Origin: Methylotenera sp.
Lineage (GTDB): Bacteria > Pseudomonadota > Gammaproteobacteria > Burkholderiales > Methylophilaceae
Assembly (NCBI GenBank): GCA_020622105.1
Contig: JAHRYP010000001.1
Location: 125,194-189,193 of the forward strand
Length of the DNA: 64,000 nucleotides
Direction of reading: 5' to 3'
The position numbers were made by a program, and so were the translations under genes. The notes below the pieces were generated by a model. The model worked only from the letters and a program-made list of their open reading frames with translations. It had not been told where the DNA came from and made no database searches. This document shows positions 1 through 64,000 of this stretch, in pieces. Numbering within the stretch: the first letter of the stretch is position 1; each line of letters starts with the position of its first letter.

Positions 1-84
1 TATTTCTCTGCTGCACAGCTAGGTAACGCATGTGAGTCTAAACTTCGCAGCGAACTGACAGCAGCTGTGGCTTTTGATGGTTAA
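1..84 (+). CDS. C-terminal end of an unidentified protein (partial)
   Basis: Frame 1 is open from the window edge to a TAA at 82-84 and gives 27 residues ending LTAAVAFDG. The 27-nt gap to the next gene contains its Shine-Dalgarno (AAGGAGAG), so this looks like the tail of an upstream gene in the same plus-strand polysaccharide operon. There is too little sequence to name a family. Confidence 0.5.
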   Translation, partial: YFSAAQLGNACESKLRSELTAAVAFDG

Positions 85-111
85 AATGGCAGTGCGTTAA
101 GGAGAGAAATT

Positions 112-1215
112 TTGCAAGTATTACAGATCTGTCATAGTTACTATCCGCCATTTCTTGATTGTGCACGGCAGTATTCCAAGCTTTTTTCAGATACAGAATA
201 TAAAGTGATTACGGTTTATCTGACCGGTGAAGCCAGTGAAGAAGTAGCACAGGCGACATGTTCTGATGAAGTGATTTTTCTGGGCTACAAAAGCAGCCAA
301 GTACGTGGCTTAAAATTAAAAGCGATTGCCGAAGTTAGAAAAATACTGGCACGCGGAACGTTCAAGTTCTGTATTGCACATAGATCCAAACCAACTTATG
401 TGGCTTTACTTGCCAGTCAGCTACCGGTCATCAGCATACACCACAATTATGATGACTTTGGCAGATTTACACGGCGTTTGATGGTTAACCTGTTTCGTAA
501 AAGGTTATTATTACTTGGCGTGTCTGACTCCGTGCGCGATGAAATGCGAGCGAGTTTGCCTCATTGGCCGAGCAACCAAATTGAAACTTTATATAACCGC
601 ATCGATGTTGCAGCAGTACAGTCACAATTTTTCTCTCGAGAAGCAGCAAGAGAATTTCTAGGATTACCGGCAGGCAGTTGGGTTGTCGGTAATGTCGGCA
701 GGCTGCATCATGATAAAGATCAGGCAACGTTATTGCGCGGCTTTAAAAAAGCTTTACCCAGCTTACCTGCCAATAGTTTACTTGTTATCATGGGTAAAGG
801 TCCGCTTGAAAAAGACCTGAAACAGTTGACGCTTGATTTAGGCATTGCAGAGTCCGTCGTGTTTACCGGCAATGTTCCAGATGGTAAAAAGTACTTCAAA
901 GCCTTTGATGTGTTCGCGCTGACATCTGATCATGAACCGTTTGGCATGGTGTTGCTGGAGGCAATGGCTGCCAATATTCCGCTGATTTGTTCTGATTGTG
1001 GCGGCGGTGCTGAGGTAGTACGCGGAGTTGGTCAGCTATTTAAATTGGGCGATGCGGAAATGCTCTCAAATTGCTTTGTGAACGAATTTACAGGCAATGC
1101 TGGCATAGAAAGCACAGCAATGCTAACCAAATTAAATGATGTTTTCTCTGATGAAGCAGTAAAAAGACGTTTCTGGAATTTAGATTATGTTAAGCATTTA
1201 TTGAATAATAAATAA
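112..1215 (+). CDS. Glycosyltransferase, GT4-type GT-B fold
   Basis: Probably transfers a sugar from a nucleotide-sugar onto LPS core or another surface glycan at the cytoplasmic face of the inner membrane. It has 367 residues. The N-terminal half is the variable acceptor domain; the C-terminal half carries the donor-site features of Glycos_transf_1, including GNVGRLHHDKD near residue 200 and the E-x7-E motif in HEPFGMVLLEAMAANIP near residue 285. The start is TTG at 112, supported by AAGGAGAG a few bases upstream and by no good ATG alternative. It resembles in layout the frameshifted glycosyltransferase on the opposite strand at 4703-5838, so the two may be distant paralogues. Donor and acceptor cannot be told from sequence. 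Confidence 0.85.
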   Translation: MQVLQICHSYYPPFLDCARQYSKLFSDTEYKVITVYLTGEASEEVAQATCSDEVIFLGYKSSQVRGLKLKAIAEVRKILARGTFKFCIAHRSKPTYVALLASQLPVISIHHNYDDFGRFTRRLMVNLFRKRLLLLGVSDSVRDEMRASLPHWPSNQIETLYNRIDVAAVQSQFFSREAAREFLGLPAGSWVVGNVGRLHHDKDQATLLRGFKKALPSLPANSLLVIMGKGPLEKDLKQLTLDLGIAESVVFTGNVPDGKKYFKAFDVFALTSDHEPFGMVLLEAMAANIPLICSDCGGGAEVVRGVGQLFKLGDAEMLSNCFVNEFTGNAGIESTAMLTKLNDVFSDEAVKRRFWNLDYVKHLLNNK

Positions 1216-1313
1216 TAAATTTTGTGCGTACGATGCTGTATCAATAAGCATATGCAATTCATGTGCGTATTCATAGCTGGAAAATTATAATCATAAAGTG
1301 ATAGGGCAATGGA

Positions 1314-2357
1314 ATGAGCAAGGTGTTAATACTTGATGGAATAAGCGGGGTGCCTCTGGGGGAGGAGTTATGCGAAGCTTTTGCCAATATTGGCACAACA
1401 GTCAGCTATGCCGATTTACGTAAATTCAAGCCTTTGATGTTTTATGGGTTGAAGTCTGCTTTCCGCAAGGCGTTGAATAAACGCGAAAATGCAGATGGTT
1501 TTTACCATCTTCCAAAATTAAATGAAGCAAGTTTCGAGGCTTACATCAGGCAGCAGGCGCCGTCGGTAATTCTGGTGATAGGCTTTGTTTATAAATATTT
1601 AACGCCGGCTTTTCTGGTAAAAATTAAGCAGGAATACAACATCAAGTTATTTCTATATGACACCGACAGTTGCAATCTTTATTCCAAACGTCGTGAATTT
1701 GTTTTTTTTATTGAAGAAGAATTACCCATTTATGATGAGATTTTTTCATTTTCTAAAATTACAACCCGGTTCTTTAAAGATACGAGAAAGTTGAATGCAA
1801 GTTTCCTGCCTTTTGGGGCAAAGCCACTGGCTCTTCCTGAACATTCTAACCAGGAGGTCGATGTACTTTTTATAGGCAGCGGCGACCTGCGCAGAATATT
1901 TATACTTGAAACTATACGTAGCCATGTCACCGTGTATGGGGATCGATGGTCAAGAAACTATCCTCTAATGTCTGATGAATTGAAAGCAAGAGTCATTGAT
2001 CGCTCAATATGGGGTGAGCAACTGCATCAATTATTATTTTCTTCCAAGATTGTACTAAATATCACTAGATCACACTTCTATGGTGCTGAAACCGGCATCA
2101 ATCTCAGAATATTTGAAGCTTTGGCAGCCGGTGCTTTTCTTTTAACGGATTATTGTGATGAAGTGGCTGAACTGTTTGAGATTGGCGAAGAAATTGAAGT
2201 TTTTCGCAGTTCTGCGGAGTTGGTTGAGAAGATTGAATATTACCTTGCTAACCCCGAAAAACGATTGGAAATAGCGCGTAGAGGGCACCAGAAGTTTCTT
2301 AAACTTTACACATGGGATTCTAATGCCAATTTTCTAGTAAATAAATTTAAAGCATAA
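1314..2357 (+). CDS. CgeB-like glycosyltransferase family 1 protein
   Basis: A 347-residue protein whose C-terminal third matches the CgeB / Glyco_trans_1_2 pattern: GINLRIFEALAAGAFLLTDY near residue 262 followed by a GxE-containing stretch and the RGHQKFLKLYTWDSNANFL ending seen in this family. The N-terminal part has a Rossmann-like hydrophobic pattern. It starts at ATG 1314 with a weak AGGG upstream, and its stop abuts the GTG of the next gene, so the two are probably translationally coupled. A role in LPS core, O-antigen or another surface glycan fits the neighbours. CgeB-type proteins are poorly characterised, so the substrate is unknown. Confidence 0.75.
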   Translation: MSKVLILDGISGVPLGEELCEAFANIGTTVSYADLRKFKPLMFYGLKSAFRKALNKRENADGFYHLPKLNEASFEAYIRQQAPSVILVIGFVYKYLTPAFLVKIKQEYNIKLFLYDTDSCNLYSKRREFVFFIEEELPIYDEIFSFSKITTRFFKDTRKLNASFLPFGAKPLALPEHSNQEVDVLFIGSGDLRRIFILETIRSHVTVYGDRWSRNYPLMSDELKARVIDRSIWGEQLHQLLFSSKIVLNITRSHFYGAETGINLRIFEALAAGAFLLTDYCDEVAELFEIGEEIEVFRSSAELVEKIEYYLANPEKRLEIARRGHQKFLKLYTWDSNANFLVNKFKA

Positions 2358-3410
2358 GTGAATTTTATAAATATGGACTGTCAACAATTTGAACAAAATA
2401 ATAATAACTTAATCAAGATTGCTGTCGTTTCGTTTGACTCATTGGGTGATAGCCTTTTATATTTGTTATTAGCTTATAACTTACAGCAGAACGGTTTTGA
2501 TGTTACTTATTTTGGCAAAGTGGGCGATGAATTATCTGAGTGGATTCCCAGCTTAAGAATGCTACCTTGTGCTGAGTCTGATGATATGGAAATGGTTCTT
2601 GCCGATTATCACCTCGTAATTAAATGTCCCCGCAAACATGTCAGAAACAGGCTGAATAAAGACGCTGAGTATCTGGTACATTTAAAGAGCAAGTATTTAT
2701 TAGTCTGTCAGAAGGCACCTGAATCATGGGTTTATGATCATACGCAAAGATTACGTTCAGAGCTTTCGCCAGATTTGTGTGAATCTTTACAGGCGCTTGC
2801 CAAGTCATCAGGCTCCATCAGGTTTAAACCTTTCATAGATGAAAGTGCGGTAGATATTCTATGTACTTACATGCAGAAAAAAATGCAATTGGCAATTGTA
2901 AGTAGGCAAGTAGCTATTAAGCCGCCGCCGCATTTAAGATTTAGACGCTATGACAAAAGAATTATAGTAAGTCCTGATTCCGCAGGGCCGGAGGATAAGA
3001 ATTGGGGACAGCAGCAGTTCCTATCTTTGTGTCGGCAGCTAAAGAGCGTTGGTTATAAGCCAGTTATTGTTGTTTCTCCAGCTAATTATAATGAGTGGCA
3101 ATTGCTTAACCGTGATGAGTTTGAATTGCCATTATTTAATAACATTGGAGACCTTGCGTCTTTTATTTTTGAGTCTGCCTTAATGGTTGCGAATGATTCC
3201 GGTAATGGACATTTGGCATCTTTTCTGGGTGTGCCTGTAGTCACTATCTATAAAAAGCCTAACCCAAAATTCCATTGGCGCCCGGACTGGTCTGCTGGTA
3301 AGGTCGTTTACCCTAAGTTAGTGATCAAGTTTTTTAATTACAGAGTATGGCGGCCGTTTGTTTCAACTAGGCAAGTATTTGCGGCTATTTCTGAGTTGTT
3401 GGCTAGATAA
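2358..3410 (+). CDS. Glycosyltransferase family 9 (heptosyltransferase-like)
   Basis: A 350-residue GT9 relative. The C-terminal donor-binding domain shows VSPDSAGPEDKNWGQQQF near residue 213 and ANDSGNGHLASFLGVPVVTIY near residue 275, the family's nucleotide-sugar signature (the usual form is NDSGLMHLAAALG). The N-terminal region is divergent compared with WaaC/WaaF. GTG 2358 directly follows the preceding TAA; an ATG at 2373 is an alternative start five codons in. It is the last gene of the plus-strand sugar-transfer run and lies opposite waaF, suggesting it adds a heptose or other sugar to LPS core, but its specificity is inference. Confidence 0.75.
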   Translation: MNFINMDCQQFEQNNNNLIKIAVVSFDSLGDSLLYLLLAYNLQQNGFDVTYFGKVGDELSEWIPSLRMLPCAESDDMEMVLADYHLVIKCPRKHVRNRLNKDAEYLVHLKSKYLLVCQKAPESWVYDHTQRLRSELSPDLCESLQALAKSSGSIRFKPFIDESAVDILCTYMQKKMQLAIVSRQVAIKPPPHLRFRRYDKRIIVSPDSAGPEDKNWGQQQFLSLCRQLKSVGYKPVIVVSPANYNEWQLLNRDEFELPLFNNIGDLASFIFESALMVANDSGNGHLASFLGVPVVTIYKKPNPKFHWRPDWSAGKVVYPKLVIKFFNYRVWRPFVSTRQVFAAISELLAR

Positions 3411-3443
3411 AAAATCCTGATGGCAAACTATTTATCTTTTTAA

Positions 3444-3459
3444 TCAGCCTCCCGGCTGA
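3444..3459. terminator. Small hairpin between convergent genes
   Basis: TCAGCC-TCCC-GGCTGA forms a perfect 6-bp stem between two convergent transcription units. There is no clear T-run on either side, so it is only a candidate bidirectional terminator. The rest of the 114-nt gap shows nothing recognisable. Confidence 0.35.
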
Positions 3460-3524
3460 CTTAAACTCAATTGCTAGGCGGTATTAGTGGACTGTATTGA
3501 AGCTTATCCACTGAACCTCTTTAG

Positions 3525-4697
3525 TTATTTTTCTGGTGTTTGGTTTCTAGCCTCATGAAGTTGCTGCGCAATTAGCAGCGCCAGCGGTAAATGAAAAACT
3601 AGCCAGCGCTGGCCTGGACTATGGATCAGACTGCTACCATCGAATGCTAAGCCTAGAGCACCAGCCATAAAATACCAAGCAGCCCAGGACTTTGTTTTAA
3701 ATCCTGTGATACAAGCCCATGCAGTAAGCGCTATGAGCGGTAGTAGTCCGATTAATCCTGCTCTGAAGAATTGAGTGACATAGGCACTATGAGGTGTAAC
3801 GAGAATCAGGCCATCTTTTGCAATGTGTCGATATTGATTTTCAGGACCGCAGCCCAGCCATATTCCGCATTCAATGGTTTTTCTGATGTAACCTTCCCAA
3901 GCTTCGATACGATAAAATCCTCGGTTTGTTAGACTTTCCCCGATTGAAGTAAAGGAGAATAATAAGCCAATTGCTGTACCAATTGAAATCAGGCCTATTA
4001 TTGACCAGATAAAATGCCTGCGTTTGAAATCAGAATTTCGCTGAAAAGTCAGGTAGCTGAGAACAAGAATTAATATCCAGATTCCTAAAATACTTCGCGT
4101 CTGCAATATGGCAAGAGACAGGGAGAGCACTAGAATATGGGCAACGATTACTTCGGAAAACCTTTTTGATTGCAATCCAAGCAATGTAATTATCGCCAAC
4201 ATTCCGCCCATAGTATTGGTGATGTAGATTACATTCTCAAGTTTAGCGATGTGTTGCCCCAAGCGTTCTCCTGGCGACCAGCTTCCATTCATGTACATCA
4301 ACCCCATATTGAAGATGACGTAGATGATCAGCAAAGTTAGATATAACCATGCTGCTTTATATGCTAAATCAGGGGTAATCGTTGGTAATCTTGCTACAGC
4401 CAGAAAAAACAGAACCACGATAAGGCCATACTTTGCTTGCCTAACCGGGTCACCGTCACCGACGGTAGCAGCAAGAATGAGCGACAGTATTATAAGTAAT
4501 AAGCCTTGTGAGAGTCGATTAGTGAAAAATCTTCGCACTTCACTGATTTGTAACGAGATCAGTGTGGGGATCATTATTATCAGGTAACTGAAATTGTTAT
4601 GCGCTTGTGATCCGATAATCACCAAGAAACTTAGCATCCATATACCTAGCGCATACAAGGCAAAATCCGGGCGACGCAAAAACTCTATAAACTTCAT
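3525..4697 (-). CDS. O-antigen ligase / Wzy_C family membrane protein
   Basis: Polytopic inner-membrane protein of 390 residues with about ten hydrophobic segments and one large periplasmic loop (around residues 240-300) holding RIEAWEGYIRKTIECGIWLGCGPEN and a following TPHSAYVTQFFRAGLIGLLPL. That arrangement is the signature of the WaaL/Wzy_C group, which transfers undecaprenyl-linked glycan onto lipid A-core or polymerises it. It is the last gene of the minus-strand hldD-gmhA-hldE-waaF cluster, 5 nt after the frameshifted glycosyltransferase, which favours an LPS ligase role. Ligase and polymerase are hard to tell apart by sequence. Confidence 0.8.
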   Translation of the reverse strand: MKFIEFLRRPDFALYALGIWMLSFLVIIGSQAHNNFSYLIIMIPTLISLQISEVRRFFTNRLSQGLLLIILSLILAATVGDGDPVRQAKYGLIVVLFFLAVARLPTITPDLAYKAAWLYLTLLIIYVIFNMGLMYMNGSWSPGERLGQHIAKLENVIYITNTMGGMLAIITLLGLQSKRFSEVIVAHILVLSLSLAILQTRSILGIWILILVLSYLTFQRNSDFKRRHFIWSIIGLISIGTAIGLLFSFTSIGESLTNRGFYRIEAWEGYIRKTIECGIWLGCGPENQYRHIAKDGLILVTPHSAYVTQFFRAGLIGLLPLIALTAWACITGFKTKSWAAWYFMAGALGLAFDGSSLIHSPGQRWLVFHLPLALLIAQQLHEARNQTPEK

Positions 4698-4702
4698 TGG
4701 AT

Positions 4703-5838
4703 TTACCGTGCTTTCAGCAGAGAGTCAATAAGCTTGTTATAAGCAGATCTATAAGCTTCAATGCTGTGATTTTTCACAAGATAGTTATATACCTGTTCAC
4801 CTTTTGCGTTTAATGAGGCTGTCTCAAGACTTAGGTAGTCTTTTAACGCCTGGGTAAGGCTAGCTATATCTTTGGGTGGAACTGCAATGCCCCCTGCGCC
4901 GAGAATAATATCGCGCATTTCAGGGATATCAGAAGCAATCACCGGCAGGTGCCCGCTCATACCTTCCAGCAGCGCAAGTGGCAGACCTTCTTTTAGAGAG
5001 GGCATCGACCATATATCGAATGCCCTGACATATTGCAGCGCATTTTCTCTAAATCCAAGCAAATGAACCCGGTCTTGAAGTCCAAGTTGATGGATTTGAC
5101 TTTTGAGATTTTCTTCTTCATCCCCACGACCAATAATACCAATATGCGCATCAGGAAATTGGTGTTGTAAATTGCCAACGCTGAAATTAAACGATGACCC
5201 TTCCGGGAGAAAAGCTGGCCGATAGTGCCAATAATCAGTTTTTCTTGTGGTAATCCGAGTAACGAACGTGCTTCTGCTTTGGTCAGTTGTGACGATTCTG
5301 CTTTTGATATATCAATTGCATTGGGAATAGCGCAGGTGTTTTCCAGGTTAAATCCAGATTTGTAAGCAATCAGGCAAGATGCTACGGCATCAGATACCCC
5401 GACAAATTTCCAACGGCGATCAGCGAGTAGTTTGACCTGCAAGCGTCTGTAAGCCCGCTCATATTCATTTAATACATGGGATATTGCTATGCAGACAGGT
5501 ACTTTCAGTAGTTTATTAAGTTGTAATAAAAGGCTGACAGTCTTGAATCGATTACAGATGATGACATCGAATTTGTTTGCTTTACAGAACCAGTAGAGCT
5601 TCCATAGGGCTTTGAGCCTAATGCCATGCATGTCTTTTTCTGGGAGGTTGAAGTAATGCACATTTTTCGCGATGCTTCTTGGTTGATCCGGTCTAGGAGT
5701 GCCGGAAAAATAAGCTGAAGTGACTTCAAAACGGTCGCTAGGCAAAGCTTTGATGATTTGTTCTGCCAAGTCAGACACGTCGTTGGATTTGACATTGTAA
5801 TCAGGGTGAAGCTGGAGAACTTTTATAGTTTTATTCAT
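4703..5838 (-). pseudogene. Glycosyltransferase GT4 broken by one frameshift
   Basis: Two overlapping reading frames together make one complete GT4 enzyme. The first (from ATG 5838) runs through MNKTIKVLQLHPDYN and NAIDISKAE to GTIGQLFSRKGHR, then loses family resemblance. The other frame supplies QHQFPDAHIGIIGRGDEEE, LHLLGFRENALQYVRAFDIWSMPSLKEGLPLALLEGM and the C-terminus to 4703. The switch lies at about 5185-5200, just after the GxxxxRKGH motif, and one base restores a product of about 378 residues. All catalytic-domain motifs are conserved on both sides, so it is either a very recent mutation or a sequencing error. Position between waaF and the ligase indicates a core glycosyltransferase. 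Confidence 0.8.
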
Positions 5839-5851
5839 GTAAAGGCTTTCA

Positions 5852-6856
5852 TTACAGATTTTTAATTACAAGCGCAGGGCTGATCGATTTCAAACAATTC
5901 AGGTGCCCTAGCGGGCACACACGCTCGAAACAAGGGCTGCAATCTAACCCTAGATATTCTATTACTGCTTTTTCATTCATGGGAGGTGTGTGATGCGGGT
6001 CACTAGATCCATAAATCGCAATCAGTTTTTTATCGAGTGCCGCAGCTACATGCATCAGGCCGGAATCGTTACTGATCACAGTGTCGCAAAGTGACATCAG
6101 GTCGATGGCTTCACCCAGATTGGTCTTGCCACCCCAATCCTGACAGCGGCCCCGCACTAAATCATTGATAGTTGTTGTGACAGGGACATCTTTATCCGAG
6201 CCAAATAACCAGACTTGCCAGCCTTTATTAAGTGCTTTACTTGCTACCTCTGCATAATATTCGGCAGGCCAGCGCTTAGCTTCGCCATATTCGGCACCTG
6301 GGCATAAACCGAGGATTCTTTGATCCGTTTTTTGCACCCCATTTTTTTCTAAAGCGCGCAGGGCATGCTGCTGGTCGGCCACTAATTTCGGGTTGCTAAT
6401 CCGAGGTAATGCTTGATCTTGATTTTCCATGCTCAAGGCGACAAATCTATCAACAGTCCGCGGTAGTTTAGATTTATCTAAGGGGTGAATATCATTCAGT
6501 AAACCGTGGCGAAATTCACCCAGAAATCCAGTGCGTTGTGGAATACCTGCAGCAAGCGGCAAGATAGCAGATTTGAATGAATTAACGAGAAGAATGGCTT
6601 GTGTATAGCCGCTAGATTTCAGGCTACGGCCAAACCTGATGCGCTCAAGCAAAGCTAGCTGACCATGTTTGAATGGCAAGGCAATCGCGTGGCTGACTTC
6701 AGGCATGCGCTCTAATAAAGGTAGCGTCCATGCCGGTGCAGCAACATCAATGATAGTGTCTGGATTTTGCGCTTTCAGCGATTGAAACAGGCTATGTGCC
6801 AGTACCATGTCACCTATCCAGGAAGGTCCAATAATCAGGATTTTTTTAGCAGGCAT
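5852..6856 (-). CDS. waaF: ADP-heptose:LPS heptosyltransferase II
   Basis: Adds the second L-glycero-D-manno-heptose to the LPS inner core from ADP-heptose. It has 334 residues, close to E. coli WaaF. The GT9 N-terminal signature is KKILIIGPSWIGDMVLAHSLFQSL; the C-terminal donor site includes LGLCPGAEYGEAKRWPAEYYAEVA near residue 182 and ISNDSGLMHVAAALDKKLIAIYGSSDPHHTPP near residue 262. The C-terminal cysteines (CSPCFERVCPLGHLNCL) are typical of WaaF. It is 13 nt downstream of hldE and 13 nt upstream of the broken glycosyltransferase, so it is co-transcribed with the ADP-heptose synthesis genes. Confidence 0.95.
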   Translation of the reverse strand: MPAKKILIIGPSWIGDMVLAHSLFQSLKAQNPDTIIDVAAPAWTLPLLERMPEVSHAIALPFKHGQLALLERIRFGRSLKSSGYTQAILLVNSFKSAILPLAAGIPQRTGFLGEFRHGLLNDIHPLDKSKLPRTVDRFVALSMENQDQALPRISNPKLVADQQHALRALEKNGVQKTDQRILGLCPGAEYGEAKRWPAEYYAEVASKALNKGWQVWLFGSDKDVPVTTTINDLVRGRCQDWGGKTNLGEAIDLMSLCDTVISNDSGLMHVAAALDKKLIAIYGSSDPHHTPPMNEKAVIEYLGLDCSPCFERVCPLGHLNCLKSISPALVIKNL

Positions 6857-6869
6857 GCTATTTACTAAC

Positions 6870-8327
6870 TTAACTGTTCATTTTTTTGATGATGTTGCTG
6901 GTACTGCGTCCTTCAACTAGGTCGATCAAAGCAATTTCGCCACCCCAGGATTCAACTTCGCGGCCACCTACAACCTGATCCGCAGAGTAATCGCTGCCTT
7001 TGGCAATCACGTCCGGCTTCAATGTATTAATTAAGTTTAACGGTGTATCTTCGTCGAATAAGATAACAGCGTCTACAGATTCAAGTGCTGCTATCACCCG
7101 CGCACGGTCGTTTTCATTGACAACCGGTCGTGTCGGGCCTTTCAGCGCGCTGACTGAGCGGTCTGTGTTCAAGCCTAAAATGAGCTTGTCACCACGTTTT
7201 TTTGCAGCTTCCAGATAGGTCACATGTCCAGCGTGCAGAAGATCAAAGCAGCCGTTGGTAAATACGATCTTTTGCTTATTTTTTTTCCAGCTTTCTACTT
7301 TTCGTTGCAGCTGACCCAAGTCGCAGATTTTATGTGCCTGTTCCGAAGACTGTTCGCTAGTTAACGCTTCAATCAAATCATCGCGAGTAATCGGTATGGT
7401 GCCGACTTTGCCAACTACGACACCGGCAGCGACATTTGCCAGCTGCAGGCTTTCCAATGGGCTTAGATTATGCATCAGGCCGGCGGCCAGCGTGGCGATT
7501 ACAGTGTCTCCTGCGCCTGATACGTCAAATACCTGCTTCGCCGTGGCTGGTAGCAGATGTTCATGATCATCTATCAGCGAGATGCCTTCATCGCCGCGGG
7601 TTACAACAAAGAACTGCAGGTTGAGTTTGCCTTTAAGCGCAGCTGCCTTATTGATCAAATCCGGATCATGCGTATTTGTGGCACAGGCTTCTGCAGCCTC
7701 TTTTTTATTAGGCGTCAGCGCTGTAGCATGGCTATACTTGCTGTAGTCGTGGCCTTTTGGGTCAACCAGTACCGGAATTTTAAGTGCATTGCATTGAGCA
7801 ATAACCTGCTGGCACACATCGCTGCTGAGCAGTCCTTTGGCGTAGTCCGACAAAATGACAACGGCCGGTTTTAATGACAGCTGCTGGCTGATTGCTTCAG
7901 ACAGTTGCGCATTTTCAGTGACGGTAAATGCAGAATTGTTTTCCTGATCAAGCCGCATCATTTGCTGATGACCGCTTAAAATACGCGTTTTGGCAATAGT
8001 GGGGCGCTGGTTTGAATGAATGATACCGCTATGATCAATTCCGGTTTTAGCAATCAGATCTACCAGAATGGTCGCCTCGCCGTCATTGCCCACGCAGCCG
8101 ATGATATGCGTCTTGATACCCAAAAGCGCAAGGTTAGCGGCTACGTTTGCGGCGCCGCCTGCACGGTCATGCTGTGTTTTTAACAGTACAACCGGTACAG
8201 GTGCTTCGGGTGAGATGCGGCTGACATCACCTATCAGGTAACGGTCGAGCATCACATCGCCAATCACCAGTGCGTGTTGTTTAAGATTGCCGAAATTTTT
8301 AGCGGTGTCGAGTAATTTGTGCTGCAT
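6870..8327 (-). CDS. hldE: Bifunctional heptose-7-phosphate kinase / heptose-1-phosphate adenylyltransferase
   Basis: Makes ADP-D-glycero-beta-D-manno-heptose in two of the steps of the LPS heptose pathway. The 485-residue length is that of the fused enzyme. Residues about 1-320 are a PfkB-type sugar kinase with RAGGAANVAANLALLG and the catalytic DVSGAGDTV anion-hole motif. Residues about 345-485 are a nucleotidyltransferase with FTNGCFDLLHAGHVTYLEAAK, containing the HxGH motif. Some betaproteobacteria split these activities into hldA and hldC; here they are fused. The intermediate GmhB phosphatase is not in this cluster and must be elsewhere. Confidence 0.97.
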   Translation of the reverse strand: MQHKLLDTAKNFGNLKQHALVIGDVMLDRYLIGDVSRISPEAPVPVVLLKTQHDRAGGAANVAANLALLGIKTHIIGCVGNDGEATILVDLIAKTGIDHSGIIHSNQRPTIAKTRILSGHQQMMRLDQENNSAFTVTENAQLSEAISQQLSLKPAVVILSDYAKGLLSSDVCQQVIAQCNALKIPVLVDPKGHDYSKYSHATALTPNKKEAAEACATNTHDPDLINKAAALKGKLNLQFFVVTRGDEGISLIDDHEHLLPATAKQVFDVSGAGDTVIATLAAGLMHNLSPLESLQLANVAAGVVVGKVGTIPITRDDLIEALTSEQSSEQAHKICDLGQLQRKVESWKKNKQKIVFTNGCFDLLHAGHVTYLEAAKKRGDKLILGLNTDRSVSALKGPTRPVVNENDRARVIAALESVDAVILFDEDTPLNLINTLKPDVIAKGSDYSADQVVGGREVESWGGEIALIDLVEGRSTSNIIKKMNS

Positions 8328-8333
8328 AGATAA

Positions 8334-8894
8334 TCAGGATTCCAGAATTTCACAAAGCGAATGCCCGATAAAGATATGCGCTTCCTGAATGCGCGCGGTG
8401 ACGCTGGAAGGTACAACAATATTATAATTACATAGATTATTTAGTTTGCCGCCACTACCACCGGTAAGGCCAACCGTAGTTGCGCCAATTTCTTTTGCAG
8501 CCTCTATTGCGCGTACTACATTTGCGCTATTGCCGCTGGTAGTGATACCAATGACCATGTCTTCCGGGCGACATAAAGCTTCTACTTGTCGCGCAAAGAT
8601 GTAGTCATAACCGTAGTCGTTACCTACCGAGGTAATAATCGAGGTGTCTGTAGTGAGCGCAATCGCCGGCATGCCTTTGCGTTCTTTTTTAAAGCGGCCG
8701 ACAATTTCGGCTGCTATATGCTGGCTATCTGCGGCACTGCCGCCGTTGCCCATAATTAGGATTTTTCCGCCGTTATTGATCGTGTTCTGCATCGCAATGC
8801 CAACATCACTGATTAACGGAAACAGAGGTTCCAGCGCATTAAACATTGCCATGTGCGCAACGTGTTCGCCTTTTAGATATTCAACATACTTCAT
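8334..8894 (-). CDS. gmhA: Sedoheptulose-7-phosphate isomerase
   Basis: Catalyses the first step of ADP-heptose synthesis, converting sedoheptulose-7-phosphate to D-glycero-D-manno-heptose-7-phosphate. It is a 186-residue SIS-domain protein with [21 protein letters not shown] near residue 50, [18 protein letters not shown] near residue 115 and the C-terminal [14 protein letters not shown], all typical of GmhA. Its ATG overlaps the hldD stop codon (TAATG), indicating translational coupling. hldE follows after 6 nt. Confidence 0.96.
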
Positions 8895-9880
8895 TAGCAG
8901 TATTTATCCTCTTGCATTAAGTAATTCTGTACGTAGTCACGAACGCCATCTTCGAGACTGTGGAAGGGCAGTTGATAGCCTACACCTGCGAGCTTGCTCA
9001 TTGTGGCTTCTGTAAAATACTGGTACTTGCCTTGCAGATCCTGCGGCATGTCAATAAACGTAATATGTGGTTCACGTGCCATGCCCGTCATCACTGCGGT
9101 TGCCAGGTCTTTGAAACTGCGCGCTTTGCCGGTGCCGATGTTATAAATACCATTCGGCGCTGGTTTACTGCTGGCTGACTCCACAAAGAAACTGACTACG
9201 GACGCAGCGTCTTTTACATAAACGAAATCACGCATCTGCATACCGTCTTCTACACCAGCTTTGGTGCCCTTAAACAGTTTCATGGTGCCGGTATGGCTAA
9301 ACTGGTTAAAGGTGTGAAACGCCACACTTGCCATGCGTTCTTTATGATATTCATTCGGTCCGTACACATTGAAAAATTTAAAGCCTGCCCAGTTCGGTGG
9401 CGTAGGCAGTTTGTTACGTACCTGACGCAGTACCCACTGGTCAAAAAAGTGTTTTGAATAACCGTAGCCATTCAGCGGGCGCAGATTATCGATGCTGGCA
9501 TCGTCATAACCGAGACTGCCATCGCCGTAGGTAGCGGCTGAGCTGGCATAGAAAAACGGTACTTTGTTGTCTGCACACCAAGACCATAAATTCTGTGAAT
9601 ATTGGATATTGGTTTCTACCAGCTTATTAAAGTCACGCTCAGTAGTGGCGCTGATTGCGCCCATATGAATAATCGCCTCAATATCGCTGCGGCCTTGCAG
9701 CCAGCCCATGAGCTGATCTTTATCCAGATAGTGCGCGTAATGACGGTGCGCAAGGTTGTGCCATTGCTCTTCGTGCGTAATGCGGTCGACGATAACGATG
9801 TCGTCGCGGTTGAGCTTGGTATTGAGATGCCAGGCGATGATAGAACCTATCATGCCTGCGCCGCCAGTAATCACTATCAT
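8894..9880 (-). CDS. hldD: ADP-L-glycero-D-manno-heptose 6-epimerase
   Basis: Last enzyme of ADP-heptose synthesis. It is a 328-residue short-chain dehydrogenase of the extended class: the NADP-binding loop is [15 protein letters not shown] at the N-terminus, the catalytic pair is in [12 protein letters not shown] near residue 137, and the substrate region [21 protein letters not shown] is characteristic of HldD rather than GalE. It is the first gene of the minus-strand cluster hldD-gmhA-hldE-waaF, so the promoter should lie in the 95-nt gap upstream, where I cannot pick a convincing -35/-10 pair. Confidence 0.97.
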
Positions 9881-9975
9881 TTATTGCAGCCTAAAAATCA
9901 TTGTTTATTGCCGATGCTTAAACGCTGCGCACAGGCACAAAACTTGTTAACAAATCGAGTATCAAAGTATAACCC

Positions 9976-11085
9976 TTATTGACTTGCACCTAAACTCTGA
10001 GCCCGTAATTTTGTCATTTCTGCCTCTTTTTTAGCCTGAACGCTATCCCATTCGGTTGCCACCCAGCCTTGCAGGTTTTCGAGTGCGATTGCTGTCATGG
10101 CATGAATCCAGGCATCATTCTCGTTTAGCGCCGGAATATAGTGGTATGCACCACCGCCATTGCTCTGGAAAATATGTTTCCCTTCCATTGCAATTTCTTC
10201 CAGAGTCTCCAAACAATCACTTGAGAAACCAGGACAGATCACATCAATGCGTGCTGTTTTTGCTTTGCCTAAATCTTCTAATGTGCTTGCCAGATAGGGT
10301 TTTAACCATTCCTGCTTTCCAAAGCGTGACTGAAATGCAATTACATATTCATCTTTATTCAATTGCAGCGCTTCTGCCAGCAGGCGCGCTGTTTTATGGC
10401 ACTCGCAATGGTAAGGGTCGCCATTTAACAGATGCACTTTAGGTACGCCATGAAAACTCATGACAAGCTTGCTCGGCTTGCCGCCATTCAGGCGCCAGTG
10501 TTCACGTACGCTCTGTTCCAAAGCTGCGATATAGGCAGGATGGTCATGGTAATGATTGATGGTGCGAATTGCAGGCATGTTGCGTGTTTTGAGCAGGATG
10601 CGCCATACCGCATCCAAAGCGCTCGCGGTGCTGGATGCCGCATATTGCGGATAAAGCGGAAATACCAGAATGCGATTGCAATGCTGTGCTTTCAGTTTTT
10701 CAATCGCAGACGCCATAGAGGGGGTACCATAGCTCATGCCTAGCTCAACCGCAAACGGCGATTTTATTTTCTGCCCGAGAAAGCCGCGCAACAATGTTGT
10801 CTGTTTTTGCGCGTGAACCATCAATGGCGAGCCTTCTTTTGTCCACACGCTGGCGTATTTTTCGGCTGATTTTTTTGGCCTGATCACTAAAATAATACAG
10901 TTCAGTATCAGCCACCAGATCAGGCGTGGGATTTCTACAATACGACGGTCACTTAGAAACTGGCGTAAATAAGGACGTAAAGCTTTTGCCGTCGGCGCAT
11001 CAGGTGTACCAAGATTGGCAAGCAGAATGCCGACTTTAAGTTGATCGCCATGCTCGTATTTGGGTTCTGAATTGTAATATGCCAT
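9976..11085 (-). CDS. hemH: Ferrochelatase
   Basis: Inserts ferrous iron into protoporphyrin IX, the last step of protoheme synthesis. The protein shows KVGILLANLGTPDAPTAKALRPYLRQFLSD at the N-terminus, the catalytic-histidine segment KLVMSFHGVPK in the middle, and SRFGKQEWLKPYL and ICPGFSSDCLETLEEI in the C-terminal half. The ORF track extends to 11160, but that start would overlap hrcA. The ATG at 11083-11085 (MAYYNSEPKYEHG) gives 369 residues, matches the family start better and leaves a 25-nt gap to hrcA, so I chose it. It is probably in one transcript with hrcA. Confidence 0.95.
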   Translation of the reverse strand: MAYYNSEPKYEHGDQLKVGILLANLGTPDAPTAKALRPYLRQFLSDRRIVEIPRLIWWLILNCIILVIRPKKSAEKYASVWTKEGSPLMVHAQKQTTLLRGFLGQKIKSPFAVELGMSYGTPSMASAIEKLKAQHCNRILVFPLYPQYAASSTASALDAVWRILLKTRNMPAIRTINHYHDHPAYIAALEQSVREHWRLNGGKPSKLVMSFHGVPKVHLLNGDPYHCECHKTARLLAEALQLNKDEYVIAFQSRFGKQEWLKPYLASTLEDLGKAKTARIDVICPGFSSDCLETLEEIAMEGKHIFQSNGGGAYHYIPALNENDAWIHAMTAIALENLQGWVATEWDSVQAKKEAEMTKLRAQSLGASQ

Positions 11086-11110
11086 AAAATGCGGTTGGTT
11101 TTCCAGTAAA

Positions 11111-12127
11111 TTAATTAGTCGAGAGTGCGTTTGAGAGCAGCTTGGCGGTGATATCAACAATCGGGATCACACGCTCGTATGCCATGCGAGTCGGCCCAAT
11201 GACGCCCAGTGTACCTACAATCTGGCCGTCTACTTCATAAGGGGAGGTGACCATGCTGCACTCATCCAGAGGCAGATAGTGACTTTCGCCACCGATGAAT
11301 ATCTGAATGCCGGTTGCCTTTTGGCTGCTGTCCAGCAGCTGCATCAGTTGTGTTCGACGCTCGAACAGCTCAAAAAGTTTGCGCAGGCTAGCGACGTTTG
11401 TGGACAAATCATCTGCTTGCAGCAGATTACGTTCACCTGCAATCACAACATTTTCTTTGCCGGCATGACTTGCTTTGTCGCTTACTTCAAGCGCTGCTGC
11501 CATCAGGCGGTTAATATCCGATTGCATTTTTCGCAGTTCTTCGTGTAGTTTCTGATGCACTTCATCGAAAGTGCATCCTGCAAAGTGATGATTAAAGTAG
11601 TTGGTGGCCTGTATGAGATCTGAAGCGTTGTATGGCTTATCAGCGAGGATGATGCGGTTTTGCACGTTACCGTCTGTGGTCACGATAATGACCAGAATAC
11701 GCTTTTCACTGAGAGGTAAAAATTCCAGATGCTTAAATGTAACGGTTTTGCGTTTCGGGATCATGACGACGCCGGCAAATTGAGAAAGCTGTGACAGCAT
11801 GTCGGCCGCGCTGTTGATCAGCTCCTGCGGGTCCGGAGAAGACAATTCATGTTTGATCAGCTGAATTTCTCTGGTTTGCAGTGGTTTAATTGTGAGTAGT
11901 GAATCTACAAAAAAACGGTAACCTTTTTGCGTTGGAATACGCCCGGCTGAGGTATGCGGGCTCGCAATGAAGCCGAGCCGCTCCAGATCGCTCATGACAT
12001 TGCGTATTGTCGCCGTGCTGACGTCAAGCCCGGAGTGCTGCAAGAGCGTGCGGGAGCCAATTGGCTGACCATCACTGATGTAATGTTCAACCAATGTTTT
12101 AAGTAAGATTTGCGCGCGTTTATCCAT
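11111..12127 (-). CDS. hrcA: Heat-inducible transcription repressor
   Basis: Represses chaperone operons by binding CIRCE operators. It is a 338-residue protein. The N-terminal winged helix includes IGSRTLLQHSGLDVSTATIRNVMSDLERLGFIASPHTSAGRIPTQKGYRFFVDSLL, the family hallmark, and the C-terminal GAF-like dimerisation domain ends with GTLGVIGPTRMAYERVIPIVD. No CIRCE palindrome (TTAGCACTC-N9-GAGTGCTAA) is visible upstream, so its target genes are outside the window. hemH follows closely on the same strand. Confidence 0.95.
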   Translation of the reverse strand: MDKRAQILLKTLVEHYISDGQPIGSRTLLQHSGLDVSTATIRNVMSDLERLGFIASPHTSAGRIPTQKGYRFFVDSLLTIKPLQTREIQLIKHELSSPDPQELINSAADMLSQLSQFAGVVMIPKRKTVTFKHLEFLPLSEKRILVIIVTTDGNVQNRIILADKPYNASDLIQATNYFNHHFAGCTFDEVHQKLHEELRKMQSDINRLMAAALEVSDKASHAGKENVVIAGERNLLQADDLSTNVASLRKLFELFERRTQLMQLLDSSQKATGIQIFIGGESHYLPLDECSMVTSPYEVDGQIVGTLGVIGPTRMAYERVIPIVDITAKLLSNALSTN

Positions 12128-12177
12128 AGTTAGCCTTCACGCACAAATTATCGGTTAGTTACGAGGAATAGGCAATG

Positions 12178-14094
12178 CTATATAGGCTTCATTGAGGTTT
12201 TAGGTTTTGCCGGGGCTTCTGATTTTTTGAAAAACTTTCTTAAGTCCACTGCCAACTGAACGATTTCATTGGTTTTTCTACCTAGAAGTGATTCACGTTC
12301 AGTCTTTGATAACTTTCTATCATCTCCAGCTGTAGCCTTTGAAAAAGCAACGCTCAGGCCATTGAAAGGCTGTGTAATTTTAACTTCCCGGTCTACATAA
12401 GCCACCTTATTCCAGTCAGCAATGTAGGTATGTGTACGTTTTTCACCGGCTAATAAGTTGTACCCGATGGCATAGTCACTACTGGGGTTTCTAACACCTA
12501 ATAGTGGCATTACTGTTGGGATTACATCCATGTGGCTAGTCATTTGGTCTTCAATAAATGGTTTCATGCCCGGTTTGTAGATCACTAGAGGTGTGCGTAC
12601 CTGCGGATCGGCAAAAGTCGAATTGTGCCCCCAGTATCCGTTTTCCATGAACTCTTCACCATGGTCACCGATTAAAATCACAATCGTATTATCCAGTAAC
12701 TGGTTTTTCTTCATATATTCAAAGATGCGGCCATATTGCATATCCAAATGATGAACCGAATTGATGTAACGGTTTTTGATAAGCTTAATATCTTTCGCTA
12801 AAGCCTCTTTACTTAAGGTGGCGTAGTTCAGGTCATCACGATAAGGCTTGGCAATGACACTGTTAGTTGGAAAGTAATAGCGCGCATGCGGTGATTCAAA
12901 AAACATAAAAGTAAAAAATGGTTTATTCGGGTCGCGTTTATCAATAAATGATAGCAAATCGCTTACGTTATCACGGTCGTTTTCCCAGCCCGATTTAGGG
13001 ACTCTGGTTTCCTGTAGCTGTTCTTTTGGTACCTGTGAGAAAATGGTCTGGTTAAATTCAGGGTAAGTAAATCTGGCGCTGGTAAACAGGCGCATCTGAT
13101 AGTGCTGATTTTTTAGCAGATCAATTAAATAGGCGCCGCGACGTTCTGCGAGAAAAGGGAACCAGTAACTGCCGGGCAAGCCTGTAAACATTGAGAAAAC
13201 GCCCATACGGGTGCCATTGCCACCACTGTAATTTTTTGTGAAACGGGCGGCATTCTTGGCAAACTCCCAGCTGTTTGGCATGACTTTTTCGTTCAATGTG
13301 TCTGCGCGCCATGATTCTGATGTAAGCCAAATAATGTTATATGGCTTGACTGGCGTTTCCACTTGTATAGCAGCCAATGGGTAATTAAGCTTGCCCTTAA
13401 CTCTTAAGTTTGCTGCTTCCTTATTGTCGATGCCCAAAACCTTTAAGAAGCGACGGGCAGAAACTGTCTGGTAAAGCGGTATCGATTCTGATGCAATAAT
13501 TAATTGATTTTTTGTTTGATGGTCTACTGCAAACCACATATGCACAATGATGGTTGCCATGATTACCGTGACAGGTACAAATTTTAATGACAGCTTGAAA
13601 TTGCTGTTACTGACGTAAAATCGGTGGCACAGCCACAGAATGGCTGCTTGCAGCGTAAAAAATCCCAGGGCAATGAGTGCAAAGCCTATATCAGAAGCGC
13701 TACTGCCACCTAATGATTCTATGCCACCCGGTGTGACGATCAAGTTTAGTATGAATCCATTAAAGAACATACCATACAGTGAAAATATTTTTGCATTTGC
13801 ATAAAGCAGCAGGGTCGTAAGGCCGCCCGTGGCAACGGCAGTAGCGTATATAGTCTTTGTGCCGATGTTTTTGAAACGCTCTGCGATCAGACTTGTCATT
13901 TTTGTAATTACAAGCGCTGGCAGAATGTAGTACACCCCGTAAAGTAAGAATGTGATAATCGTATAGCCAAAACTGATTTGGTTTTCTTCATAGATGCTTG
14001 TAAACGGAATGGAATCCGACGCTAACCAGAGTGCAACAAAATAAGTGATTAAAAAGTAGAGTCTTAAAATATTTTTCTGTAAGTGAGATGTCAT
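12178..14094 (-). CDS. YejM/PbgA-like inner-membrane sulfatase-fold protein
   Basis: A 638-residue protein with about five N-terminal transmembrane segments (residues 1-200) and a large periplasmic alkaline-phosphatase/sulfatase-fold domain. Motifs in that domain are NIIWLTSESWRADTLNEKVMPN, NYSGGNGTRMGVFSMFTGLPGSYWFPF and VILIGDHGEEFMENGYWGHNSTF. NYSGGNxTRMG and GLPGxYW match the YejM (PbgA/LapC) family, which in E. coli regulates LPS synthesis through LapB/FtsH. Enzymatic metal-site residues (D, DHG, GHN) look retained, so hydrolase or phosphoethanolamine-transferase-like activity cannot be excluded. It is upstream of hrcA on the same strand; a 190-nt AT-rich divergent region separates it from nadK. 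Confidence 0.75.
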   Translation of the reverse strand: MTSHLQKNILRLYFLITYFVALWLASDSIPFTSIYEENQISFGYTIITFLLYGVYYILPALVITKMTSLIAERFKNIGTKTIYATAVATGGLTTLLLYANAKIFSLYGMFFNGFILNLIVTPGGIESLGGSSASDIGFALIALGFFTLQAAILWLCHRFYVSNSNFKLSLKFVPVTVIMATIIVHMWFAVDHQTKNQLIIASESIPLYQTVSARRFLKVLGIDNKEAANLRVKGKLNYPLAAIQVETPVKPYNIIWLTSESWRADTLNEKVMPNSWEFAKNAARFTKNYSGGNGTRMGVFSMFTGLPGSYWFPFLAERRGAYLIDLLKNQHYQMRLFTSARFTYPEFNQTIFSQVPKEQLQETRVPKSGWENDRDNVSDLLSFIDKRDPNKPFFTFMFFESPHARYYFPTNSVIAKPYRDDLNYATLSKEALAKDIKLIKNRYINSVHHLDMQYGRIFEYMKKNQLLDNTIVILIGDHGEEFMENGYWGHNSTFADPQVRTPLVIYKPGMKPFIEDQMTSHMDVIPTVMPLLGVRNPSSDYAIGYNLLAGEKRTHTYIADWNKVAYVDREVKITQPFNGLSVAFSKATAGDDRKLSKTERESLLGRKTNEIVQLAVDLRKFFKKSEAPAKPKTSMKPI

Positions 14095-14335
14095 GTGCTG
14101 CTTTAGATTATTTAATTATCAATCGTCAATACATCGCAATTAAAGTGCCAGAAATTTAATTAGCCGTTAATTTTTATAGGTAATTGATTTATTTAATATT
14201 AATTATTTTTATTCGCTAGACATATTTGATGGCATTCCCAACTTCGCGCAGAATATGTAGGATTCATACAATTTTTGCAGTAAGTTGCCGACAACTCGCT
14301 TTGCCAAGATTTACGGACTATGCTTTAATTCAGCC

Positions 14336-15205
14336 GTGCATACTAAATTCAAAAAAATAGCGCTTATTGGCAAATACATGAATAAGTCGGCTTTGCAGTT
14401 AATGCAAAATGACTTGTCGGATTTGGCGCAATATCTGACCGCTAAAAATATAGAAGTGTGGGTTGAGGAAAATACCGCTCAGCACACACAGCTTTCTCAA
14501 TACAAAACACTCTCGATACAAGAAATTGGCAAGACTGCTGATCTGGCGATTGTTATGGGCGGTGACGGTACCATGCTGACAGTTGCGCGCAGTCTGATTG
14601 AAGCTGATGTTCCATTGGTAGGTGTCAACCGCGGCCGCTTTGGTTTTTTAACGGATTTACGTGCTGAAGATATGCTGGCTGAAATTGATCGTATTATCGC
14701 CGGTAACTATATCAGAGAGCCGCGTATGCTGCTCTCCACGCAGGTGATACGCAACAATCAGGTTATACACAGCAGCTATGCATTGAACGATGTAGTTATT
14801 AAAAGCGGCTTGCGTCTGATCGAGCTGGAGGTCGAGATTGATGGCAAGTTTGTTTACAAACAACGCAGTGATGGATTGATACTCAGTACCCCGACAGGCA
14901 CTACGGCGTATGCATTATCAGCCGGCGGCCCGATTCTGCATCCTAATCTTGAGGCAATCTCTTTAGTACCGATTTGTCCGCATACGCTGAGTAATCGGCC
15001 AATCGCCGTGAATAGCAGCAGCAAGATTGAGGTGACGCTGGTGCAGTTTAACGAAGCTCAGCTGAGTATGGATGGACAGTCTCAGGAAACCCTGGAGATT
15101 GGTGATAAGCTTATCGTACAGCGCTCTGAGCGAAACATCTATTTGCTTCATCCCAGTGATTATTGTTATTTTGAAATGCTGCGTAACAAGTTGAATTGGG
15201 GTTAG
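14336..15205 (+). CDS. nadK: NAD kinase
   Basis: Phosphorylates NAD to NADP. Motifs: the diacylglycerol-kinase-type MGGDGTMLTVARSL, VNRGRFGFLTDL, SDGLILSTPTGTTAYALSAGGPILHPNLEAISLVPICPHTLSNRP, all diagnostic. The ORF track begins at TTG 14285 (306 aa), but family members start just before KIALIGKY. GTG 14336 (VHTKFKKIALIGKY) gives 289 residues and fits better; there is no strong Shine-Dalgarno at either start, so the choice is uncertain. recN starts 4 nt after the stop, and the nadK-recN pair is common in betaproteobacteria. Confidence 0.95.
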   Translation: MHTKFKKIALIGKYMNKSALQLMQNDLSDLAQYLTAKNIEVWVEENTAQHTQLSQYKTLSIQEIGKTADLAIVMGGDGTMLTVARSLIEADVPLVGVNRGRFGFLTDLRAEDMLAEIDRIIAGNYIREPRMLLSTQVIRNNQVIHSSYALNDVVIKSGLRLIELEVEIDGKFVYKQRSDGLILSTPTGTTAYALSAGGPILHPNLEAISLVPICPHTLSNRPIAVNSSSKIEVTLVQFNEAQLSMDGQSQETLEIGDKLIVQRSERNIYLLHPSDYCYFEMLRNKLNWG

Positions 15206-15209
15206 ATTC

Positions 15210-16868
15210 ATGCTGCAAAGTCTGTCTATTCGTGATTTTGTGATTGTCAGCAAACTCGATCTGGAGTTTCAGCCCGGATTTACTGTGCTTACGGGTGAGA
15301 CTGGAGCCGGTAAGTCTATTCTGATAGATGCCTTGTCACTTGCCTTGGGTGCTCGTGGCGAAGGCGGCGTTACGCGGGTGGGTTGCGATAAAGCTGAAAT
15401 CAGCGTGATGTTTGATATCGGTAGCAATTACGAAGCGCAGGCGTGGCTACGTCAGTCTGAGCTGGGCGGCGAAGATGGCGAGTTGATGCTGCGTCGTGTC
15501 ATGTATGCAGATGGCCGATCACGCGGCTTTATTAATGGCACCCCGGTTACTGTTCAGCAACTCAAGGATATTGGCGAGCTGCTGGTCGATATCTATAGCC
15601 AGAATGCACACCACTCTTTGCTTAAATTGGCAACGCAGCGCCAGATTCTGGATGAGTTCGGCGGCTTGAGTTCGACGGCAAATGAAGTTGCTATTAAATA
15701 CAAGCATTGGCACCACCTGCATGAATTGCGTTTATCTCTTGAAAAAAACGCAGCTGCCTATGCAGATGAGTTGGCGGAGTTGCGCGATAGTACGCGTGAG
15801 TTGACGCAGCTTGCCTTTGTTACGGCTGAATGGGATGAATTGCAGCAAGAGCATACTCGGTTATCTAATGGCGCAGAGTTAATCAAGAGCGGAGAAGCCT
15901 GCCTTGAGTTGCTGAGCGAAGGCGAGTTATCTGCTTTGAATTTATTGGCTCAAATACAGCATAAATTACAAGCCATGCATGAGTTCGATGCAAGCCTGAC
16001 GGAGGCATTGGAAACACTGGATTCCGGCATTATTCAATTCCAGGAAGCCAGTCGCTCTATCAGTCGTTATGTTCAACATGTAGATCTGGATCCGTCGCGT
16101 TTAGGTGAGGTCGAGGCGCGTATGCAGGCGATACATGCGGCGGGGCGCAAGTACAGAGTTCCGGTGGAAGATTTGCCTGATTTGCTGGTAACTTTCCAGA
16201 CACGTATGGCTGAATTGGCTGAAATTGAGGATAGCAAAGCTCTGGTAGAGCAGGAAGCGCAGGCGCTAAGTGAATATAGGCAACTTGCTGAAAAATTAAG
16301 CGCAGGAAGAAAGACTGCTGCCGCAACGCTGCATGAAAAGATCACGGCTGAAATGCAGCGTCTTTCATTAAGTGGCGGTAAATTTGTGGTGGAGTTAACT
16401 CCGCAGCAGCCCAGCGGCAATGGTCTTGAACAGGTTGAGTTTATGGTGGCAGGTCATGCCGGCGTCGTGCCGCGCCCGCTCAGTAAAGTAGCATCAGGCG
16501 GTGAACTGTCGCGTATCAGTCTCGCAATCCGCGTGGTGACTGCGCAGCAGGGCGGTGTACCTACCATGATTTTTGATGAGGTTGATGTGGGCATCGGTGG
16601 CGGCGTAGCCGAGGTTGTCGGTAACCTGCTTAAGCAGTTGGGTGTCGAACGTCAGGTGCTGGTGATTACCCATTTGCCGCAAGTTGCCGCGCTTGGTCAG
16701 CATCATTTGCGTGTAAGTAAATCTCTGGTCAATGCACAAACGCTGAGTAATATAGAGCAGCTGGATGATAGACAGCGTATCGAAGAAATTGCGCGCATGC
16801 TTGGCGGTCTGGAAATTACGGATACTACACGCAAGCATGCTACAGAAATGCTTGGATTTCACTCATAG
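15210..16868 (+). CDS. recN: DNA repair protein RecN
   Basis: SMC-like ATPase acting early in double-strand-break repair. It has 552 residues. The Walker A motif is TGETGAGKSILIDALSLALGAR near residue 28, the central part is a long coiled coil (heptad-rich residues about 150-370), and the ABC signature VASGGELSRISLAIRV, Walker B MIFDEVDVGIGG and the LPQVAALGQHHL switch lie in the C-terminal half. It starts at ATG 15210, 4 nt after nadK. No LexA box is apparent directly upstream; it probably shares the nadK promoter. Confidence 0.97.
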   Translation: MLQSLSIRDFVIVSKLDLEFQPGFTVLTGETGAGKSILIDALSLALGARGEGGVTRVGCDKAEISVMFDIGSNYEAQAWLRQSELGGEDGELMLRRVMYADGRSRGFINGTPVTVQQLKDIGELLVDIYSQNAHHSLLKLATQRQILDEFGGLSSTANEVAIKYKHWHHLHELRLSLEKNAAAYADELAELRDSTRELTQLAFVTAEWDELQQEHTRLSNGAELIKSGEACLELLSEGELSALNLLAQIQHKLQAMHEFDASLTEALETLDSGIIQFQEASRSISRYVQHVDLDPSRLGEVEARMQAIHAAGRKYRVPVEDLPDLLVTFQTRMAELAEIEDSKALVEQEAQALSEYRQLAEKLSAGRKTAAATLHEKITAEMQRLSLSGGKFVVELTPQQPSGNGLEQVEFMVAGHAGVVPRPLSKVASGGELSRISLAIRVVTAQQGGVPTMIFDEVDVGIGGGVAEVVGNLLKQLGVERQVLVITHLPQVAALGQHHLRVSKSLVNAQTLSNIEQLDDRQRIEEIARMLGGLEITDTTRKHATEMLGFHS

Positions 16869-16933
16869 TGCTGTTGTAGCCAGACTTTATGCCCGTCCTC
16901 AAGTGGTCAGTATCCGGTAATATTTTGCTTTAA

Positions 16934-17359
16934 TTAGCTTTTTCTGTCGCAAGGGCTTTTTGTGCAGTCTGCGTAAATATACAGCGAGTGTTCGCGGATA
17001 TTGAAGCCCCGGTCTTTAGCAATTGCTTGCTGGCGCTTCTCGATCTCATCGTCACAGAACTCTTCCACATGGCCGCATTGCAGGCAGACAATATGATCGT
17101 GGTGACCGCTTTCATTCAATTCAAACACTGCCTTGCCACTCTCGAAGTGATGGCGCACCAGCAAGCCAGCCTGCTCAAATTGCGTAAGTACGCGGTAAAC
17201 AGTTGCCAACCCTACATCTTCATCTGAGGTAATCAGTATTTTATAAACATCTTCCGCAGATAAGTGTCGTTCTTTGCTGTTTTCAAACAGTTCTAAAATT
17301 TTGAGCCTGGGTAGAGTGGCTTTCAGTCCTGCGTTTTTTAAGTCTTTTTGATCATGCAT
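16934..17359 (-). CDS. fur: Ferric uptake regulator
   Basis: Iron-responsive repressor of 141 residues. The winged-helix N-terminus is [31 protein letters not shown], followed by [32 protein letters not shown] and the metal-binding [19 protein letters not shown] second cysteine pair at the C-terminus (ADCTKSPC) completes a possible structural zinc site. It is divergent from bamE across a 105-nt gap, an arrangement common in betaproteobacteria. A possible Fur box in that gap was too weak to call. Convergent with recN. Confidence 0.96.
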
Positions 17360-17464
17360 GCTTTAGGTACTCACAGATTAACAAACTTATTCATTTGTAA
17401 TCTCATTGTTTTGGGTTGACGGTCTACGTGTTATATTAACGCTAATTCAAATTAAAGTCATAAT

Positions 17465-18469
17465 ATGCGTTATTTATTCCTCTTGCTGGTATTGTTGAGC
17501 GTGTCATGTGGCACAGCATTGCCTACCATAAAACCATACAAACTTGATGTACAGCAGGGTAATGTGGTGACCTCTAAAATGCTGCTGCAACTACGCCCCG
17601 GTATGACCAAATCTCAGGTGCGGTTCATTATGGGCACACCGCTGATTCAAGATAGTTTCCATGGCAATCGCTGGGATTACGTTTATCAGATGCGTGAAGG
17701 CGGTAAGCTTAAAGAGCAGCGTCGCGTTATTCTGGATTTTGAAAATGAGTTATTAAAATCAGTGCGTGGTGATGTCGTGCCATCTGGTACTGATCAGTCA
17801 AAAGCGGATGAGCCGGAAGCACCAACAGGTACACGCGTAGTGACGCCGATTAAAAAGCCTGAAAATAAGGGGTTTTTAAACAAACTTAAATTCTGGGAAA
17901 AAGATGAGGCTGCGCTGGCAAAAGAGGCTGCAGAAAGAGAAGCTGCTGAAAAGTTAGCCGCGGCTAAAGCGAAGAGAGAAGAGACAAAAGCTATTGCAAA
18001 AGCTTCTGCTGCAAAAGAGGCAGCAGAAAAAGAAGCTGCTGAAAAAGCCAGGAGGGAAGAGGCTAAAGCTATTGCAAAAGCTTCTGCTGCAAAGCAAGCG
18101 GAAGACATTTCTGCACAAGAAGAACCAAAGTCTATACTTTCTGTGCCGATTGAGGCGGTTGCACCTGTCGTTGAGCCAGCTGAAGTTGCAGTAGAAGCTC
18201 AGCCAGTTGAAGCAAAACCTGGTGAAGTGGCTGCTCCAGTCGAGCAGCCAGCTAACGGTGAGTCTTATGATTCGTCGTCAGGCATGCAGTTTGATAAAAA
18301 AATGCAGTTAGAAACTGATGAGGCTAAATCTACAGCGAAGCCAGCTACTACACAGCCACCTGCAGAAAATCAGCGCTCAGGAAGTAATGAGTCACCAACA
18401 CCTAAGGATCTGCCGGATGAAGGTGATATTACTTACTTCGACCGTTTGCTTGAGAAAATAGGTTTTTAG
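17465..18469 (+). CDS. bamE: BamE (SmpA/OmlA) outer-membrane assembly lipoprotein with a long Ala/Lys/Glu extension
   Basis: Accessory lipoprotein of the BAM complex that inserts beta-barrels into the outer membrane. The BamE domain is at residues about 30-106 (SKMLLQLRPGMTKSQVRFIMGTPLI, RWDYVYQ, LKEQRRVILDFENELLKSVRGD). The N-terminus MRYLFLLLVLLSVSCGT is a signal with a cysteine at 15, a slightly off-consensus lipobox. It is 334 residues against about 113 in E. coli. The extra about 200 residues contain a 26-residue Ala/Lys/Glu repeat likely to form a charged helix, then a Pro/Val/Glu-rich segment, and a short conserved-looking end (DEGDITYFDRLLEKIGF). A close copy of its folded domain is fused to LptD in this window. 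Confidence 0.92.
   Translation: MRYLFLLLVLLSVSCGTALPTIKPYKLDVQQGNVVTSKMLLQLRPGMTKSQVRFIMGTPLIQDSFHGNRWDYVYQMREGGKLKEQRRVILDFENELLKSVRGDVVPSGTDQSKADEPEAPTGTRVVTPIKKPENKGFLNKLKFWEKDEAALAKEAAEREAAEKLAAAKAKREETKAIAKASAAKEAAEKEAAEKARREEAKAIAKASAAKQAEDISAQEEPKSILSVPIEAVAPVVEPAEVAVEAQPVEAKPGEVAAPVEQPANGESYDSSSGMQFDKKMQLETDEAKSTAKPATTQPPAENQRSGSNESPTPKDLPDEGDITYFDRLLEKIGF
17987..18093 (+). repeat. 78-bp in-frame tandem repeat in bamE
   Basis: The 29-mer AAAGCTATTGCAAAAGCTTC(TGCTGCAAA) occurs at 17987 and again at 18065, 78 nt apart, so a 26-codon unit (KAIAKASAAK-EAAEKEAAEKARREEA) is present once fully and once partly. A more diverged version precedes it (AAEREAAEKLAAAKAKREE). Exact nucleotide identity across the shared core points to recent slippage or unequal exchange. 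Confidence 0.8.
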
Positions 18470-18588
18470 TCATAATTTTTTTGTAGATTTTGTATCACAT
18501 ACCACTGATCAAATGCTCGTTCAGGTTAAGCAGGTATGGATGAATTGGTTTAATTGCGTAAGCACAGAAAGTTACGGGTTTTAGAAAT

Positions 18589-19398
18589 ATGGTAAGTCCA
18601 TTAAAAGTTGTTATTGCTGGTTGTTCAGGCCGTATGGGCCATGCCTTATTGGAGTCAGTGTTTGCTGATGCCGAGTTGGTATTGCATGGCGCACTTGATC
18701 GAGCTGACAATCCTCATCTAGGCCGCGATGCAGGCGAGCAGTTTGGTAAGTCATCAGGCGTTAAGGTAACTGCTGATGTTGGTGCAGCTTTAAAAGGTGC
18801 TGATGTGTTGGTTGATTTCACGCGCCCGGAAGCCAGTATGCACTATCTGGATGCATGTCAAAAAGCAAATGTCAGCATGGTAATCGGTACTACAGGCTTT
18901 TCTGTGGAGCAGAAATCAGCAATCGAAGCTGCTTCTAAAAACATCCCTATCGTTTTTGCACCTAACATGAGTGTCGGTGTAACTTTGCTCATTAACTTGG
19001 TTGAGCAGGCAGCCAGGGTGCTGAAAGATGGATACGATATAGAAGTTGTTGAGATGCATCATCGTCACAAAGTGGATGCGCCTTCGGGAACTGCGTTGCG
19101 TTTGGGTGAGGCTGCGGCACATGGTATCGGTCAGGACTTGAAGGATTGCGCAATTTACACCCGTGAAGGCGTAACCGGCGAGCGCGAGGCAGGAAAAATC
19201 GGCTTTGCTACATTGCGCGGCGGTGATGTTGTCGGTGATCATACCGTGATGTTCGCAGGTATAGGCGAGCGTGTAGAAATTACACATAAAGCCAGCAGCC
19301 GTGCAACATTTGCAATTGGTGCGCTGCGTGCTGCCAAGTTTTTGGCGCAAAAACAATCAGGTCAGTTTGATATGCAGGATGTGTTAGGTTTAAGGTAG
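18589..19398 (+). CDS. dapB: 4-hydroxy-tetrahydrodipicolinate reductase
   Basis: NAD(P)H-dependent step of lysine and meso-diaminopimelate synthesis. It has 269 residues. The Rossmann motif is VVIAGCSGRMGHALLESV at the N-terminus, IGTTGFS near residue 103, FAPNMSVGVTLLINLVEQAA near residue 125, and the substrate signature EMHHRHKVDAPSGTALRLGEAA near residue 157. The start is ATG 18589. It follows bamE by 119 nt with no obvious terminator between them. Confidence 0.97.
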   Translation: MVSPLKVVIAGCSGRMGHALLESVFADAELVLHGALDRADNPHLGRDAGEQFGKSSGVKVTADVGAALKGADVLVDFTRPEASMHYLDACQKANVSMVIGTTGFSVEQKSAIEAASKNIPIVFAPNMSVGVTLLINLVEQAARVLKDGYDIEVVEMHHRHKVDAPSGTALRLGEAAAHGIGQDLKDCAIYTREGVTGEREAGKIGFATLRGGDVVGDHTVMFAGIGERVEITHKASSRATFAIGALRAAKFLAQKQSGQFDMQDVLGLR

Positions 19399-19463
19399 TG
19401 CGCTTAAAGTAATTATGTAGTTCTGATGCAACATTTCGGGTTTGATGCGGTTAGGGTTAACTA

Positions 19464-20084
19464 ATGAATCGCCAGCAATATTTAAGCTCACTATTTGTTC
19501 TCGTAACCATATTTTTTATATGGTCTGCTATACATCCACATGATTACTTCACGTGGTTTCTTGAAGTTTTTCCAGTGTTGATTGCTATACCTTTGTTAGT
19601 AATGACCTACAGTAAATTTCCGCTGACAAATCTGGTGTATGGCTTGATTGCTGCACATATGCTGATTTTGCTGGTGGGTGGTCATTACACTTACGCCGAA
19701 ATGCCGTTGTTCAGCTGGCTACGCGATTATTACAGTTGGGATAGAAATTATTACGACCGCCTCGGCCATGTGGCGCAAGGGTTTGTTCCGGCGATGATTG
19801 CCCGTGAAATTCTATTGCGCACTTCGCCGCTAAGGTCTGGTAAGTGGCTGTTTTTTATTGTTGTGTGCATATGTCTGGCCATAAGTGCGTTTTACGAGTT
19901 TATAGAATGGTGGGTAGCGCTAGCTTCCGGTAGCGATGCGGTTGCCTTTCTTGCAACTCAGGGCGATGTCTGGGATACCCAATGGGATATGTTTCTGGCA
20001 TTTTTGGGCGCCGTTTCCTCACAGCTATTATTAACTAAAATGCATATGCGTCAGATGAGACAAATGCATGTTTACATTGATTAG
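19464..20084 (+). CDS. DUF2238 (YjdF-like) membrane protein
   Basis: A 206-residue polytopic inner-membrane protein with about six hydrophobic segments. The segment YSWDRNYYDRLGHVAQGFVPAMIAREILLRTS and the later FYEFIEWWVALASGSDAVAFLATQGDVWDTQWDMFLAFLGA are the conserved acidic/aromatic stretches of the DUF2238/YjdF family, whose function is unknown. It lies between dapB and carA. Its last codons overlap the -35 box of the carA promoter. Confidence 0.85.
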   Translation: MNRQQYLSSLFVLVTIFFIWSAIHPHDYFTWFLEVFPVLIAIPLLVMTYSKFPLTNLVYGLIAAHMLILLVGGHYTYAEMPLFSWLRDYYSWDRNYYDRLGHVAQGFVPAMIAREILLRTSPLRSGKWLFFIVVCICLAISAFYEFIEWWVALASGSDAVAFLATQGDVWDTQWDMFLAFLGAVSSQLLLTKMHMRQMRQMHVYID

Positions 20085-20105
20085 TCGGTTTTTTTTCGCT
20101 ATAAT
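20077..20105 (+). promoter_or_regulatory. Sigma-70 promoter of carA
   Basis: TTGATT at 20077-20082, a 17-nt spacer and a perfect TATAAT at 20100-20105. The -35 overlaps the stop codon of the DUF2238 gene. Predicted transcription start is about 20112, giving a leader of about 110 nt before carA. Confidence 0.75.
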
Positions 20106-20117
20106 TCGTTAATTCTG

Positions 20118-20150
20118 AAACGGGAAGAGTAAACCTACTCCTCCCGTTTT
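20118..20150 (+). promoter_or_regulatory. Leader hairpin with T-run upstream of carA
   Basis: AAACGGGAAGAGTA-AACC-TACTCCTCCCGTTTT forms a 14-bp stem with one mismatch, followed by a short T-run. It begins only a few nucleotides after the predicted carA transcription start. It could terminate read-through from the upstream gene or attenuate carAB. The 3' arm sequence ACTCCT is complementary to the carA Shine-Dalgarno AGGAGT at 20212-20217, so two exclusive structures are possible. Confidence 0.6.
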
Positions 20151-20221
20151 GCATATCTGCCATCTGTTCATGATGGACAAAGACTATACAATTTTTAATG
20201 CTGTAAAAACAAGGAGTTACT

Positions 20222-21367
20222 GTGTCACAAAACCTGCCCGCCATACTAGTACTTGCAGATGGAACCGTGTTTCGTGGCATGTCAATTGGAGCGTCAGGCC
20301 ACGCAGTGGCCGAGGTTGTATTCAACACTTCGATGACTGGCTACCAAGAGATCCTCACCGATCCGTCATACACCAAACAAATCGTTACCTTAACTTATCC
20401 GCACATCGGCAATTACGGTGTCAATGCTGAAGACGTAGAGTCTGGCAAGGTTTATGCAAGCGGTTTGATCATTCGCGATTTACCGCTTATCCACAGTAAT
20501 TTCAGAAGCACGCAATCTTTATCTGAGTATCTGGTTGCCAATAATGTAGTGGCTATTTCTGATATCGATACGCGTAAGCTGACACGTATCTTGCGTGAAA
20601 AAGGCGCTCAAGCCGGTGCGATCATTGCGGGTGAGACTGATGACGCCAAAGCGATCACTCTGGCTAACAGCCTGATTGCCGATTTCCCGGGAATGGCAGG
20701 TTTGGACTTGGCTAAGGTAGTGAGTTGCGAAAAATCATATCAGTTCACTGAAGGTGAGTGGGTGCTGGGTAAAGGCTACACCAAGGCTCCGGAACAAAAA
20801 TTCCATGTGGTGGCTTTTGACTACGGCGTTAAGCGCAATATCTTGCGTATGCTGGTTTCACGCGGCTGCAAAGTGACGGTGCTGCCAGCGCAAGCGACAG
20901 CTGAAGAAGCGCTCGCGCTGAATCCTGATGGCGTATTCCTGTCAAATGGCCCAGGCGACCCTGAGCCATGTGATTATGCAATTAAAGCGATTAAAACCAT
21001 TGTAGATAAAGGTGTACCTACTTTTGGTATCTGCCTGGGTCACCAGTTGCTGGCTTTGGCCAGTGGCGCAAAAACCGTAAAAATGAAATTTGGTCACCAC
21101 GGTGCAAATCACCCGGTGCAGGATGTTGAAACCAAGCGCGTCTATATTACGAGCCAGAACCATGGTTTTGCTGCCGATGCGGCAAGCTTGCCTGCCAATA
21201 TCAAGATCACGCATGTTTCATTATTTGATGGCAGCCTGCAAGGCATTGCGCGTACTGACAAACCTGCGTTCAGTTTTCAGGGGCATCCGGAGGCAAGTCC
21301 AGGCCCAACCGAAATGAGTTATTTGTTTGATCGCTTCATTAGCATGATGCAGGCCAAACAACATTAG
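20222..21367 (+). CDS. carA: Carbamoyl-phosphate synthase small subunit
   Basis: Glutaminase subunit supplying ammonia to CarB for arginine and pyrimidine synthesis. It has 381 residues. The N-terminal CarA-specific domain contains [35 protein letters not shown]; the class I glutamine amidotransferase domain has [17 protein letters not shown], the nucleophile in [16 protein letters not shown] and the histidine in [13 protein letters not shown]. The start is GTG 20222 with AAGGAG 5-6 nt upstream. Its stop codon lies inside the left arm of an inserted repeat element that separates it from carB. Confidence 0.97.
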
Positions 21368-21526
21368 CCGCGGATGTACGCGGATAAGCGCAGATGGTTA
21401 TTCGTGTAAAAGTGGTGGTATTTTTGGTTTTAAGGTAATTAGGCAAATAAATTAAGGAAATTAAGCAAATAAATGATACAAAGTTGAACGAATTATCTGT
21501 GTTCATCTGTGTTTATCTGCGGCTAA
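21364..21526. repeat. MITE-like element with 32-bp terminal inverted repeats
   Basis: The left end TTAGCCGCGGATGTACGCGG... (21364-21395) is the imperfect inverted copy of the right end ...TTTATCTGCGGCTAA (21495-21526). The AT-rich core contains a short near-repeat (AATTAGGCAAATAAAT and AATTAAGCAAATAAAT). There is no ORF. The carA stop codon is inside the left arm, and the carB ATG is 7 nt after the right arm. The arms resemble a dispersed repeat I recall from many environmental proteobacteria; copy number here is unknown. Confidence 0.7.
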
Positions 21527-21532
21527 ATAACT

Positions 21533-24500
21533 ATGGCAAAACGTACAGACATTAAAAGTATTCTAATTATCGGCGCAGGCCCTATCGTGATCGGTCAGGC
21601 CTGTGAGTTTGACTATTCCGGTGCGCAAGCCTGTAAAGCGCTGCGTGAAGAGGGTTATCGCGTTATTCTTGTGAATTCAAATCCGGCTACGATCATGACT
21701 GATCCGGAAATGGCTGATGCAACCTACATTGAGCCTGTGACTTGGCAAGTAGTCGAAAAAATTATCGAAAAAGAGCGCCCGGATGCGCTGTTGCCAACCA
21801 TGGGTGGCCAGACCGCTTTGAATTGTGCGCTGGATCTGGACAAACACGGCGTGCTCGCAAAATTCAACGTAGAGTTGATCGGCGCTTCAAAAGAGGCAAT
21901 TGACAAAGCTGAAGATCGCCAGAAATTTAAAGATGCAATGACCAAAATCGGTTTGGGCTCCGCCCGTTCCGCTGTTGCGCATAGCATGGAAGAAGCATTG
22001 CAGGTGCAGGCTACTATTGGCTATCCGGCGATTATTCGCCCGTCATTCACGATGGGCGGCAGCGGTGGCGGTATTGCTTATAACCGTGAAGAATTCATCG
22101 CCATCTGCGAGCGCGGTTTGGATGCCTCACCAACCAATGAGTTACTGATTGAAGAATCGCTGCTTGGCTGGAAAGAGTACGAGATGGAAGTTGTGCGTGA
22201 CTCTGCCGACAACTGCATCATCATCTGTTCAATCGAAAATCTGGATCCTATGGGTGTGCATACTGGTGACTCGATCACGGTTGCGCCTGCACAAACGTTG
22301 ACGGATAAAGAATATCAGATCATGCGTAACGCCAGCCTGGCTGTGCTTCGCGAGATTGGTGTTGATACTGGTGGTTCAAACGTGCAGTTTGCGATTAATC
22401 CTGACGATGGCCGCATGATCGTTATCGAGATGAACCCGCGTGTATCACGCTCATCTGCACTGGCTTCCAAAGCAACTGGCTTCCCAATTGCCAAAGTGGC
22501 TGCAAAACTGGCGGTTGGTTTTACGCTGGATGAGCTACGTAATGAAATTACCGGCGGTGCAACGCCTGCGTCTTTCGAGCCTAGTATCGATTACGTTGTG
22601 ACTAAAGTGCCGCGTTTTGCATTTGAGAAATTTCCGCAGGCAGATAGCCGACTGACAACACAGATGAAATCTGTAGGCGAGGTGATGGCCATTGGCCGCA
22701 CTTTCCAGGAATCATTCCAGAAAGCCATGCGTGGTTTGGAAGTTGGTGTCGATGGTCTGGATGAAAAAACCACAGACATGGACACGATTACTAAAGAAAT
22801 CGGTGTGCCTGGCCCTGAGCGTATCTGGTATGTGGGTGATGCATTCCGTATGGGCTTAAGTGTTGAGGATGTCTTCAATATTTCAAAAATCGACAGATGG
22901 TTTCTCACGCAGCTGAAAGATATTATCGATCGCGAACAGGCGCTGAAAGGCAGAAATCTTGCCGATCTGGATAAAGCTGCTTTGCTGCAACTGAAACGCC
23001 GTGGCTTCTCTGATCGTAGGCTGGCTAAACTGATGAATACTGACCAGCATGCGGTGCGTGCTTACCGTCAGGCTTTGAATGTGCGCCCTGTATACAAGCG
23101 TGTGGATACCTGTGCTGCCGAGTTTTCAACCAATACGGCTTACATGTACTCAACGTACGAAGAAGAGTGTGCGAAGCGCAGCCTACCAATAATAAAAAAT
23201 TATGGTGCTGGGCGGTGGTCCGAACTGTCGGAAGGTATTGAGTTCGATTATTGCTGTGTGCATGCGGCTTTTGCTATGCGTGAAGACACGAAACTATCAT
23301 GGTTAATCGTAACCTGAAACGGTTTCACTGATTACGACACTCAGATCGACTGTATTTTGAGCCAGTAACATTGGAAGATGTGCTCGAAATCGTAGCGCTG
23401 GAAAAACCGGTTGGTGTGATCGTTCAATACGGCGGCCAAACACCATTGAAACTGGCGCGTGAACTGGAAAAAGCCGGCGTGCCTATTATCGGTACTACAC
23501 CGGATGCGATTGACATGGCTGAAGACCGTGAGCGCTTCCAGAAAATGCTGCATGAATTAGGCCTGAAACAGCCACCTAACCGTACCGCACGTACCGAACA
23601 AGAAGCCTTGCGCTTGGCCGGTGAAATTGGCTACCCGTTAGTGGTGCGTCCTTCTTATGTTTTAGGCGGCCGTGCGATGGAAATCGTGCAGGAGCAAAGC
23701 CAGCTCGAGCGCTACATGCGTGAAGCGGTTAAAGTTTCAAACGAGTCACCGGTATTACTGGATCGTTTTCTCAATGATGCGCTTGAAGTGGATGTGGATG
23801 CATTGTCTGATGGCGTGGAAGTCATCATCGGCGGTATTATGGAACACGTTGAACAGGCGGGTGTACACTCAGGTGACTCAGCATGTTCATTGCCACCTTA
23901 CAGTTTGTCAGCTAAATTGCAGGATGAATTGCGTGTGCAAACCAAACAGATGGCAAAAGCTTTAGGCGTGGTTGGTTTAATGAACGTGCAGTTCGCGATT
24001 CAGGGTGAGACTGTTTATGTGCTCGAAGTGAATCCACGTGCTTCACGTACGGTGCCGTTTGTTTCTAAAGCTTGCGGTTTGCAGCTGGCTAAAGTTGCAG
24101 CGCGCTGCATGGTAGGGCAGTCACTTGCGTCACAGAATGTGACGCGTGAAATTGTGCCGCCGTTCTACTCAGTAAAAGAAGCAGTGTTCCCGTTCATCAA
24201 GTTTCCGGGTGTAGATACGATTCTTGGCCCAGAGATGAAGTCTACCGGTGAAGTGATGGGGGTAGGCAGAACGTTTGCCGAGGCATTCCTGAAGTCACAG
24301 TTGGGTGCTTCAACCAAGCTGCCTGAAGGTGGCCGTGCATTTATCAGCGTACGGAAAGAAGATTACGTTAAAGTGGTTGAGATTGCGCAGCAGCTGGATC
24401 GACTTGGTTTTGAGCTGGTTGCTACCAAAGGTACCGCAGCAGCTTTAACTGCAAGCGGCCTGCAAGTGCAGGCGGTGAACAAGGTGGCTGAAGGTCGTCC

Positions 24501-24726
24501 GCATATTGTTGATATGATCAAAAACGGTGATATCAGCTTTATTGTGAATGTGACTGAAGATAAACGTGCGGTTGCGGACTCATACGAGATTCGTCGCAGT
24601 GCATTGCAGAATAAAGTGACTTACTACACAACGCTGGCTGGCGCTAAAGCAGCATGTATCGGTATGGCGCACATGCAAGAAATTCAGGTAGAGTCATTAC
24701 AGAACTTGCATAAACAACTAAGCTAA
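21533..24726 (+). pseudogene. carB: Carbamoyl-phosphate synthase large subunit, disrupted by an indel patch
   Basis: Two ORFs (21533-23317, 23371-24726) are the two halves of CarB, about 1,070 residues if whole. The first has the carboxy-phosphate ATP-grasp domain ([20 protein letters not shown]) and oligomerisation region; the second the carbamate ATP-grasp domain ([14 protein letters not shown]) and C-terminal MGS-like allosteric domain. Between about 23170 and 23345 the expected sequence survives in short pieces in changing frames: [63 protein letters not shown]. All flanking sequence is intact, so a sequence error is likelier than loss of an essential gene. Confidence 0.9.
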
Positions 24727-24772
24727 AATAAACTTAGCTTAATTCCAAAAAACTAATTTTTACTTTTGAAAG

Positions 24773-24803
24773 CCACGCTCATGTGAGTGTGGTTTATTTT
24801 TTA
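24773..24803 (+). terminator. Rho-independent terminator after carB
   Basis: CCACGCTC-ATGT-GAGTGTGG (8-bp stem with one G-T pair) followed by TTTATTTTTTA, 46 nt after the carB stop and just before the greA Shine-Dalgarno region. Confidence 0.8.
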
Positions 24804-24817
24804 TACGAGGTAGTAGC

Positions 24818-25300
24818 ATGGCATTGAGTCAATTTCCAGTCACAGTTCGTGGTGCAGAGTTACTTAAAGAAGAATTGCAGCGTTTGCGTGGCGTAGATAG
24901 ACCTAATATCATTCAGGCAATCGCTGAAGCGCGTGCGCAGGGCGACTTGTCTGAAAATGCAGAATATGAAGCAGCAAAAGAGCGCCAAAGCTTTATTGAA
25001 GGCCGTATCGCTGAGTTGGAAGCCAAGTTGTCAAATTTACAAGTAATTGATCCAAAAACATTGAATGCTGAGGGACGCATTGTATTCGGCTCAACTGTGA
25101 ATATTGAAGACCTTGATTCTGGTGATAATAAAACTTATCAAATCGTGGGTGAAGATGAGGCCGATATCAAGAATGGTAAAATTTCAGTGAGCTCACCGAT
25201 TGCGCGCGGTTTGATTGGCAAATCTGTAGGTGATGTTGCGGAGATTACAGCGCCCGGCGGCCTTAAAGAGTATGAAGTGCTGGATGTGTTGTACATTTAA
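24818..25300 (+). CDS. greA: Transcription elongation factor GreA
   Basis: Rescues backtracked RNA polymerase by stimulating transcript cleavage. It has 160 residues, the usual length. The N-terminal antiparallel coiled coil contains [51 protein letters not shown] with the acidic tip (DLSENAEY); the C-terminal FKBP-like domain includes [27 protein letters not shown]. It starts at ATG 24818 after GAGG. carAB-greA is a conserved order in many proteobacteria. Confidence 0.97.
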
Positions 25301-25315
25301 TAGGAATTATTAAAT

Positions 25316-25753
25316 ATGGCTTACAGACTATCATTAATCATTATTACATTATGGGCTGGTGCGCTGTGGACTACCGGCATCAGTGCCTATGTATTATTTG
25401 ATAGTTTGCAAGATAAACAGCTTGCCGGCATGCTTGCAGGCAAGCTGTTTACTGTAGTGAGCTATATCGGTATGGTGAGTGCGTTCTACCTGCTTATTCA
25501 GCGTTTGGTACAAGATGGAACGGCTGCATTAAAACAGGCGTTTTTCTGGGCCGTATTTTTAATGCTGCTGTTGATACTGGCTGGTCATTTTGGCATACAG
25601 CCGATACTGGCAGGCCTCAAAGCACAGGCCTTACCAGCGGATGTGATGCAGAGCGTTTTTGCCGACCGTTTTAGAACCTGGCATGGCGTTGCAAGCGTGG
25701 CATATCTGCTTGAATGCCTGCTTGCTTTAGTGATGGTAGTTAAATCAAGGTAA
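25316..25753 (+). CDS. DUF4149 membrane protein
   Basis: A 145-residue inner-membrane protein with four hydrophobic segments. The N-terminal LWAGALWTTGISAYVLFDSL and the later FADRFRTWHGVASVAYLLECLLALVMVV match the DUF4149 family, whose members are regularly found after greA in betaproteobacteria and have no known function. It begins 15 nt after greA, so the two are probably co-transcribed. Confidence 0.85.
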   Translation: MAYRLSLIIITLWAGALWTTGISAYVLFDSLQDKQLAGMLAGKLFTVVSYIGMVSAFYLLIQRLVQDGTAALKQAFFWAVFLMLLLILAGHFGIQPILAGLKAQALPADVMQSVFADRFRTWHGVASVAYLLECLLALVMVVKSR

Positions 25754-25788
25754 CTGAAATAGTTTTTGTGCTGAACTATTACAGTTTT
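25754..25788. terminator. Terminator between convergent DUF4149 gene and yhbY
   Basis: CTGAAATAGTT-N9-AACTATTACAG forms an 11-bp stem with one A-A mismatch, followed on the plus strand by TTTT. The 3' arm overlaps the yhbY stop codon. Confidence 0.5.
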
Positions 25789-26087
25789 GGAATATTGATT
25801 TTCGCACTTTCTTTTACAGTGCTGCTAGGGCGGTAAAATACTAATTGTTTGCCGATATGATGAACTGCAATTGCGCTGGTTTGTTTGCAAATTTCATCAA
25901 ATACAGCTTTACGCGCATTGCGGTCATCACCGGCCACTTGTACTTTAATCAGTTCATGTGCGTTTAAATTGAGCTCAATTTCTTTAATTACATTTTCAGT
26001 GAGTCCGTTATTGCCTATCATGACAACAGGATTCAAGGCATGAGCCAAGCCACGTAAGTGTGCGATTTGTTTGGTGCTTAATTTCAT
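25779..26087 (-). CDS. yhbY: CRM-domain ribosome-assembly RNA-binding protein YhbY
   Basis: A 102-residue CRS1-YhbY domain protein that binds pre-50S particles. The conserved pattern is KQIAHLRGLAHALNPVVMIGNNGLTENVIKEIELNLNAHELIKVQV, containing the GNNG loop of the CRM fold, followed by an IVQHIGK-like segment here written AVHHIGKQLVFYRPS. It is divergent from rlmE across an 81-nt gap, a common pairing that links two factors acting on 23S rRNA or large-subunit assembly. Confidence 0.93.
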   Translation of the reverse strand: MKLSTKQIAHLRGLAHALNPVVMIGNNGLTENVIKEIELNLNAHELIKVQVAGDDRNARKAVFDEICKQTSAIAVHHIGKQLVFYRPSSTVKESAKINIPKL

Positions 26088-26168
26088 TATTTTCTAACCG
26101 TATTTTATAGTCCTACATTTTAACATGATATTAGTCAGCGCCTAAGCAGGCAAGAAGTAAACATAAAT

Positions 26169-26789
26169 ATGAAACCAACTCGAACCAGTAAAGCCTGGAT
26201 GATGGAGCACCTTAATGATCCTTACGTGAAGTTAGCGCAAAAGGAAGGTTATCGCGCACGCGCTGCCTATAAACTCATGGAGATTGATGATAAGGATAAG
26301 CTTATCAAGCCCGGCATGACGATTGTTGATCTGGGTTCCGCCCCAGGTAGCTGGTCACAGGTGGCGGTGCAGCGTCTTAAAGGTCACGGTAAAGTAATTG
26401 CGCTGGACATTCTTGATATGCAGCCGATAGGCGGTGTTACTTTTATACAGGGCGACTTTCGTGAAGAGTCAGTGTTAAGAGTGCTGGAAGAAAAAATAAA
26501 TAATACACCGGTTGACCTTGTAATTGCCGATATGGCCCCCAATATCAGTGGAGTTAAAGATGTGGATCAGGCAGGCGCTGCCTATTTAACCGAGCTGGCC
26601 TTGGATTTTAGTAAGGATTGGTTGAAACCTGGCGGCAATTTTCTGGTCAAGGTATTTATAGGTGCTGGATTTGAAGAAATTCTGCAGAATATGCGCCAGA
26701 TGTTTGATAAGGTTGTTACACGCAAGCCCAAGGCTTCGCGTGATAGAAGTAGCGAAGTTTATTTGCTGGGATTGGGTCGCAAACCTTAA
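26169..26789 (+). CDS. rlmE: 23S rRNA (uridine-2552 2'-O)-methyltransferase
   Basis: Methylates U2552 in the peptidyl-transferase A loop. It has 206 residues. The SAM-binding site is IVDLGSAPGSWSQVA near residue 53; the K-D-K-E catalytic set is represented by the early RARAAYKLMEID lysine, ADMAPNISG aspartate near residue 119 and FLVKVF lysine near residue 160. The order rlmE-ftsH-folP-glmM seen here is widely conserved in proteobacteria. Confidence 0.97.
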   Translation: MKPTRTSKAWMMEHLNDPYVKLAQKEGYRARAAYKLMEIDDKDKLIKPGMTIVDLGSAPGSWSQVAVQRLKGHGKVIALDILDMQPIGGVTFIQGDFREESVLRVLEEKINNTPVDLVIADMAPNISGVKDVDQAGAAYLTELALDFSKDWLKPGGNFLVKVFIGAGFEEILQNMRQMFDKVVTRKPKASRDRSSEVYLLGLGRKP

Positions 26790-26848
26790 ATTTTGGTATA
26801 AGCTACTAATAAATCACAAGGTTTGTTGTTGATATAAGGAATTGAATT

Positions 26849-28747
26849 TTGAACAACGTGTTTAAGAATGTTGCCATCTGGTTGGCGATTGCTATGGTGC
26901 TAATGGCCATTTTTAATTTGTCCGGCGTTAAAAATAGCGCAGACAGCCAGATTGTTTACTCCCAATTTATTCAGGACGTAAAAGACGGTCGCGTTGCCAA
27001 AGTGCAGATCGACGGACGCGTGCTGCGTGTTACCGGTCAAGACGGCAAGAAATTCAATACTTATGCACCAACAGACCCTTGGTTGGTTTCCGATTTACTT
27101 AAATATAACGTCACCGTCGAGTCTAAGCCTGAAGAAGAGCAGTCTTTACTCATGAGCATGTTCGTTTCATGGTTCCCGATGATTTTGCTGATCGGTGTAT
27201 GGATATTCTTCATGCGCCAGATGCAGGGTGGCGGCAAGGGCGGTGGGCCATTCTCATTCGGTAAGAGCAAAGCACGTCAGCTTGATGAAGCGAACAATCC
27301 AACTACATTTGCCGATGTCGCCGGTTGTGATGAGGCTAAAGAAGAAGTTTTTGAATTGGTTGAGTTTTTGCGTGATCCGACAAAATTCCAGAAGTTGGGT
27401 GGACGTATTCCACGTGGCGTATTGATGGTCGGCCCTCCAGGTACAGGTAAAACCTTGCTGGCGCGCGCAATTGCCGGTGAAGCAAAAGTACCGTTCTTTA
27501 CCATTTCAGGTTCAGACTTCGTAGAAATGTTCGTCGGTGTTGGTGCATCACGCGTACGTGATATGTTTGAAACTGCCAAAAAGAACTCACCTTGCATTAT
27601 CTTTATTGATGAAATTGATGCAGTAGGCCGTAGCCGTGGCGCAGGTACTGGCGGTGGTAACGATGAACGTGAACAGACACTGAACCAGCTGCTGGTTGAG
27701 ATGGATGGTTTTGAGGCTAATTCAGGTGTAATTGTAATTGCTGCGACAAACCGTGCTGATGTGTTGGATAAAGCGTTGCTACGCCCAGGTCGTTTCGACC
27801 GTCAGGTCATGGTTGGCTTGCCAGACATTAAAGGTCGCGAACAGATTCTATTGGTACACATGCGCAAAGTGCCTATCGACCCTGATGTCAAGGCAGATAT
27901 CCTTGCACGCGGTACGCCTGGCTTCAGCGGCGCTGATCTTGCTAATCTGGTGAATGAAGCTGCCTTATTTGCGGCGCGTCGCAATAAACGCACTGTGGAT
28001 ATGCAGGATTTTGAAGACGCGAAAGATAAAATCTTCATGGGTCCGGAGCGTAAGTCTATGGTGATGCGTGAAGACGAGCGCCGTAATACTGCCTATCATG
28101 AATCAGGCCACGCGCTGGTTGCTGCGCTGTTACCAAAAGCTGACCCCGTGCATAAAGTTACTATTATGCCGCGCGGATGGGCTTTGGGTCTGACATGGCA
28201 GTTACCGGAATTTGACCGCATCAGTAATTACAAAGACAAGATGCTTGAAGAGATTTCTATTCTATTCGGCGGCCGTATCGCGGAAGAAGTATTCATGAAC
28301 CAGATGTCTACCGGTGCATCCAATGACTTTGAGCGCGCGACCAAGCTGGCACGTGACATGGTAACGCGCTATGGCATGAGTGATGCATTAGGTACAATGG
28401 TTTATGCAGGCAGCGAGCAGGATTCGTTCTTTGGCAGCATGAGCTCTAAAACAATTTCTGAGGCGACTCAGCAAAAAGTGGATGCCGAGATTCGCCGCAT
28501 TCTGGATGAGCAATATGCGTTAGCGCGTAAACTGATTGAGGAAAATCGCGATAAGATAGAAGCGATGGTTGCGGCTTTGCTTGAGTTTGAAACGATTGAT
28601 GCGGATCAGATTGGCGATATTATGGCAGGCTTACCGGTACGTCAGCCAAAACCAACACAAAGCAAGATAACGCCTGCAGCAGGTGGATCCTCTACGCCTG
28701 GACCTACGGCGACGCCAGCGCCACAGCCGAGTGCTAAAACTGAATAG
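26849..28747 (+). CDS. ftsH: ATP-dependent zinc metalloprotease FtsH
   Basis: Membrane-bound hexameric protease that degrades membrane and regulatory proteins, in E. coli including LpxC. It has 632 residues: two N-terminal transmembrane helices (about 7-23 and 98-117) around a periplasmic domain, the AAA domain with Walker [19 protein letters not shown], Walker [18 protein letters not shown] and SRH region [20 protein letters not shown], and the zinc site HESGH with a downstream acidic ligand in [15 protein letters not shown]. The start is TTG 26849, supported by AAGGA 8 nt upstream. The C-terminus ends in a Pro/Thr/Ala-rich tail. Confidence 0.97.
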
Positions 28748-28780
28748 TTTTAAAGGTTTAATTTATCACTGATGTAAGTT

Positions 28781-28807
28781 AAAAGGGCTAGGTAACTAGC
28801 CCTTTTT
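28781..28807. terminator. Bidirectional Rho-independent terminator after ftsH
   Basis: AAAAGGGCTAG-GTAA-CTAGCCCTTTT is a perfect 11-bp stem with an A-run before and a T-run after. It separates ftsH from folP. Confidence 0.85.
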
Positions 28808-28824
28808 ATTGAGTATAATTAAGT

Positions 28825-29658
28825 ATGAATACCAATACGCAATTTCTTTGTGGCAGATTTCAGCTTGATTTGACTCGACCCCATGTCATGGGTATCGTCA
28901 ACGTCACGCCTGATTCATTTTCTGATGGCGGAAAATATTCTTCAGTCGAACGGGCTGTTGAGCATGCTTTACAGTTAATCGCCGAAGGTGCGGATATTCT
29001 GGACATCGGTGGTGAATCTACCCGTCCGGGTGCAGCCCCCGTAGGTTTGGATGAAGAGCTTAGGCGCGTGATACCGGTGATTGAGGCCTTGAGCAAAGTA
29101 ACAACAGTACCGCTTTCTATTGATACTTATAAACCTGAAGTCATGCGCGCTGCAATTCAGGCGGGTGCAGACATTGTGAATGATATATGTGCGTTAAGGG
29201 AAGAAGGTGCGCTTGAAATTGTTGCCAATAGCAATGCTGGCGTCTGTCTGATGCACATGCAGGGCATTCCGCAGACCATGCAGATTAATCCGCAATATAC
29301 CGATGTAGTTAGTGAAGTAAAACAGTTTTTAGCTGACAGGGTAGAGGCATGTCTGACACATGGTATTGCCAGTGAGCGCATCACGCTTGATCCCGGTTTC
29401 GGGTTTGGTAAAACCACTGCGCATAATGTTGCATTGATTCAGCATCTGGATAGTTTTGTAGAGTTAGGGTTTCCGCTTCTGGTGGGGCTTTCACGTAAAT
29501 CGGTACTGGGCAGGATTGCCGGTGGAGATGAGCAGCAGCGTTTGCATGCTGGGTTGGCTGCTTCTGTAATATCCGTGATGAAGGGTGCGAAAATTGTGCG
29601 GGTGCATGACGTTAAGGCGACGGTGGATGCGCTTAAGGTGGTTGCAGCTGTAATGTAG
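28825..29658 (+). CDS. folP: Dihydropteroate synthase
   Basis: Condenses p-aminobenzoate with dihydropterin pyrophosphate in folate synthesis. It is a 277-residue TIM barrel with HVMGIVNVTPDSFSDGGKY near residue 20, DILDIGGESTRPGAAP near residue 57, ADIVNDICALREE near residue 113, LDPGFGFGKT near residue 188, VGLSRKS near residue 213 and the final VRVHDVKAT. It starts at ATG 28825, close behind the ftsH terminator. The usual downstream partner glmM follows after a 283-nt gap occupied by a structured repeat. Confidence 0.97.
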   Translation: MNTNTQFLCGRFQLDLTRPHVMGIVNVTPDSFSDGGKYSSVERAVEHALQLIAEGADILDIGGESTRPGAAPVGLDEELRRVIPVIEALSKVTTVPLSIDTYKPEVMRAAIQAGADIVNDICALREEGALEIVANSNAGVCLMHMQGIPQTMQINPQYTDVVSEVKQFLADRVEACLTHGIASERITLDPGFGFGKTTAHNVALIQHLDSFVELGFPLLVGLSRKSVLGRIAGGDEQQRLHAGLAASVISVMKGAKIVRVHDVKATVDALKVVAAVM

Positions 29659-29680
29659 CATAGGTGTTAACGAGTTGATT

Positions 29681-29875
29681 GGTCGGTCTCGACCGACAGT
29701 CGAGATACTTTTTCTTGCTTAGCCAAGAAAAAGTATCCAAAAAGAAGGCTACCCTCAGCCATTTGTTTCCTGTGTTGCTCATCATGATGGGCGGCAATCG
29801 GAAACTCGCTACGCTCAAACAGCCGATTGCCGAGTACCCCCATCATGATTGCGCTACTCGGCATGGCTGAAGGGG
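29681..29875 (+). repeat. Structured dispersed repeat, copy A
   Basis: Non-coding element filling the folP-glmM gap. Hairpin P1: CTCGAC-CGACA-GTCGAG. Hairpin P2 (29705-29736): ATACTTTTTCTTG-CTTAGC-CAAGAAAAAGTAT, perfect. P3: outer stem CCCTCAGCC with GGCTGA-A-GGGG, enclosing ATCATGATGGG/CCCATCATGAT and GGCAATCGG/CCGATTGCC. Boxes AAACTCGC, CGCTCAAACA and TGCGCTACTCGGC lie outside the helices. Other copies in this window keep the same helices with different sequences. The ORF at 29667-29948 minus is a shadow of this repeat. Confidence 0.85.
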
Positions 29876-29889
29876 ATAATGTGGCGTGT

Positions 29890-29916
29890 GAAGTAGCTGA
29901 AGTAGCTGAAGTAGCT
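29890..29916 (+). repeat. Three tandem 9-bp repeats
   Basis: GAAGTAGCT is repeated exactly three times immediately downstream of repeat copy A and 25 nt upstream of the glmM start. It is a multiple of three but lies in no supported ORF. Confidence 0.75.
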
Positions 29917-29941
29917 AAATAGAATAGTGGAAAAGATAAAA

Positions 29942-31300
29942 ATGACAAAAAAATATTTTGGTACTGATGGTATTCGTGGTCGCGTCGGTGATGCGTTGAT
30001 CACACCGGAGTTCGTGATGCGTCTTGGCTATGCGGCTGGCCGTGTGTTGACCAGCCTGGATAGCAATCTTGCCAAAGGTGCGCATCCGGGGGTGCTGATC
30101 GGTAAAGATACCCGTATTTCAGGTTACATGCTTGAAGCTGCTCTTGAAGCCGGGTTGTCGGCGGCAGGTGTTGATGTTCTGCTCACAGGCCCAATGCCAA
30201 CACCGGCAGTGGCTTACCTGACACGCGCATTGCGTGCGCAGGCCGGTATTGTGATCTCAGCATCACACAACCCATATTACGATAACGGCATCAAGTTCTT
30301 TTCAAGTCTTGGCACTAAGCTGCCGGATGATGTAGAACATGCGATTGAAGCTGCACTGGAGCAGCCGATGCAGGTAATGGAATCAGACAAGCTTGGCAAA
30401 GCGCGTCGTATTGATGACGCTGCCGGTCGTTATGTCGAGTTTTGTAAGAGCACTTTTCCTAACCAGCTGGATCTGCGCGGTCTAAAAATTGTGCTGGATT
30501 GCGCACATGGTGCTACTTACCATGTAGCACCACCAGTTTTCCATGAGCTTGGTGCTGAAATCATTAGTATTGGCAATAAACCTGATGGCTTGAATATCAA
30601 CGAGCAAGTCGGCTCCACACATCCGCAGGCTTTGCAAAAGGCGGTTGTTGAACATGGTGCTGATCTTGGTATTGCATTTGATGGTGACGGCGACCGCGTG
30701 ATGATGGTTGCTGCCGATGGGCAGCTGCTGGATGGTGACCAGTTACTGTACATTATTGCTTCCTCACGTCAGCAAGAGGGTTGCTTGGCAGGCGGTGTTG
30801 TCGGTACATTGATGACAAATCTGGCACTGGAGCATAAGCTGGCCGCGATGAATATTCCGTTTGCGCGTGCCAAAGTAGGTGACCGCTATGTACTGGAATT
30901 ATTGAATCAGAATAGCTGGCAATTGGGCGGTGAGAATTCGGGTCATATTCTGACGCTGGATAAACACAGCAGTGGGGATGGCATTATTGCTGCACTACAG
31001 GTTTTACATGCGGTGATTCAAAGCGGTAAAACATTAGGCCAGTTAAGGGCCGAGCTCACGCTTTATCCGCAGGTTTTGATTAATGTTAAAACTGCCAAAA
31101 AAATTGATCTGGCAACACATACGGCAATTCAGGCATCTGTGCAGGCTGCAGAACACGAGCTAGCGAATAGTGGCCGTGTATTGTTGCGGGCGTCTGGTAC
31201 TGAGCCAAAAATTCGCGTGATGGTCGAAGGTGAAAATCAGCAGCAAGTACAGGCACTGGCAGAAAAGATTGCAGGAGTCGTTACCGCTGCGACCGCTTGA
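29942..31300 (+). CDS. glmM: Phosphoglucosamine mutase
   Basis: Converts glucosamine-6-phosphate to glucosamine-1-phosphate for UDP-GlcNAc, feeding peptidoglycan and lipid A. Motifs: [14 protein letters not shown] at the N-terminus, the phosphoserine loop [19 protein letters not shown] near residue 100, the metal loop [12 protein letters not shown] near residue 240, sugar loop GGENSGHI near residue 325, and the phosphate-binding [15 protein letters not shown] near the end. The ORF track starts at GTG 29927, but ATG 29942 ([10 protein letters not shown], 452 residues) matches the family and has GTGGAAA upstream. Confidence 0.96.
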
Positions 31301-31319
31301 TTAGCTGATCATCAGCTAA
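31301..31319 (+). terminator. Perfect palindrome directly after glmM
   Basis: TTAGCTGAT-C-ATCAGCTAA begins on the base after the glmM stop codon. The single-base centre and absence of a T-run make it an atypical terminator; it may instead be a 3'-end stabilising hairpin or a protein site. Confidence 0.45.
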
Positions 31320-31359
31320 ACAGGTAATCCAGGGGTACACTCGCAACGCGTGCGCAAAA

Positions 31360-31399
31360 CCTTCATGTTATATTCATAAAATATTCACATTGACATGAC
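31360..31399 (+). promoter_or_regulatory. Pho-box-like 11-bp direct repeats upstream of the PAP2 gene
   Basis: TTCAT, TTCAT and TTCAC occur at 31362, 31373 and 31384, exactly 11 nt apart, the helical period of PhoB half-sites (consensus CTGTCATAAAT). TATTCATAAAATATTCAC (31371-31388) is the best box. No good -10 lies at the expected 10-nt distance, so this site is weaker evidence than the one upstream of the next gene. Confidence 0.4.
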
Positions 31400-31404
31400 A
31401 AGCT

Positions 31405-31431
31405 AGCTCCAATTCCATTTGGATTGGAGCT
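31405..31431 (+). promoter_or_regulatory. Hairpin sequestering the PAP2 Shine-Dalgarno
   Basis: AGCTCCAATTCC-ATTT-GGATTGGAGCT folds into an 11-bp stem with one bulged base. Its 3' arm contains the GGAG that is 6 nt upstream of ATG 31436, so translation should require the stem to open. Confidence 0.6.
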
Positions 31432-31435
31432 GAAA

Positions 31436-31981
31436 ATGCCTTTAAAAATAAAAACCTATCTATACCGCATGCATCAGTTTGATAGCAATATGTGCGTGGC
31501 GTTTAATCATAGTAGCCAGTATCGAATGATACGCGATAGTTTCAGGCTGGTAAGCCGACTTGGCGATGGTGTGTTCTGGTATGGCTTGATGTTTGCAATC
31601 CTCGTATTTCAAGGCAGCGATGGCATGCGACCGGTGCTGCATATGGCAGCTGCCGGCTTGTGTGGCACATTGCTATACAAATGGTTAAAGGCTAAAACAC
31701 TGCGTCCGCGCCCATATCAGGTGCGCCAGGAAATTAACTTGGCGGCGCTGCCTCTAGATAAATTCAGCTTTCCATCCGGCCATACGCTGCATGCTGTTTT
31801 GTTCAGCGTCATTGCGCTAAATTACTATCCGCAGTTATCAGTGATATTGCTACCGTTTACATTCATGGTGGGTTTATCGCGAGTGGTACTTGGCCTGCAT
31901 TACCCTAGTGATGTTGTAGCAGGCGCTTTGCTTGGTTCAGCGGTTGCAGGATTATCTTTTTTGCTTGTGTCATCGTTTTAA
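31436..31981 (+). CDS. PAP2-family membrane phosphatase
   Basis: A 181-residue protein with several transmembrane segments and all three PAP2 active-site motifs: KAKTLRPRPYQ (K-x6-RP type), FPSGHTLHAVLF and SRVVLGLHYPSD. Such enzymes dephosphorylate phosphatidate, phosphatidylglycerophosphate or undecaprenyl pyrophosphate at the membrane. The ORF track begins at TTG 31424; ATG 31436 is better because GGAG precedes it. It is followed by a lipid-type glycosyltransferase, and both genes have Pho-box-like repeats, so a role in phosphate-limited lipid remodelling is plausible but inferred. Confidence 0.88.
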   Translation: MPLKIKTYLYRMHQFDSNMCVAFNHSSQYRMIRDSFRLVSRLGDGVFWYGLMFAILVFQGSDGMRPVLHMAAAGLCGTLLYKWLKAKTLRPRPYQVRQEINLAALPLDKFSFPSGHTLHAVLFSVIALNYYPQLSVILLPFTFMVGLSRVVLGLHYPSDVVAGALLGSAVAGLSFLLVSSF

Positions 31982-32066
31982 TAGCTTTACCGCGGGCATG
32001 GGCCATCTTTTCTATAGAAACTTAACTTTTTATTTTCAATAGTTCAAGTATTTGTTTTTATTGTCA

Positions 32067-32100
32067 TATTCATCAAACTGTCATAAAGCTTGCCTATATT
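32067..32100 (+). promoter_or_regulatory. Putative PhoB-dependent promoter
   Basis: TATTCAT-CAAA-CTGTCAT (32067-32084): the second half-site matches the Pho-box consensus 7 of 7, the first 4 of 7, with the standard 4-nt spacer. Exactly 10 nt later comes the -10 TATATT (32095-32100) with no -35, which is the E. coli Pho promoter layout. The target is the glycosyltransferase starting at 32146. Confidence 0.65.
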
Positions 32101-32145
32101 GGAGACATAATATTGTTTTACTACATGCAATGAGGCTAGGTTCGA

Positions 32146-33372
32146 ATGAAAATTCTATATATCTCAGATGTTTATTTTCCACGTGTAAATGGTGTCTCAA
32201 CCTCTATACGCACTTTTGTTAAACAGATGCAAAGCTTGGGCCACGAGGTGCATTTGATTGCGCCCGAATATGCTGCTAGTACAGAAGATGAAGCCTGGAT
32301 AAGACGTATCCCCGCACGTAGTATCTACTTTGACCCTGAAGATAAATTAATGAAGTGGGGCGCTGTGATGCAAAGGCTGCCCGGGCTGCGCCGCGAAAAT
32401 TACGATCTTATTCATGTGCATACGCCTTTTGTTGCGCATTATCTGGGGCTCAGGCTTGCACGTGAGTTGAATGTGCCTTGCGTTGAAACTTATCACACAT
32501 TTTTTGAAGACTACTTGCATCATTATTTACCATGGATTCCCAAGCTGGTTGCGCGCGGTCTCGCACGCGCAATTTCCAAGCGTCAGTGTAATGCTGTAGA
32601 TGCGATTGTGGCGCCATCCACACCAATGCTGAGTGTGTTACGCGCCTATGGTGTAAAAGCTGCTGCCGAGGTAATACCTACCGGGCTGCAGGAGCATAGT
32701 TTCAAAGATGCAGATGGCAAAGCCTTTAGACTCAAGTATGGCATTCCATTAGAACGCCCGATGCTATTGTTTGTTGGGCGCGTGGCATTTGAAAAGAACA
32801 TCAGTTTTTTACTTGAAATGACGAAGGTGTTAATTAAACAACATCCGGATGCGCTGTTGGTTGTGGCCGGTCAAGGTCCAGCAGAGAAAAGCCTGCATAA
32901 GCTGGCTGCAGATCTTGGGCTGGATAACAATATAAAATTTATTGGCTACCTTGATCGCAATACCGAGTTGAATGCGTGTTATCAGGCGGCCGATATATTT
33001 GTGTTCTCCTCAAAAAGTGAAACACAAGGCTTGGTTCTGCTTGAAGCCATGGCGCAAGGTACACCAGTCGTTGCGATTGCTGAACTTGGCACTGCATCGA
33101 TACTTGTAGAAGGGAAAGGTGCGTTGATTGCACCGGATAACATCGAGCGTTTTGCAGACAAAGTGCATTACTTACTGAAGTATCCAGAAGACCGCTATGA
33201 ATTAGGCAAAGCGGCATTGAAATATGCCACAGAAAACTGGACTGCAAAATTACAGGCAGAACGTATGTTGCATTTTTATCATCATGTTAAAAGTGTGCAT
33301 CAGGCAAGCGATGAAAATACGCGGATTCCAATATCTTTAGCTGAAAGTAAACAGGTGAATGTTGAGTTCTAG
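32146..33372 (+). CDS. Glycosyltransferase GT4, MgtA/mannosyl- or glucosyl-lipid type
   Basis: A 408-residue GT-B enzyme. The N-terminus MKILYISDVYFPRVNGVSTSIRTFVKQMQSLGHEVHLIAPEY, with the glycine/asparagine loop PRVNGVSTS, and YDLIHVHTPFVAHYLGLRLARELNVPCVETYHTFFEDYLHHY are typical of the group that glycosylates diacylglycerol or phosphatidylinositol-like lipids. The donor domain has LLFVGRVAFEKNISFLLE and the EETQGLVLLEAMAQGTPVV-type motif here written SETQGLVLLEAMAQGTPVVA. The upstream Pho-type promoter suggests synthesis of a phosphorus-free glycolipid during phosphate starvation; the true substrate is not known. Confidence 0.85.
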   Translation: MKILYISDVYFPRVNGVSTSIRTFVKQMQSLGHEVHLIAPEYAASTEDEAWIRRIPARSIYFDPEDKLMKWGAVMQRLPGLRRENYDLIHVHTPFVAHYLGLRLARELNVPCVETYHTFFEDYLHHYLPWIPKLVARGLARAISKRQCNAVDAIVAPSTPMLSVLRAYGVKAAAEVIPTGLQEHSFKDADGKAFRLKYGIPLERPMLLFVGRVAFEKNISFLLEMTKVLIKQHPDALLVVAGQGPAEKSLHKLAADLGLDNNIKFIGYLDRNTELNACYQAADIFVFSSKSETQGLVLLEAMAQGTPVVAIAELGTASILVEGKGALIAPDNIERFADKVHYLLKYPEDRYELGKAALKYATENWTAKLQAERMLHFYHHVKSVHQASDENTRIPISLAESKQVNVEF

Positions 33373-33528
33373 ATAGAGGATGAATTGAATTTTGCAATCG
33401 GAAATTTAAATAGCTGAGATAAATGATTGATAGCTAAAGATGGTAACCCCGTTTGTATAGTTGCATGATAGGCGAGTATAGTAGTCGGAATAGACATTAA
33501 TTGCTTTAACACGTAAGTAAGGAAAATT

Positions 33529-34011
33529 ATGTCAATCCATGTCGAGGCTATAAAGACGCTGTCTGCTGCTGATTATCGTATTATCGAAAAGGAGCATCAG
33601 TTGCTGGAGAAGTTTCTGAGTGATCTTAGAGATGCCTGTTCCTGCAGTAAGCAGGAAAACCTGCCGGACTGCAGTCGCTGCGATCATGAGAAGCAGACTT
33701 CATGTCAGGGGCGCTTACCTTCGTTTCTATATTACGTAATTGACCTCGCCGCTGATCATTTTGATCATGAAGAAGCCATTATGTTAAGCCGGCCTCACGT
33801 GACTGAAGACTATGAATATTTTCGTACGCACAAGCTTGCCCATGCTGAAATTATGCAAAAACTGAATGATCTGGTAGATGAATGCTTTGCATCGGATCGT
33901 GAAAGCAATACGGCTGAAATCTATATTCGGTTTTATGGAAAGCTTTCAAATATGTTTGAAGAGCATGACAGGTCTTTTGATGACCCGTTTATTTTATCAA
34001 CTAAAACTTAG
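33529..34011 (+). CDS. Hemerythrin-like protein with a cysteine-rich insertion
   Basis: A 160-residue helical-bundle protein carrying the di-iron ligand pattern of hemerythrin domains: H23 in IIEKEHQLL, H77-x-x-x-E81 in HFDHEEAIM, H101 and H105 in HKLAHAE, and a late EEHDRSFDDPF. Between the first two helices is an unusual five-cysteine stretch (C37, C39, C48, C51, C59: CSCSK..CSRC..SC). Possible roles are oxygen, redox or metal sensing; none is proved. It starts at ATG 33529 with AAGGAAAA upstream. The 156-nt gap before it shows no clear promoter. Confidence 0.8.
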   Translation: MSIHVEAIKTLSAADYRIIEKEHQLLEKFLSDLRDACSCSKQENLPDCSRCDHEKQTSCQGRLPSFLYYVIDLAADHFDHEEAIMLSRPHVTEDYEYFRTHKLAHAEIMQKLNDLVDECFASDRESNTAEIYIRFYGKLSNMFEEHDRSFDDPFILSTKT

Positions 34012-34029
34012 ACCGGTTTGCTGCTCATG

Positions 34030-34049
34030 CCTGAACCTCATGGTTTAGG
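34030..34049. terminator. Hairpin between the hemerythrin gene and envC
   Basis: CCTGAACC-TCAT-GGTTTAGG is an 8-bp stem with one G-T pair between convergent genes. It lacks a T-run, so it is a tentative terminator. Confidence 0.35.
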
Positions 34050-34084
34050 AGGTTGTTGCGTTACAGGCTTTCATTAAATGAATA

Positions 34085-35356
34085 TCAATTCAAATTACTC
34101 CAGGATAGCGGATCGAACGGCCGGCTCTGACGTCTGAGTTCATAATATAAACCGTTAGTTTCGTTACCGCCGCTATTGCCAACATAAGCAATTGCATCAC
34201 CGCTACGCACGCTATCGCCAGCCTGTTTCAACACGGCCTGATTGTTACCATATAGGCTCATGTAGCCACTGCCATGATCTACAATGATCAGGTTGCCAAA
34301 GCCCCTTAACCAGTCTGAGAACACAACACGTCCGCTCGCGACAGATCTCACTTCTGCCCCTTCACTGGCTCTGATGAACAGGCCCTTCCAAGAAATACCG
34401 CTATCTGCGCGGTTAGCGCCAAACCTGTTGGTGACGTCGCCGCGCACCGGCAGCCTTAACTTGCCTTTAAGTGCGGCAAAGTTGATGCCGGATAAGTCAT
34501 CACTAGGTAGCGCATTATTACTTGCCACTACTTCGTTACTAGGATTACTTGCTTCGTCTGAAGACGAATTATTATTTTTTCTTACCACAACTTTTTTGCT
34601 TGGCTTGGGTTTAGCCCTGGCGATTTGTGCCAGACGTGCGACCAGTTGTGCCAGCCGTTTTTCGTCACGGCTGAGTTTTTTAATCTCGCTGCGTTGGGCA
34701 GTAATCTGCTGTGAAAGTGACTTCACAACTTTAGATTTTGCAGCCTTTTGCTGCTGCAATGCCTGGCGCTCCTGAATCTGTTTATTTTTGAGGTCGGCTA
34801 CTTGCTGCAGGGCAGCAGCGGTTTCTTCATTCAGCCTGCTGATCTTTGTCAGGCTATCCTGCATTTGCCTGATAGTTTCAGCACGTGCTTTTGCAATATA
34901 TGAAAAGTAGTGCACGTCACGGGCAATCTGGCTAGGTTTTTCACTTTGTAGAATCATGCGCAGATAGCTTTGCTGGCCATACACATACTGCTGGTAAAGC
35001 TGGCCGCTTAGCAATTTCTGGTGTTGTGCCAGCGCTTGATTGGTAGCGTTTGAATCAGCCTGCAGTTTACTGAGTGTTTTTTTGTTTTCCTGCTGGCGCT
35101 GATTGATTTCATACAGCTTCTTATTGGCTTCACTGATGGCTATTTCGCTTTCTTTCAAAGCGTCCGCCGCATCTTTGTGCGCCTCCTGCGAGCTATTCAG
35201 CTCCTTTTTGAGCGACTCCAGACGTTCATGCACATCATTTAGCGTACGTTTTGTCTGTTCCGGTTTATTTTCAGCATATGCCACTGGCACATGCAGTAAT
35301 GCTGCGGCCATAAAGGCTGTGCATACGGCTGCTTGAAAGAAACGATATAGCCTCAT
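34085..35356 (-). CDS. envC: EnvC-like murein hydrolase activator (M23 domain)
   Basis: Periplasmic protein that in E. coli activates amidases at the division septum. A signal peptide (MRLYRFFQAAVCTAFMAAALLHVPVAYA) is followed by a long coiled coil (about residues 35-240, rich in Gln/Lys/Glu/Ala) and a C-terminal LytM/M23 domain with GDVTNRFGANRADSGISWKGLFIRA and IIVDHGSGYMSLYGNNQAVL. The HxxxD and HxH zinc ligands of active M23 peptidases are incomplete, as in EnvC. The ORF track starts at TTG 35386 (433 aa); ATG 35356 puts the signal peptide at the N-terminus and is preferred. It follows gpmI closely, as in many proteobacteria. Confidence 0.88.
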   Translation of the reverse strand: MRLYRFFQAAVCTAFMAAALLHVPVAYAENKPEQTKRTLNDVHERLESLKKELNSSQEAHKDAADALKESEIAISEANKKLYEINQRQQENKKTLSKLQADSNATNQALAQHQKLLSGQLYQQYVYGQQSYLRMILQSEKPSQIARDVHYFSYIAKARAETIRQMQDSLTKISRLNEETAAALQQVADLKNKQIQERQALQQQKAAKSKVVKSLSQQITAQRSEIKKLSRDEKRLAQLVARLAQIARAKPKPSKKVVVRKNNNSSSDEASNPSNEVVASNNALPSDDLSGINFAALKGKLRLPVRGDVTNRFGANRADSGISWKGLFIRASEGAEVRSVASGRVVFSDWLRGFGNLIIVDHGSGYMSLYGNNQAVLKQAGDSVRSGDAIAYVGNSGGNETNGLYYELRRQSRPFDPLSWSNLN

Positions 35357-35388
35357 TGAAATCAGGTGTTGAATCGGTTGCGTCAAAA

Positions 35389-36942
35389 TCAGTTTTTAAG
35401 CTGTAACAAGTTTTTGCCTGTCATTTCTGCTGGCTGGGGCAGACCCATCATGTACAGCAATGTCGGCGCCAGGTCTGACAGTGCACCACTTTCGTTCAAG
35501 TCAGCGTGCCTGCCAATATAGATGAGCGGAACCAGATTGGTCGTGTGCTGAGTATGCGGCTGATTGTTTGTTACGTCATACATGAGCTCGGCATTGCCGT
35601 GATCCGCTGTAATCAGCACTTCCCCGCCTATGCTTTGCATGGCATTGACGACGCGTCCAATACAGATATCGAGAGCTTCCACCGCCTCAGTTGCCGCTTT
35701 TAAGTTGCCGGAGTGGCCAACCATGTCACAATTGGCAAAGTTACAGATAATGGCATTGTATTTTTTGCTGGTAATGGCTTCTTCCAGCCTGTCGGTTACT
35801 TCAAATGCACTCATTTCCGGTTGCAAATCATAGGTTTCGACTTTAGGCGATGGCACCAGAATCCTGTCTTCACCGGCAAAAACGGTTTCTTCTCCGCCAT
35901 TAAAGAAAAATGTGACGTGCGGATATTTCTCGGTTTCTGCGATGCGCAGTTGTGTTAAGCCGAGTGCTGATAAATATTCACCAAAGGTGTTGTTCACCTG
36001 CTGTGGCGGAAAAATTACAGTCGCTTTCGTTTCTTTTTTGTCATACATGGTGAGCGTGAAGTAACCAGCCAGTTTAGGCACATGGCGGCGATGGAATCCA
36101 TCAAACTCTTCAGCCAGCAGAGCATGAGTGAGCTGGCGTGCGCGGTCAGAGCGAAAGTTCATGAACACCACAAGGTCGCCATCTTCCAGCTTGATTGGGG
36201 CTTCGCCGGCTTTATGTATTGCCGTGGTTTTAACGAATTCATCATTCTCGCCACGCGCGTAGGCATCCTCTAAGCCTTTTGCTGCGCTTTCGGCAGTAAA
36301 CTCACCTTCACCTTCGGTAAAAAGTTTATAGGCAGCCTCAACGCGCGGCCAGCGTTTATCACGGTCCATGCCGTAAAAACGGCCGCTGATAGAGGCGATT
36401 TTGCCCACGCCTAATCTTGTGCATTCATTTTCTAGTGCTTCAATATAAGGTGCTGCGCTGACTGGAGGTGTGTCTCGTCCATCAAGAAAAGCGTGAACAT
36501 AAACTTTATGCAGGCCGAGTTTTGCCGCCATTTCTACCATGGCATGAATATGCGTCTGATGGCTATGCACGCCACCATCTGACAATAAGCCAAAAATATG
36601 TAAGGCTTTATCATTGTTTTTGATGTTGATTAGTGCAGGTTTTAACTCAGGATGCTCAAAGAACTCACCGCTGGCGATGTTGTTATTAATGCGCTCAAAA
36701 TCCTGAAATATGATGCGTCCGGCGCCGATGTTAAGGTGACCGACTTCTGAGTTACCCATTTGTCCATCCGGCAGCCCTACATAATGCTCTGAGGCGTTAA
36801 TCAGCGTATGCGGAAAATTTTTCCACAGCGCATCCAGGTTTGGTTTTTTTGCCTGGGCAATTGCGTTATCGCTGATTTCTTCACGGTAGCCAAAGCCATC
36901 TAAAATGAGCAGGCAGACAGGAGTGACATTAGTGGGTGACAT
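35389..36942 (-). CDS. gpmI: 2,3-bisphosphoglycerate-independent phosphoglycerate mutase
   Basis: Interconverts 3- and 2-phosphoglycerate using two Mn ions. It has 517 residues, the usual size. Motifs: LLILDGFGYREEISDNAIAQAKKPNLD (first metal aspartate), the phosphoserine in GQMGNSEVGHLNIGAGRIIFQD near residue 62, HIFGLLSDGGVHSHQTHIHAM, VHAFLDGRDTPP, and the distal NFANCDMVGHSGN and ITADHGNAELM metal sites. It is divergent from the rhodanese gene across a 156-nt region with a 12-bp inverted repeat. RBS AAGGTAA precedes ATG 36942. Confidence 0.97.
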   Translation of the reverse strand: MSPTNVTPVCLLILDGFGYREEISDNAIAQAKKPNLDALWKNFPHTLINASEHYVGLPDGQMGNSEVGHLNIGAGRIIFQDFERINNNIASGEFFEHPELKPALINIKNNDKALHIFGLLSDGGVHSHQTHIHAMVEMAAKLGLHKVYVHAFLDGRDTPPVSAAPYIEALENECTRLGVGKIASISGRFYGMDRDKRWPRVEAAYKLFTEGEGEFTAESAAKGLEDAYARGENDEFVKTTAIHKAGEAPIKLEDGDLVVFMNFRSDRARQLTHALLAEEFDGFHRRHVPKLAGYFTLTMYDKKETKATVIFPPQQVNNTFGEYLSALGLTQLRIAETEKYPHVTFFFNGGEETVFAGEDRILVPSPKVETYDLQPEMSAFEVTDRLEEAITSKKYNAIICNFANCDMVGHSGNLKAATEAVEALDICIGRVVNAMQSIGGEVLITADHGNAELMYDVTNNQPHTQHTTNLVPLIYIGRHADLNESGALSDLAPTLLYMMGLPQPAEMTGKNLLQLKN

Positions 36943-36967
36943 GATTTTTACCTTAAATATTTCGTAT

Positions 36968-37029
36968 AAATTTATAGTCGCATTTCCACTATTTTAGCCT
37001 AATTACACGTAAAATCTGACTATAAATTT
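36968..37029. promoter_or_regulatory. 12-bp perfect inverted repeat between divergent gpmI and rhodanese genes
   Basis: AAATTTATAGTC (36968-36979) and GACTATAAATTT (37018-37029) are exact inverted copies 38 nt apart. Each contains TATAAAT pointing outward, so they may be matched divergent -10 elements or half-sites of a shared operator. Confidence 0.45.
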
Positions 37030-37098
37030 TAAGCGTGATAATGAACTTGATTTAAGTGTTATGCGCTGATAAGCGAATTCAATATTGAAAGGTGTTAA

Positions 37099-37512
37099 GT
37101 GGAATTTTTTAAAGAAAATGTTTTGTTAATCGGATTAGCCTTAGGTTCCGGCATTATGCTGTTATTGCCGTCATTCAAAAAAGGCGCAGGTGGAGTGCCT
37201 AATCTCGGTACGACTGAAGCGATTAGTCTGATTAACCGCAACAACGCCTTGGTGCTGGATGTCCGTGATGATGCAGAATTTGCAAGCGGTCACATCGTTG
37301 ATGCCAAGCATATACCTTTGGCTAAGCTGGCAGAGCGTTTGAATGAGTTGAATAAATATAAAGACAAGCCAATTCTGGTGAATTGCCAACGCGGTATGCG
37401 TTCGGCCAAGGCCTGTGACATTTTGCGCAAGGCTGAGTTTAAACAGGTAAATAACCTGCAAGGTGGCCTCGACGCATGGATAGCGGCAAAATTACCGGTA
37501 GTGAAAGCGTAA
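37099..37512 (+). CDS. Membrane-anchored rhodanese-like protein
   Basis: A 137-residue protein: one N-terminal transmembrane helix (NVLLIGLALGSGIMLLLPSF) then a rhodanese domain with LVLDVRDDAEFASGHIVDAKHIPLAKL and the active-site cysteine in ILVNCQRGMRSAKACDILRKA. The loop C-Q-R-G-M-R fits sulfurtransfer rather than phosphatase function. It starts at GTG 37099 after AAAGGTG. It heads the cluster rhodanese-grxC-secB, an arrangement common in proteobacteria that suggests thiol/sulfur handling alongside protein export. Confidence 0.88.
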   Translation: MEFFKENVLLIGLALGSGIMLLLPSFKKGAGGVPNLGTTEAISLINRNNALVLDVRDDAEFASGHIVDAKHIPLAKLAERLNELNKYKDKPILVNCQRGMRSAKACDILRKAEFKQVNNLQGGLDAWIAAKLPVVKA

Positions 37513-37516
37513 TTGT

Positions 37517-37771
37517 ATGGCTAATATTGTGATGTATACCTCGGCAGTCTGTCCATATTGCATGAATGCAGAGCGTTTACTGGCAAGTAAGGGTGTGAAG
37601 GAAATCAACAAGATTCGCGTAGACCTGCAGCCTGAAAAACGTAATGAGATGATAGAAAAAACCGGTCGCCGTACCGTGCCACAGATTTTTATTGATGATC
37701 GCCATATCGGCGGTTTTGATGATTTGCGTGCACTGGATTTAGCAGGCGGATTAGATCCGCTATTGGCTTAA
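37517..37771 (+). CDS. grxC: Glutaredoxin 3
   Basis: Small dithiol glutaredoxin of 84 residues that reduces disulfides with glutathione. The active site is SAVCPYCMNAERLL near residue 12; the cis-proline segment RRTVPQIFIDDRHIGGFDDLRALD is conserved. It is 4 nt after the rhodanese gene and upstream of secB. Confidence 0.95.
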   Translation: MANIVMYTSAVCPYCMNAERLLASKGVKEINKIRVDLQPEKRNEMIEKTGRRTVPQIFIDDRHIGGFDDLRALDLAGGLDPLLA

Positions 37772-37877
37772 TACGACCTTGCAAGGACTCCTGAATAAAG
37801 TCTGCTAAAATAGCGGCTGATTTTTTGTAGTATATACATACCAACCTATTCAATTAACATTTTTTAAGTAGAACAAC

Positions 37878-38345
37878 ATGGCACAAGAAGACAACAACGC
37901 AGCACAAGAACAAGCACAGCAACCAGGCTTCGGCATCGAGAAAATTTACGTTAAAGATGCATCATTAGAAATTCCACATGCACCGCAAATTTTTACTGAC
38001 CGTACTCAGCCGCAAGTCAGTATCGAGTTGGGCAACTTTGCGCAGCAAATTGAAGAAAACGTATTTGAAGTTGCGATCAAAGTGACTGTGACTTCAAAAA
38101 TCGCTGATAAAACAGTATTTCTGGTAGAAGTGACACAAGCCGGTATTTTCCAGATCAGCAACGTACCAGTAGAAAATATTGAATTAATCGTAGGCATTAC
38201 CTGCCCGAATATTCTGTTCCCATATGCACGTGAAACTGTGTCTGATTTAGTTGTGCGTGCAGGCTTCCAGCCAGTGCTGCTGAATCCGATCAATTTTGAA
38301 GCATTGTTCGCGCAGCAAAAACAGCAAGAATCTGCTCAGGCTTAA
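37878..38345 (+). CDS. secB: Protein-export chaperone SecB
   Basis: Tetrameric cytosolic chaperone that delivers unfolded preproteins to SecA. It has 155 residues with the family core FGIEKIYVKDASLEIPHAPQIF, FEVAIKVTVTSK, FLVEVTQAGIFQISNVP and CPNILFPYARETVSDLVVRAGFQPVLLNPINFEALF. The C-terminal tail is short and Gln/Ala-rich. The start is ATG 37878. The 106-nt gap upstream contains TAAAAT-like -10 candidates but no clear promoter. Confidence 0.97.
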   Translation: MAQEDNNAAQEQAQQPGFGIEKIYVKDASLEIPHAPQIFTDRTQPQVSIELGNFAQQIEENVFEVAIKVTVTSKIADKTVFLVEVTQAGIFQISNVPVENIELIVGITCPNILFPYARETVSDLVVRAGFQPVLLNPINFEALFAQQKQQESAQA

Positions 38346-38366
38346 GTAGTCCGGCGCTTCAGATCT

Positions 38367-38822
38367 ATGTCTCGCTTCGCCAAAGCTTTAACTCTGCTCA
38401 TTACTCTAATGCTAGCGCCGGTTGTGGCGGTGGCATTAGAGTTCAAATCAGTCGCGGCACCTAAAGCTATTCTTTATGACGCCCCATCCAGTGCAGCCAA
38501 AAAGATTCTGCTGCTGAGCCAAGGTTATCCAGTTGAGATTATTGTTGATCTTGGCGAATGGCTGAAGGTGCGTGATGCGCAAGGCAGTATCAGCTGGATA
38601 GAGGCAAAACAGTTATCCGGCAAGCGCACGGTAATGGTGATTTCTGCCAATGCTGAAATGCGGTCGAGTGCTGATGCTGCATCAAGTCTGCTTGCTACAC
38701 TGGAAAAAGATGTTGTGCTGGAAATCGGCGATACCAAGCTGACTAATGGCTGGCTTAAAGTAAAACACCGTGACGGTATGACGGGCTTTATTTTAATTTC
38801 GTCTGTATGGGGATTTAACTAG
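38367..38822 (+). CDS. Exported SH3-domain protein
   Basis: A 151-residue protein with a signal peptide (MSRFAKALTLLITLMLAPVVAVALE) and two bacterial SH3-like repeats: LYDAPSSAAKKILLLSQGYPVEIIVDLGEWLKVRDAQGSISWIEAKQL and MRSSADAASSLLATLEKDVVLEIGDTKLTNGWLKVKHRDGMTGFILISSVWG. Such SH3_4-type proteins are regularly found between secB and gpsA in betaproteobacteria and may bind peptidoglycan; function is not established. Its stop codon abuts the gpsA ATG. Confidence 0.85.
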   Translation: MSRFAKALTLLITLMLAPVVAVALEFKSVAAPKAILYDAPSSAAKKILLLSQGYPVEIIVDLGEWLKVRDAQGSISWIEAKQLSGKRTVMVISANAEMRSSADAASSLLATLEKDVVLEIGDTKLTNGWLKVKHRDGMTGFILISSVWGFN

Positions 38823-39863
38823 ATGGTTACTGATTCAGATTTTAAAACGTATTCAGCTATTAAAACTAAAGATGCAAAAATAGCGGTACTGGGTGCCGGG
38901 GCATGGGGTACCGCGCTCGCCATGAATCTGAGTCAGCGTCATCGTGTTTCGCTATGGGCGCGTAATGCAGGCCATGTTTCCGGCATGCGTAAAGCACGCG
39001 CCAATCCTTTATATCTGGGTGATTTTAAATTCAATGACCAGTTGTCGGTTGAAGATAACTTGCAGACGGCGCTTGATGGTGCTGATTTGATTTTATCCGT
39101 AGTGCCGACCGCCGGCTTTCGCGGTATGTTAAAAGACATCAAAGCGCTGGGTTCTACCTTGCCCATTATTTGGGCGCACAAGGGTCTGGAACCTGAGTCT
39201 GCTAAATTGCCTTATGAAGTGGCGCTGGAAGAATTAGGTAGTGTTCACAGATGGGGTGCGTTATCCGGCCCTAGCTTTGCCGCTGAATTGGTACGCGGTT
39301 TGCCAACAGCAATTACATTGGCTGCCAATGATAAAGAGTTCTCTAATGAGGCTGCCCAGTTGATTCATGGAGCTAATCTGCGTGTTTACAACACGACAGA
39401 CGTGATTGGTGTTTCTGTAGGCGGTGCTGTAAAAAATGTAATGGCGATTGCTGCCGGTATTTCTGATGGCATGGGTTTTGGTAACAATGCACGTGCCGCC
39501 ATGATCACGCGAGGCCTGACTGAAATGACGCGTTTTGGCGTGGCATTAGGTGCTAAAACCGAATCATTCATGGGGTTGGCTGGAGTGGGTGATTTGATAT
39601 TGACCTGTACCGGCCAATATTCCAGGAACCGTGAAGTTGGCTTGCAGCTGGCAAGTGGCAAAAGTCTGGCAGACATTCTGCAAGGTCTGGGGCATGTTGC
39701 CGAAGGCGTGAATACTGCGCGTGAAGTAATGCGCCGTGCTGATAGCCTTGGTGTCGATATGCCGATTACCTATGAAGTGAATCAGGCACTGACGCATGGC
39801 AAGAGTGCGCAGGATGCCGTGATGGACTTATTAGGTCGTGATCAAAAGCCGGAAGGCGTTTAA
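38823..39863 (+). CDS. gpsA: NAD(P)H-dependent glycerol-3-phosphate dehydrogenase
   Basis: Makes sn-glycerol-3-phosphate for phospholipids. It has 346 residues. The Rossmann loop IAVLGAGAWGTALAMNLSQRH lies near residue 20, after an N-terminal extension of about 19 residues; then LSGPSFAAELVRGLPTAIT, GGAVKNVMAIAAGISDGMGFGNNARAAMITRGLTEM and GVGDLILTCTGQYSRNREVG are diagnostic. ATG 38823 directly follows the SH3 gene stop, so coupling is likely. A weak GCAA/TTGC hairpin with a T-run (39866-39886) lies just downstream. Confidence 0.96.
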   Translation: MVTDSDFKTYSAIKTKDAKIAVLGAGAWGTALAMNLSQRHRVSLWARNAGHVSGMRKARANPLYLGDFKFNDQLSVEDNLQTALDGADLILSVVPTAGFRGMLKDIKALGSTLPIIWAHKGLEPESAKLPYEVALEELGSVHRWGALSGPSFAAELVRGLPTAITLAANDKEFSNEAAQLIHGANLRVYNTTDVIGVSVGGAVKNVMAIAAGISDGMGFGNNARAAMITRGLTEMTRFGVALGAKTESFMGLAGVGDLILTCTGQYSRNREVGLQLASGKSLADILQGLGHVAEGVNTAREVMRRADSLGVDMPITYEVNQALTHGKSAQDAVMDLLGRDQKPEGV

Positions 39864-39963
39864 ACGCAAGTAGTATTGCTTTTTTATCGCACTAATCTCT
39901 CGGTTTTAACTGTTTTAATTAGTAATAATGCCCTCGTGGCTAGTTTTTTGCGGTTAGAGACTT

Positions 39964-40428
39964 TTAACTGCCGCCCTCAAACCCGATCTGCCGCCATGCT
40001 TCATATAGTAATACGGCAGCTGAGTTTGATAAATTCAGGCTGCGGCTGTTAGGTAGCATCGGTAGGCGTACACGATGTTCAGGGCTGAATTCCGCACGAA
40101 TTTCTTCCGGTAAACCGCGTGTTTCCGGGCCGAATACAAATACATCGCCCTTTTCAAAAGTAATGTCTGCATGGCAGGTGCTGCCTTTGGTAGTGAGTGC
40201 AAACATGCGCTTTCCAGCTAAAGCCGCTTTACATTCTGCCCAATTTTCATGTACCTGCAAACTTGCATATTCGTGATAATCCAGACCGGCACGTTTAAGC
40301 TGTTTGTCTTCCAGTGAAAAGCCAAGTGGTTTTACCAGATGCAGATTTGCACCGGTATTGGCGCATAGTCTGATGATGTTGCCGGTATTCGGCGGTATTT
40401 CCGGTTCAAATAAAACAATTGTAAACAT
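39964..40428 (-). CDS. trmL: tRNA (cytidine/uridine-34 2'-O)-methyltransferase
   Basis: SPOUT-class enzyme of 154 residues that methylates the wobble base of leucine tRNAs. The N-terminus is [37 protein letters not shown], and the knotted SAM site includes [15 protein letters not shown] and the C-terminal [27 protein letters not shown]. It lies 21 nt downstream of comF on the same strand and convergent with gpsA. Confidence 0.95.
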
Positions 40429-40449
40429 ATGAGCACTTCTATAAATTTA

Positions 40450-41169
40450 TCAGTGAGGTCTGGGGAGTGTTCTTGCAATCACCCAGCATTCTACATGTGC
40501 CGCTCCCGCTTGTTTTAAAGTTTTGGCTAATTCATTCAAGCTGGCACCTGTGGTCATCACGTCATCAACCAGCGCAATGTTAAGTCCTTGCAGGTTTTTA
40601 TCACACTGAAAAACGCCCCGTATGTTTTTGATACGTTCTTTTAACGGCAGGCTAGCTTGCGGTGGTGTAAGTCTGGTGCGCTGGCATGAAGTAAAGTCGA
40701 GTTTTATTTGTCTGTGCTTGCTGATAAGACGTGCAATTTCCAATGCCTGATTAAAGCCGCGCTGTTTAAGGCGTTCGTTATGCATCGGCATCGGCATGAT
40801 CAGGTCTGGTTGCGTATGATTATTCGGGGCAGCATCAAGCAAGTTTTTGATAAATAAAGACGCAAATGTATCTGCCAGATGCAGAGACTCTTTGTATTTA
40901 TAGTGTTGTAGCAGCCGGTCCAGCGGATAGTCATAGCTGAATAAGGCACGTGTCGCATCAAAGCTGGGTGCAGATTGCAGGCAATGACCGCAAATGTGGC
41001 CATCTGACAGCAGGCCGCATTGCGGACACTTTGGTGCGATATGCCAAGGTAAACTTTGCTGGCAATCACTGCAAAGTCCATATTCTCCACCTTTGTGGTT
41101 AGCGCATAGCATACAAGCTTGCTGCAGGATGGAATTGAAAATATGCTTAAATTTTAATCTATTGTTCAA
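40450..41169 (-). CDS. comF: ComF-family phosphoribosyltransferase-like protein
   Basis: A 239-residue protein. The N-terminal zinc-ribbon-like part has CMLCANHKGGEYGLCSDCQQSLPW and CPQCGLLSDGHICGHCLQ; the C-terminal PRTase domain has RGFNQALEIARLISK and the PRPP loop IALVDDVMTTGASLNELAKTLKQAG. ComF proteins are needed for DNA uptake in naturally competent bacteria, and homologues (YhgH/GntX) in others are of unclear role. It is divergent from the biotin operon, the usual betaproteobacterial context. Confidence 0.9.
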   Translation of the reverse strand: MNNRLKFKHIFNSILQQACMLCANHKGGEYGLCSDCQQSLPWHIAPKCPQCGLLSDGHICGHCLQSAPSFDATRALFSYDYPLDRLLQHYKYKESLHLADTFASLFIKNLLDAAPNNHTQPDLIMPMPMHNERLKQRGFNQALEIARLISKHRQIKLDFTSCQRTRLTPPQASLPLKERIKNIRGVFQCDKNLQGLNIALVDDVMTTGASLNELAKTLKQAGAAHVECWVIARTLPRPH

Positions 41170-41172
41170 AAT

Positions 41173-41202
41173 TTGCAGGGCTTTTTGTTGACAAGGTATA
41201 AT
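41173..41202 (+). promoter_or_regulatory. Candidate promoter of the biotin operon
   Basis: TTGCAG (41173-41178), an 18-nt spacer and a perfect TATAAT (41197-41202) lie about 80 nt upstream of bioB. The adjacent TTGACA (41188) is only 3 nt before the -10 and cannot be its -35. No convincing BirA operator is seen. Confidence 0.5.
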
Positions 41203-41282
41203 GCAAAATATTCAATAAGTTATCAAACCAGCGATATCCCGGATTTAAATCCGGTGCTAACGTTGTAAATAAGGAAACGCAC

Positions 41283-42320
41283 ATGCTTGAATCGGCAACA
41301 ACATCACCGGTAGCTTCCAGTAACGAGGCTGTCATCAATACTGATCATCTTAAAGCCAATTTAGACAAATCATGCACGCCAAAAACAGTTAATCGCTGGA
41401 GCGTTGACGACATTGTCGCATTATTTGAGTTGCCGTTCAGCGATTTGATGTATCGCGCGCAAACCGTGCACCGTGAAAACTTTGATCCGAATGCGGTTCA
41501 GGTCAGCACTTTGCTATCAATTAAAACCGGTGGCTGTTCAGAGGATTGCGGTTATTGCCCGCAGGCAGCGCGTTATCATACCGAGGTTGAGAGCGAACCG
41601 TTAATGGCATTGGATGATGTAGTTGCCGCCGCCAAAGAAGCTAAAGATAACGGGGCCAGCCGCTTCTGTATGGGTGCAGCATGGCGTGGCCCGAAACAGC
41701 GTGACCTGGAACCAGTGCTGAGAATGATTGAGGAAGTGAAAGCTTTGGGTCTGGAGACCTGCGCTACTTTGGGCATGTTGAAGGAAGGTCAGGCTGAGCA
41801 GTTGAAAGAAGCCGGACTTGATTACTACAACCATAATCTGGACACAGCGCCGGAGTTCTATGGTGAAGTGATTACGACACGTACCTATCAAGACCGCTTG
41901 GAGACACTGGAGCGCGTACGTAGCCAGAACATTCACGTTTGCAGTGGCGGCATTATCGGGATGGGTGAGTCACGCAACCAGCGCGCTGGTCTGCTGGCGC
42001 AACTGGCTAACATGGAACAGCCGCCTGAGAGCGTACCGATTAACTTGCTGACTCAAGTTGAGGGCACGCCTTTGCACGGTACTGAAGAGTTAGATCATCT
42101 GGAGTTTGTGCGCACGATTGCAGCGGCACGTATTACGATGCCAACCAGCTATGTGCGCTTATCAGCGGGTCGTCAAAGTATGAGTGAAGGTACGCAAGCG
42201 ATGTGCTTTCTTGCCGGTGCTAACAGCATTTTCTACGGTGAAAAACTGTTAACTACAGGTAACCCGGAAGCCGATACGGATAAGCAGTTGTTTGCAAAAC
42301 TTGGTATCAACAAAATTTAA
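41283..42320 (+). CDS. bioB: Biotin synthase
   Basis: Radical-SAM enzyme inserting sulfur into dethiobiotin. It has 345 residues. The [4Fe-4S] motif [14 protein letters not shown] lies near residue 80, [16 protein letters not shown] near residue 124, [26 protein letters not shown] near residue 180, and [11 protein letters not shown] near residue 219. An N-terminal extension of about 35 residues precedes the conserved [15 protein letters not shown]. It is first in bioBFHCD; the bioF ATG follows its stop with no gap. Confidence 0.97.
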
Positions 42321-43478
42321 ATGTTAGCTGCTTTACAAAAAGAGCTTGAACAGCGCAAGGCTAATGGCCTGCTGCGTCAGCGCCGTTTACTGGACTCTCC
42401 GCAGGCAGAGCATATTGTTGCCAACCAGAAACCTTACCTGTCATTTTGCAGCAACGATTATCTAGGCTTGGCAAATCGTCCTGAGCTGATTGCCGCCATG
42501 CAAAAGGCAGCAGGTGATTCCGGTGTCGGCAGCGGTGCATCCAATCTTATTACCGGCCACCATCGCTACCATGATTCACTGGAAAAGCAGCTGGCCAAGT
42601 TTGTGGATTTACCAGCAGCACTATTATTCTCCACCGGTTATATGGCAAATATTGGTGTGATCGGTGCTTTGATGGGGCGTGGTGATGCTGTCTTTGCAGA
42701 TAAATTGAATCATGCCTGTCTCAATGATGGTGCGTATTTTTCCTACGCAGACTTTCACCGTTACCCGCATAATGATGTTGCTGCATTGGAAAAGCTGTTG
42801 CAAGCAAGCCAAGCCAAACATAAGCTGATCGCTGCCGATGCGGTGTTCAGTATGGATGGCGACATTGCGCCTATCCCTGAGTATCTGGCACTGTGCGAGA
42901 AATATGATGCCTACCTGTATTTGGATGACGCACATGGTTTTGGCGTGTTGGGTGAGCATGGTCAAGGCAGCCTGAATCACTTCAAGATCAAGTCGCCGCG
43001 TATCATTGTCATGGCAACATTAGGCAAGGCGGCGGGTGTCGCCGGTGCTTTTGTTGCCGGTGAACAAGTGGTGATTGATTATCTGATTCAAAAAGCCAAA
43101 AGCTACGTATATTCAACACCGGCACCGCCGGCACTTTCTGCAACGCTGTCAGCTTCGGTGCAACTGATTGAGCAGGGCGATGATCTGCGTGCCAATTTGA
43201 ATGCCTTGATTGCTTACCTGAAAGCAAATCTAAAGCTCAAAAAATGGAAGCTGCTGGAATCAGATACTGCGATTCAACCATTGATTATCGGCGGCAATGA
43301 GGAATCACTGGCGGTTAGCGAGTACTTGCAGACACATGGTATTCTGGTACCGGCGATACGTCCGCCTACCGTGCCGACAGGTACGGCAAGGCTGCGTATT
43401 TCATTATCGGCCGCTCATAGTCTGGATGATGTGAAGCAACTGGTAGCGGCAATTCATCAGGCAGAAAGTGTTTTATGA
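42321..43478 (+). CDS. bioF: 8-amino-7-oxononanoate synthase
   Basis: PLP-dependent condensation of pimeloyl-ACP with alanine. It has 385 residues: SFCSNDYLGLANRPEL near residue 35, GSGASNLITGHHRYHDSLEKQLA, YLDDAHGFGVLGEHGQG near residue 197 and the PLP lysine in VMATLGKAAGVAGAFVAG near residue 233. It starts directly after the bioB stop and its own end overlaps bioH by 4 nt (ATGA), so the operon is translationally coupled. Confidence 0.97.
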   Translation: MLAALQKELEQRKANGLLRQRRLLDSPQAEHIVANQKPYLSFCSNDYLGLANRPELIAAMQKAAGDSGVGSGASNLITGHHRYHDSLEKQLAKFVDLPAALLFSTGYMANIGVIGALMGRGDAVFADKLNHACLNDGAYFSYADFHRYPHNDVAALEKLLQASQAKHKLIAADAVFSMDGDIAPIPEYLALCEKYDAYLYLDDAHGFGVLGEHGQGSLNHFKIKSPRIIVMATLGKAAGVAGAFVAGEQVVIDYLIQKAKSYVYSTPAPPALSATLSASVQLIEQGDDLRANLNALIAYLKANLKLKKWKLLESDTAIQPLIIGGNEESLAVSEYLQTHGILVPAIRPPTVPTGTARLRISLSAAHSLDDVKQLVAAIHQAESVL

Positions 43479-44293
43479 ATGTAACTGCAAATAATGTGCA
43501 TGTAGAAACCATAGGCGCTGGGCCCAATCTGGTGCTGATTCACGGCTGGGGCATGAGTGGCGCCGTATGGCAGCCATTGGTGAAAAAGCTCAATAAATCT
43601 TTTACTTTGCATATTGTTGATTTACCCGGTATGGGCTTCAGCCGCCCGATAGAACCGTTTCATCTGCATGCCGTTGCCGAGAAAGTGGCTGAAACCTTGC
43701 CTGCTGATGCTGACATTGTGGGTTGGTCACTTGGTGGGCAGGTAGCGATGCGTATCACGCTGGATTACCCAGACTTGGTACGCCGGTTGGTGCTGGTAGG
43801 TTCAACGCCATGCTTTGTAAATAAAAGTTTTGATCAGAGCAATACCGAATATAAAACCACTTGGGATTTAGGTATTGACCCGGACGTGTTCAGTAACTTT
43901 GCTGACAGTGTCAATGAAGATTATCACAGGACGATGACGCAATTCCTGACCTTACAGTGCATGGGCGCGAGTGATGCGCGCAGTACAGTTAAGTTGTTGC
44001 GCAATAAATTCTCAGAGCGCCCGACACCATCGTCACAGGCGCTGTTCCGTGCGCTGAATATATTGCTGGAAACCGATTTGCGTGCGGAGGTTGAGCATCT
44101 GCGTAAGCCGACATTGCTGATTCACGGTGACCGCGATACGCTGGCACCGGTACAGGCTGCACACTGGATGATGCAGAACCTGCCGACAGGTTTTCTGCGT
44201 GTGATGGCAGGTGCGTCACATGCACCATTTCTTTCACATCAGGAACATTTCATTGATGCGGTTGTACAGTTTTTAGAGCCGCCTACACAGTAA
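43475..44293 (+). CDS. bioH: Pimeloyl-ACP methyl ester carboxylesterase
   Basis: Alpha/beta hydrolase that removes the methyl group from pimeloyl-ACP methyl ester, ending the disguised fatty-acid route to pimelate. It has 272 residues: oxyanion region NLVLIHGWGMSGAVWQPL, nucleophile elbow IVGWSLGGQVAMRI near residue 85, acid in LLIHGDRDTLAPVQAAHWM and histidine in MAGASHAPFLSHQEHF. GWSLGG is typical of BioH. Position between bioF and bioC supports the assignment. Confidence 0.95.
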   Translation: MNVTANNVHVETIGAGPNLVLIHGWGMSGAVWQPLVKKLNKSFTLHIVDLPGMGFSRPIEPFHLHAVAEKVAETLPADADIVGWSLGGQVAMRITLDYPDLVRRLVLVGSTPCFVNKSFDQSNTEYKTTWDLGIDPDVFSNFADSVNEDYHRTMTQFLTLQCMGASDARSTVKLLRNKFSERPTPSSQALFRALNILLETDLRAEVEHLRKPTLLIHGDRDTLAPVQAAHWMMQNLPTGFLRVMAGASHAPFLSHQEHFIDAVVQFLEPPTQ

Positions 44294-44296
44294 TTT

Positions 44297-45208
44297 ATGA
44301 TGACAGACGATATTTACCGCATCGATAAAGCGCGGGCGCGTGCTTCTTTTGGCCGCGCAGCCGAAACCTATGATGCCGCTGCAATATTGCAGAAACAAGT
44401 GCGTGAGGAGATGCTGAATCGCCTTGATCTCGTGAAAATAAATCCGCAGTTTATTCTGGATGCAGGCTGCGGTACCGGGCTGGCAAGCCACGCCCTGCAA
44501 AAGCGTTATGCAAAGTCGCAGGTAGTGTCACTGGATTTCGCGCATCAGATGCTGCAGAAAACACGTAAGACACGTAGCCGCCTTGGCCTAGCCCATCAGA
44601 TCAAGTCCCTATTCAGCAATAAAAAACAAAACCTGCTATGTGCTGACATTGAGGCTCTACCTTTGGCGGATAGCAGTGTCGGTTTTGTCTGGTCAAATCT
44701 GGCGATTCAGTGGTGCAATGATCTGGATGCCGCATTGCAGGAATTTCACCGAGTATTACAGCCTGAAGGTTTGCTCATGTTCAGTACATTTGGGCCAGAT
44801 ACATTGCGCGAGTTAAGGACTGCCAGCGATGCAGCAAGCGCTAGCAGTCATACCAGCGTAAGCAGGTTTATTGATATGCATGATATAGGCGATGCTTTGG
44901 TGCGTGCCGGGTTCAGTGCGCCGGTACTGGATGTTGAGCGGTTTACCCTGACTTATGATGATGTGAAAAGCGTGATGCGTGATTTAAAGAGTATCGGCGC
45001 ACACAATGCAACAGATGGCCGTGCACGAGGTCTGCTTGGCCGCAGCTACTTTGCGAGGCTGGAAGCAGAATATGAACAGTTTCGGCAGCATGACGGTAAA
45101 CTGCCAGCTACATTCGAAGTAGTATACGCACATGCCTGGCGTGCCAAAGATAATCCAAAATTCGAAGATGGAATTTCGCCCATCACTTTCAAACCCAGAC
45201 AAAAGTAG
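44297..45208 (+). CDS. bioC: Malonyl-ACP O-methyltransferase
   Basis: SAM-dependent methyltransferase that starts pimelate synthesis by methylating malonyl-ACP. It has 303 residues: ARASFGRAAETYDAAAILQKQVREEML near residue 15 is the BioC N-terminal signature, SAM motif I is ILDAGCGTGLASHALQKRY near residue 55, then VSLDFAHQMLQ, LLCADIEALPLADSSVGFVWSNLAIQWC and LMFSTFGPDTLRELR. It is slightly longer than E. coli BioC (251), with an insertion around KTRSRLGLAHQIKSLFSNKKQN. It begins 3 nt after bioH. Confidence 0.95.
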   Translation: MMTDDIYRIDKARARASFGRAAETYDAAAILQKQVREEMLNRLDLVKINPQFILDAGCGTGLASHALQKRYAKSQVVSLDFAHQMLQKTRKTRSRLGLAHQIKSLFSNKKQNLLCADIEALPLADSSVGFVWSNLAIQWCNDLDAALQEFHRVLQPEGLLMFSTFGPDTLRELRTASDAASASSHTSVSRFIDMHDIGDALVRAGFSAPVLDVERFTLTYDDVKSVMRDLKSIGAHNATDGRARGLLGRSYFARLEAEYEQFRQHDGKLPATFEVVYAHAWRAKDNPKFEDGISPITFKPRQK

Positions 45209-45213
45209 CAGTC

Positions 45214-45873
45214 ATGCAGCAGTCATATTTTGTAGTGGGTACTGATACCAATGTAGGTAAAACCTATGTTGCTAGCGCTTTGCTCCGGTATTTTGTCAGC
45301 AGCGGTAAACGCGCGGTTGGTATGAAGCCCGTCGCATCAGGCTGTGAGTTGAGTGCGCATGGTATCTGGCAGGGGCAGCTGGTTAATGATGATGTAGTGG
45401 CATTATATGAAGCTGGCAATGTTCCAGCCGCATTGGAATTAATCAACCCTTACCATTTTGTGCCTGCGATTGCGCCACACATTGCCGCTGAAAAAGTCGG
45501 CGTTGAAATTGATGTGGATTTGATCTTGCGCAGTTACCATACCTTGGCAGAGATGGCCGATGTGGTAGTGGTTGAGGGTGCTGGCGGATTTTTTGTGCCT
45601 GTGAATAATCAGCAGACGCTGGCTGATCTTGCGGTTAAATTACAGCTACCGATCATACTGGTGGTTGGTATGCGTTTGGGCTGTATTAATCATGCCTTAT
45701 TAACCGTTGAAGCTATTCAATCCAGAGGGTTAACGCTGGCCGGATGGGTGGCTAATCAGGTTGAGCCGGATATGCCGATGTTTGCCGAAAACCTTGCCAG
45801 TTTGCAGCAGCGTATTGCTGCTCCATGTCTGAGTGTGGTGCCTTGGCATGGTGAGGCTGAATTTAGCTTGTAG
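45214..45873 (+). CDS. bioD: Dethiobiotin synthetase
   Basis: ATP-dependent ureido-ring closure before BioB. It has 219 residues: P-loop VVGTDTNVGKTYVASALLRYF at the N-terminus, GMKPVASGCE near residue 39, NPYHFVPAIAPHIAAE near residue 75, VVVEGAGGFFVPVNNQQTLADLAVKLQLPIILVVGMRLGCINHALLTVEAI. It is last in the operon, 5 nt after bioC. bioA (DAPA aminotransferase) is not in the window. No ordinary terminator follows; a structured repeat begins about 57 nt downstream. Confidence 0.97.
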   Translation: MQQSYFVVGTDTNVGKTYVASALLRYFVSSGKRAVGMKPVASGCELSAHGIWQGQLVNDDVVALYEAGNVPAALELINPYHFVPAIAPHIAAEKVGVEIDVDLILRSYHTLAEMADVVVVEGAGGFFVPVNNQQTLADLAVKLQLPIILVVGMRLGCINHALLTVEAIQSRGLTLAGWVANQVEPDMPMFAENLASLQQRIAAPCLSVVPWHGEAEFSL

Positions 45874-45929
45874 ATGGTCGCTCTCGTGTGATTTTTAAAC
45901 TATTTTTTTATAAGTTTTCAGCTTGCGTT

Positions 45930-46118
45930 TCGCCTCTAGGCGAGTTTCTTTCTTTTGCTTAGCCAAAAGAAAGAAACCAAAGAAAAAGCTACCACCTGCC
46001 GCTTAATCCTCAATTTTGAATAAATCTTGAGCGGCAGCCGGAAACTCGCTAGCGCTTAGACAGCCGTCTGCCGAATACTCTCAAGATTTACTCAAAATTG
46101 AGGCGCGTCAGCAGTGGG
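45930..46118 (+). repeat. Structured dispersed repeat, copy B
   Basis: Lies after bioD. P1 is CGCC-TCTA-GGCG; P2 (45944-45977) is GTTTCTTTCTTTT-GCTTAGCC-AAAAGAAAGAAAC; P3 has outer CCAC-CTGCCGC against GCGTCAG-CA-GTGG, a long CCTCAATTTTGAATAAATC.. stem pairing with ..GATTTACTCAAAATTGAGG (one mismatch), and CGGCAGCCGG against CCGTCTGCCG. The AAACTCGC box is present; the TGCGCTACTC box found in the other copies is missing. Confidence 0.8.
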
Positions 46119-46218
46119 CTCTATATGTTGGGTAAGTCTTGGTTATTAAAACACCTATATAGTTTAGCGATAAGTTATATAGCAGTTATTTAAAGCAGAA
46201 ATGGTTGTGTCAAATTCA

Positions 46219-46484
46219 ACCCTTTCTACCGCGCTGAGTAGCGCAGACTTAATGGGGGATTTCGGCAAGCGGTTGTTTGAGCTCAATTGTTTTTATTGGG
46301 CGAGTTTTCACAACAGAACAATTGCTTTAGCAATTCGTGATGTTGGGGAAGACCCTTGCGGTCTCCGATTGCCGCTCATTAAGGCGAGCAACGGAAGAAA
46401 GAGCGGTAGAGGGTAGCCTTTTCTTTTCCTCATTTCTTTTGGTTAAGCAAAAGAAATGAGGTCGCCAGCCGGGCGAGACCGGCT
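46219..46484 (-). repeat. Structured dispersed repeat, copy B2, opposite orientation
   Basis: Read on the minus strand: P1 AGCCGG-TCTCG-CCGGCT with one extra loop base, P2 CCTCATTTCTTTT-GCTTAACC-AAAAGAAATGAGG (46428-46461), outer P3 stem ACCCTCTACCGC with GCGGTAG-AA-AGGGT, an inner CTTAATG/CATTAAG stem, and the boxes AAAACTCGC, GCTCAAACA and TGCGCTACTCAGC. It also has two accessory hairpins (AGACC-GCAAG-GGTCT and AATTGC-TAAA-GCAATT). With copy B it forms an inverted pair filling the 632-nt bioD / M48 gap. The 71-aa ORF at 46201 is a shadow. Confidence 0.8.
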
Positions 46485-46505
46485 ACTTAATTTGAGACGT
46501 TGAAT

Positions 46506-48071
46506 TTACTGCGCCAACTGAGCTGATTCTACGACCACTTTGTAAAGCTGTACTTCTTTTGCACTGTTAACGCGTTCGCCAACTGCTACCTGATTGCGCT
46601 TACCGGCAGCTACACCGCGAATCGTTAACAGACCGCTTTGAGCAACAGCTCTGCCTGTTTGTGCATCGTACTTGATGACACGCACTTGAACGCGGTCAAT
46701 GGCGGATGGCGTATTGTTCTGTACCACCGCATATAAATTCCCCGTGCCGTCTGCTTGCGCTCCAGACTGAATATATTTGGCAGGGTTACGCGGCAAATCA
46801 AGGCGCACGGCACGTGCGACGGCATCTTTACCAATATCTGAATTAGAGCTGGCAGCTACTTGATAATGCTGCAATGCGCCATTGATGTCGCCGCGACTTT
46901 CTGCAAGCTGGCCTAACAGGGCGTGTCCCGGTGCAGTGGGCAGCAGTTGATTGGCGCGCTTGAGATACGGTTCAGCTTCTGCTTTTTTACCCATGTTAAA
47001 CAGCGCAATGCCGCTCTGAATGTGCGGTTTGAAATAATCCGGCTGCATTTTGATCGCTTTGTCATAGAAAGCCAGTGCTTCCTGATTCTTTTTCTGCGTT
47101 AACGCAATGTCACCTAACAGTTCCTGAAAGCGTGCTTCACGCGGTTCAATTGCAATCGCCTGATTGGCTAGGGTTTTGGCTTTATCGACATTTTTTTCGC
47201 CGAGTGCTTTTACAGCTTCGTCATAAGCTTTATAGGCACCTTGGCTAGCTCTGAGTTTTGCAGTTTTTTTCGCATAGATTTCTTTGCCCCATTCGCCGCC
47301 GGCACCTACCTGTGCCAGTGTTGCTTTGTTGGCTGCAACGCGCTCAGGTGAAGGCGGGTGACTGGCGAACAGACCCTCTATGAAGTTACTTTTACGGCCT
47401 GCACTCAAGCGCACAAAGGTTTCCTGCAAAGTCACGGCTGCTGTTGGATCATAGCCTGCCTTTTTCATGTATTGCATGCCGTAGAGGTCAGATTCGCTTT
47501 CTGCATCACGGCCATATTTGCTGTTAACCAGTTGTGCGCCAGCTTGTGCGCCGCCAACAATCAGGTTTGCGTAATCGGTATTCTGTGCGCCGATACCAAC
47601 CGCAATCATTGCGCCTTGCAGCATGATGCCGCGCTCCATGCCTTTTGCACCGTGACGCGCCGCAGCATGCACCATTTCATGCCCCATCACTGCCGCGAGT
47701 TCGGCTTCACTATTCAGCTCATAGAGCAGACCGCGGTTGAAAGCGATTTTACCGCCCGGCATCGCCCATGCGTTGGGTACGGAGTCATTGATGATCTTAT
47801 ATTCATAGGGTAGCTTGCGGTCAGAAACCGCGGCTAGTTTATCGCCTACACTTTGTACATAAGCTGTCAGTTCCGCGTCTAGCACATAATCACCACCTTG
47901 AGATTGACGTGTAGGTGAGTAATTTTGAGTGCCGATAGCGATTTCTTTTTCTTCTGAAATCAACTGTACTTCACGTTTTTTAGTGACCGGATTCACGCCG
48001 CAAGTGCTGACAGTCAGCACCAGTGCAAGTAGCGATAATACGGATAAGCGTCTTGGCAGGGTTTGTTTCAT
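46506..48071 (-). CDS. M48 family metalloprotease with TPR region (lipoprotein)
   Basis: A 521-residue exported protein. The signal MKQTLPRRLSVLSLLALVLTVSTC ends in a possible lipidation cysteine. The peptidase M48 domain (about residues 60-260) has NAWAMPGGKIAFNRGLLYEL and the zinc motif in AAVMGHEMVHAAARHG (HExxH), with the third ligand in DAESESDLYGMQYM. Residues about 280-420 are TPR-like repeats (ALAFYDKAIKMQPDYFKPHIQSGIALFNMGKKAEAEPYLKRA). It resembles BepA/LoiP-type periplasmic quality-control proteases, though the C-terminal 100 residues add another domain. Located after nadD, where rsfS is commonly found. Confidence 0.85.
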   Translation of the reverse strand: MKQTLPRRLSVLSLLALVLTVSTCGVNPVTKKREVQLISEEKEIAIGTQNYSPTRQSQGGDYVLDAELTAYVQSVGDKLAAVSDRKLPYEYKIINDSVPNAWAMPGGKIAFNRGLLYELNSEAELAAVMGHEMVHAAARHGAKGMERGIMLQGAMIAVGIGAQNTDYANLIVGGAQAGAQLVNSKYGRDAESESDLYGMQYMKKAGYDPTAAVTLQETFVRLSAGRKSNFIEGLFASHPPSPERVAANKATLAQVGAGGEWGKEIYAKKTAKLRASQGAYKAYDEAVKALGEKNVDKAKTLANQAIAIEPREARFQELLGDIALTQKKNQEALAFYDKAIKMQPDYFKPHIQSGIALFNMGKKAEAEPYLKRANQLLPTAPGHALLGQLAESRGDINGALQHYQVAASSNSDIGKDAVARAVRLDLPRNPAKYIQSGAQADGTGNLYAVVQNNTPSAIDRVQVRVIKYDAQTGRAVAQSGLLTIRGVAAGKRNQVAVGERVNSAKEVQLYKVVVESAQLAQ

Positions 48072-48124
48072 TTTGGTGTGCTCGCAATATTCTGTAATGG
48101 TATAACGTATAAGTGAAATTGAAG

Positions 48125-48799
48125 CTATCTGTAGAGTTTATATTGATGAATATATTCAATCACATTATCCGGAATTAAGTAGCGTACTGAATCCCCATGC
48201 TGCAGGGCGTGACGTATGGCTGTGGATGAAATATCCAGTGCCGTTATCTGGCGCATGGTGACAAAGCCGGCCGCATGGTGATGCAGATCATCACTATTCT
48301 CGGAGTAATGATTGTGTAAAAAGGTTTCCAGTGTTTTTGATAACTTATGTTCATGGCCACGCAGTTGTGGTCTTTGCACCAGCGCAATATGACATAAGCT
48401 GATGATTTCCTGCCAGCGATGCCAGGTGTCAAATTTTGTGAAGGCGTCGCTGCCCATAAAAAGCGTGATGCTGGTTTTTTCACCTAATTCTTCACGCAGA
48501 CTGAGCAGGGTATCCAAGGTATAAGAAGCGCCAGTTCGGTGCAGTTCACGGTCATCAAAGATGAAACTGTCATTGTTGGCAATGGCCAGCTTTACCATTG
48601 CAGCGCGTTGCTCGGCGCTGATGGCTGGAGCATCTTTATGTGGTGGGTTTGCTGCCGGTATGAAACGTACAGTGTCCAGATTTAGCGCATCTGCAAGCTC
48701 CTGTGCCATGCGCAAGTGCCCGAAATGAATGGGGTTGAACGTACCGCCGAGAATGCCAATGGCTGGCATTCTTGCTGTGAGGTTTGCGGCGGTGTTCAA
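48125..48799 (-). CDS. nadD: Nicotinate-nucleotide adenylyltransferase
   Basis: Adenylates nicotinate mononucleotide in NAD synthesis. It has 224 residues: IGILGGTFNPIHFGHLRMAQELAD with the HxGH-type site near residue 13, FIPAANPPHKD near residue 47, FMGSDAFTKFDTWHRWQEI near residue 116, and the C-terminal ISSTAIRHALQHGDSVRYLIPDNVIEYI. It begins 14 nt after proA. Downstream rsfS and rlmH, the common partners, are absent here. Confidence 0.96.
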   Translation of the reverse strand: MNTAANLTARMPAIGILGGTFNPIHFGHLRMAQELADALNLDTVRFIPAANPPHKDAPAISAEQRAAMVKLAIANNDSFIFDDRELHRTGASYTLDTLLSLREELGEKTSITLFMGSDAFTKFDTWHRWQEIISLCHIALVQRPQLRGHEHKLSKTLETFLHNHYSENSDDLHHHAAGFVTMRQITALDISSTAIRHALQHGDSVRYLIPDNVIEYIHQYKLYR

Positions 48800-48813
48800 T
48801 GCAGAGCCTTGTG

Positions 48814-50070
48814 TTAAGCGCGAACTTGTCCGTCGCCCAGCACTACATATTTCAATGAGGTTAAGCCTTCCAGTCCAACTGGGCCACGCGCATGCAGCTT
48901 GTCAGTCGAGATGCCGATTTCGGCACCAAACCCATATTCAAAACCATCAGCAAAGCGGGTGGATGCATTCACCATGACGCTGCTTGAATCCACTTCGCGC
49001 AGGAACCTTCTGGCTTTAGTGTAATTCTCGGTCACAATCGCTTCAGTGTGCTGAGATGAGTGCTCGTTAATATGTTCAATCGCCTCATCGATACCACTCA
49101 CGACCTTGCATGAGATAATTGCAGCCAGATACTCGGTGTAATAGTCTTGTTCTGTGGCTGGTTTTGCCTGTTTTACCAGTGCGCAGGTTTCCGCGCAGCC
49201 TCGAATCTCAATAGCGTGGCTGGTAAGCATGTCGGCCAGTTTAGGCAGCATGCTTGCTGCAACTGAACGCGCGATTAACAGAGATTCAGCAGTGTTGCAG
49301 GTACCTAAACGCTGGGTCTTACTGTTTTCCAGAATACGCAGTGCCTTTTCAAAGTCAGCATCATCATCCACATAGACGTGGCAATTGCCATCCAGATGTT
49401 TAATCACTGGAATACGTGCGTCAGTAGAAATACGCTCAATCAGGCCTTTGCCGCCGCGTGGCACGATTACGTCGACGTATTGTTTCATCGTGATCAGTTC
49501 ACCTACTGCAGCACGGTCAGTTGTTTCAACTACTTGTACTGCCGTTGTTGGCAGGGCCGCTTCTTTCAGACCTTCATGTACGAGTTTAGCCAATGCCTGA
49601 TTACAGTGGATTGCCTCAGAGCCGCCGCGCAGGATCGCTGCGTTGCCGGATTTAATGCATAGCCCTGCTGCATCGACCGTTACGTTTGGACGTGCTTCAT
49701 AAATGATGCCGATAACGCCGAGTGGTACGCGCATCTGGCCGATTTGAATACCGCTTGGGCGATATTTGAAGTTATTCATTTCACCGATTGGATCGGCAAG
49801 GCTGGCAATTTGCGCCAAGCCTTCCGCCATGTTGTTAATAGATTTCTCAGTGATCGTGAGCCGATCCAGCATTGCGTCATCCAGACCATTTGCACGCGCT
49901 GCATCGAGATCCAGTTTGTTAGCGGCAAGCAGGGCAGCTTTTTCTCGCAATATTGCCTTGGCAATCGCGTTGAGTGCGATGTTTTTCTGGTTGGTACTGG
50001 CACTAGCCATCTGGCGTGAAGCTTTGCGTGCCTCGATGCCAATGTTTTTCATGTATTGTTGAATATTCAC
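48814..50070 (-). CDS. proA: Gamma-glutamyl phosphate reductase
   Basis: NADPH-dependent second step of proline synthesis. It is a 418-residue aldehyde-dehydrogenase-fold enzyme: [39 protein letters not shown] near residue 115, [16 protein letters not shown] near residue 200, and the catalytic cysteine in [14 protein letters not shown] near residue 258. The C-terminal [43 protein letters not shown] is typical. It lies 95 nt after holA, then nadD follows. Confidence 0.97.
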
Positions 50071-50165
50071 GGAATAATCGTCGTTAAATAAAGTAATGCC
50101 TTGATTATACGCTTTTTAGCTATTGGTTAAGAAGTGCGCAAAAAACACGTAAGAAAAAGGTGTAT

Positions 50166-51179
50166 CTAACGACTGCGCACGCGTGCTAAACCGAAACAAA
50201 GTCTGGAGATTTCCAGCCAGGCATCACCCAGCATGACACCTTTGGCGGTTCTGTCTATATCTGCCAGTTTTTGCAGCGCGGCTTCAAGCTGGCGTAAGCT
50301 TAGACGTGATAATGCACGTTTCACCAAAGCCTGCCGGTCACCGTAAATGCGCGCACTGGTCATGGCGTTGTTAATATTCTCACCGCGCATTTCTGCCTGT
50401 TTGATACGCACCAGTGGCCTTAATACCCACATTAGCGGGTTCATAACTGCGACAGCATTTTCACCTTCGTCTTGCAGGCCCTGCAGAATGCGTACTGTTC
50501 GTTCTGCATCGCCTTGTAGCACGGCTTCGCCTAGCTGAAACGCATCATAACGCGATACATTGAGTACGGCTTCGCGCACGGTTTCATCTGAAAGTTCGCC
50601 TTGAGGATAGAGTAATCCCAGTTTTTGTACTTCCTGATTGGCGGCAAGCAGGTTGCCTTCAACCTGGTGCGCCAGAAACTCCAGAGTTTGTGTGCCGGTA
50701 TGCTGGCCTTGCTGTGCAAGTCTATTTGCGATCCATTTAGGCAAATTAGCGGCATCGACTTCATTGAGCGTAATGGTTTGTGCCTGCGTTTCGAGTGCAT
50801 TGAACCAAGTGCTGTTTTTAGCATCCCGTTCCAGTGTCGGAAGTATGATGACGACAGTAGTGTCGGGAATGGTTTTGGCAGCTAAAGCTACCAGTGCTTT
50901 GCCGCCATCTACGCCGGGTTTGCCTGAAGGGATGCTGAGCTCCAGCAAGCGGCGGCTCGCAAACAGTGATATCGATTGACCATAATTCTGCAGCTGCTGC
51001 CAGTTAAAACTGCGCTCTACGGTTAAACTTGTACGCTCTTCAAAGCCTTGTGCACGGGCGGCTGCACGAATGGCATCGAGGCATTCGCGCTGCGCCAACG
51101 GCTCGTCCCCTGCTAAAACATACAACGCCTGCAGGCCATTTTTTAGATGCGATTCCAGTTGAGCCTGAGCTAAGCGCAT
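50166..51179 (-). CDS. holA: DNA polymerase III delta subunit
   Basis: Clamp-loader subunit that opens the beta clamp. It has 337 residues. The N-terminal domain has LQALYVLAGDEPLAQRECLDAIRAAARAQGFEER, then a region matching the family Walker-B-like SIPSGKPGVDGGKAL segment, and the C-terminal collar domain contains GEAVLQGDAERTVRILQGLQDEGENAVAVMNPLMWVLRPLVRIKQ. It is 5 nt downstream of lptE in leuS-lptE-holA, the conserved proteobacterial order. Confidence 0.95.
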   Translation of the reverse strand: MRLAQAQLESHLKNGLQALYVLAGDEPLAQRECLDAIRAAARAQGFEERTSLTVERSFNWQQLQNYGQSISLFASRRLLELSIPSGKPGVDGGKALVALAAKTIPDTTVVIILPTLERDAKNSTWFNALETQAQTITLNEVDAANLPKWIANRLAQQGQHTGTQTLEFLAHQVEGNLLAANQEVQKLGLLYPQGELSDETVREAVLNVSRYDAFQLGEAVLQGDAERTVRILQGLQDEGENAVAVMNPLMWVLRPLVRIKQAEMRGENINNAMTSARIYGDRQALVKRALSRLSLRQLEAALQKLADIDRTAKGVMLGDAWLEISRLCFGLARVRSR

Positions 51180-51184
51180 GAATT

Positions 51185-51712
51185 CTACTGTTGCGTAGCA
51201 GCTGGTTTGATTGCAGTTAAACGACGCAGTAGTTCACGTACTGCATCGGTACGCATATCTGCATTAAGCCTTGCCTCTTCTTCAGCTTTACCGAGTAAAG
51301 CACTGTCACTGTAAGAAAAATCGCGACGTCCGCGTAGTGTTTGCACCGGCCCCCACGTCGGGCTACTAGCCTCACGCACCCTGAAGTTCAAGAGGTAAAT
51401 AAGCTCAAACTCACGTACCAGACCGCCGCCACTCAGAGACAGAATGCGCTTCTGGTTGCTTTCGCTTAATAGCTCCAGTAACAGTTCGGCATCTTCAGCG
51501 TTTTCAACCACCTGTACACCATTGGTTTTAAGGTTACGTGCCAAGTCCCTGGAAATGGTTAACTTACCGCCTTGTATATAAAGCGTCTTAAATGCTAAAT
51601 CAGCCGCTCCCCTCAATTGAAAACCGCAGGCAGACAACGCAAGCGTCAACAGCATGACGATGCTGATAACAGTTTTTCTGCGCGCATTTACTAAGGAAAG
51701 GGCGTTTTGCAT
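51185..51712 (-). CDS. lptE: LPS-assembly lipoprotein LptE
   Basis: Outer-membrane lipoprotein that plugs the LptD barrel and helps it fold. It has 175 residues: the signal peptide with lipobox ALSACGFQLRGAADLAFKTLYIQG is diagnostic, followed by SRDLARNLKTNGVQVVENAEDAELLLELLSE and a C-terminal EEEARLNADMRTDAVRELLRRLTAI helix. It begins 3 nt after leuS. Its partner LptD, with an unusual BamE fusion, is encoded 7 kb away. Confidence 0.95.
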   Translation of the reverse strand: MQNALSLVNARRKTVISIVMLLTLALSACGFQLRGAADLAFKTLYIQGGKLTISRDLARNLKTNGVQVVENAEDAELLLELLSESNQKRILSLSGGGLVREFELIYLLNFRVREASSPTWGPVQTLRGRRDFSYSDSALLGKAEEEARLNADMRTDAVRELLRRLTAIKPAATQQ

Positions 51713-51715
51713 GGT

Positions 51716-54160
<2,445 letters not shown>

Positions 54161-54209
54161 TTAACTATTCTTGAATATTAAACGAATAGCGAGATTATAC
54201 CTTTCGCGG

Positions 54210-54296
54210 GTGAATAATGCGATTTCTCGTAGCGTCATTCCTGCGCAATCGTAAAGGTTATCCCCGTAGAATATATGCGTAAAGCGCATTATTCAC
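54210..54296. repeat. 12-bp perfect inverted repeat upstream of leuS
   Basis: GTGAATAATGCG (54210-54221) and CGCATTATTCAC (54285-54296) are exact inverted copies enclosing 63 nt that include CGTCATTCCTGCGCA, a phrase I recall from dispersed proteobacterial repeats. It is a small non-coding element or a leader structure; leuS starts at 54157 on the minus strand, 52 nt away. Confidence 0.5.
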
Positions 54297-54368
54297 ACGT
54301 GATAGGCAGGGACTATTGTTAAAGAAGCGTAATAGATGAACTGAAATGTTACTTGGATTGTTATGCAT

Positions 54369-54629
54369 GTCGGGGTTGCCCGACGGCAAGGCACTTTATT
54401 TTGCTTGTCCAAAATAAAGTGCCCAAACAAAATGACACCCCCTGTCGCTCACACTTTGCTTGCCACTTTTAGTGGCTTAGCAAATTGGGGAAGCCCTTCA
54501 CGGGCTTCCTGCGTTGCTCGCCTTAATGGGCGGCAATCGAAAACTCGCCCAATAAAATCATTTGGGCTCAACAGCCGATTGCCGAAAACTCCCATTAAGA
54601 CTGCGCTACTCGGCGCGACAGCAGGGGGG
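54369..54629 (+). repeat. Structured dispersed repeat, copy C (largest)
   Basis: P1 is GTCGGG-GTTG-CCCGAC; P2 (54390-54423) is GGCACTTTATTTT-GCTTGTCC-AAAATAAAGTGCC; P3 outer is CCCCCTGTCGC with GCGACAG-CA-GGGGG; inner CTTAATGGG/CCCATTAAG and CGGCAATCG/CCGATTGCCG are perfect. Extra hairpins GCCAC-TTTTA-GTGGC, GGAAGCCC-TTCAC-GGGCTTCC and CCCAA..TTGGG decorate the loops. Boxes AAACTCGC, GCTCAACAG and TGCGCTACTCGGC are present. The ORF at 54363-54740 plus is a shadow. Confidence 0.85.
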
Positions 54630-54653
54630 CGTAATGGCTATCAGTATTGCGTT

Positions 54654-55019
54654 CTACTTACTTTCACATTTGAACTGCATTGTTGTGCGGTAATCATTAT
54701 CTCCAGATACATCCGGCGCTTTTTTACCGGACTCACTTAGAATGATTTCCAGTACTTTCTCAATTGTTTCGCCTGCCTCAGCCGAAACAATGCCTTTATA
54801 TTCTGTTTTGTGACTGAGGACGATATGTCTTAATTGCCTTTGCTTACATGTTGTTTCTGCAGAATAAAGGGCAGATGCGAGCGCAGCTTCTTCCGTTTTT
54901 TCAATTGATATCACTTGATATAAATTATTTTCAGCAGGGATCACGTTGCCCATTCTGTGTGTTGCACATCCAGAAAGTACTGCGGCGGCAAAGTAAGCAA
55001 TATATAATTTTTGGTGCAT
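54654..55019 (-). CDS. Small putative lipoprotein of unknown function
   Basis: A 121-residue protein with a signal peptide and canonical lipobox (IAYFAAAVLSGCATHR), so probably an outer-membrane or periplasm-facing lipoprotein. The mature part is short and mixed alpha/beta, with two further cysteines (ETTCKQRQ and QFKCESK) that could form a disulfide. I do not recognise the family. It lies alone between repeat copy C and adk, with adk upstream on the same strand. Confidence 0.6.
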   Translation of the reverse strand: MHQKLYIAYFAAAVLSGCATHRMGNVIPAENNLYQVISIEKTEEAALASALYSAETTCKQRQLRHIVLSHKTEYKGIVSAEAGETIEKVLEIILSESGKKAPDVSGDNDYRTTMQFKCESK

Positions 55020-55076
55020 ATCGTTCTCTCAGTTGTTGCAGTCTTAAATTAGAAACACAACTGCATTAGTATAAAA

Positions 55077-55739
<663 letters not shown>

Positions 55740-55810
55740 CTAAAGATTGAGTATTGAATTTTTTGAAATTATATTTGAATTTAAGTGCTTTGCACTTATA
55801 TGGCGGTAAT

Positions 55811-56581
55811 TTAAATAGCGCTTAAATAGTTGGCGATAGTCACAAATTCGGCAACGCCAAGATTCTCGGCACGTTGCTGTGAGTCGATATTGAGTGCAGC
55901 AAATCCGTCATCATCGAGCAAACCTTTAAGTGTGTTGCGTAATGTTTTGCGGCGCTGACCGAAGGCGGCAGTTACGATTTTTGCAAATAGTGCCTCGTCA
56001 TTCGCAACAAATGGCAGCTTGGCGTGCGGTACACAGCGTACAAATGCCGATTCTACTTTCGGTGCAGGATCAAATGCCTCTGGCGGTACTGTAAACAGGT
56101 ATTCCATCTGCAGGCGATATTGCAGCATTACACTTAGTCTGCCGTAAGCCGCAGTGGATGGATGAGCCACCATGCGTTCGACCACTTCGTTTTGCAGCAT
56201 GAAGTGCATATCGGTGATGACTTTTACGTTGTCTAACAGATGAAACAGGATGGGTGTCGAGATGTTGTAGGGCAGGTTGCCTACTACGCGCAGGTTTTCA
56301 CCGAGTGTGCTGAAGTCAAATTTGAGCGCATCTGAGTTATGTATCGTGATATTGTTTTTTGCGTATTCTTTTTGCATCCAGCTAATGATGTCACGGTCGA
56401 CTTCCACCACATGCAGCATATCCAGTTTTTGCAGCAAAGGTTTTGTGAGTGCGCCAAGACCCGGCCCGATTTCGACCATGAGGTCATCTGATTTGGGGGA
56501 AATTGCTGATACCAGACTGTCAATCACCCCTTGATCGGTGAGGAAGTTTTGGCCGAAGCGCTTTTTTGCAACGTGTTTCAT
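55811..56581 (-). CDS. rsmA: 16S rRNA (A1518/A1519-N6) dimethyltransferase
   Basis: KsgA enzyme dimethylating two adenosines in helix 45 late in 30S assembly. It has 256 residues: AKKRFGQNFLTDQGVIDSLV, SAM site MVEIGPGLGALTKPLL near residue 36, VVGNLPYNISTPILFHLL near residue 98, and MLQNEVVERMVAHPSTAAYGRLSVMLQY. It is 12 nt after pdxA in the conserved lptD-surA-pdxA-rsmA operon. Confidence 0.97.
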   Translation of the reverse strand: MKHVAKKRFGQNFLTDQGVIDSLVSAISPKSDDLMVEIGPGLGALTKPLLQKLDMLHVVEVDRDIISWMQKEYAKNNITIHNSDALKFDFSTLGENLRVVGNLPYNISTPILFHLLDNVKVITDMHFMLQNEVVERMVAHPSTAAYGRLSVMLQYRLQMEYLFTVPPEAFDPAPKVESAFVRCVPHAKLPFVANDEALFAKIVTAAFGQRRKTLRNTLKGLLDDDGFAALNIDSQQRAENLGVAEFVTIANYLSAI

Positions 56582-56593
56582 GTTGAGTGTACT

Positions 56594-57601
56594 TTAGTGT
56601 TTGTTGCTGACTAATGATATAGCCAGTTCAATAGCGGCCAGCAGGCTGCCTATTTCGATGTTGCCGGTGCCGGCAAGATCCAGTGCAGTGCCATGATCGA
56701 CCGAGGTGCGAATAATCGGCAAGCCCAGTGTTACGTTGACGCCCTCGCCAAAGCTGGCGTGTTTGAGCACGGGCAAACCTTGGTCATGGTACATGGCCAG
56801 CACGGCATCTGCTTTACTTAAATGATGTTTGGCAAATAATGTATCTGCCGGTAATGCGCCTACAAGGTTCATGCCTTCTGTACGCAGTTTTTCCAGCACC
56901 GGGTTGATGGTCTCGATTTCTTCGCGACCCAGATAGCCATCTTCACCTGCATGCGGGTTGAGACCAGCCACCAGAATGCGCGGGTTTGCAATGCCAAATT
57001 TGTCGATCAGGTCATGATGTAGAATTCGAATAGTGGTTTCCAGGCTGCTCTGCGTAATTGCTTGTGGCACATCCTTTAACGGCAGGTGTGTGGTAGCTAG
57101 TGCTACGCGCATACCGCCACCGACCAGCATCATCACAACTTGTTCGGTATCGGTTAGCTCAGCGAGAAATTCTGTATGACCACTGAATGCAATACCTGCA
57201 TCATTGATAATGCCTTTGTGCACTGGCGCAGTAACCATAGCATCAAACAGATTGGTGCCGTGCTGGTCAGAGGCACAGCCTAATGCTGCTGTTCTCAGTG
57301 TATTTAATACATATGCACTGTTATGCGCATCTAGTTTTCCGACAATTACCGGCTTGTTTATCGCTTGATGTAAAACTGTGAGCGAGCCGTTGCCGCTATG
57401 CGGCTGATTTTGCTTTTCAGTAAAAGGTTGGATATTGAGTGTGACATCTATTTGCGCAGCACGAGCCTTTAGCATGTCGCTGTCTGCAATGACGACTATT
57501 TGCGCATTTAAGGCTTTATGCGCGAGCAGAACGCACAGGTCAGGACCTATGCCTGCGGGCTCGCCAGCGGTGATGGCAATACGGGGTAGTGTGTTGTTCA
57601 A
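56594..57601 (-). CDS. pdxA: 4-hydroxythreonine-4-phosphate dehydrogenase
   Basis: NAD-dependent step of pyridoxal-5'-phosphate synthesis. It has 335 residues: RIAITAGEPAGIGPDLCVLLA at the N-terminus, VTAPVHKGIINDAGIAFSGHTEFLAELT with a metal-binding histidine near residue 140, GLNPHAGEDGYLGREE near residue 210, VLAMYHDQGLPVLKHASFGEGVNVTLGLPIIRTSVDHGTALDLAG. All family metal and substrate residues appear present. It follows surA by 25 nt. Confidence 0.97.
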   Translation of the reverse strand: MNNTLPRIAITAGEPAGIGPDLCVLLAHKALNAQIVVIADSDMLKARAAQIDVTLNIQPFTEKQNQPHSGNGSLTVLHQAINKPVIVGKLDAHNSAYVLNTLRTAALGCASDQHGTNLFDAMVTAPVHKGIINDAGIAFSGHTEFLAELTDTEQVVMMLVGGGMRVALATTHLPLKDVPQAITQSSLETTIRILHHDLIDKFGIANPRILVAGLNPHAGEDGYLGREEIETINPVLEKLRTEGMNLVGALPADTLFAKHHLSKADAVLAMYHDQGLPVLKHASFGEGVNVTLGLPIIRTSVDHGTALDLAGTGNIEIGSLLAAIELAISLVSNKH

Positions 57602-57626
57602 ATGGCTGAATAAAAATATTTAAAGT

Positions 57627-58928
57627 TTAAAATTTATCTTCAAGCCTGTACTCGACATAAGCACGGTCACGTAATTCACGTAACCAGTCCTGAAATGCTT
57701 CATCGGCCTTGCGTGCACGGATTTCCTGCCGCGCTTTCAGTCGGGCAGCTTCTTTACTCATATCTTGCTTACGGCGTTCGAGCACTTGAATGACATGCCA
57801 GCCGAATGGGCTACGAACAGGTTCGCTGATCTGGTTATCTTTGAGCTCATTCATGGCTTTTTCAAACTGGGGGACAGTATCTCCGGGATTCACCCAGCCT
57901 AGATCGCCACCATTTGATGCTGTGCCGTCTTCAGAGAATTGGCGTGCAAGCACTTCGAATTTTTCACCATTATCCAAACGGTCTTTGATGTTATCCATTT
58001 TTTGTTTGCCGTCTTTTTCGGATACGATTTCAGTCAGCTTGATCAGGATGTGGCGGGCATGGGTCTGTTCAATGACTAAAGGCGAGTTGCCACCACGTTT
58101 GCTGGTAAGTTTTAATATATGAAAACCGTTTGGGCTACGCAATGCTGGCGTTATATCACCAGCTTGCATGTTTTTTAAGGCATCAAGAAATAATGCGGGT
58201 AGCTGGGCGGCGGCTTTCCAACCCAGATTGCCGCCCTCTAACGCGTTGGGAGCATCAGAGTAACTAGCGGAAACTTTTGCAAAGCTTGCACCATCTTGCA
58301 AGGCCTTGATTGCCTCGTCAACTTTGGCCTTGGCTTTTTGTATTTCTTCTGTGGAGCCTTCTTCTGGGGTGCGGATAAGAATGTGTGAGATTTCAAATTC
58401 ATCACGATTTTCATTGCTGGAGGCTTGAGTAGTCAGGAAGTTATCAATTTCAGATTCACTTACATTCACGCGGCTATCCACTTCGCGTTCGCGCAAGCGT
58501 GCGATGGTAATCTCATTGCGGATATCTGCCCTGAACTTGGCCATGCTGATGCCATCTGCGTTTAATGCGTCGCCAAATTCTTTTACAGTCATCTGGTTTT
58601 GTTCTGCAATACGCTCTATGGTTTTGTCGAGCTGGTTATCATCTACTTTTAGCCCGGTTTGTGCTGCGTACTGCAATTGTAGGGCATCAGAAATCAAACG
58701 CTCTAGAATCTGCTTGCGCAGCACATTTTCCGGAGGCAATTCGGTCCCTTTTTTTGTGAGCTGAGCAGTCAATGTGCGGATGCGGCTTTCCAGCTCCTGT
58801 TCGGTGATCACTGTTTGATCAACGATTGCAACGATGCGATCCATTTTGACTATTTCTGCTGCAGATGCAGTGAAATGGCCGATGCTTAATAAAGTGAATA
58901 ATAAGATTTGAACAAAAATACGCAACAT
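57627..58928 (-). CDS. surA: Periplasmic chaperone / peptidyl-prolyl isomerase SurA
   Basis: Escorts outer-membrane proteins, LptD among them in E. coli, to the BAM complex. It has 433 residues: signal peptide MLRIFVQILLFTLLSIGHFTASA, N-terminal chaperone region (MDRIVAIVDQTVITEQELESRIRTL), two parvulin PPIC domains (FEISHILIRTPEEG near residue 178 and ARHILIKLTEIV near residue 290, each ending in GGDLGWV/GGNLGWK), and the C-terminal helix. It begins 2 nt after lptD, so the chaperone and a major client are co-expressed. Confidence 0.97.
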   Translation of the reverse strand: MLRIFVQILLFTLLSIGHFTASAAEIVKMDRIVAIVDQTVITEQELESRIRTLTAQLTKKGTELPPENVLRKQILERLISDALQLQYAAQTGLKVDDNQLDKTIERIAEQNQMTVKEFGDALNADGISMAKFRADIRNEITIARLREREVDSRVNVSESEIDNFLTTQASSNENRDEFEISHILIRTPEEGSTEEIQKAKAKVDEAIKALQDGASFAKVSASYSDAPNALEGGNLGWKAAAQLPALFLDALKNMQAGDITPALRSPNGFHILKLTSKRGGNSPLVIEQTHARHILIKLTEIVSEKDGKQKMDNIKDRLDNGEKFEVLARQFSEDGTASNGGDLGWVNPGDTVPQFEKAMNELKDNQISEPVRSPFGWHVIQVLERRKQDMSKEAARLKARQEIRARKADEAFQDWLRELRDRAYVEYRLEDKF

Positions 58929-58930
58929 AG

Positions 58931-61729
58931 TTACTCGTAATATGATTGTTGATTAGTATCAGGTATCAGCCCAGTGCTGACATAACCTGGAATATTGCGC
59001 TGGATAATTCTGAGTGGATTCGCGCCGATTGAGGCTAGGCCGCCCAACTCCAGCTGGAAGAAGAAAGCGTAGTTGGCCTCAGCAGTAGCCGTGCTCACAC
59101 GTTGCAGAACAGTTCGCGCTTGCCAGCATCCTGCATCATACTCTAAACCACCAATTGTTTCGATGATTCGATTTTCCCTGAATGAATAGTTGGCACGGCC
59201 AATACCATACCATCCCCTGCCTAAAGGCCATTGCGCAGAGATATCGCTCTGGTCAATAGAATCTTGCCTGTAGCTGTAGCTTAGGTTCAGTACTTTTCCC
59301 GGTTCTGGATTATAACGCCCAGAAATCGTAGAGCGAACTGAATTCGCGTTATCGGTGTTGTATTGCCAGAATGTATCAATTATCCAGCTATTTTTAAGTT
59401 GGGCACTGATGCCGGCGATGATGTCTGAACTGTTGTTTTTACGAGGTTCAATGCCTGGTAATGTAACTTTCTGGTCTGCGAAGTAATAACGCTGGCCTAT
59501 GGAGGCAGACAGGCGTTGCGTGCCGGTGCTGCTTTCGATAAAGCGCGATGTTAAAGCAAAACTGACCTGATTTGCATTGTTAATGCGGTCATTACCTACA
59601 AATTGGTTTTCGCTGAATAGGGAGCTGAAATTCAAGTCGGTGAGGCTGGTATCAAAAACCGGGATATTTGACTGGTCGCGTTCAGGGATATATACATAAA
59701 ACAAGCGCGGTTCCAGTGTCTGCGAATAGCCACGTTTTGCTATTTTAAAATCCCGGTCAAAATACAAGCCACTATCCAGACTGAATATCGGCAAGGTGCG
59801 TTGATATGTTGATTCTTTATACGGGTCGTCATTCACGCTGTAATTGGTATGATGAATGCCAAATTTTGGAGTTACATAACCATAGGTCCGTGCGAACGGA
59901 ATGCTGATGCTGGGGTTTATGGTAGTGCGCGTGCCGGTTACTCGCGGGTCACCCGTTGCAGTGAGCGGTGCATTTTTATTAATATCAAACACTGCCAGTT
60001 GCGAATACAAGTTGGCATTGATGTCACCATAATATTTATTACCTACCAGCGTCATTTGCGGTAAACGTTCGTATGGATATGAATCTTGTTTTAGTGTCTG
60101 GAATTTTTGTGCAATTGCGTTGAAACGCCAGTTTTCATCTGCGTAATCCAAATTAAACTGTTGCGGCAGATTGATTCGGCTGGTGGTGACAATACGTGTA
60201 GACATCTCAGAGAAGTATTGGTCATCTGATACTTTTTCAAGGCTATAACCCGCTGACCAGCCGTTTCCGAAACGGTGCTGATGTTTCAGATTAGCGTAGT
60301 AACGTGTTTCGTTGCTGAGGCTGTCGGTAGGCAGGTATTCTAGATTGCTGGTACCAGAAAAGTTATCTTGCAGATATCTGAATTCACCTTGTAACTGGAT
60401 GCCGCGTTTACTTAGCGCGCGCGTAGCAAGTGTCGCATCCATATTTGGAGCAATGTTCCAGTAATAGGGTACCAAGGCCTCAAAACCACTACGGCTGGTA
60501 CTGCCGATGGTTGGTGCGAGAAAGCCACTCTTACGTTGATCATTGAACGAAAAGCCAATCCACGGTGTGTAGAGTATCGGTATGCCTTTAAATTCAATGC
60601 GTGCATTTTTCGCAGTACCGGAGTCTGTGTAATCATTGAGTGATATTTCGCTGGCCTTAATATACCAGTCATCAACACCGGCTTCACATGTGGTGTAGCG
60701 TGCATCTAACAGGCGCTTTTTGTCTTCACCTTCAAACAGAATCGATCTGGCATCAGCGCGGGCTTTGGTTGAGCGGGCGGTTGTGTTGAGCGTAAATGGG
60801 TTGTTGGATTGGCTGGCACTGAGGTCAGTGACAGGTAAGCCATCAGCTGAAGTGTACGAATCATCACTGCCTAATTGCTGGCTTTGCAGATCGCCCAATC
60901 TTCTGGCAAAAGTCTCAGAACTTACTGTGCGACGTTTTTGCAAGATGGCTGCCATAGGATTAGACATACTGATTGAAGCATCCCGCATTTCACCTACGCT
61001 CTCAGACAGCTGCATGCGCAGCTCTGGGCCGGTGACTTTGGCGTTATCAACTTCTATGCGCACGTTACCAATTGCGTGTAGTTCGTCATTCAGCACATCA
61101 TATTCGAGGCTATCAGCAAAAATATCCTGTTTGTCTTGATGGATAGATGCATTGCCGGTAGAGCGCATTTTGCGGTCTAACTGTAGTTCCAGTTTTTCTC
61201 CATCAATGATGATGCCGCCTTCTGCTACTGCATCTGTCTTGTTAGCAGGCTTACTGGTATTTTTGGCATTACTGCCTTGACCTGCTGTTATTAGCCTAGC
61301 TTCTAATTTCTCAGGAGGCTTATTTAAGCCTTTATTACCTGTTTTTTTACTAGGGGTAACGACATTAGGTGCAATAGCGAGATCTGCTGTATGGCTCTTG
61401 GGTAAATCACTGGTGACTGGAATGATGTCGCCACGCACTGATTTGAGTAATCCATTTTCAAAAACCAGAACGACAAGACGCTGTTCTTTTAGCTCGCTGC
61501 CTACCCGACGCTGATAAACATAATTCCATCGGTCGTCTTGCGAGTTGCTCGGAATTAACGGCACACCCAAAATAGTCTGCACTTGAGGTTTCGTCATGCC
61601 TGGGCGAAGCTGCAATAGCATTGCAGAGTTCAGCACATGATCCTGTGACAAGTTCAGTGCAGCATCGGAAATGGAGCCGTGAGCCATCAGGATGGCAGCA
61701 AGGCTGGCGATGACGCGATTCTTTAGCAT
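58931..61729 (-). CDS. lptD: LPS-assembly protein LptD with an N-terminal BamE domain
   Basis: Outer-membrane barrel that inserts LPS. It has 932 residues against 784 in E. coli. A signal peptide ends near residue 23; residues about 30-104 (NSAMLLQLRPGMTKPQV, RWNYVYQ, LKEQRLVVLVFENGLLKSVRGD) are a BamE domain; a low-complexity linker follows; about 175-290 is the LptA-like jellyroll (GGIIIDGEKLELQLDRKMRSTGNASI, IFADSLEYDVLNDELHAIGNVRIE); the rest is the LptD barrel (IPILYTPWIGFSFNDQRKSGFLAPTIG). Only two cysteines are seen (TTCEAG, DAGCW), so one inter-domain disulfide is possible. Its linker also shares VVTPxKKxxNKG with BamE. Confidence 0.96.
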   Translation of the reverse strand: MLKNRVIASLAAILMAHGSISDAALNLSQDHVLNSAMLLQLRPGMTKPQVQTILGVPLIPSNSQDDRWNYVYQRRVGSELKEQRLVVLVFENGLLKSVRGDIIPVTSDLPKSHTADLAIAPNVVTPSKKTGNKGLNKPPEKLEARLITAGQGSNAKNTSKPANKTDAVAEGGIIIDGEKLELQLDRKMRSTGNASIHQDKQDIFADSLEYDVLNDELHAIGNVRIEVDNAKVTGPELRMQLSESVGEMRDASISMSNPMAAILQKRRTVSSETFARRLGDLQSQQLGSDDSYTSADGLPVTDLSASQSNNPFTLNTTARSTKARADARSILFEGEDKKRLLDARYTTCEAGVDDWYIKASEISLNDYTDSGTAKNARIEFKGIPILYTPWIGFSFNDQRKSGFLAPTIGSTSRSGFEALVPYYWNIAPNMDATLATRALSKRGIQLQGEFRYLQDNFSGTSNLEYLPTDSLSNETRYYANLKHQHRFGNGWSAGYSLEKVSDDQYFSEMSTRIVTTSRINLPQQFNLDYADENWRFNAIAQKFQTLKQDSYPYERLPQMTLVGNKYYGDINANLYSQLAVFDINKNAPLTATGDPRVTGTRTTINPSISIPFARTYGYVTPKFGIHHTNYSVNDDPYKESTYQRTLPIFSLDSGLYFDRDFKIAKRGYSQTLEPRLFYVYIPERDQSNIPVFDTSLTDLNFSSLFSENQFVGNDRINNANQVSFALTSRFIESSTGTQRLSASIGQRYYFADQKVTLPGIEPRKNNSSDIIAGISAQLKNSWIIDTFWQYNTDNANSVRSTISGRYNPEPGKVLNLSYSYRQDSIDQSDISAQWPLGRGWYGIGRANYSFRENRIIETIGGLEYDAGCWQARTVLQRVSTATAEANYAFFFQLELGGLASIGANPLRIIQRNIPGYVSTGLIPDTNQQSYYE

Positions 61730-61801
61730 GAAATTACCATTGGAGTGAGCACGGAATGTAGCAGAGAAGTTGAAGGCACGAGTATATAGGCAAACTGTTT
61801 T

Positions 61802-61894
61802 ATTTTATCAGTGATAAAATCTCATAAATTGCAGTTTTTGGCAATCAAAACTTGGCGGCAGCCGCTGTAAATTTGACATTTACAGGTAGTACCT
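61802..61894. promoter_or_regulatory. Cluster of palindromes between divergent lptD and amgK
   Basis: Within 93 nt there are ATTTTATCA-G-TGATAAAAT (61802-61820), GCGGC-A-GCCGC (61855-61865), TGTAAAT-TTGAC-ATTTACA (61866-61884) and AGGTA-G-TACCT (61884-61894), all perfect. They are likely operators or leader hairpins for one or both divergent units; no regulator family is recognised. Confidence 0.5.
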
Positions 61895-61939
61895 AGCTGC
61901 TGATTCAGTAAAAAATTATATAAGAGTTGGAATTTTGTT

Positions 61940-63615
<1,676 letters not shown>

Positions 63616-63657
63616 TTACTTAAAAGTTAATCATAAAGCACAGCATAAAAAAACATT

Positions 63658-64000
63658 ATGAATTTATTGGATATCACGGAATTTAAAAACCGACGTCTAG
63701 GCTTGATGCAGAGTATGCAGACAGGTATTGCCATTATTCCGACGTCTCCGGAGGCGATTCGCAATCGTGATAGTCATTACCCATATCGCTTCGATAGTTA
63801 CTTTTATTATCTTACCGGTTTTAAAGAACCTGAGTCATTGCTGGTGCTGCTTGCCGGTGATGTGAAAAAAGGTCAGGTACCGAAAAGTATTTTATTCTGC
63901 CGCGATAAAGACATGGAACGCGAGATCTGGGATGGTTTCCGTTTTGGCCCTGCCGCTGTAGTTGCCGAGTTTGGTTTTGATGAGGCGTATTCGATTACTC
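63658..64000 (+). CDS. pepP: Xaa-Pro aminopeptidase (N-terminal part, runs off the window)
   Basis: Open from ATG 63658 to the window edge, 114 residues. The sequence MNLLDITEFKNRRLGLMQSM.., IPTSPEAIRNRDSHYPYRFDSYFYYLTGFKEPESLLVL and ILFCRDKDMEREIWDGFRFGPAAV is the N-terminal aminopeptidase-P domain (AMP_N). The catalytic pita-bread domain lies beyond the window. It begins 42 nt after murU with no terminator in between. Confidence 0.88.
   Translation, partial: MNLLDITEFKNRRLGLMQSMQTGIAIIPTSPEAIRNRDSHYPYRFDSYFYYLTGFKEPESLLVLLAGDVKKGQVPKSILFCRDKDMEREIWDGFRFGPAAVVAEFGFDEAYSIT

Follow-up and report, generated by a model that had tools for sequence, protein, structure and literature searches.

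A mobile intergenic repeat family of Methylotenera and other bacteria, conserved as a pseudoknotted fold that may form in single-stranded DNA

The repeat analyzed here was best explained as a mobile intergenic module that is conserved as a strand-specific fold of single-stranded DNA, is carried as a passenger of MITEs and is bounded by outer terminators; a probability of about 0.4 was given to this reading as a whole. Confidence was very high for two of its parts, the structural conservation of the family and the mobility of its units. The family core was ~195 nt and pseudoknotted; judged from the aligned copies, the element runs along the minus strand from P3, a long hairpin, through a pseudoknot with a linker-matched P2 stem to hairpin P1.

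The window, that is, the whole 64,000-nt stretch of Methylotenera DNA analyzed, contained four copies (A to D), and reading the sequence found each of them where the initial annotation had placed it (29681, 45930, 46219 on the minus strand, and 54369), with the architecture of P1, P2 and P3 shared by all four. The host Methylotenera genome (G000; 2.50 Mb, 53 contigs) harbored 12 family copies as found with covariance model R1. The window copies and the parts of copy A were as follows:

Copy A: 29681..29875, read as plus, folding strand minus; between folP (stop at 29658) and glmM.
Copy B: about 45922-46117, read as plus, folding strand minus; lies downstream of bioD and forms a convergent pair with C, as its first arm.
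Copy C: 46220-46483, read as minus, folding strand plus; lies 102 nt from B, as its inverted partner, and downstream of an M48-family protease gene.
Copy D: 54369-54627, read as plus, folding strand minus; its P3 carries an additional branched insertion in the 5' arm.
Copy A, P1a: 29681..29697, no strand assigned; hairpin GGTCGGTCTCGACCGAC, alternative to P1b (sequence, MFE structure).
Copy A, P1b with T-rich tract: 29686..29716, plus strand; terminator-like on the plus strand, facing transcription from folP.
Copy A, P2: 29704..29737, minus strand; 14-bp stem GATACTTTTTCTTG / CAAGAAAAAGTATC with loop CTTAGC.
Copy A, P2-loop strand of the pseudoknot: 29720..29724, minus strand; TAGCC on the plus strand (covariation).
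Copy A, linker: 29738..29746, minus strand; reads CAAAAAGAA on the plus strand and TTCTTTTTG on the one that folds; putative third strand in a triplex.
Copy A, downstream strand of the pseudoknot: 29747..29751, minus strand; GGCTA on the plus strand, 91% of cells paired (pseudoknot helix).
Copy A, P3: 29752..29875, minus strand; long branched hairpin (covariation, MFE structure).
Copy A, P3 outer stem: CCCTCAGCC / GGCTG-AA-GGGG, with a two-base bulge.
Copy A, P3 inner stem: GGCGGCAATCGG / CCGATTGCCG.
Copy A, P3 apex: 29808..29814, minus strand; GCGTAGC on the folding strand, a GTA loop on two G-C pairs.

Elsewhere in the window, carB (carbamoyl-phosphate synthase large subunit; 21533-24726) was split into two ORFs with the frame locally scrambled near 23.2-23.4 kb, which looks like the result of several indels, due either to assembly errors or to a pseudogene, and a glycosyltransferase gene (4703-5838, minus strand) was divided between two overlapping ORFs that differ in frame and is probably frameshifted.

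Folding with RNA parameters gave z = -6.5 for copy A and z = -10.2 for copy D, each beyond every dinucleotide shuffle. The covariation set was composed of 60 aligned Methylotenera copies with a consensus structure of 43 pairs: standard pairs occupied 92.9% of 2566 pair cells versus 34-51% after the 3' side had been slid, double changes occurred in 32 of the 43 pairs, and double-change cells numbered 193 versus 47 in shuffles, a value reached by 0 of 500 shuffles. Covariation far above both the slid and the shuffled controls bore out the compensatory changes proposed at first, and the compensatory helices quoted there, as well as the two-base bulge in outer P3, were present in the copies. The unpaired boxes had been called constant, but they varied even within the window: copy B had GCTTAGACA and copy D GCTCAACA, while box TGCGCTACTCGGC was exact in A and D only, read TGCGCTACTCAGC in C and was absent from B; many copies had a perfect long helix in place of TGCGCTACTCGGC. 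P1, as read by eye, was composed of two overlapping alternative hairpins. A pseudoknot, in which the P2 loop paired with a box ten bases past P2, had been missed; its strands co-varied as TAGCC/GGCTA, TGTC/GACA, TGCTC/GAGCA and TGCC/GGCA, and as TCGCC/GGCGA and CGTGC/GCACG in distant taxa.

The linker after P2 tracked both P2 strands letter by letter, as in the P2/linker pairs CTTTCTTTT/CAAAGAAAA, CTTTTCTTT/CAAAAGAAA, CTTTTTCTT/CAAAAAGAA, CTTTCTCTT/CAAAGAGAA, CTTTATTTT/CAAACAAAA, CTTTCATTT/CAAAGCAAA and CTTATCTTT/CAACAGAAA, among others. On the complementary strand, the linker spelled the parallel pyrimidine-motif code T.A-T, C+.G-C and G.T-A, which is established for triplexes. The fit was exact in 14 of 39 distinct P2/linker combinations (at most 8 of 39 in 5000 permutations), these combinations covering about 107 of 143 copies, and 32 of 62 C/A positions fitted the code (permuted mean 14, maximum 26). 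From this covariation, the linker is proposed with high confidence to be the third strand of a triplex on the folding strand. A reading of the linker as the minor-groove strand of a plus-strand RNA was dropped because the strand test (see below) made the pyrimidine-motif reading simpler.

Mismatches on the plus strand comprised 69 A.C versus 27 G.T in a structure-blind alignment, with the excess found in every helix; single mismatches in P3, with each distinct context counted once, comprised 34 A.C versus 8 G.T (p = 7e-5), divided as 16:4 in Methylotenera and 18:4 in other taxa. Since an A.C mismatch reads as G.T on the opposite strand, the folding strand would be, with high confidence, the minus strand, the complement of the strand that had been read at first; a plus-strand RNA as the conserved fold was contradicted by the same asymmetry and was rejected. 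The bias is not absolute, amounting to about 4:1, and the picture was mixed, with the opposite bias for inner P3 (53 G.T, 15 A.C), in the model-fitted alignment A2, which was given less trust because a covariance model favors G-U when aligning.

At the P3 apex on the minus strand, GNA accounted for 56 of 63 triloops and GNNA for 16 of 20 tetraloops, counts that, like those of the strand test, come from related sequences. GNA triloops occur in RNA also; the tetraloops were mostly GNYA, outside the RNA GNRA class. Extra-stable, nuclease-resistant DNA mini-hairpins, d(GCGNAGC), are characterized by a GNA/GNNA loop closed by at least two G-C pairs (PMC4686876), and the P3 apex on the minus strand nearly always had this form. 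Upstream of the minus strand, no promoter enrichment was found and the best scores were below those of shuffles. The GNA/GNNA apex loops, the GNYA tetraloops and the absence of a promoter signal before the minus strand together make single-stranded DNA the better guess, and it may be said with moderate confidence to fit the fold better than RNA. The initial annotation had offered a structured RNA or a transposed single-stranded-DNA element; the DNA half of that proposal fits better, but on the complementary strand, and the RNA half fits less well.

RNA could adopt the same pairing, triplex and pseudoknot, and the minus strand may act as a non-coding RNA that is borne by a transposon and is stabilized, or bound to protein, through a telomerase-like U.A-U triplex pseudoknot; a convergent pair would then give two RNAs running outward from its spacer. 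The evidence on strand, pseudoknot and triplex applies to such an RNA as well, and plant and fungal transposon RNAs with stabilizing triple helices are known. This alternative was considered somewhat unlikely: besides the missing promoter signal and the GNYA loops, it is opposed by the absence of any terminator-like site on the minus strand, by the absence of an Rfam family, and by the orientation of copies between co-directional genes (28:8, with neighbor genes called here and below by a simple ORF rule), which placed the minus strand in antisense orientation to both neighbors in 28 of 36 gene pairs.

Among the 52 pairs of copies within 300 nt (some loci overlapped, so not all pairs are independent), 46 were convergent, 5 divergent and 1 tandem; convergent copies had their 3' ends facing, as B and C did in the window, and 19 of 20 copies in one complete genome belonged to convergent pairs, with a single triple among them. 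As close copies were mostly convergent, each strand of a pair carries one properly oriented fold near the unit's 3' side; this argument covers paired copies only, and many copies are single. Nine convergent pairs were 0.8-2.5 kb apart, several of them enclosing accessory genes, and no transposase was found among the ORFs scanned between the arms of wide pairs. Products encoded between wide convergent elements included Shedu SduA (L201 1007-2536), FRG/PDC-S15 (L197 905-2230), HEPN (L211 979-3491) and an unknown 175-aa protein (L085 368-1501).

Several motifs accompanied the copies: (i) a conserved tail GGGG-ATTTAAAGTCAAAACC that borders many Methylotenera copies on their 3' side (e.g., L024, L037, L067, and L071), often followed by short REP-like palindromes (GTCATTCCCGCG..GCGGGAATCC, GTAGGGTGGG..CCCACC); (ii) AAAGTCAAAACC-like tails in distant taxa as well (L213 and L195); and (iii) AAGTGCGGT, the Pasteurellaceae DNA-uptake signal, within the spacer of a convergent pair (L128 1410-1500, genome G494).

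The upstream gene lay on the same strand in 61 of the 73 Methylotenera copies that had a called upstream gene, usually <50 nt from its stop codon, and the P1/P2 boundary was terminator-like on the plus strand, toward transcription coming in from outside the unit, in 50 of 75 and 46 of 91 copies (mononucleotide shuffles predict 1.9 and 2.7); the minus strand of the same copy sets had no such site. Both observations would suit a plus strand that functions as RNA within the upstream gene's 3' untranslated region, with an intrinsic terminator (P1b plus T tract) followed by mRNA-protecting or processing structures, like REP/BIME. Such a role was judged unlikely: the minus-strand mismatch bias, the triplex code and the loops are left unexplained by it, with a terminator at the 5' edge, most transcripts would end before reaching the remainder of the element, and antisense copies exist (copy D).

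Recent duplicates with unrelated flanks and target duplications confirmed that the family is mobile. Units with TIRs and target duplications were found in two genomes: (i) in G491, units were 454-455-bp MITEs, 95.8-97.4% alike, in unrelated flanks, with TIR CAGGGYAAACGCATTAAAA and 10-bp target duplications (GTGTGGAGCA and GGCGGTTTGG), and three 1.2-kb copies shared the MITE ends, one examined copy encoding an ISAs1 transposase; and (ii) in G652, units were about 523 bp, 99% alike and contained two elements each, with ends GGTTCWTCGCG common to ISL3 fragments at two contig ends and 7-8-bp A/T target duplications. Element-free MITEs with the same ends outnumbered the element-bearing ones in G491, which contained many 184-bp ISAs1-ended MITEs without the element and with 9-10-bp target duplications (L298-L322). 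The ISL3 gene at L328 lacked the MITE ends. A pair of about 690 bp was duplicated at 93% in unrelated flanks in G593, homology started near P1 on both sides in G535, and G336 displayed MITE behavior as in G491 and G652. The folP-glmM gap contained the element in the host genome and in G011 and was short and empty in most relatives; in G017, a copy lay just upstream of glmM (L034). No TIR was found in the Methylotenera copies, and the ISL3-type end was absent from the host genome. With ISAs1 ends in G491, ISL3 ends in G652, and copies devoid of TIR, the same fold was thus carried by unrelated vehicles.

A REP-associated (Y1) transposase, which had been raised as a possible partner, did not hold up as a general requirement: Y1_Tnp (PF01797) was not found in the host genome and was absent from 20 of 94 element-bearing genomes. 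The presence of a Y1 transposase was weakly associated with that of the element (odds ratio 2, p = 0.015), which may reflect genome size, and the transposases tied to recent copies were of DDE types. That the repeat is an ordinary MITE or REP-like repeat, with its structure a functionless by-product of inverted repeats and homogenization, is suggested by the clear MITE behavior in G491, G652 and G336 and by the age and divergence of the Methylotenera copies, but is improbable given the double changes, the pseudoknot and the three-strand code kept among widely differing copies and the same fold in units with unrelated ends.

The search of order, class and phylum samples with the covariance model extended the family far beyond its host: R1 matches were found in 87 of 250 genomes (48 of 121 genera) of the order, in 94 of 370 genomes (77 of 273 genera) of the class Gammaproteobacteria, and, in a sample of the phylum, in 45 of 299 genomes, nearly all of which belonged either to that class or to one further family. 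Many of the genomes in these large scans were drafts or derived from metagenomes, and the number of matches listed per genome was capped. A more distant match with P2, pseudoknot and bulged P3 was located on an Ilyobacter polytropus megaplasmid (Fusobacteriota), and, in the plasmid and phage search, related P2 regions were confined to three large Pasteurella multocida records plus one Ilyobacter megaplasmid. The window copy had 0 matches among plasmids and phages, and one Pasteurellaceae-like copy had no match in Escherichia coli genomes. Rfam gave 0 matches in the window at gathering score and sub-threshold matches only for seven loci (E 0.05-5), which places the family outside Rfam, and no description of it was found in the literature searched by sequence, by features and through work on MITEs and IS. 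Its non-coding nature, as proposed initially, was supported by three tested ORFs overlapping elements, which had no Pfam or NCBIfam match. The family is common and has been overlooked by Rfam and by the annotation examined, and it overlaps spurious small ORFs.

The single-stranded DNA reading would work as follows. The fold would form when its strand is exposed during replication, repair or DNA transfer, resist nucleases as a folded single strand, and be bound by a widely shared factor, which would let the module persist and spread as a passenger in MITEs that resident transposases mobilize. Outer P1/P2 terminators would shield unit and host from read-through, and this protection would explain the position just after stop codons; convergent pairing would suit a process that exposes either strand. 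Confidence in this cellular role, an insulated and strand-symmetric passenger module, is low, and the passenger model gives no reason for unrelated MITEs sharing the same module. A bolder form, in which a mobile family conserved as single-stranded DNA maintains a DNA triplex pseudoknot, is arranged in inverted pairs that give either strand one fold, serves as a module of unrelated transposons and brackets accessory (defense) genes as cassettes, is offered as a tentative possibility. If the fold is single-stranded DNA, it would represent a DNA triplex pseudoknot that arose naturally and has been tested by evolution, and would give mobile elements a new route to persistence; if it is RNA, bacterial transposons would carry a triple helix of the telomerase type. 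In both cases, the family marks mobile spots that collect defense genes.

Comparison was made with known systems. REP/REPIN/BIME repeats with RAYT (TnpA-REP, Y1) are likewise intergenic, multicopy, hairpin-forming and strand-specific, often in inverted pairs and often after genes, but their hairpins are 20-40 nt with a GTAG/GGAG foot, versus ~200 nt with a pseudoknot and a proposed triplex here, and the present family is independent of Y1_Tnp. BRE of Betaproteobacteria is also intergenic with signs of mobility, and is set apart by its description as a repeat of about 90 bp with 69% G+C in tandem arrays (PMC3110155). Integron attC sites, compared by fold and order only, are conserved as a folded single strand and can adjoin mobile single genes, as here, but the present elements are larger, pseudoknotted and convergent (46 of 52 close pairs) as opposed to head-to-tail cassettes. 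MITEs (Correia/NEMIS, ERIC, BOX, and bcr1) share non-autonomy and intergenic location, and the units in G491 (ISAs1) and G652 (ISL3) had, as MITEs do, the TIRs of a resident IS together with target-site duplications; the family differs in that one fold was found across unrelated TIRs and in copies without TIR, and we know of no description of third-strand covariation for MITEs. In telomerase RNA pseudoknots and transposon-RNA triple helices, a pyrimidine-rich loop of an H-type pseudoknot lies in the major groove and forms Hoogsteen triples. The present family has in common with them the H-type pseudoknot and a pyrimidine-rich third strand, which covaried with both stem strands by the Hoogsteen code, but it is bacterial, a repeat and probably formed at the DNA level.
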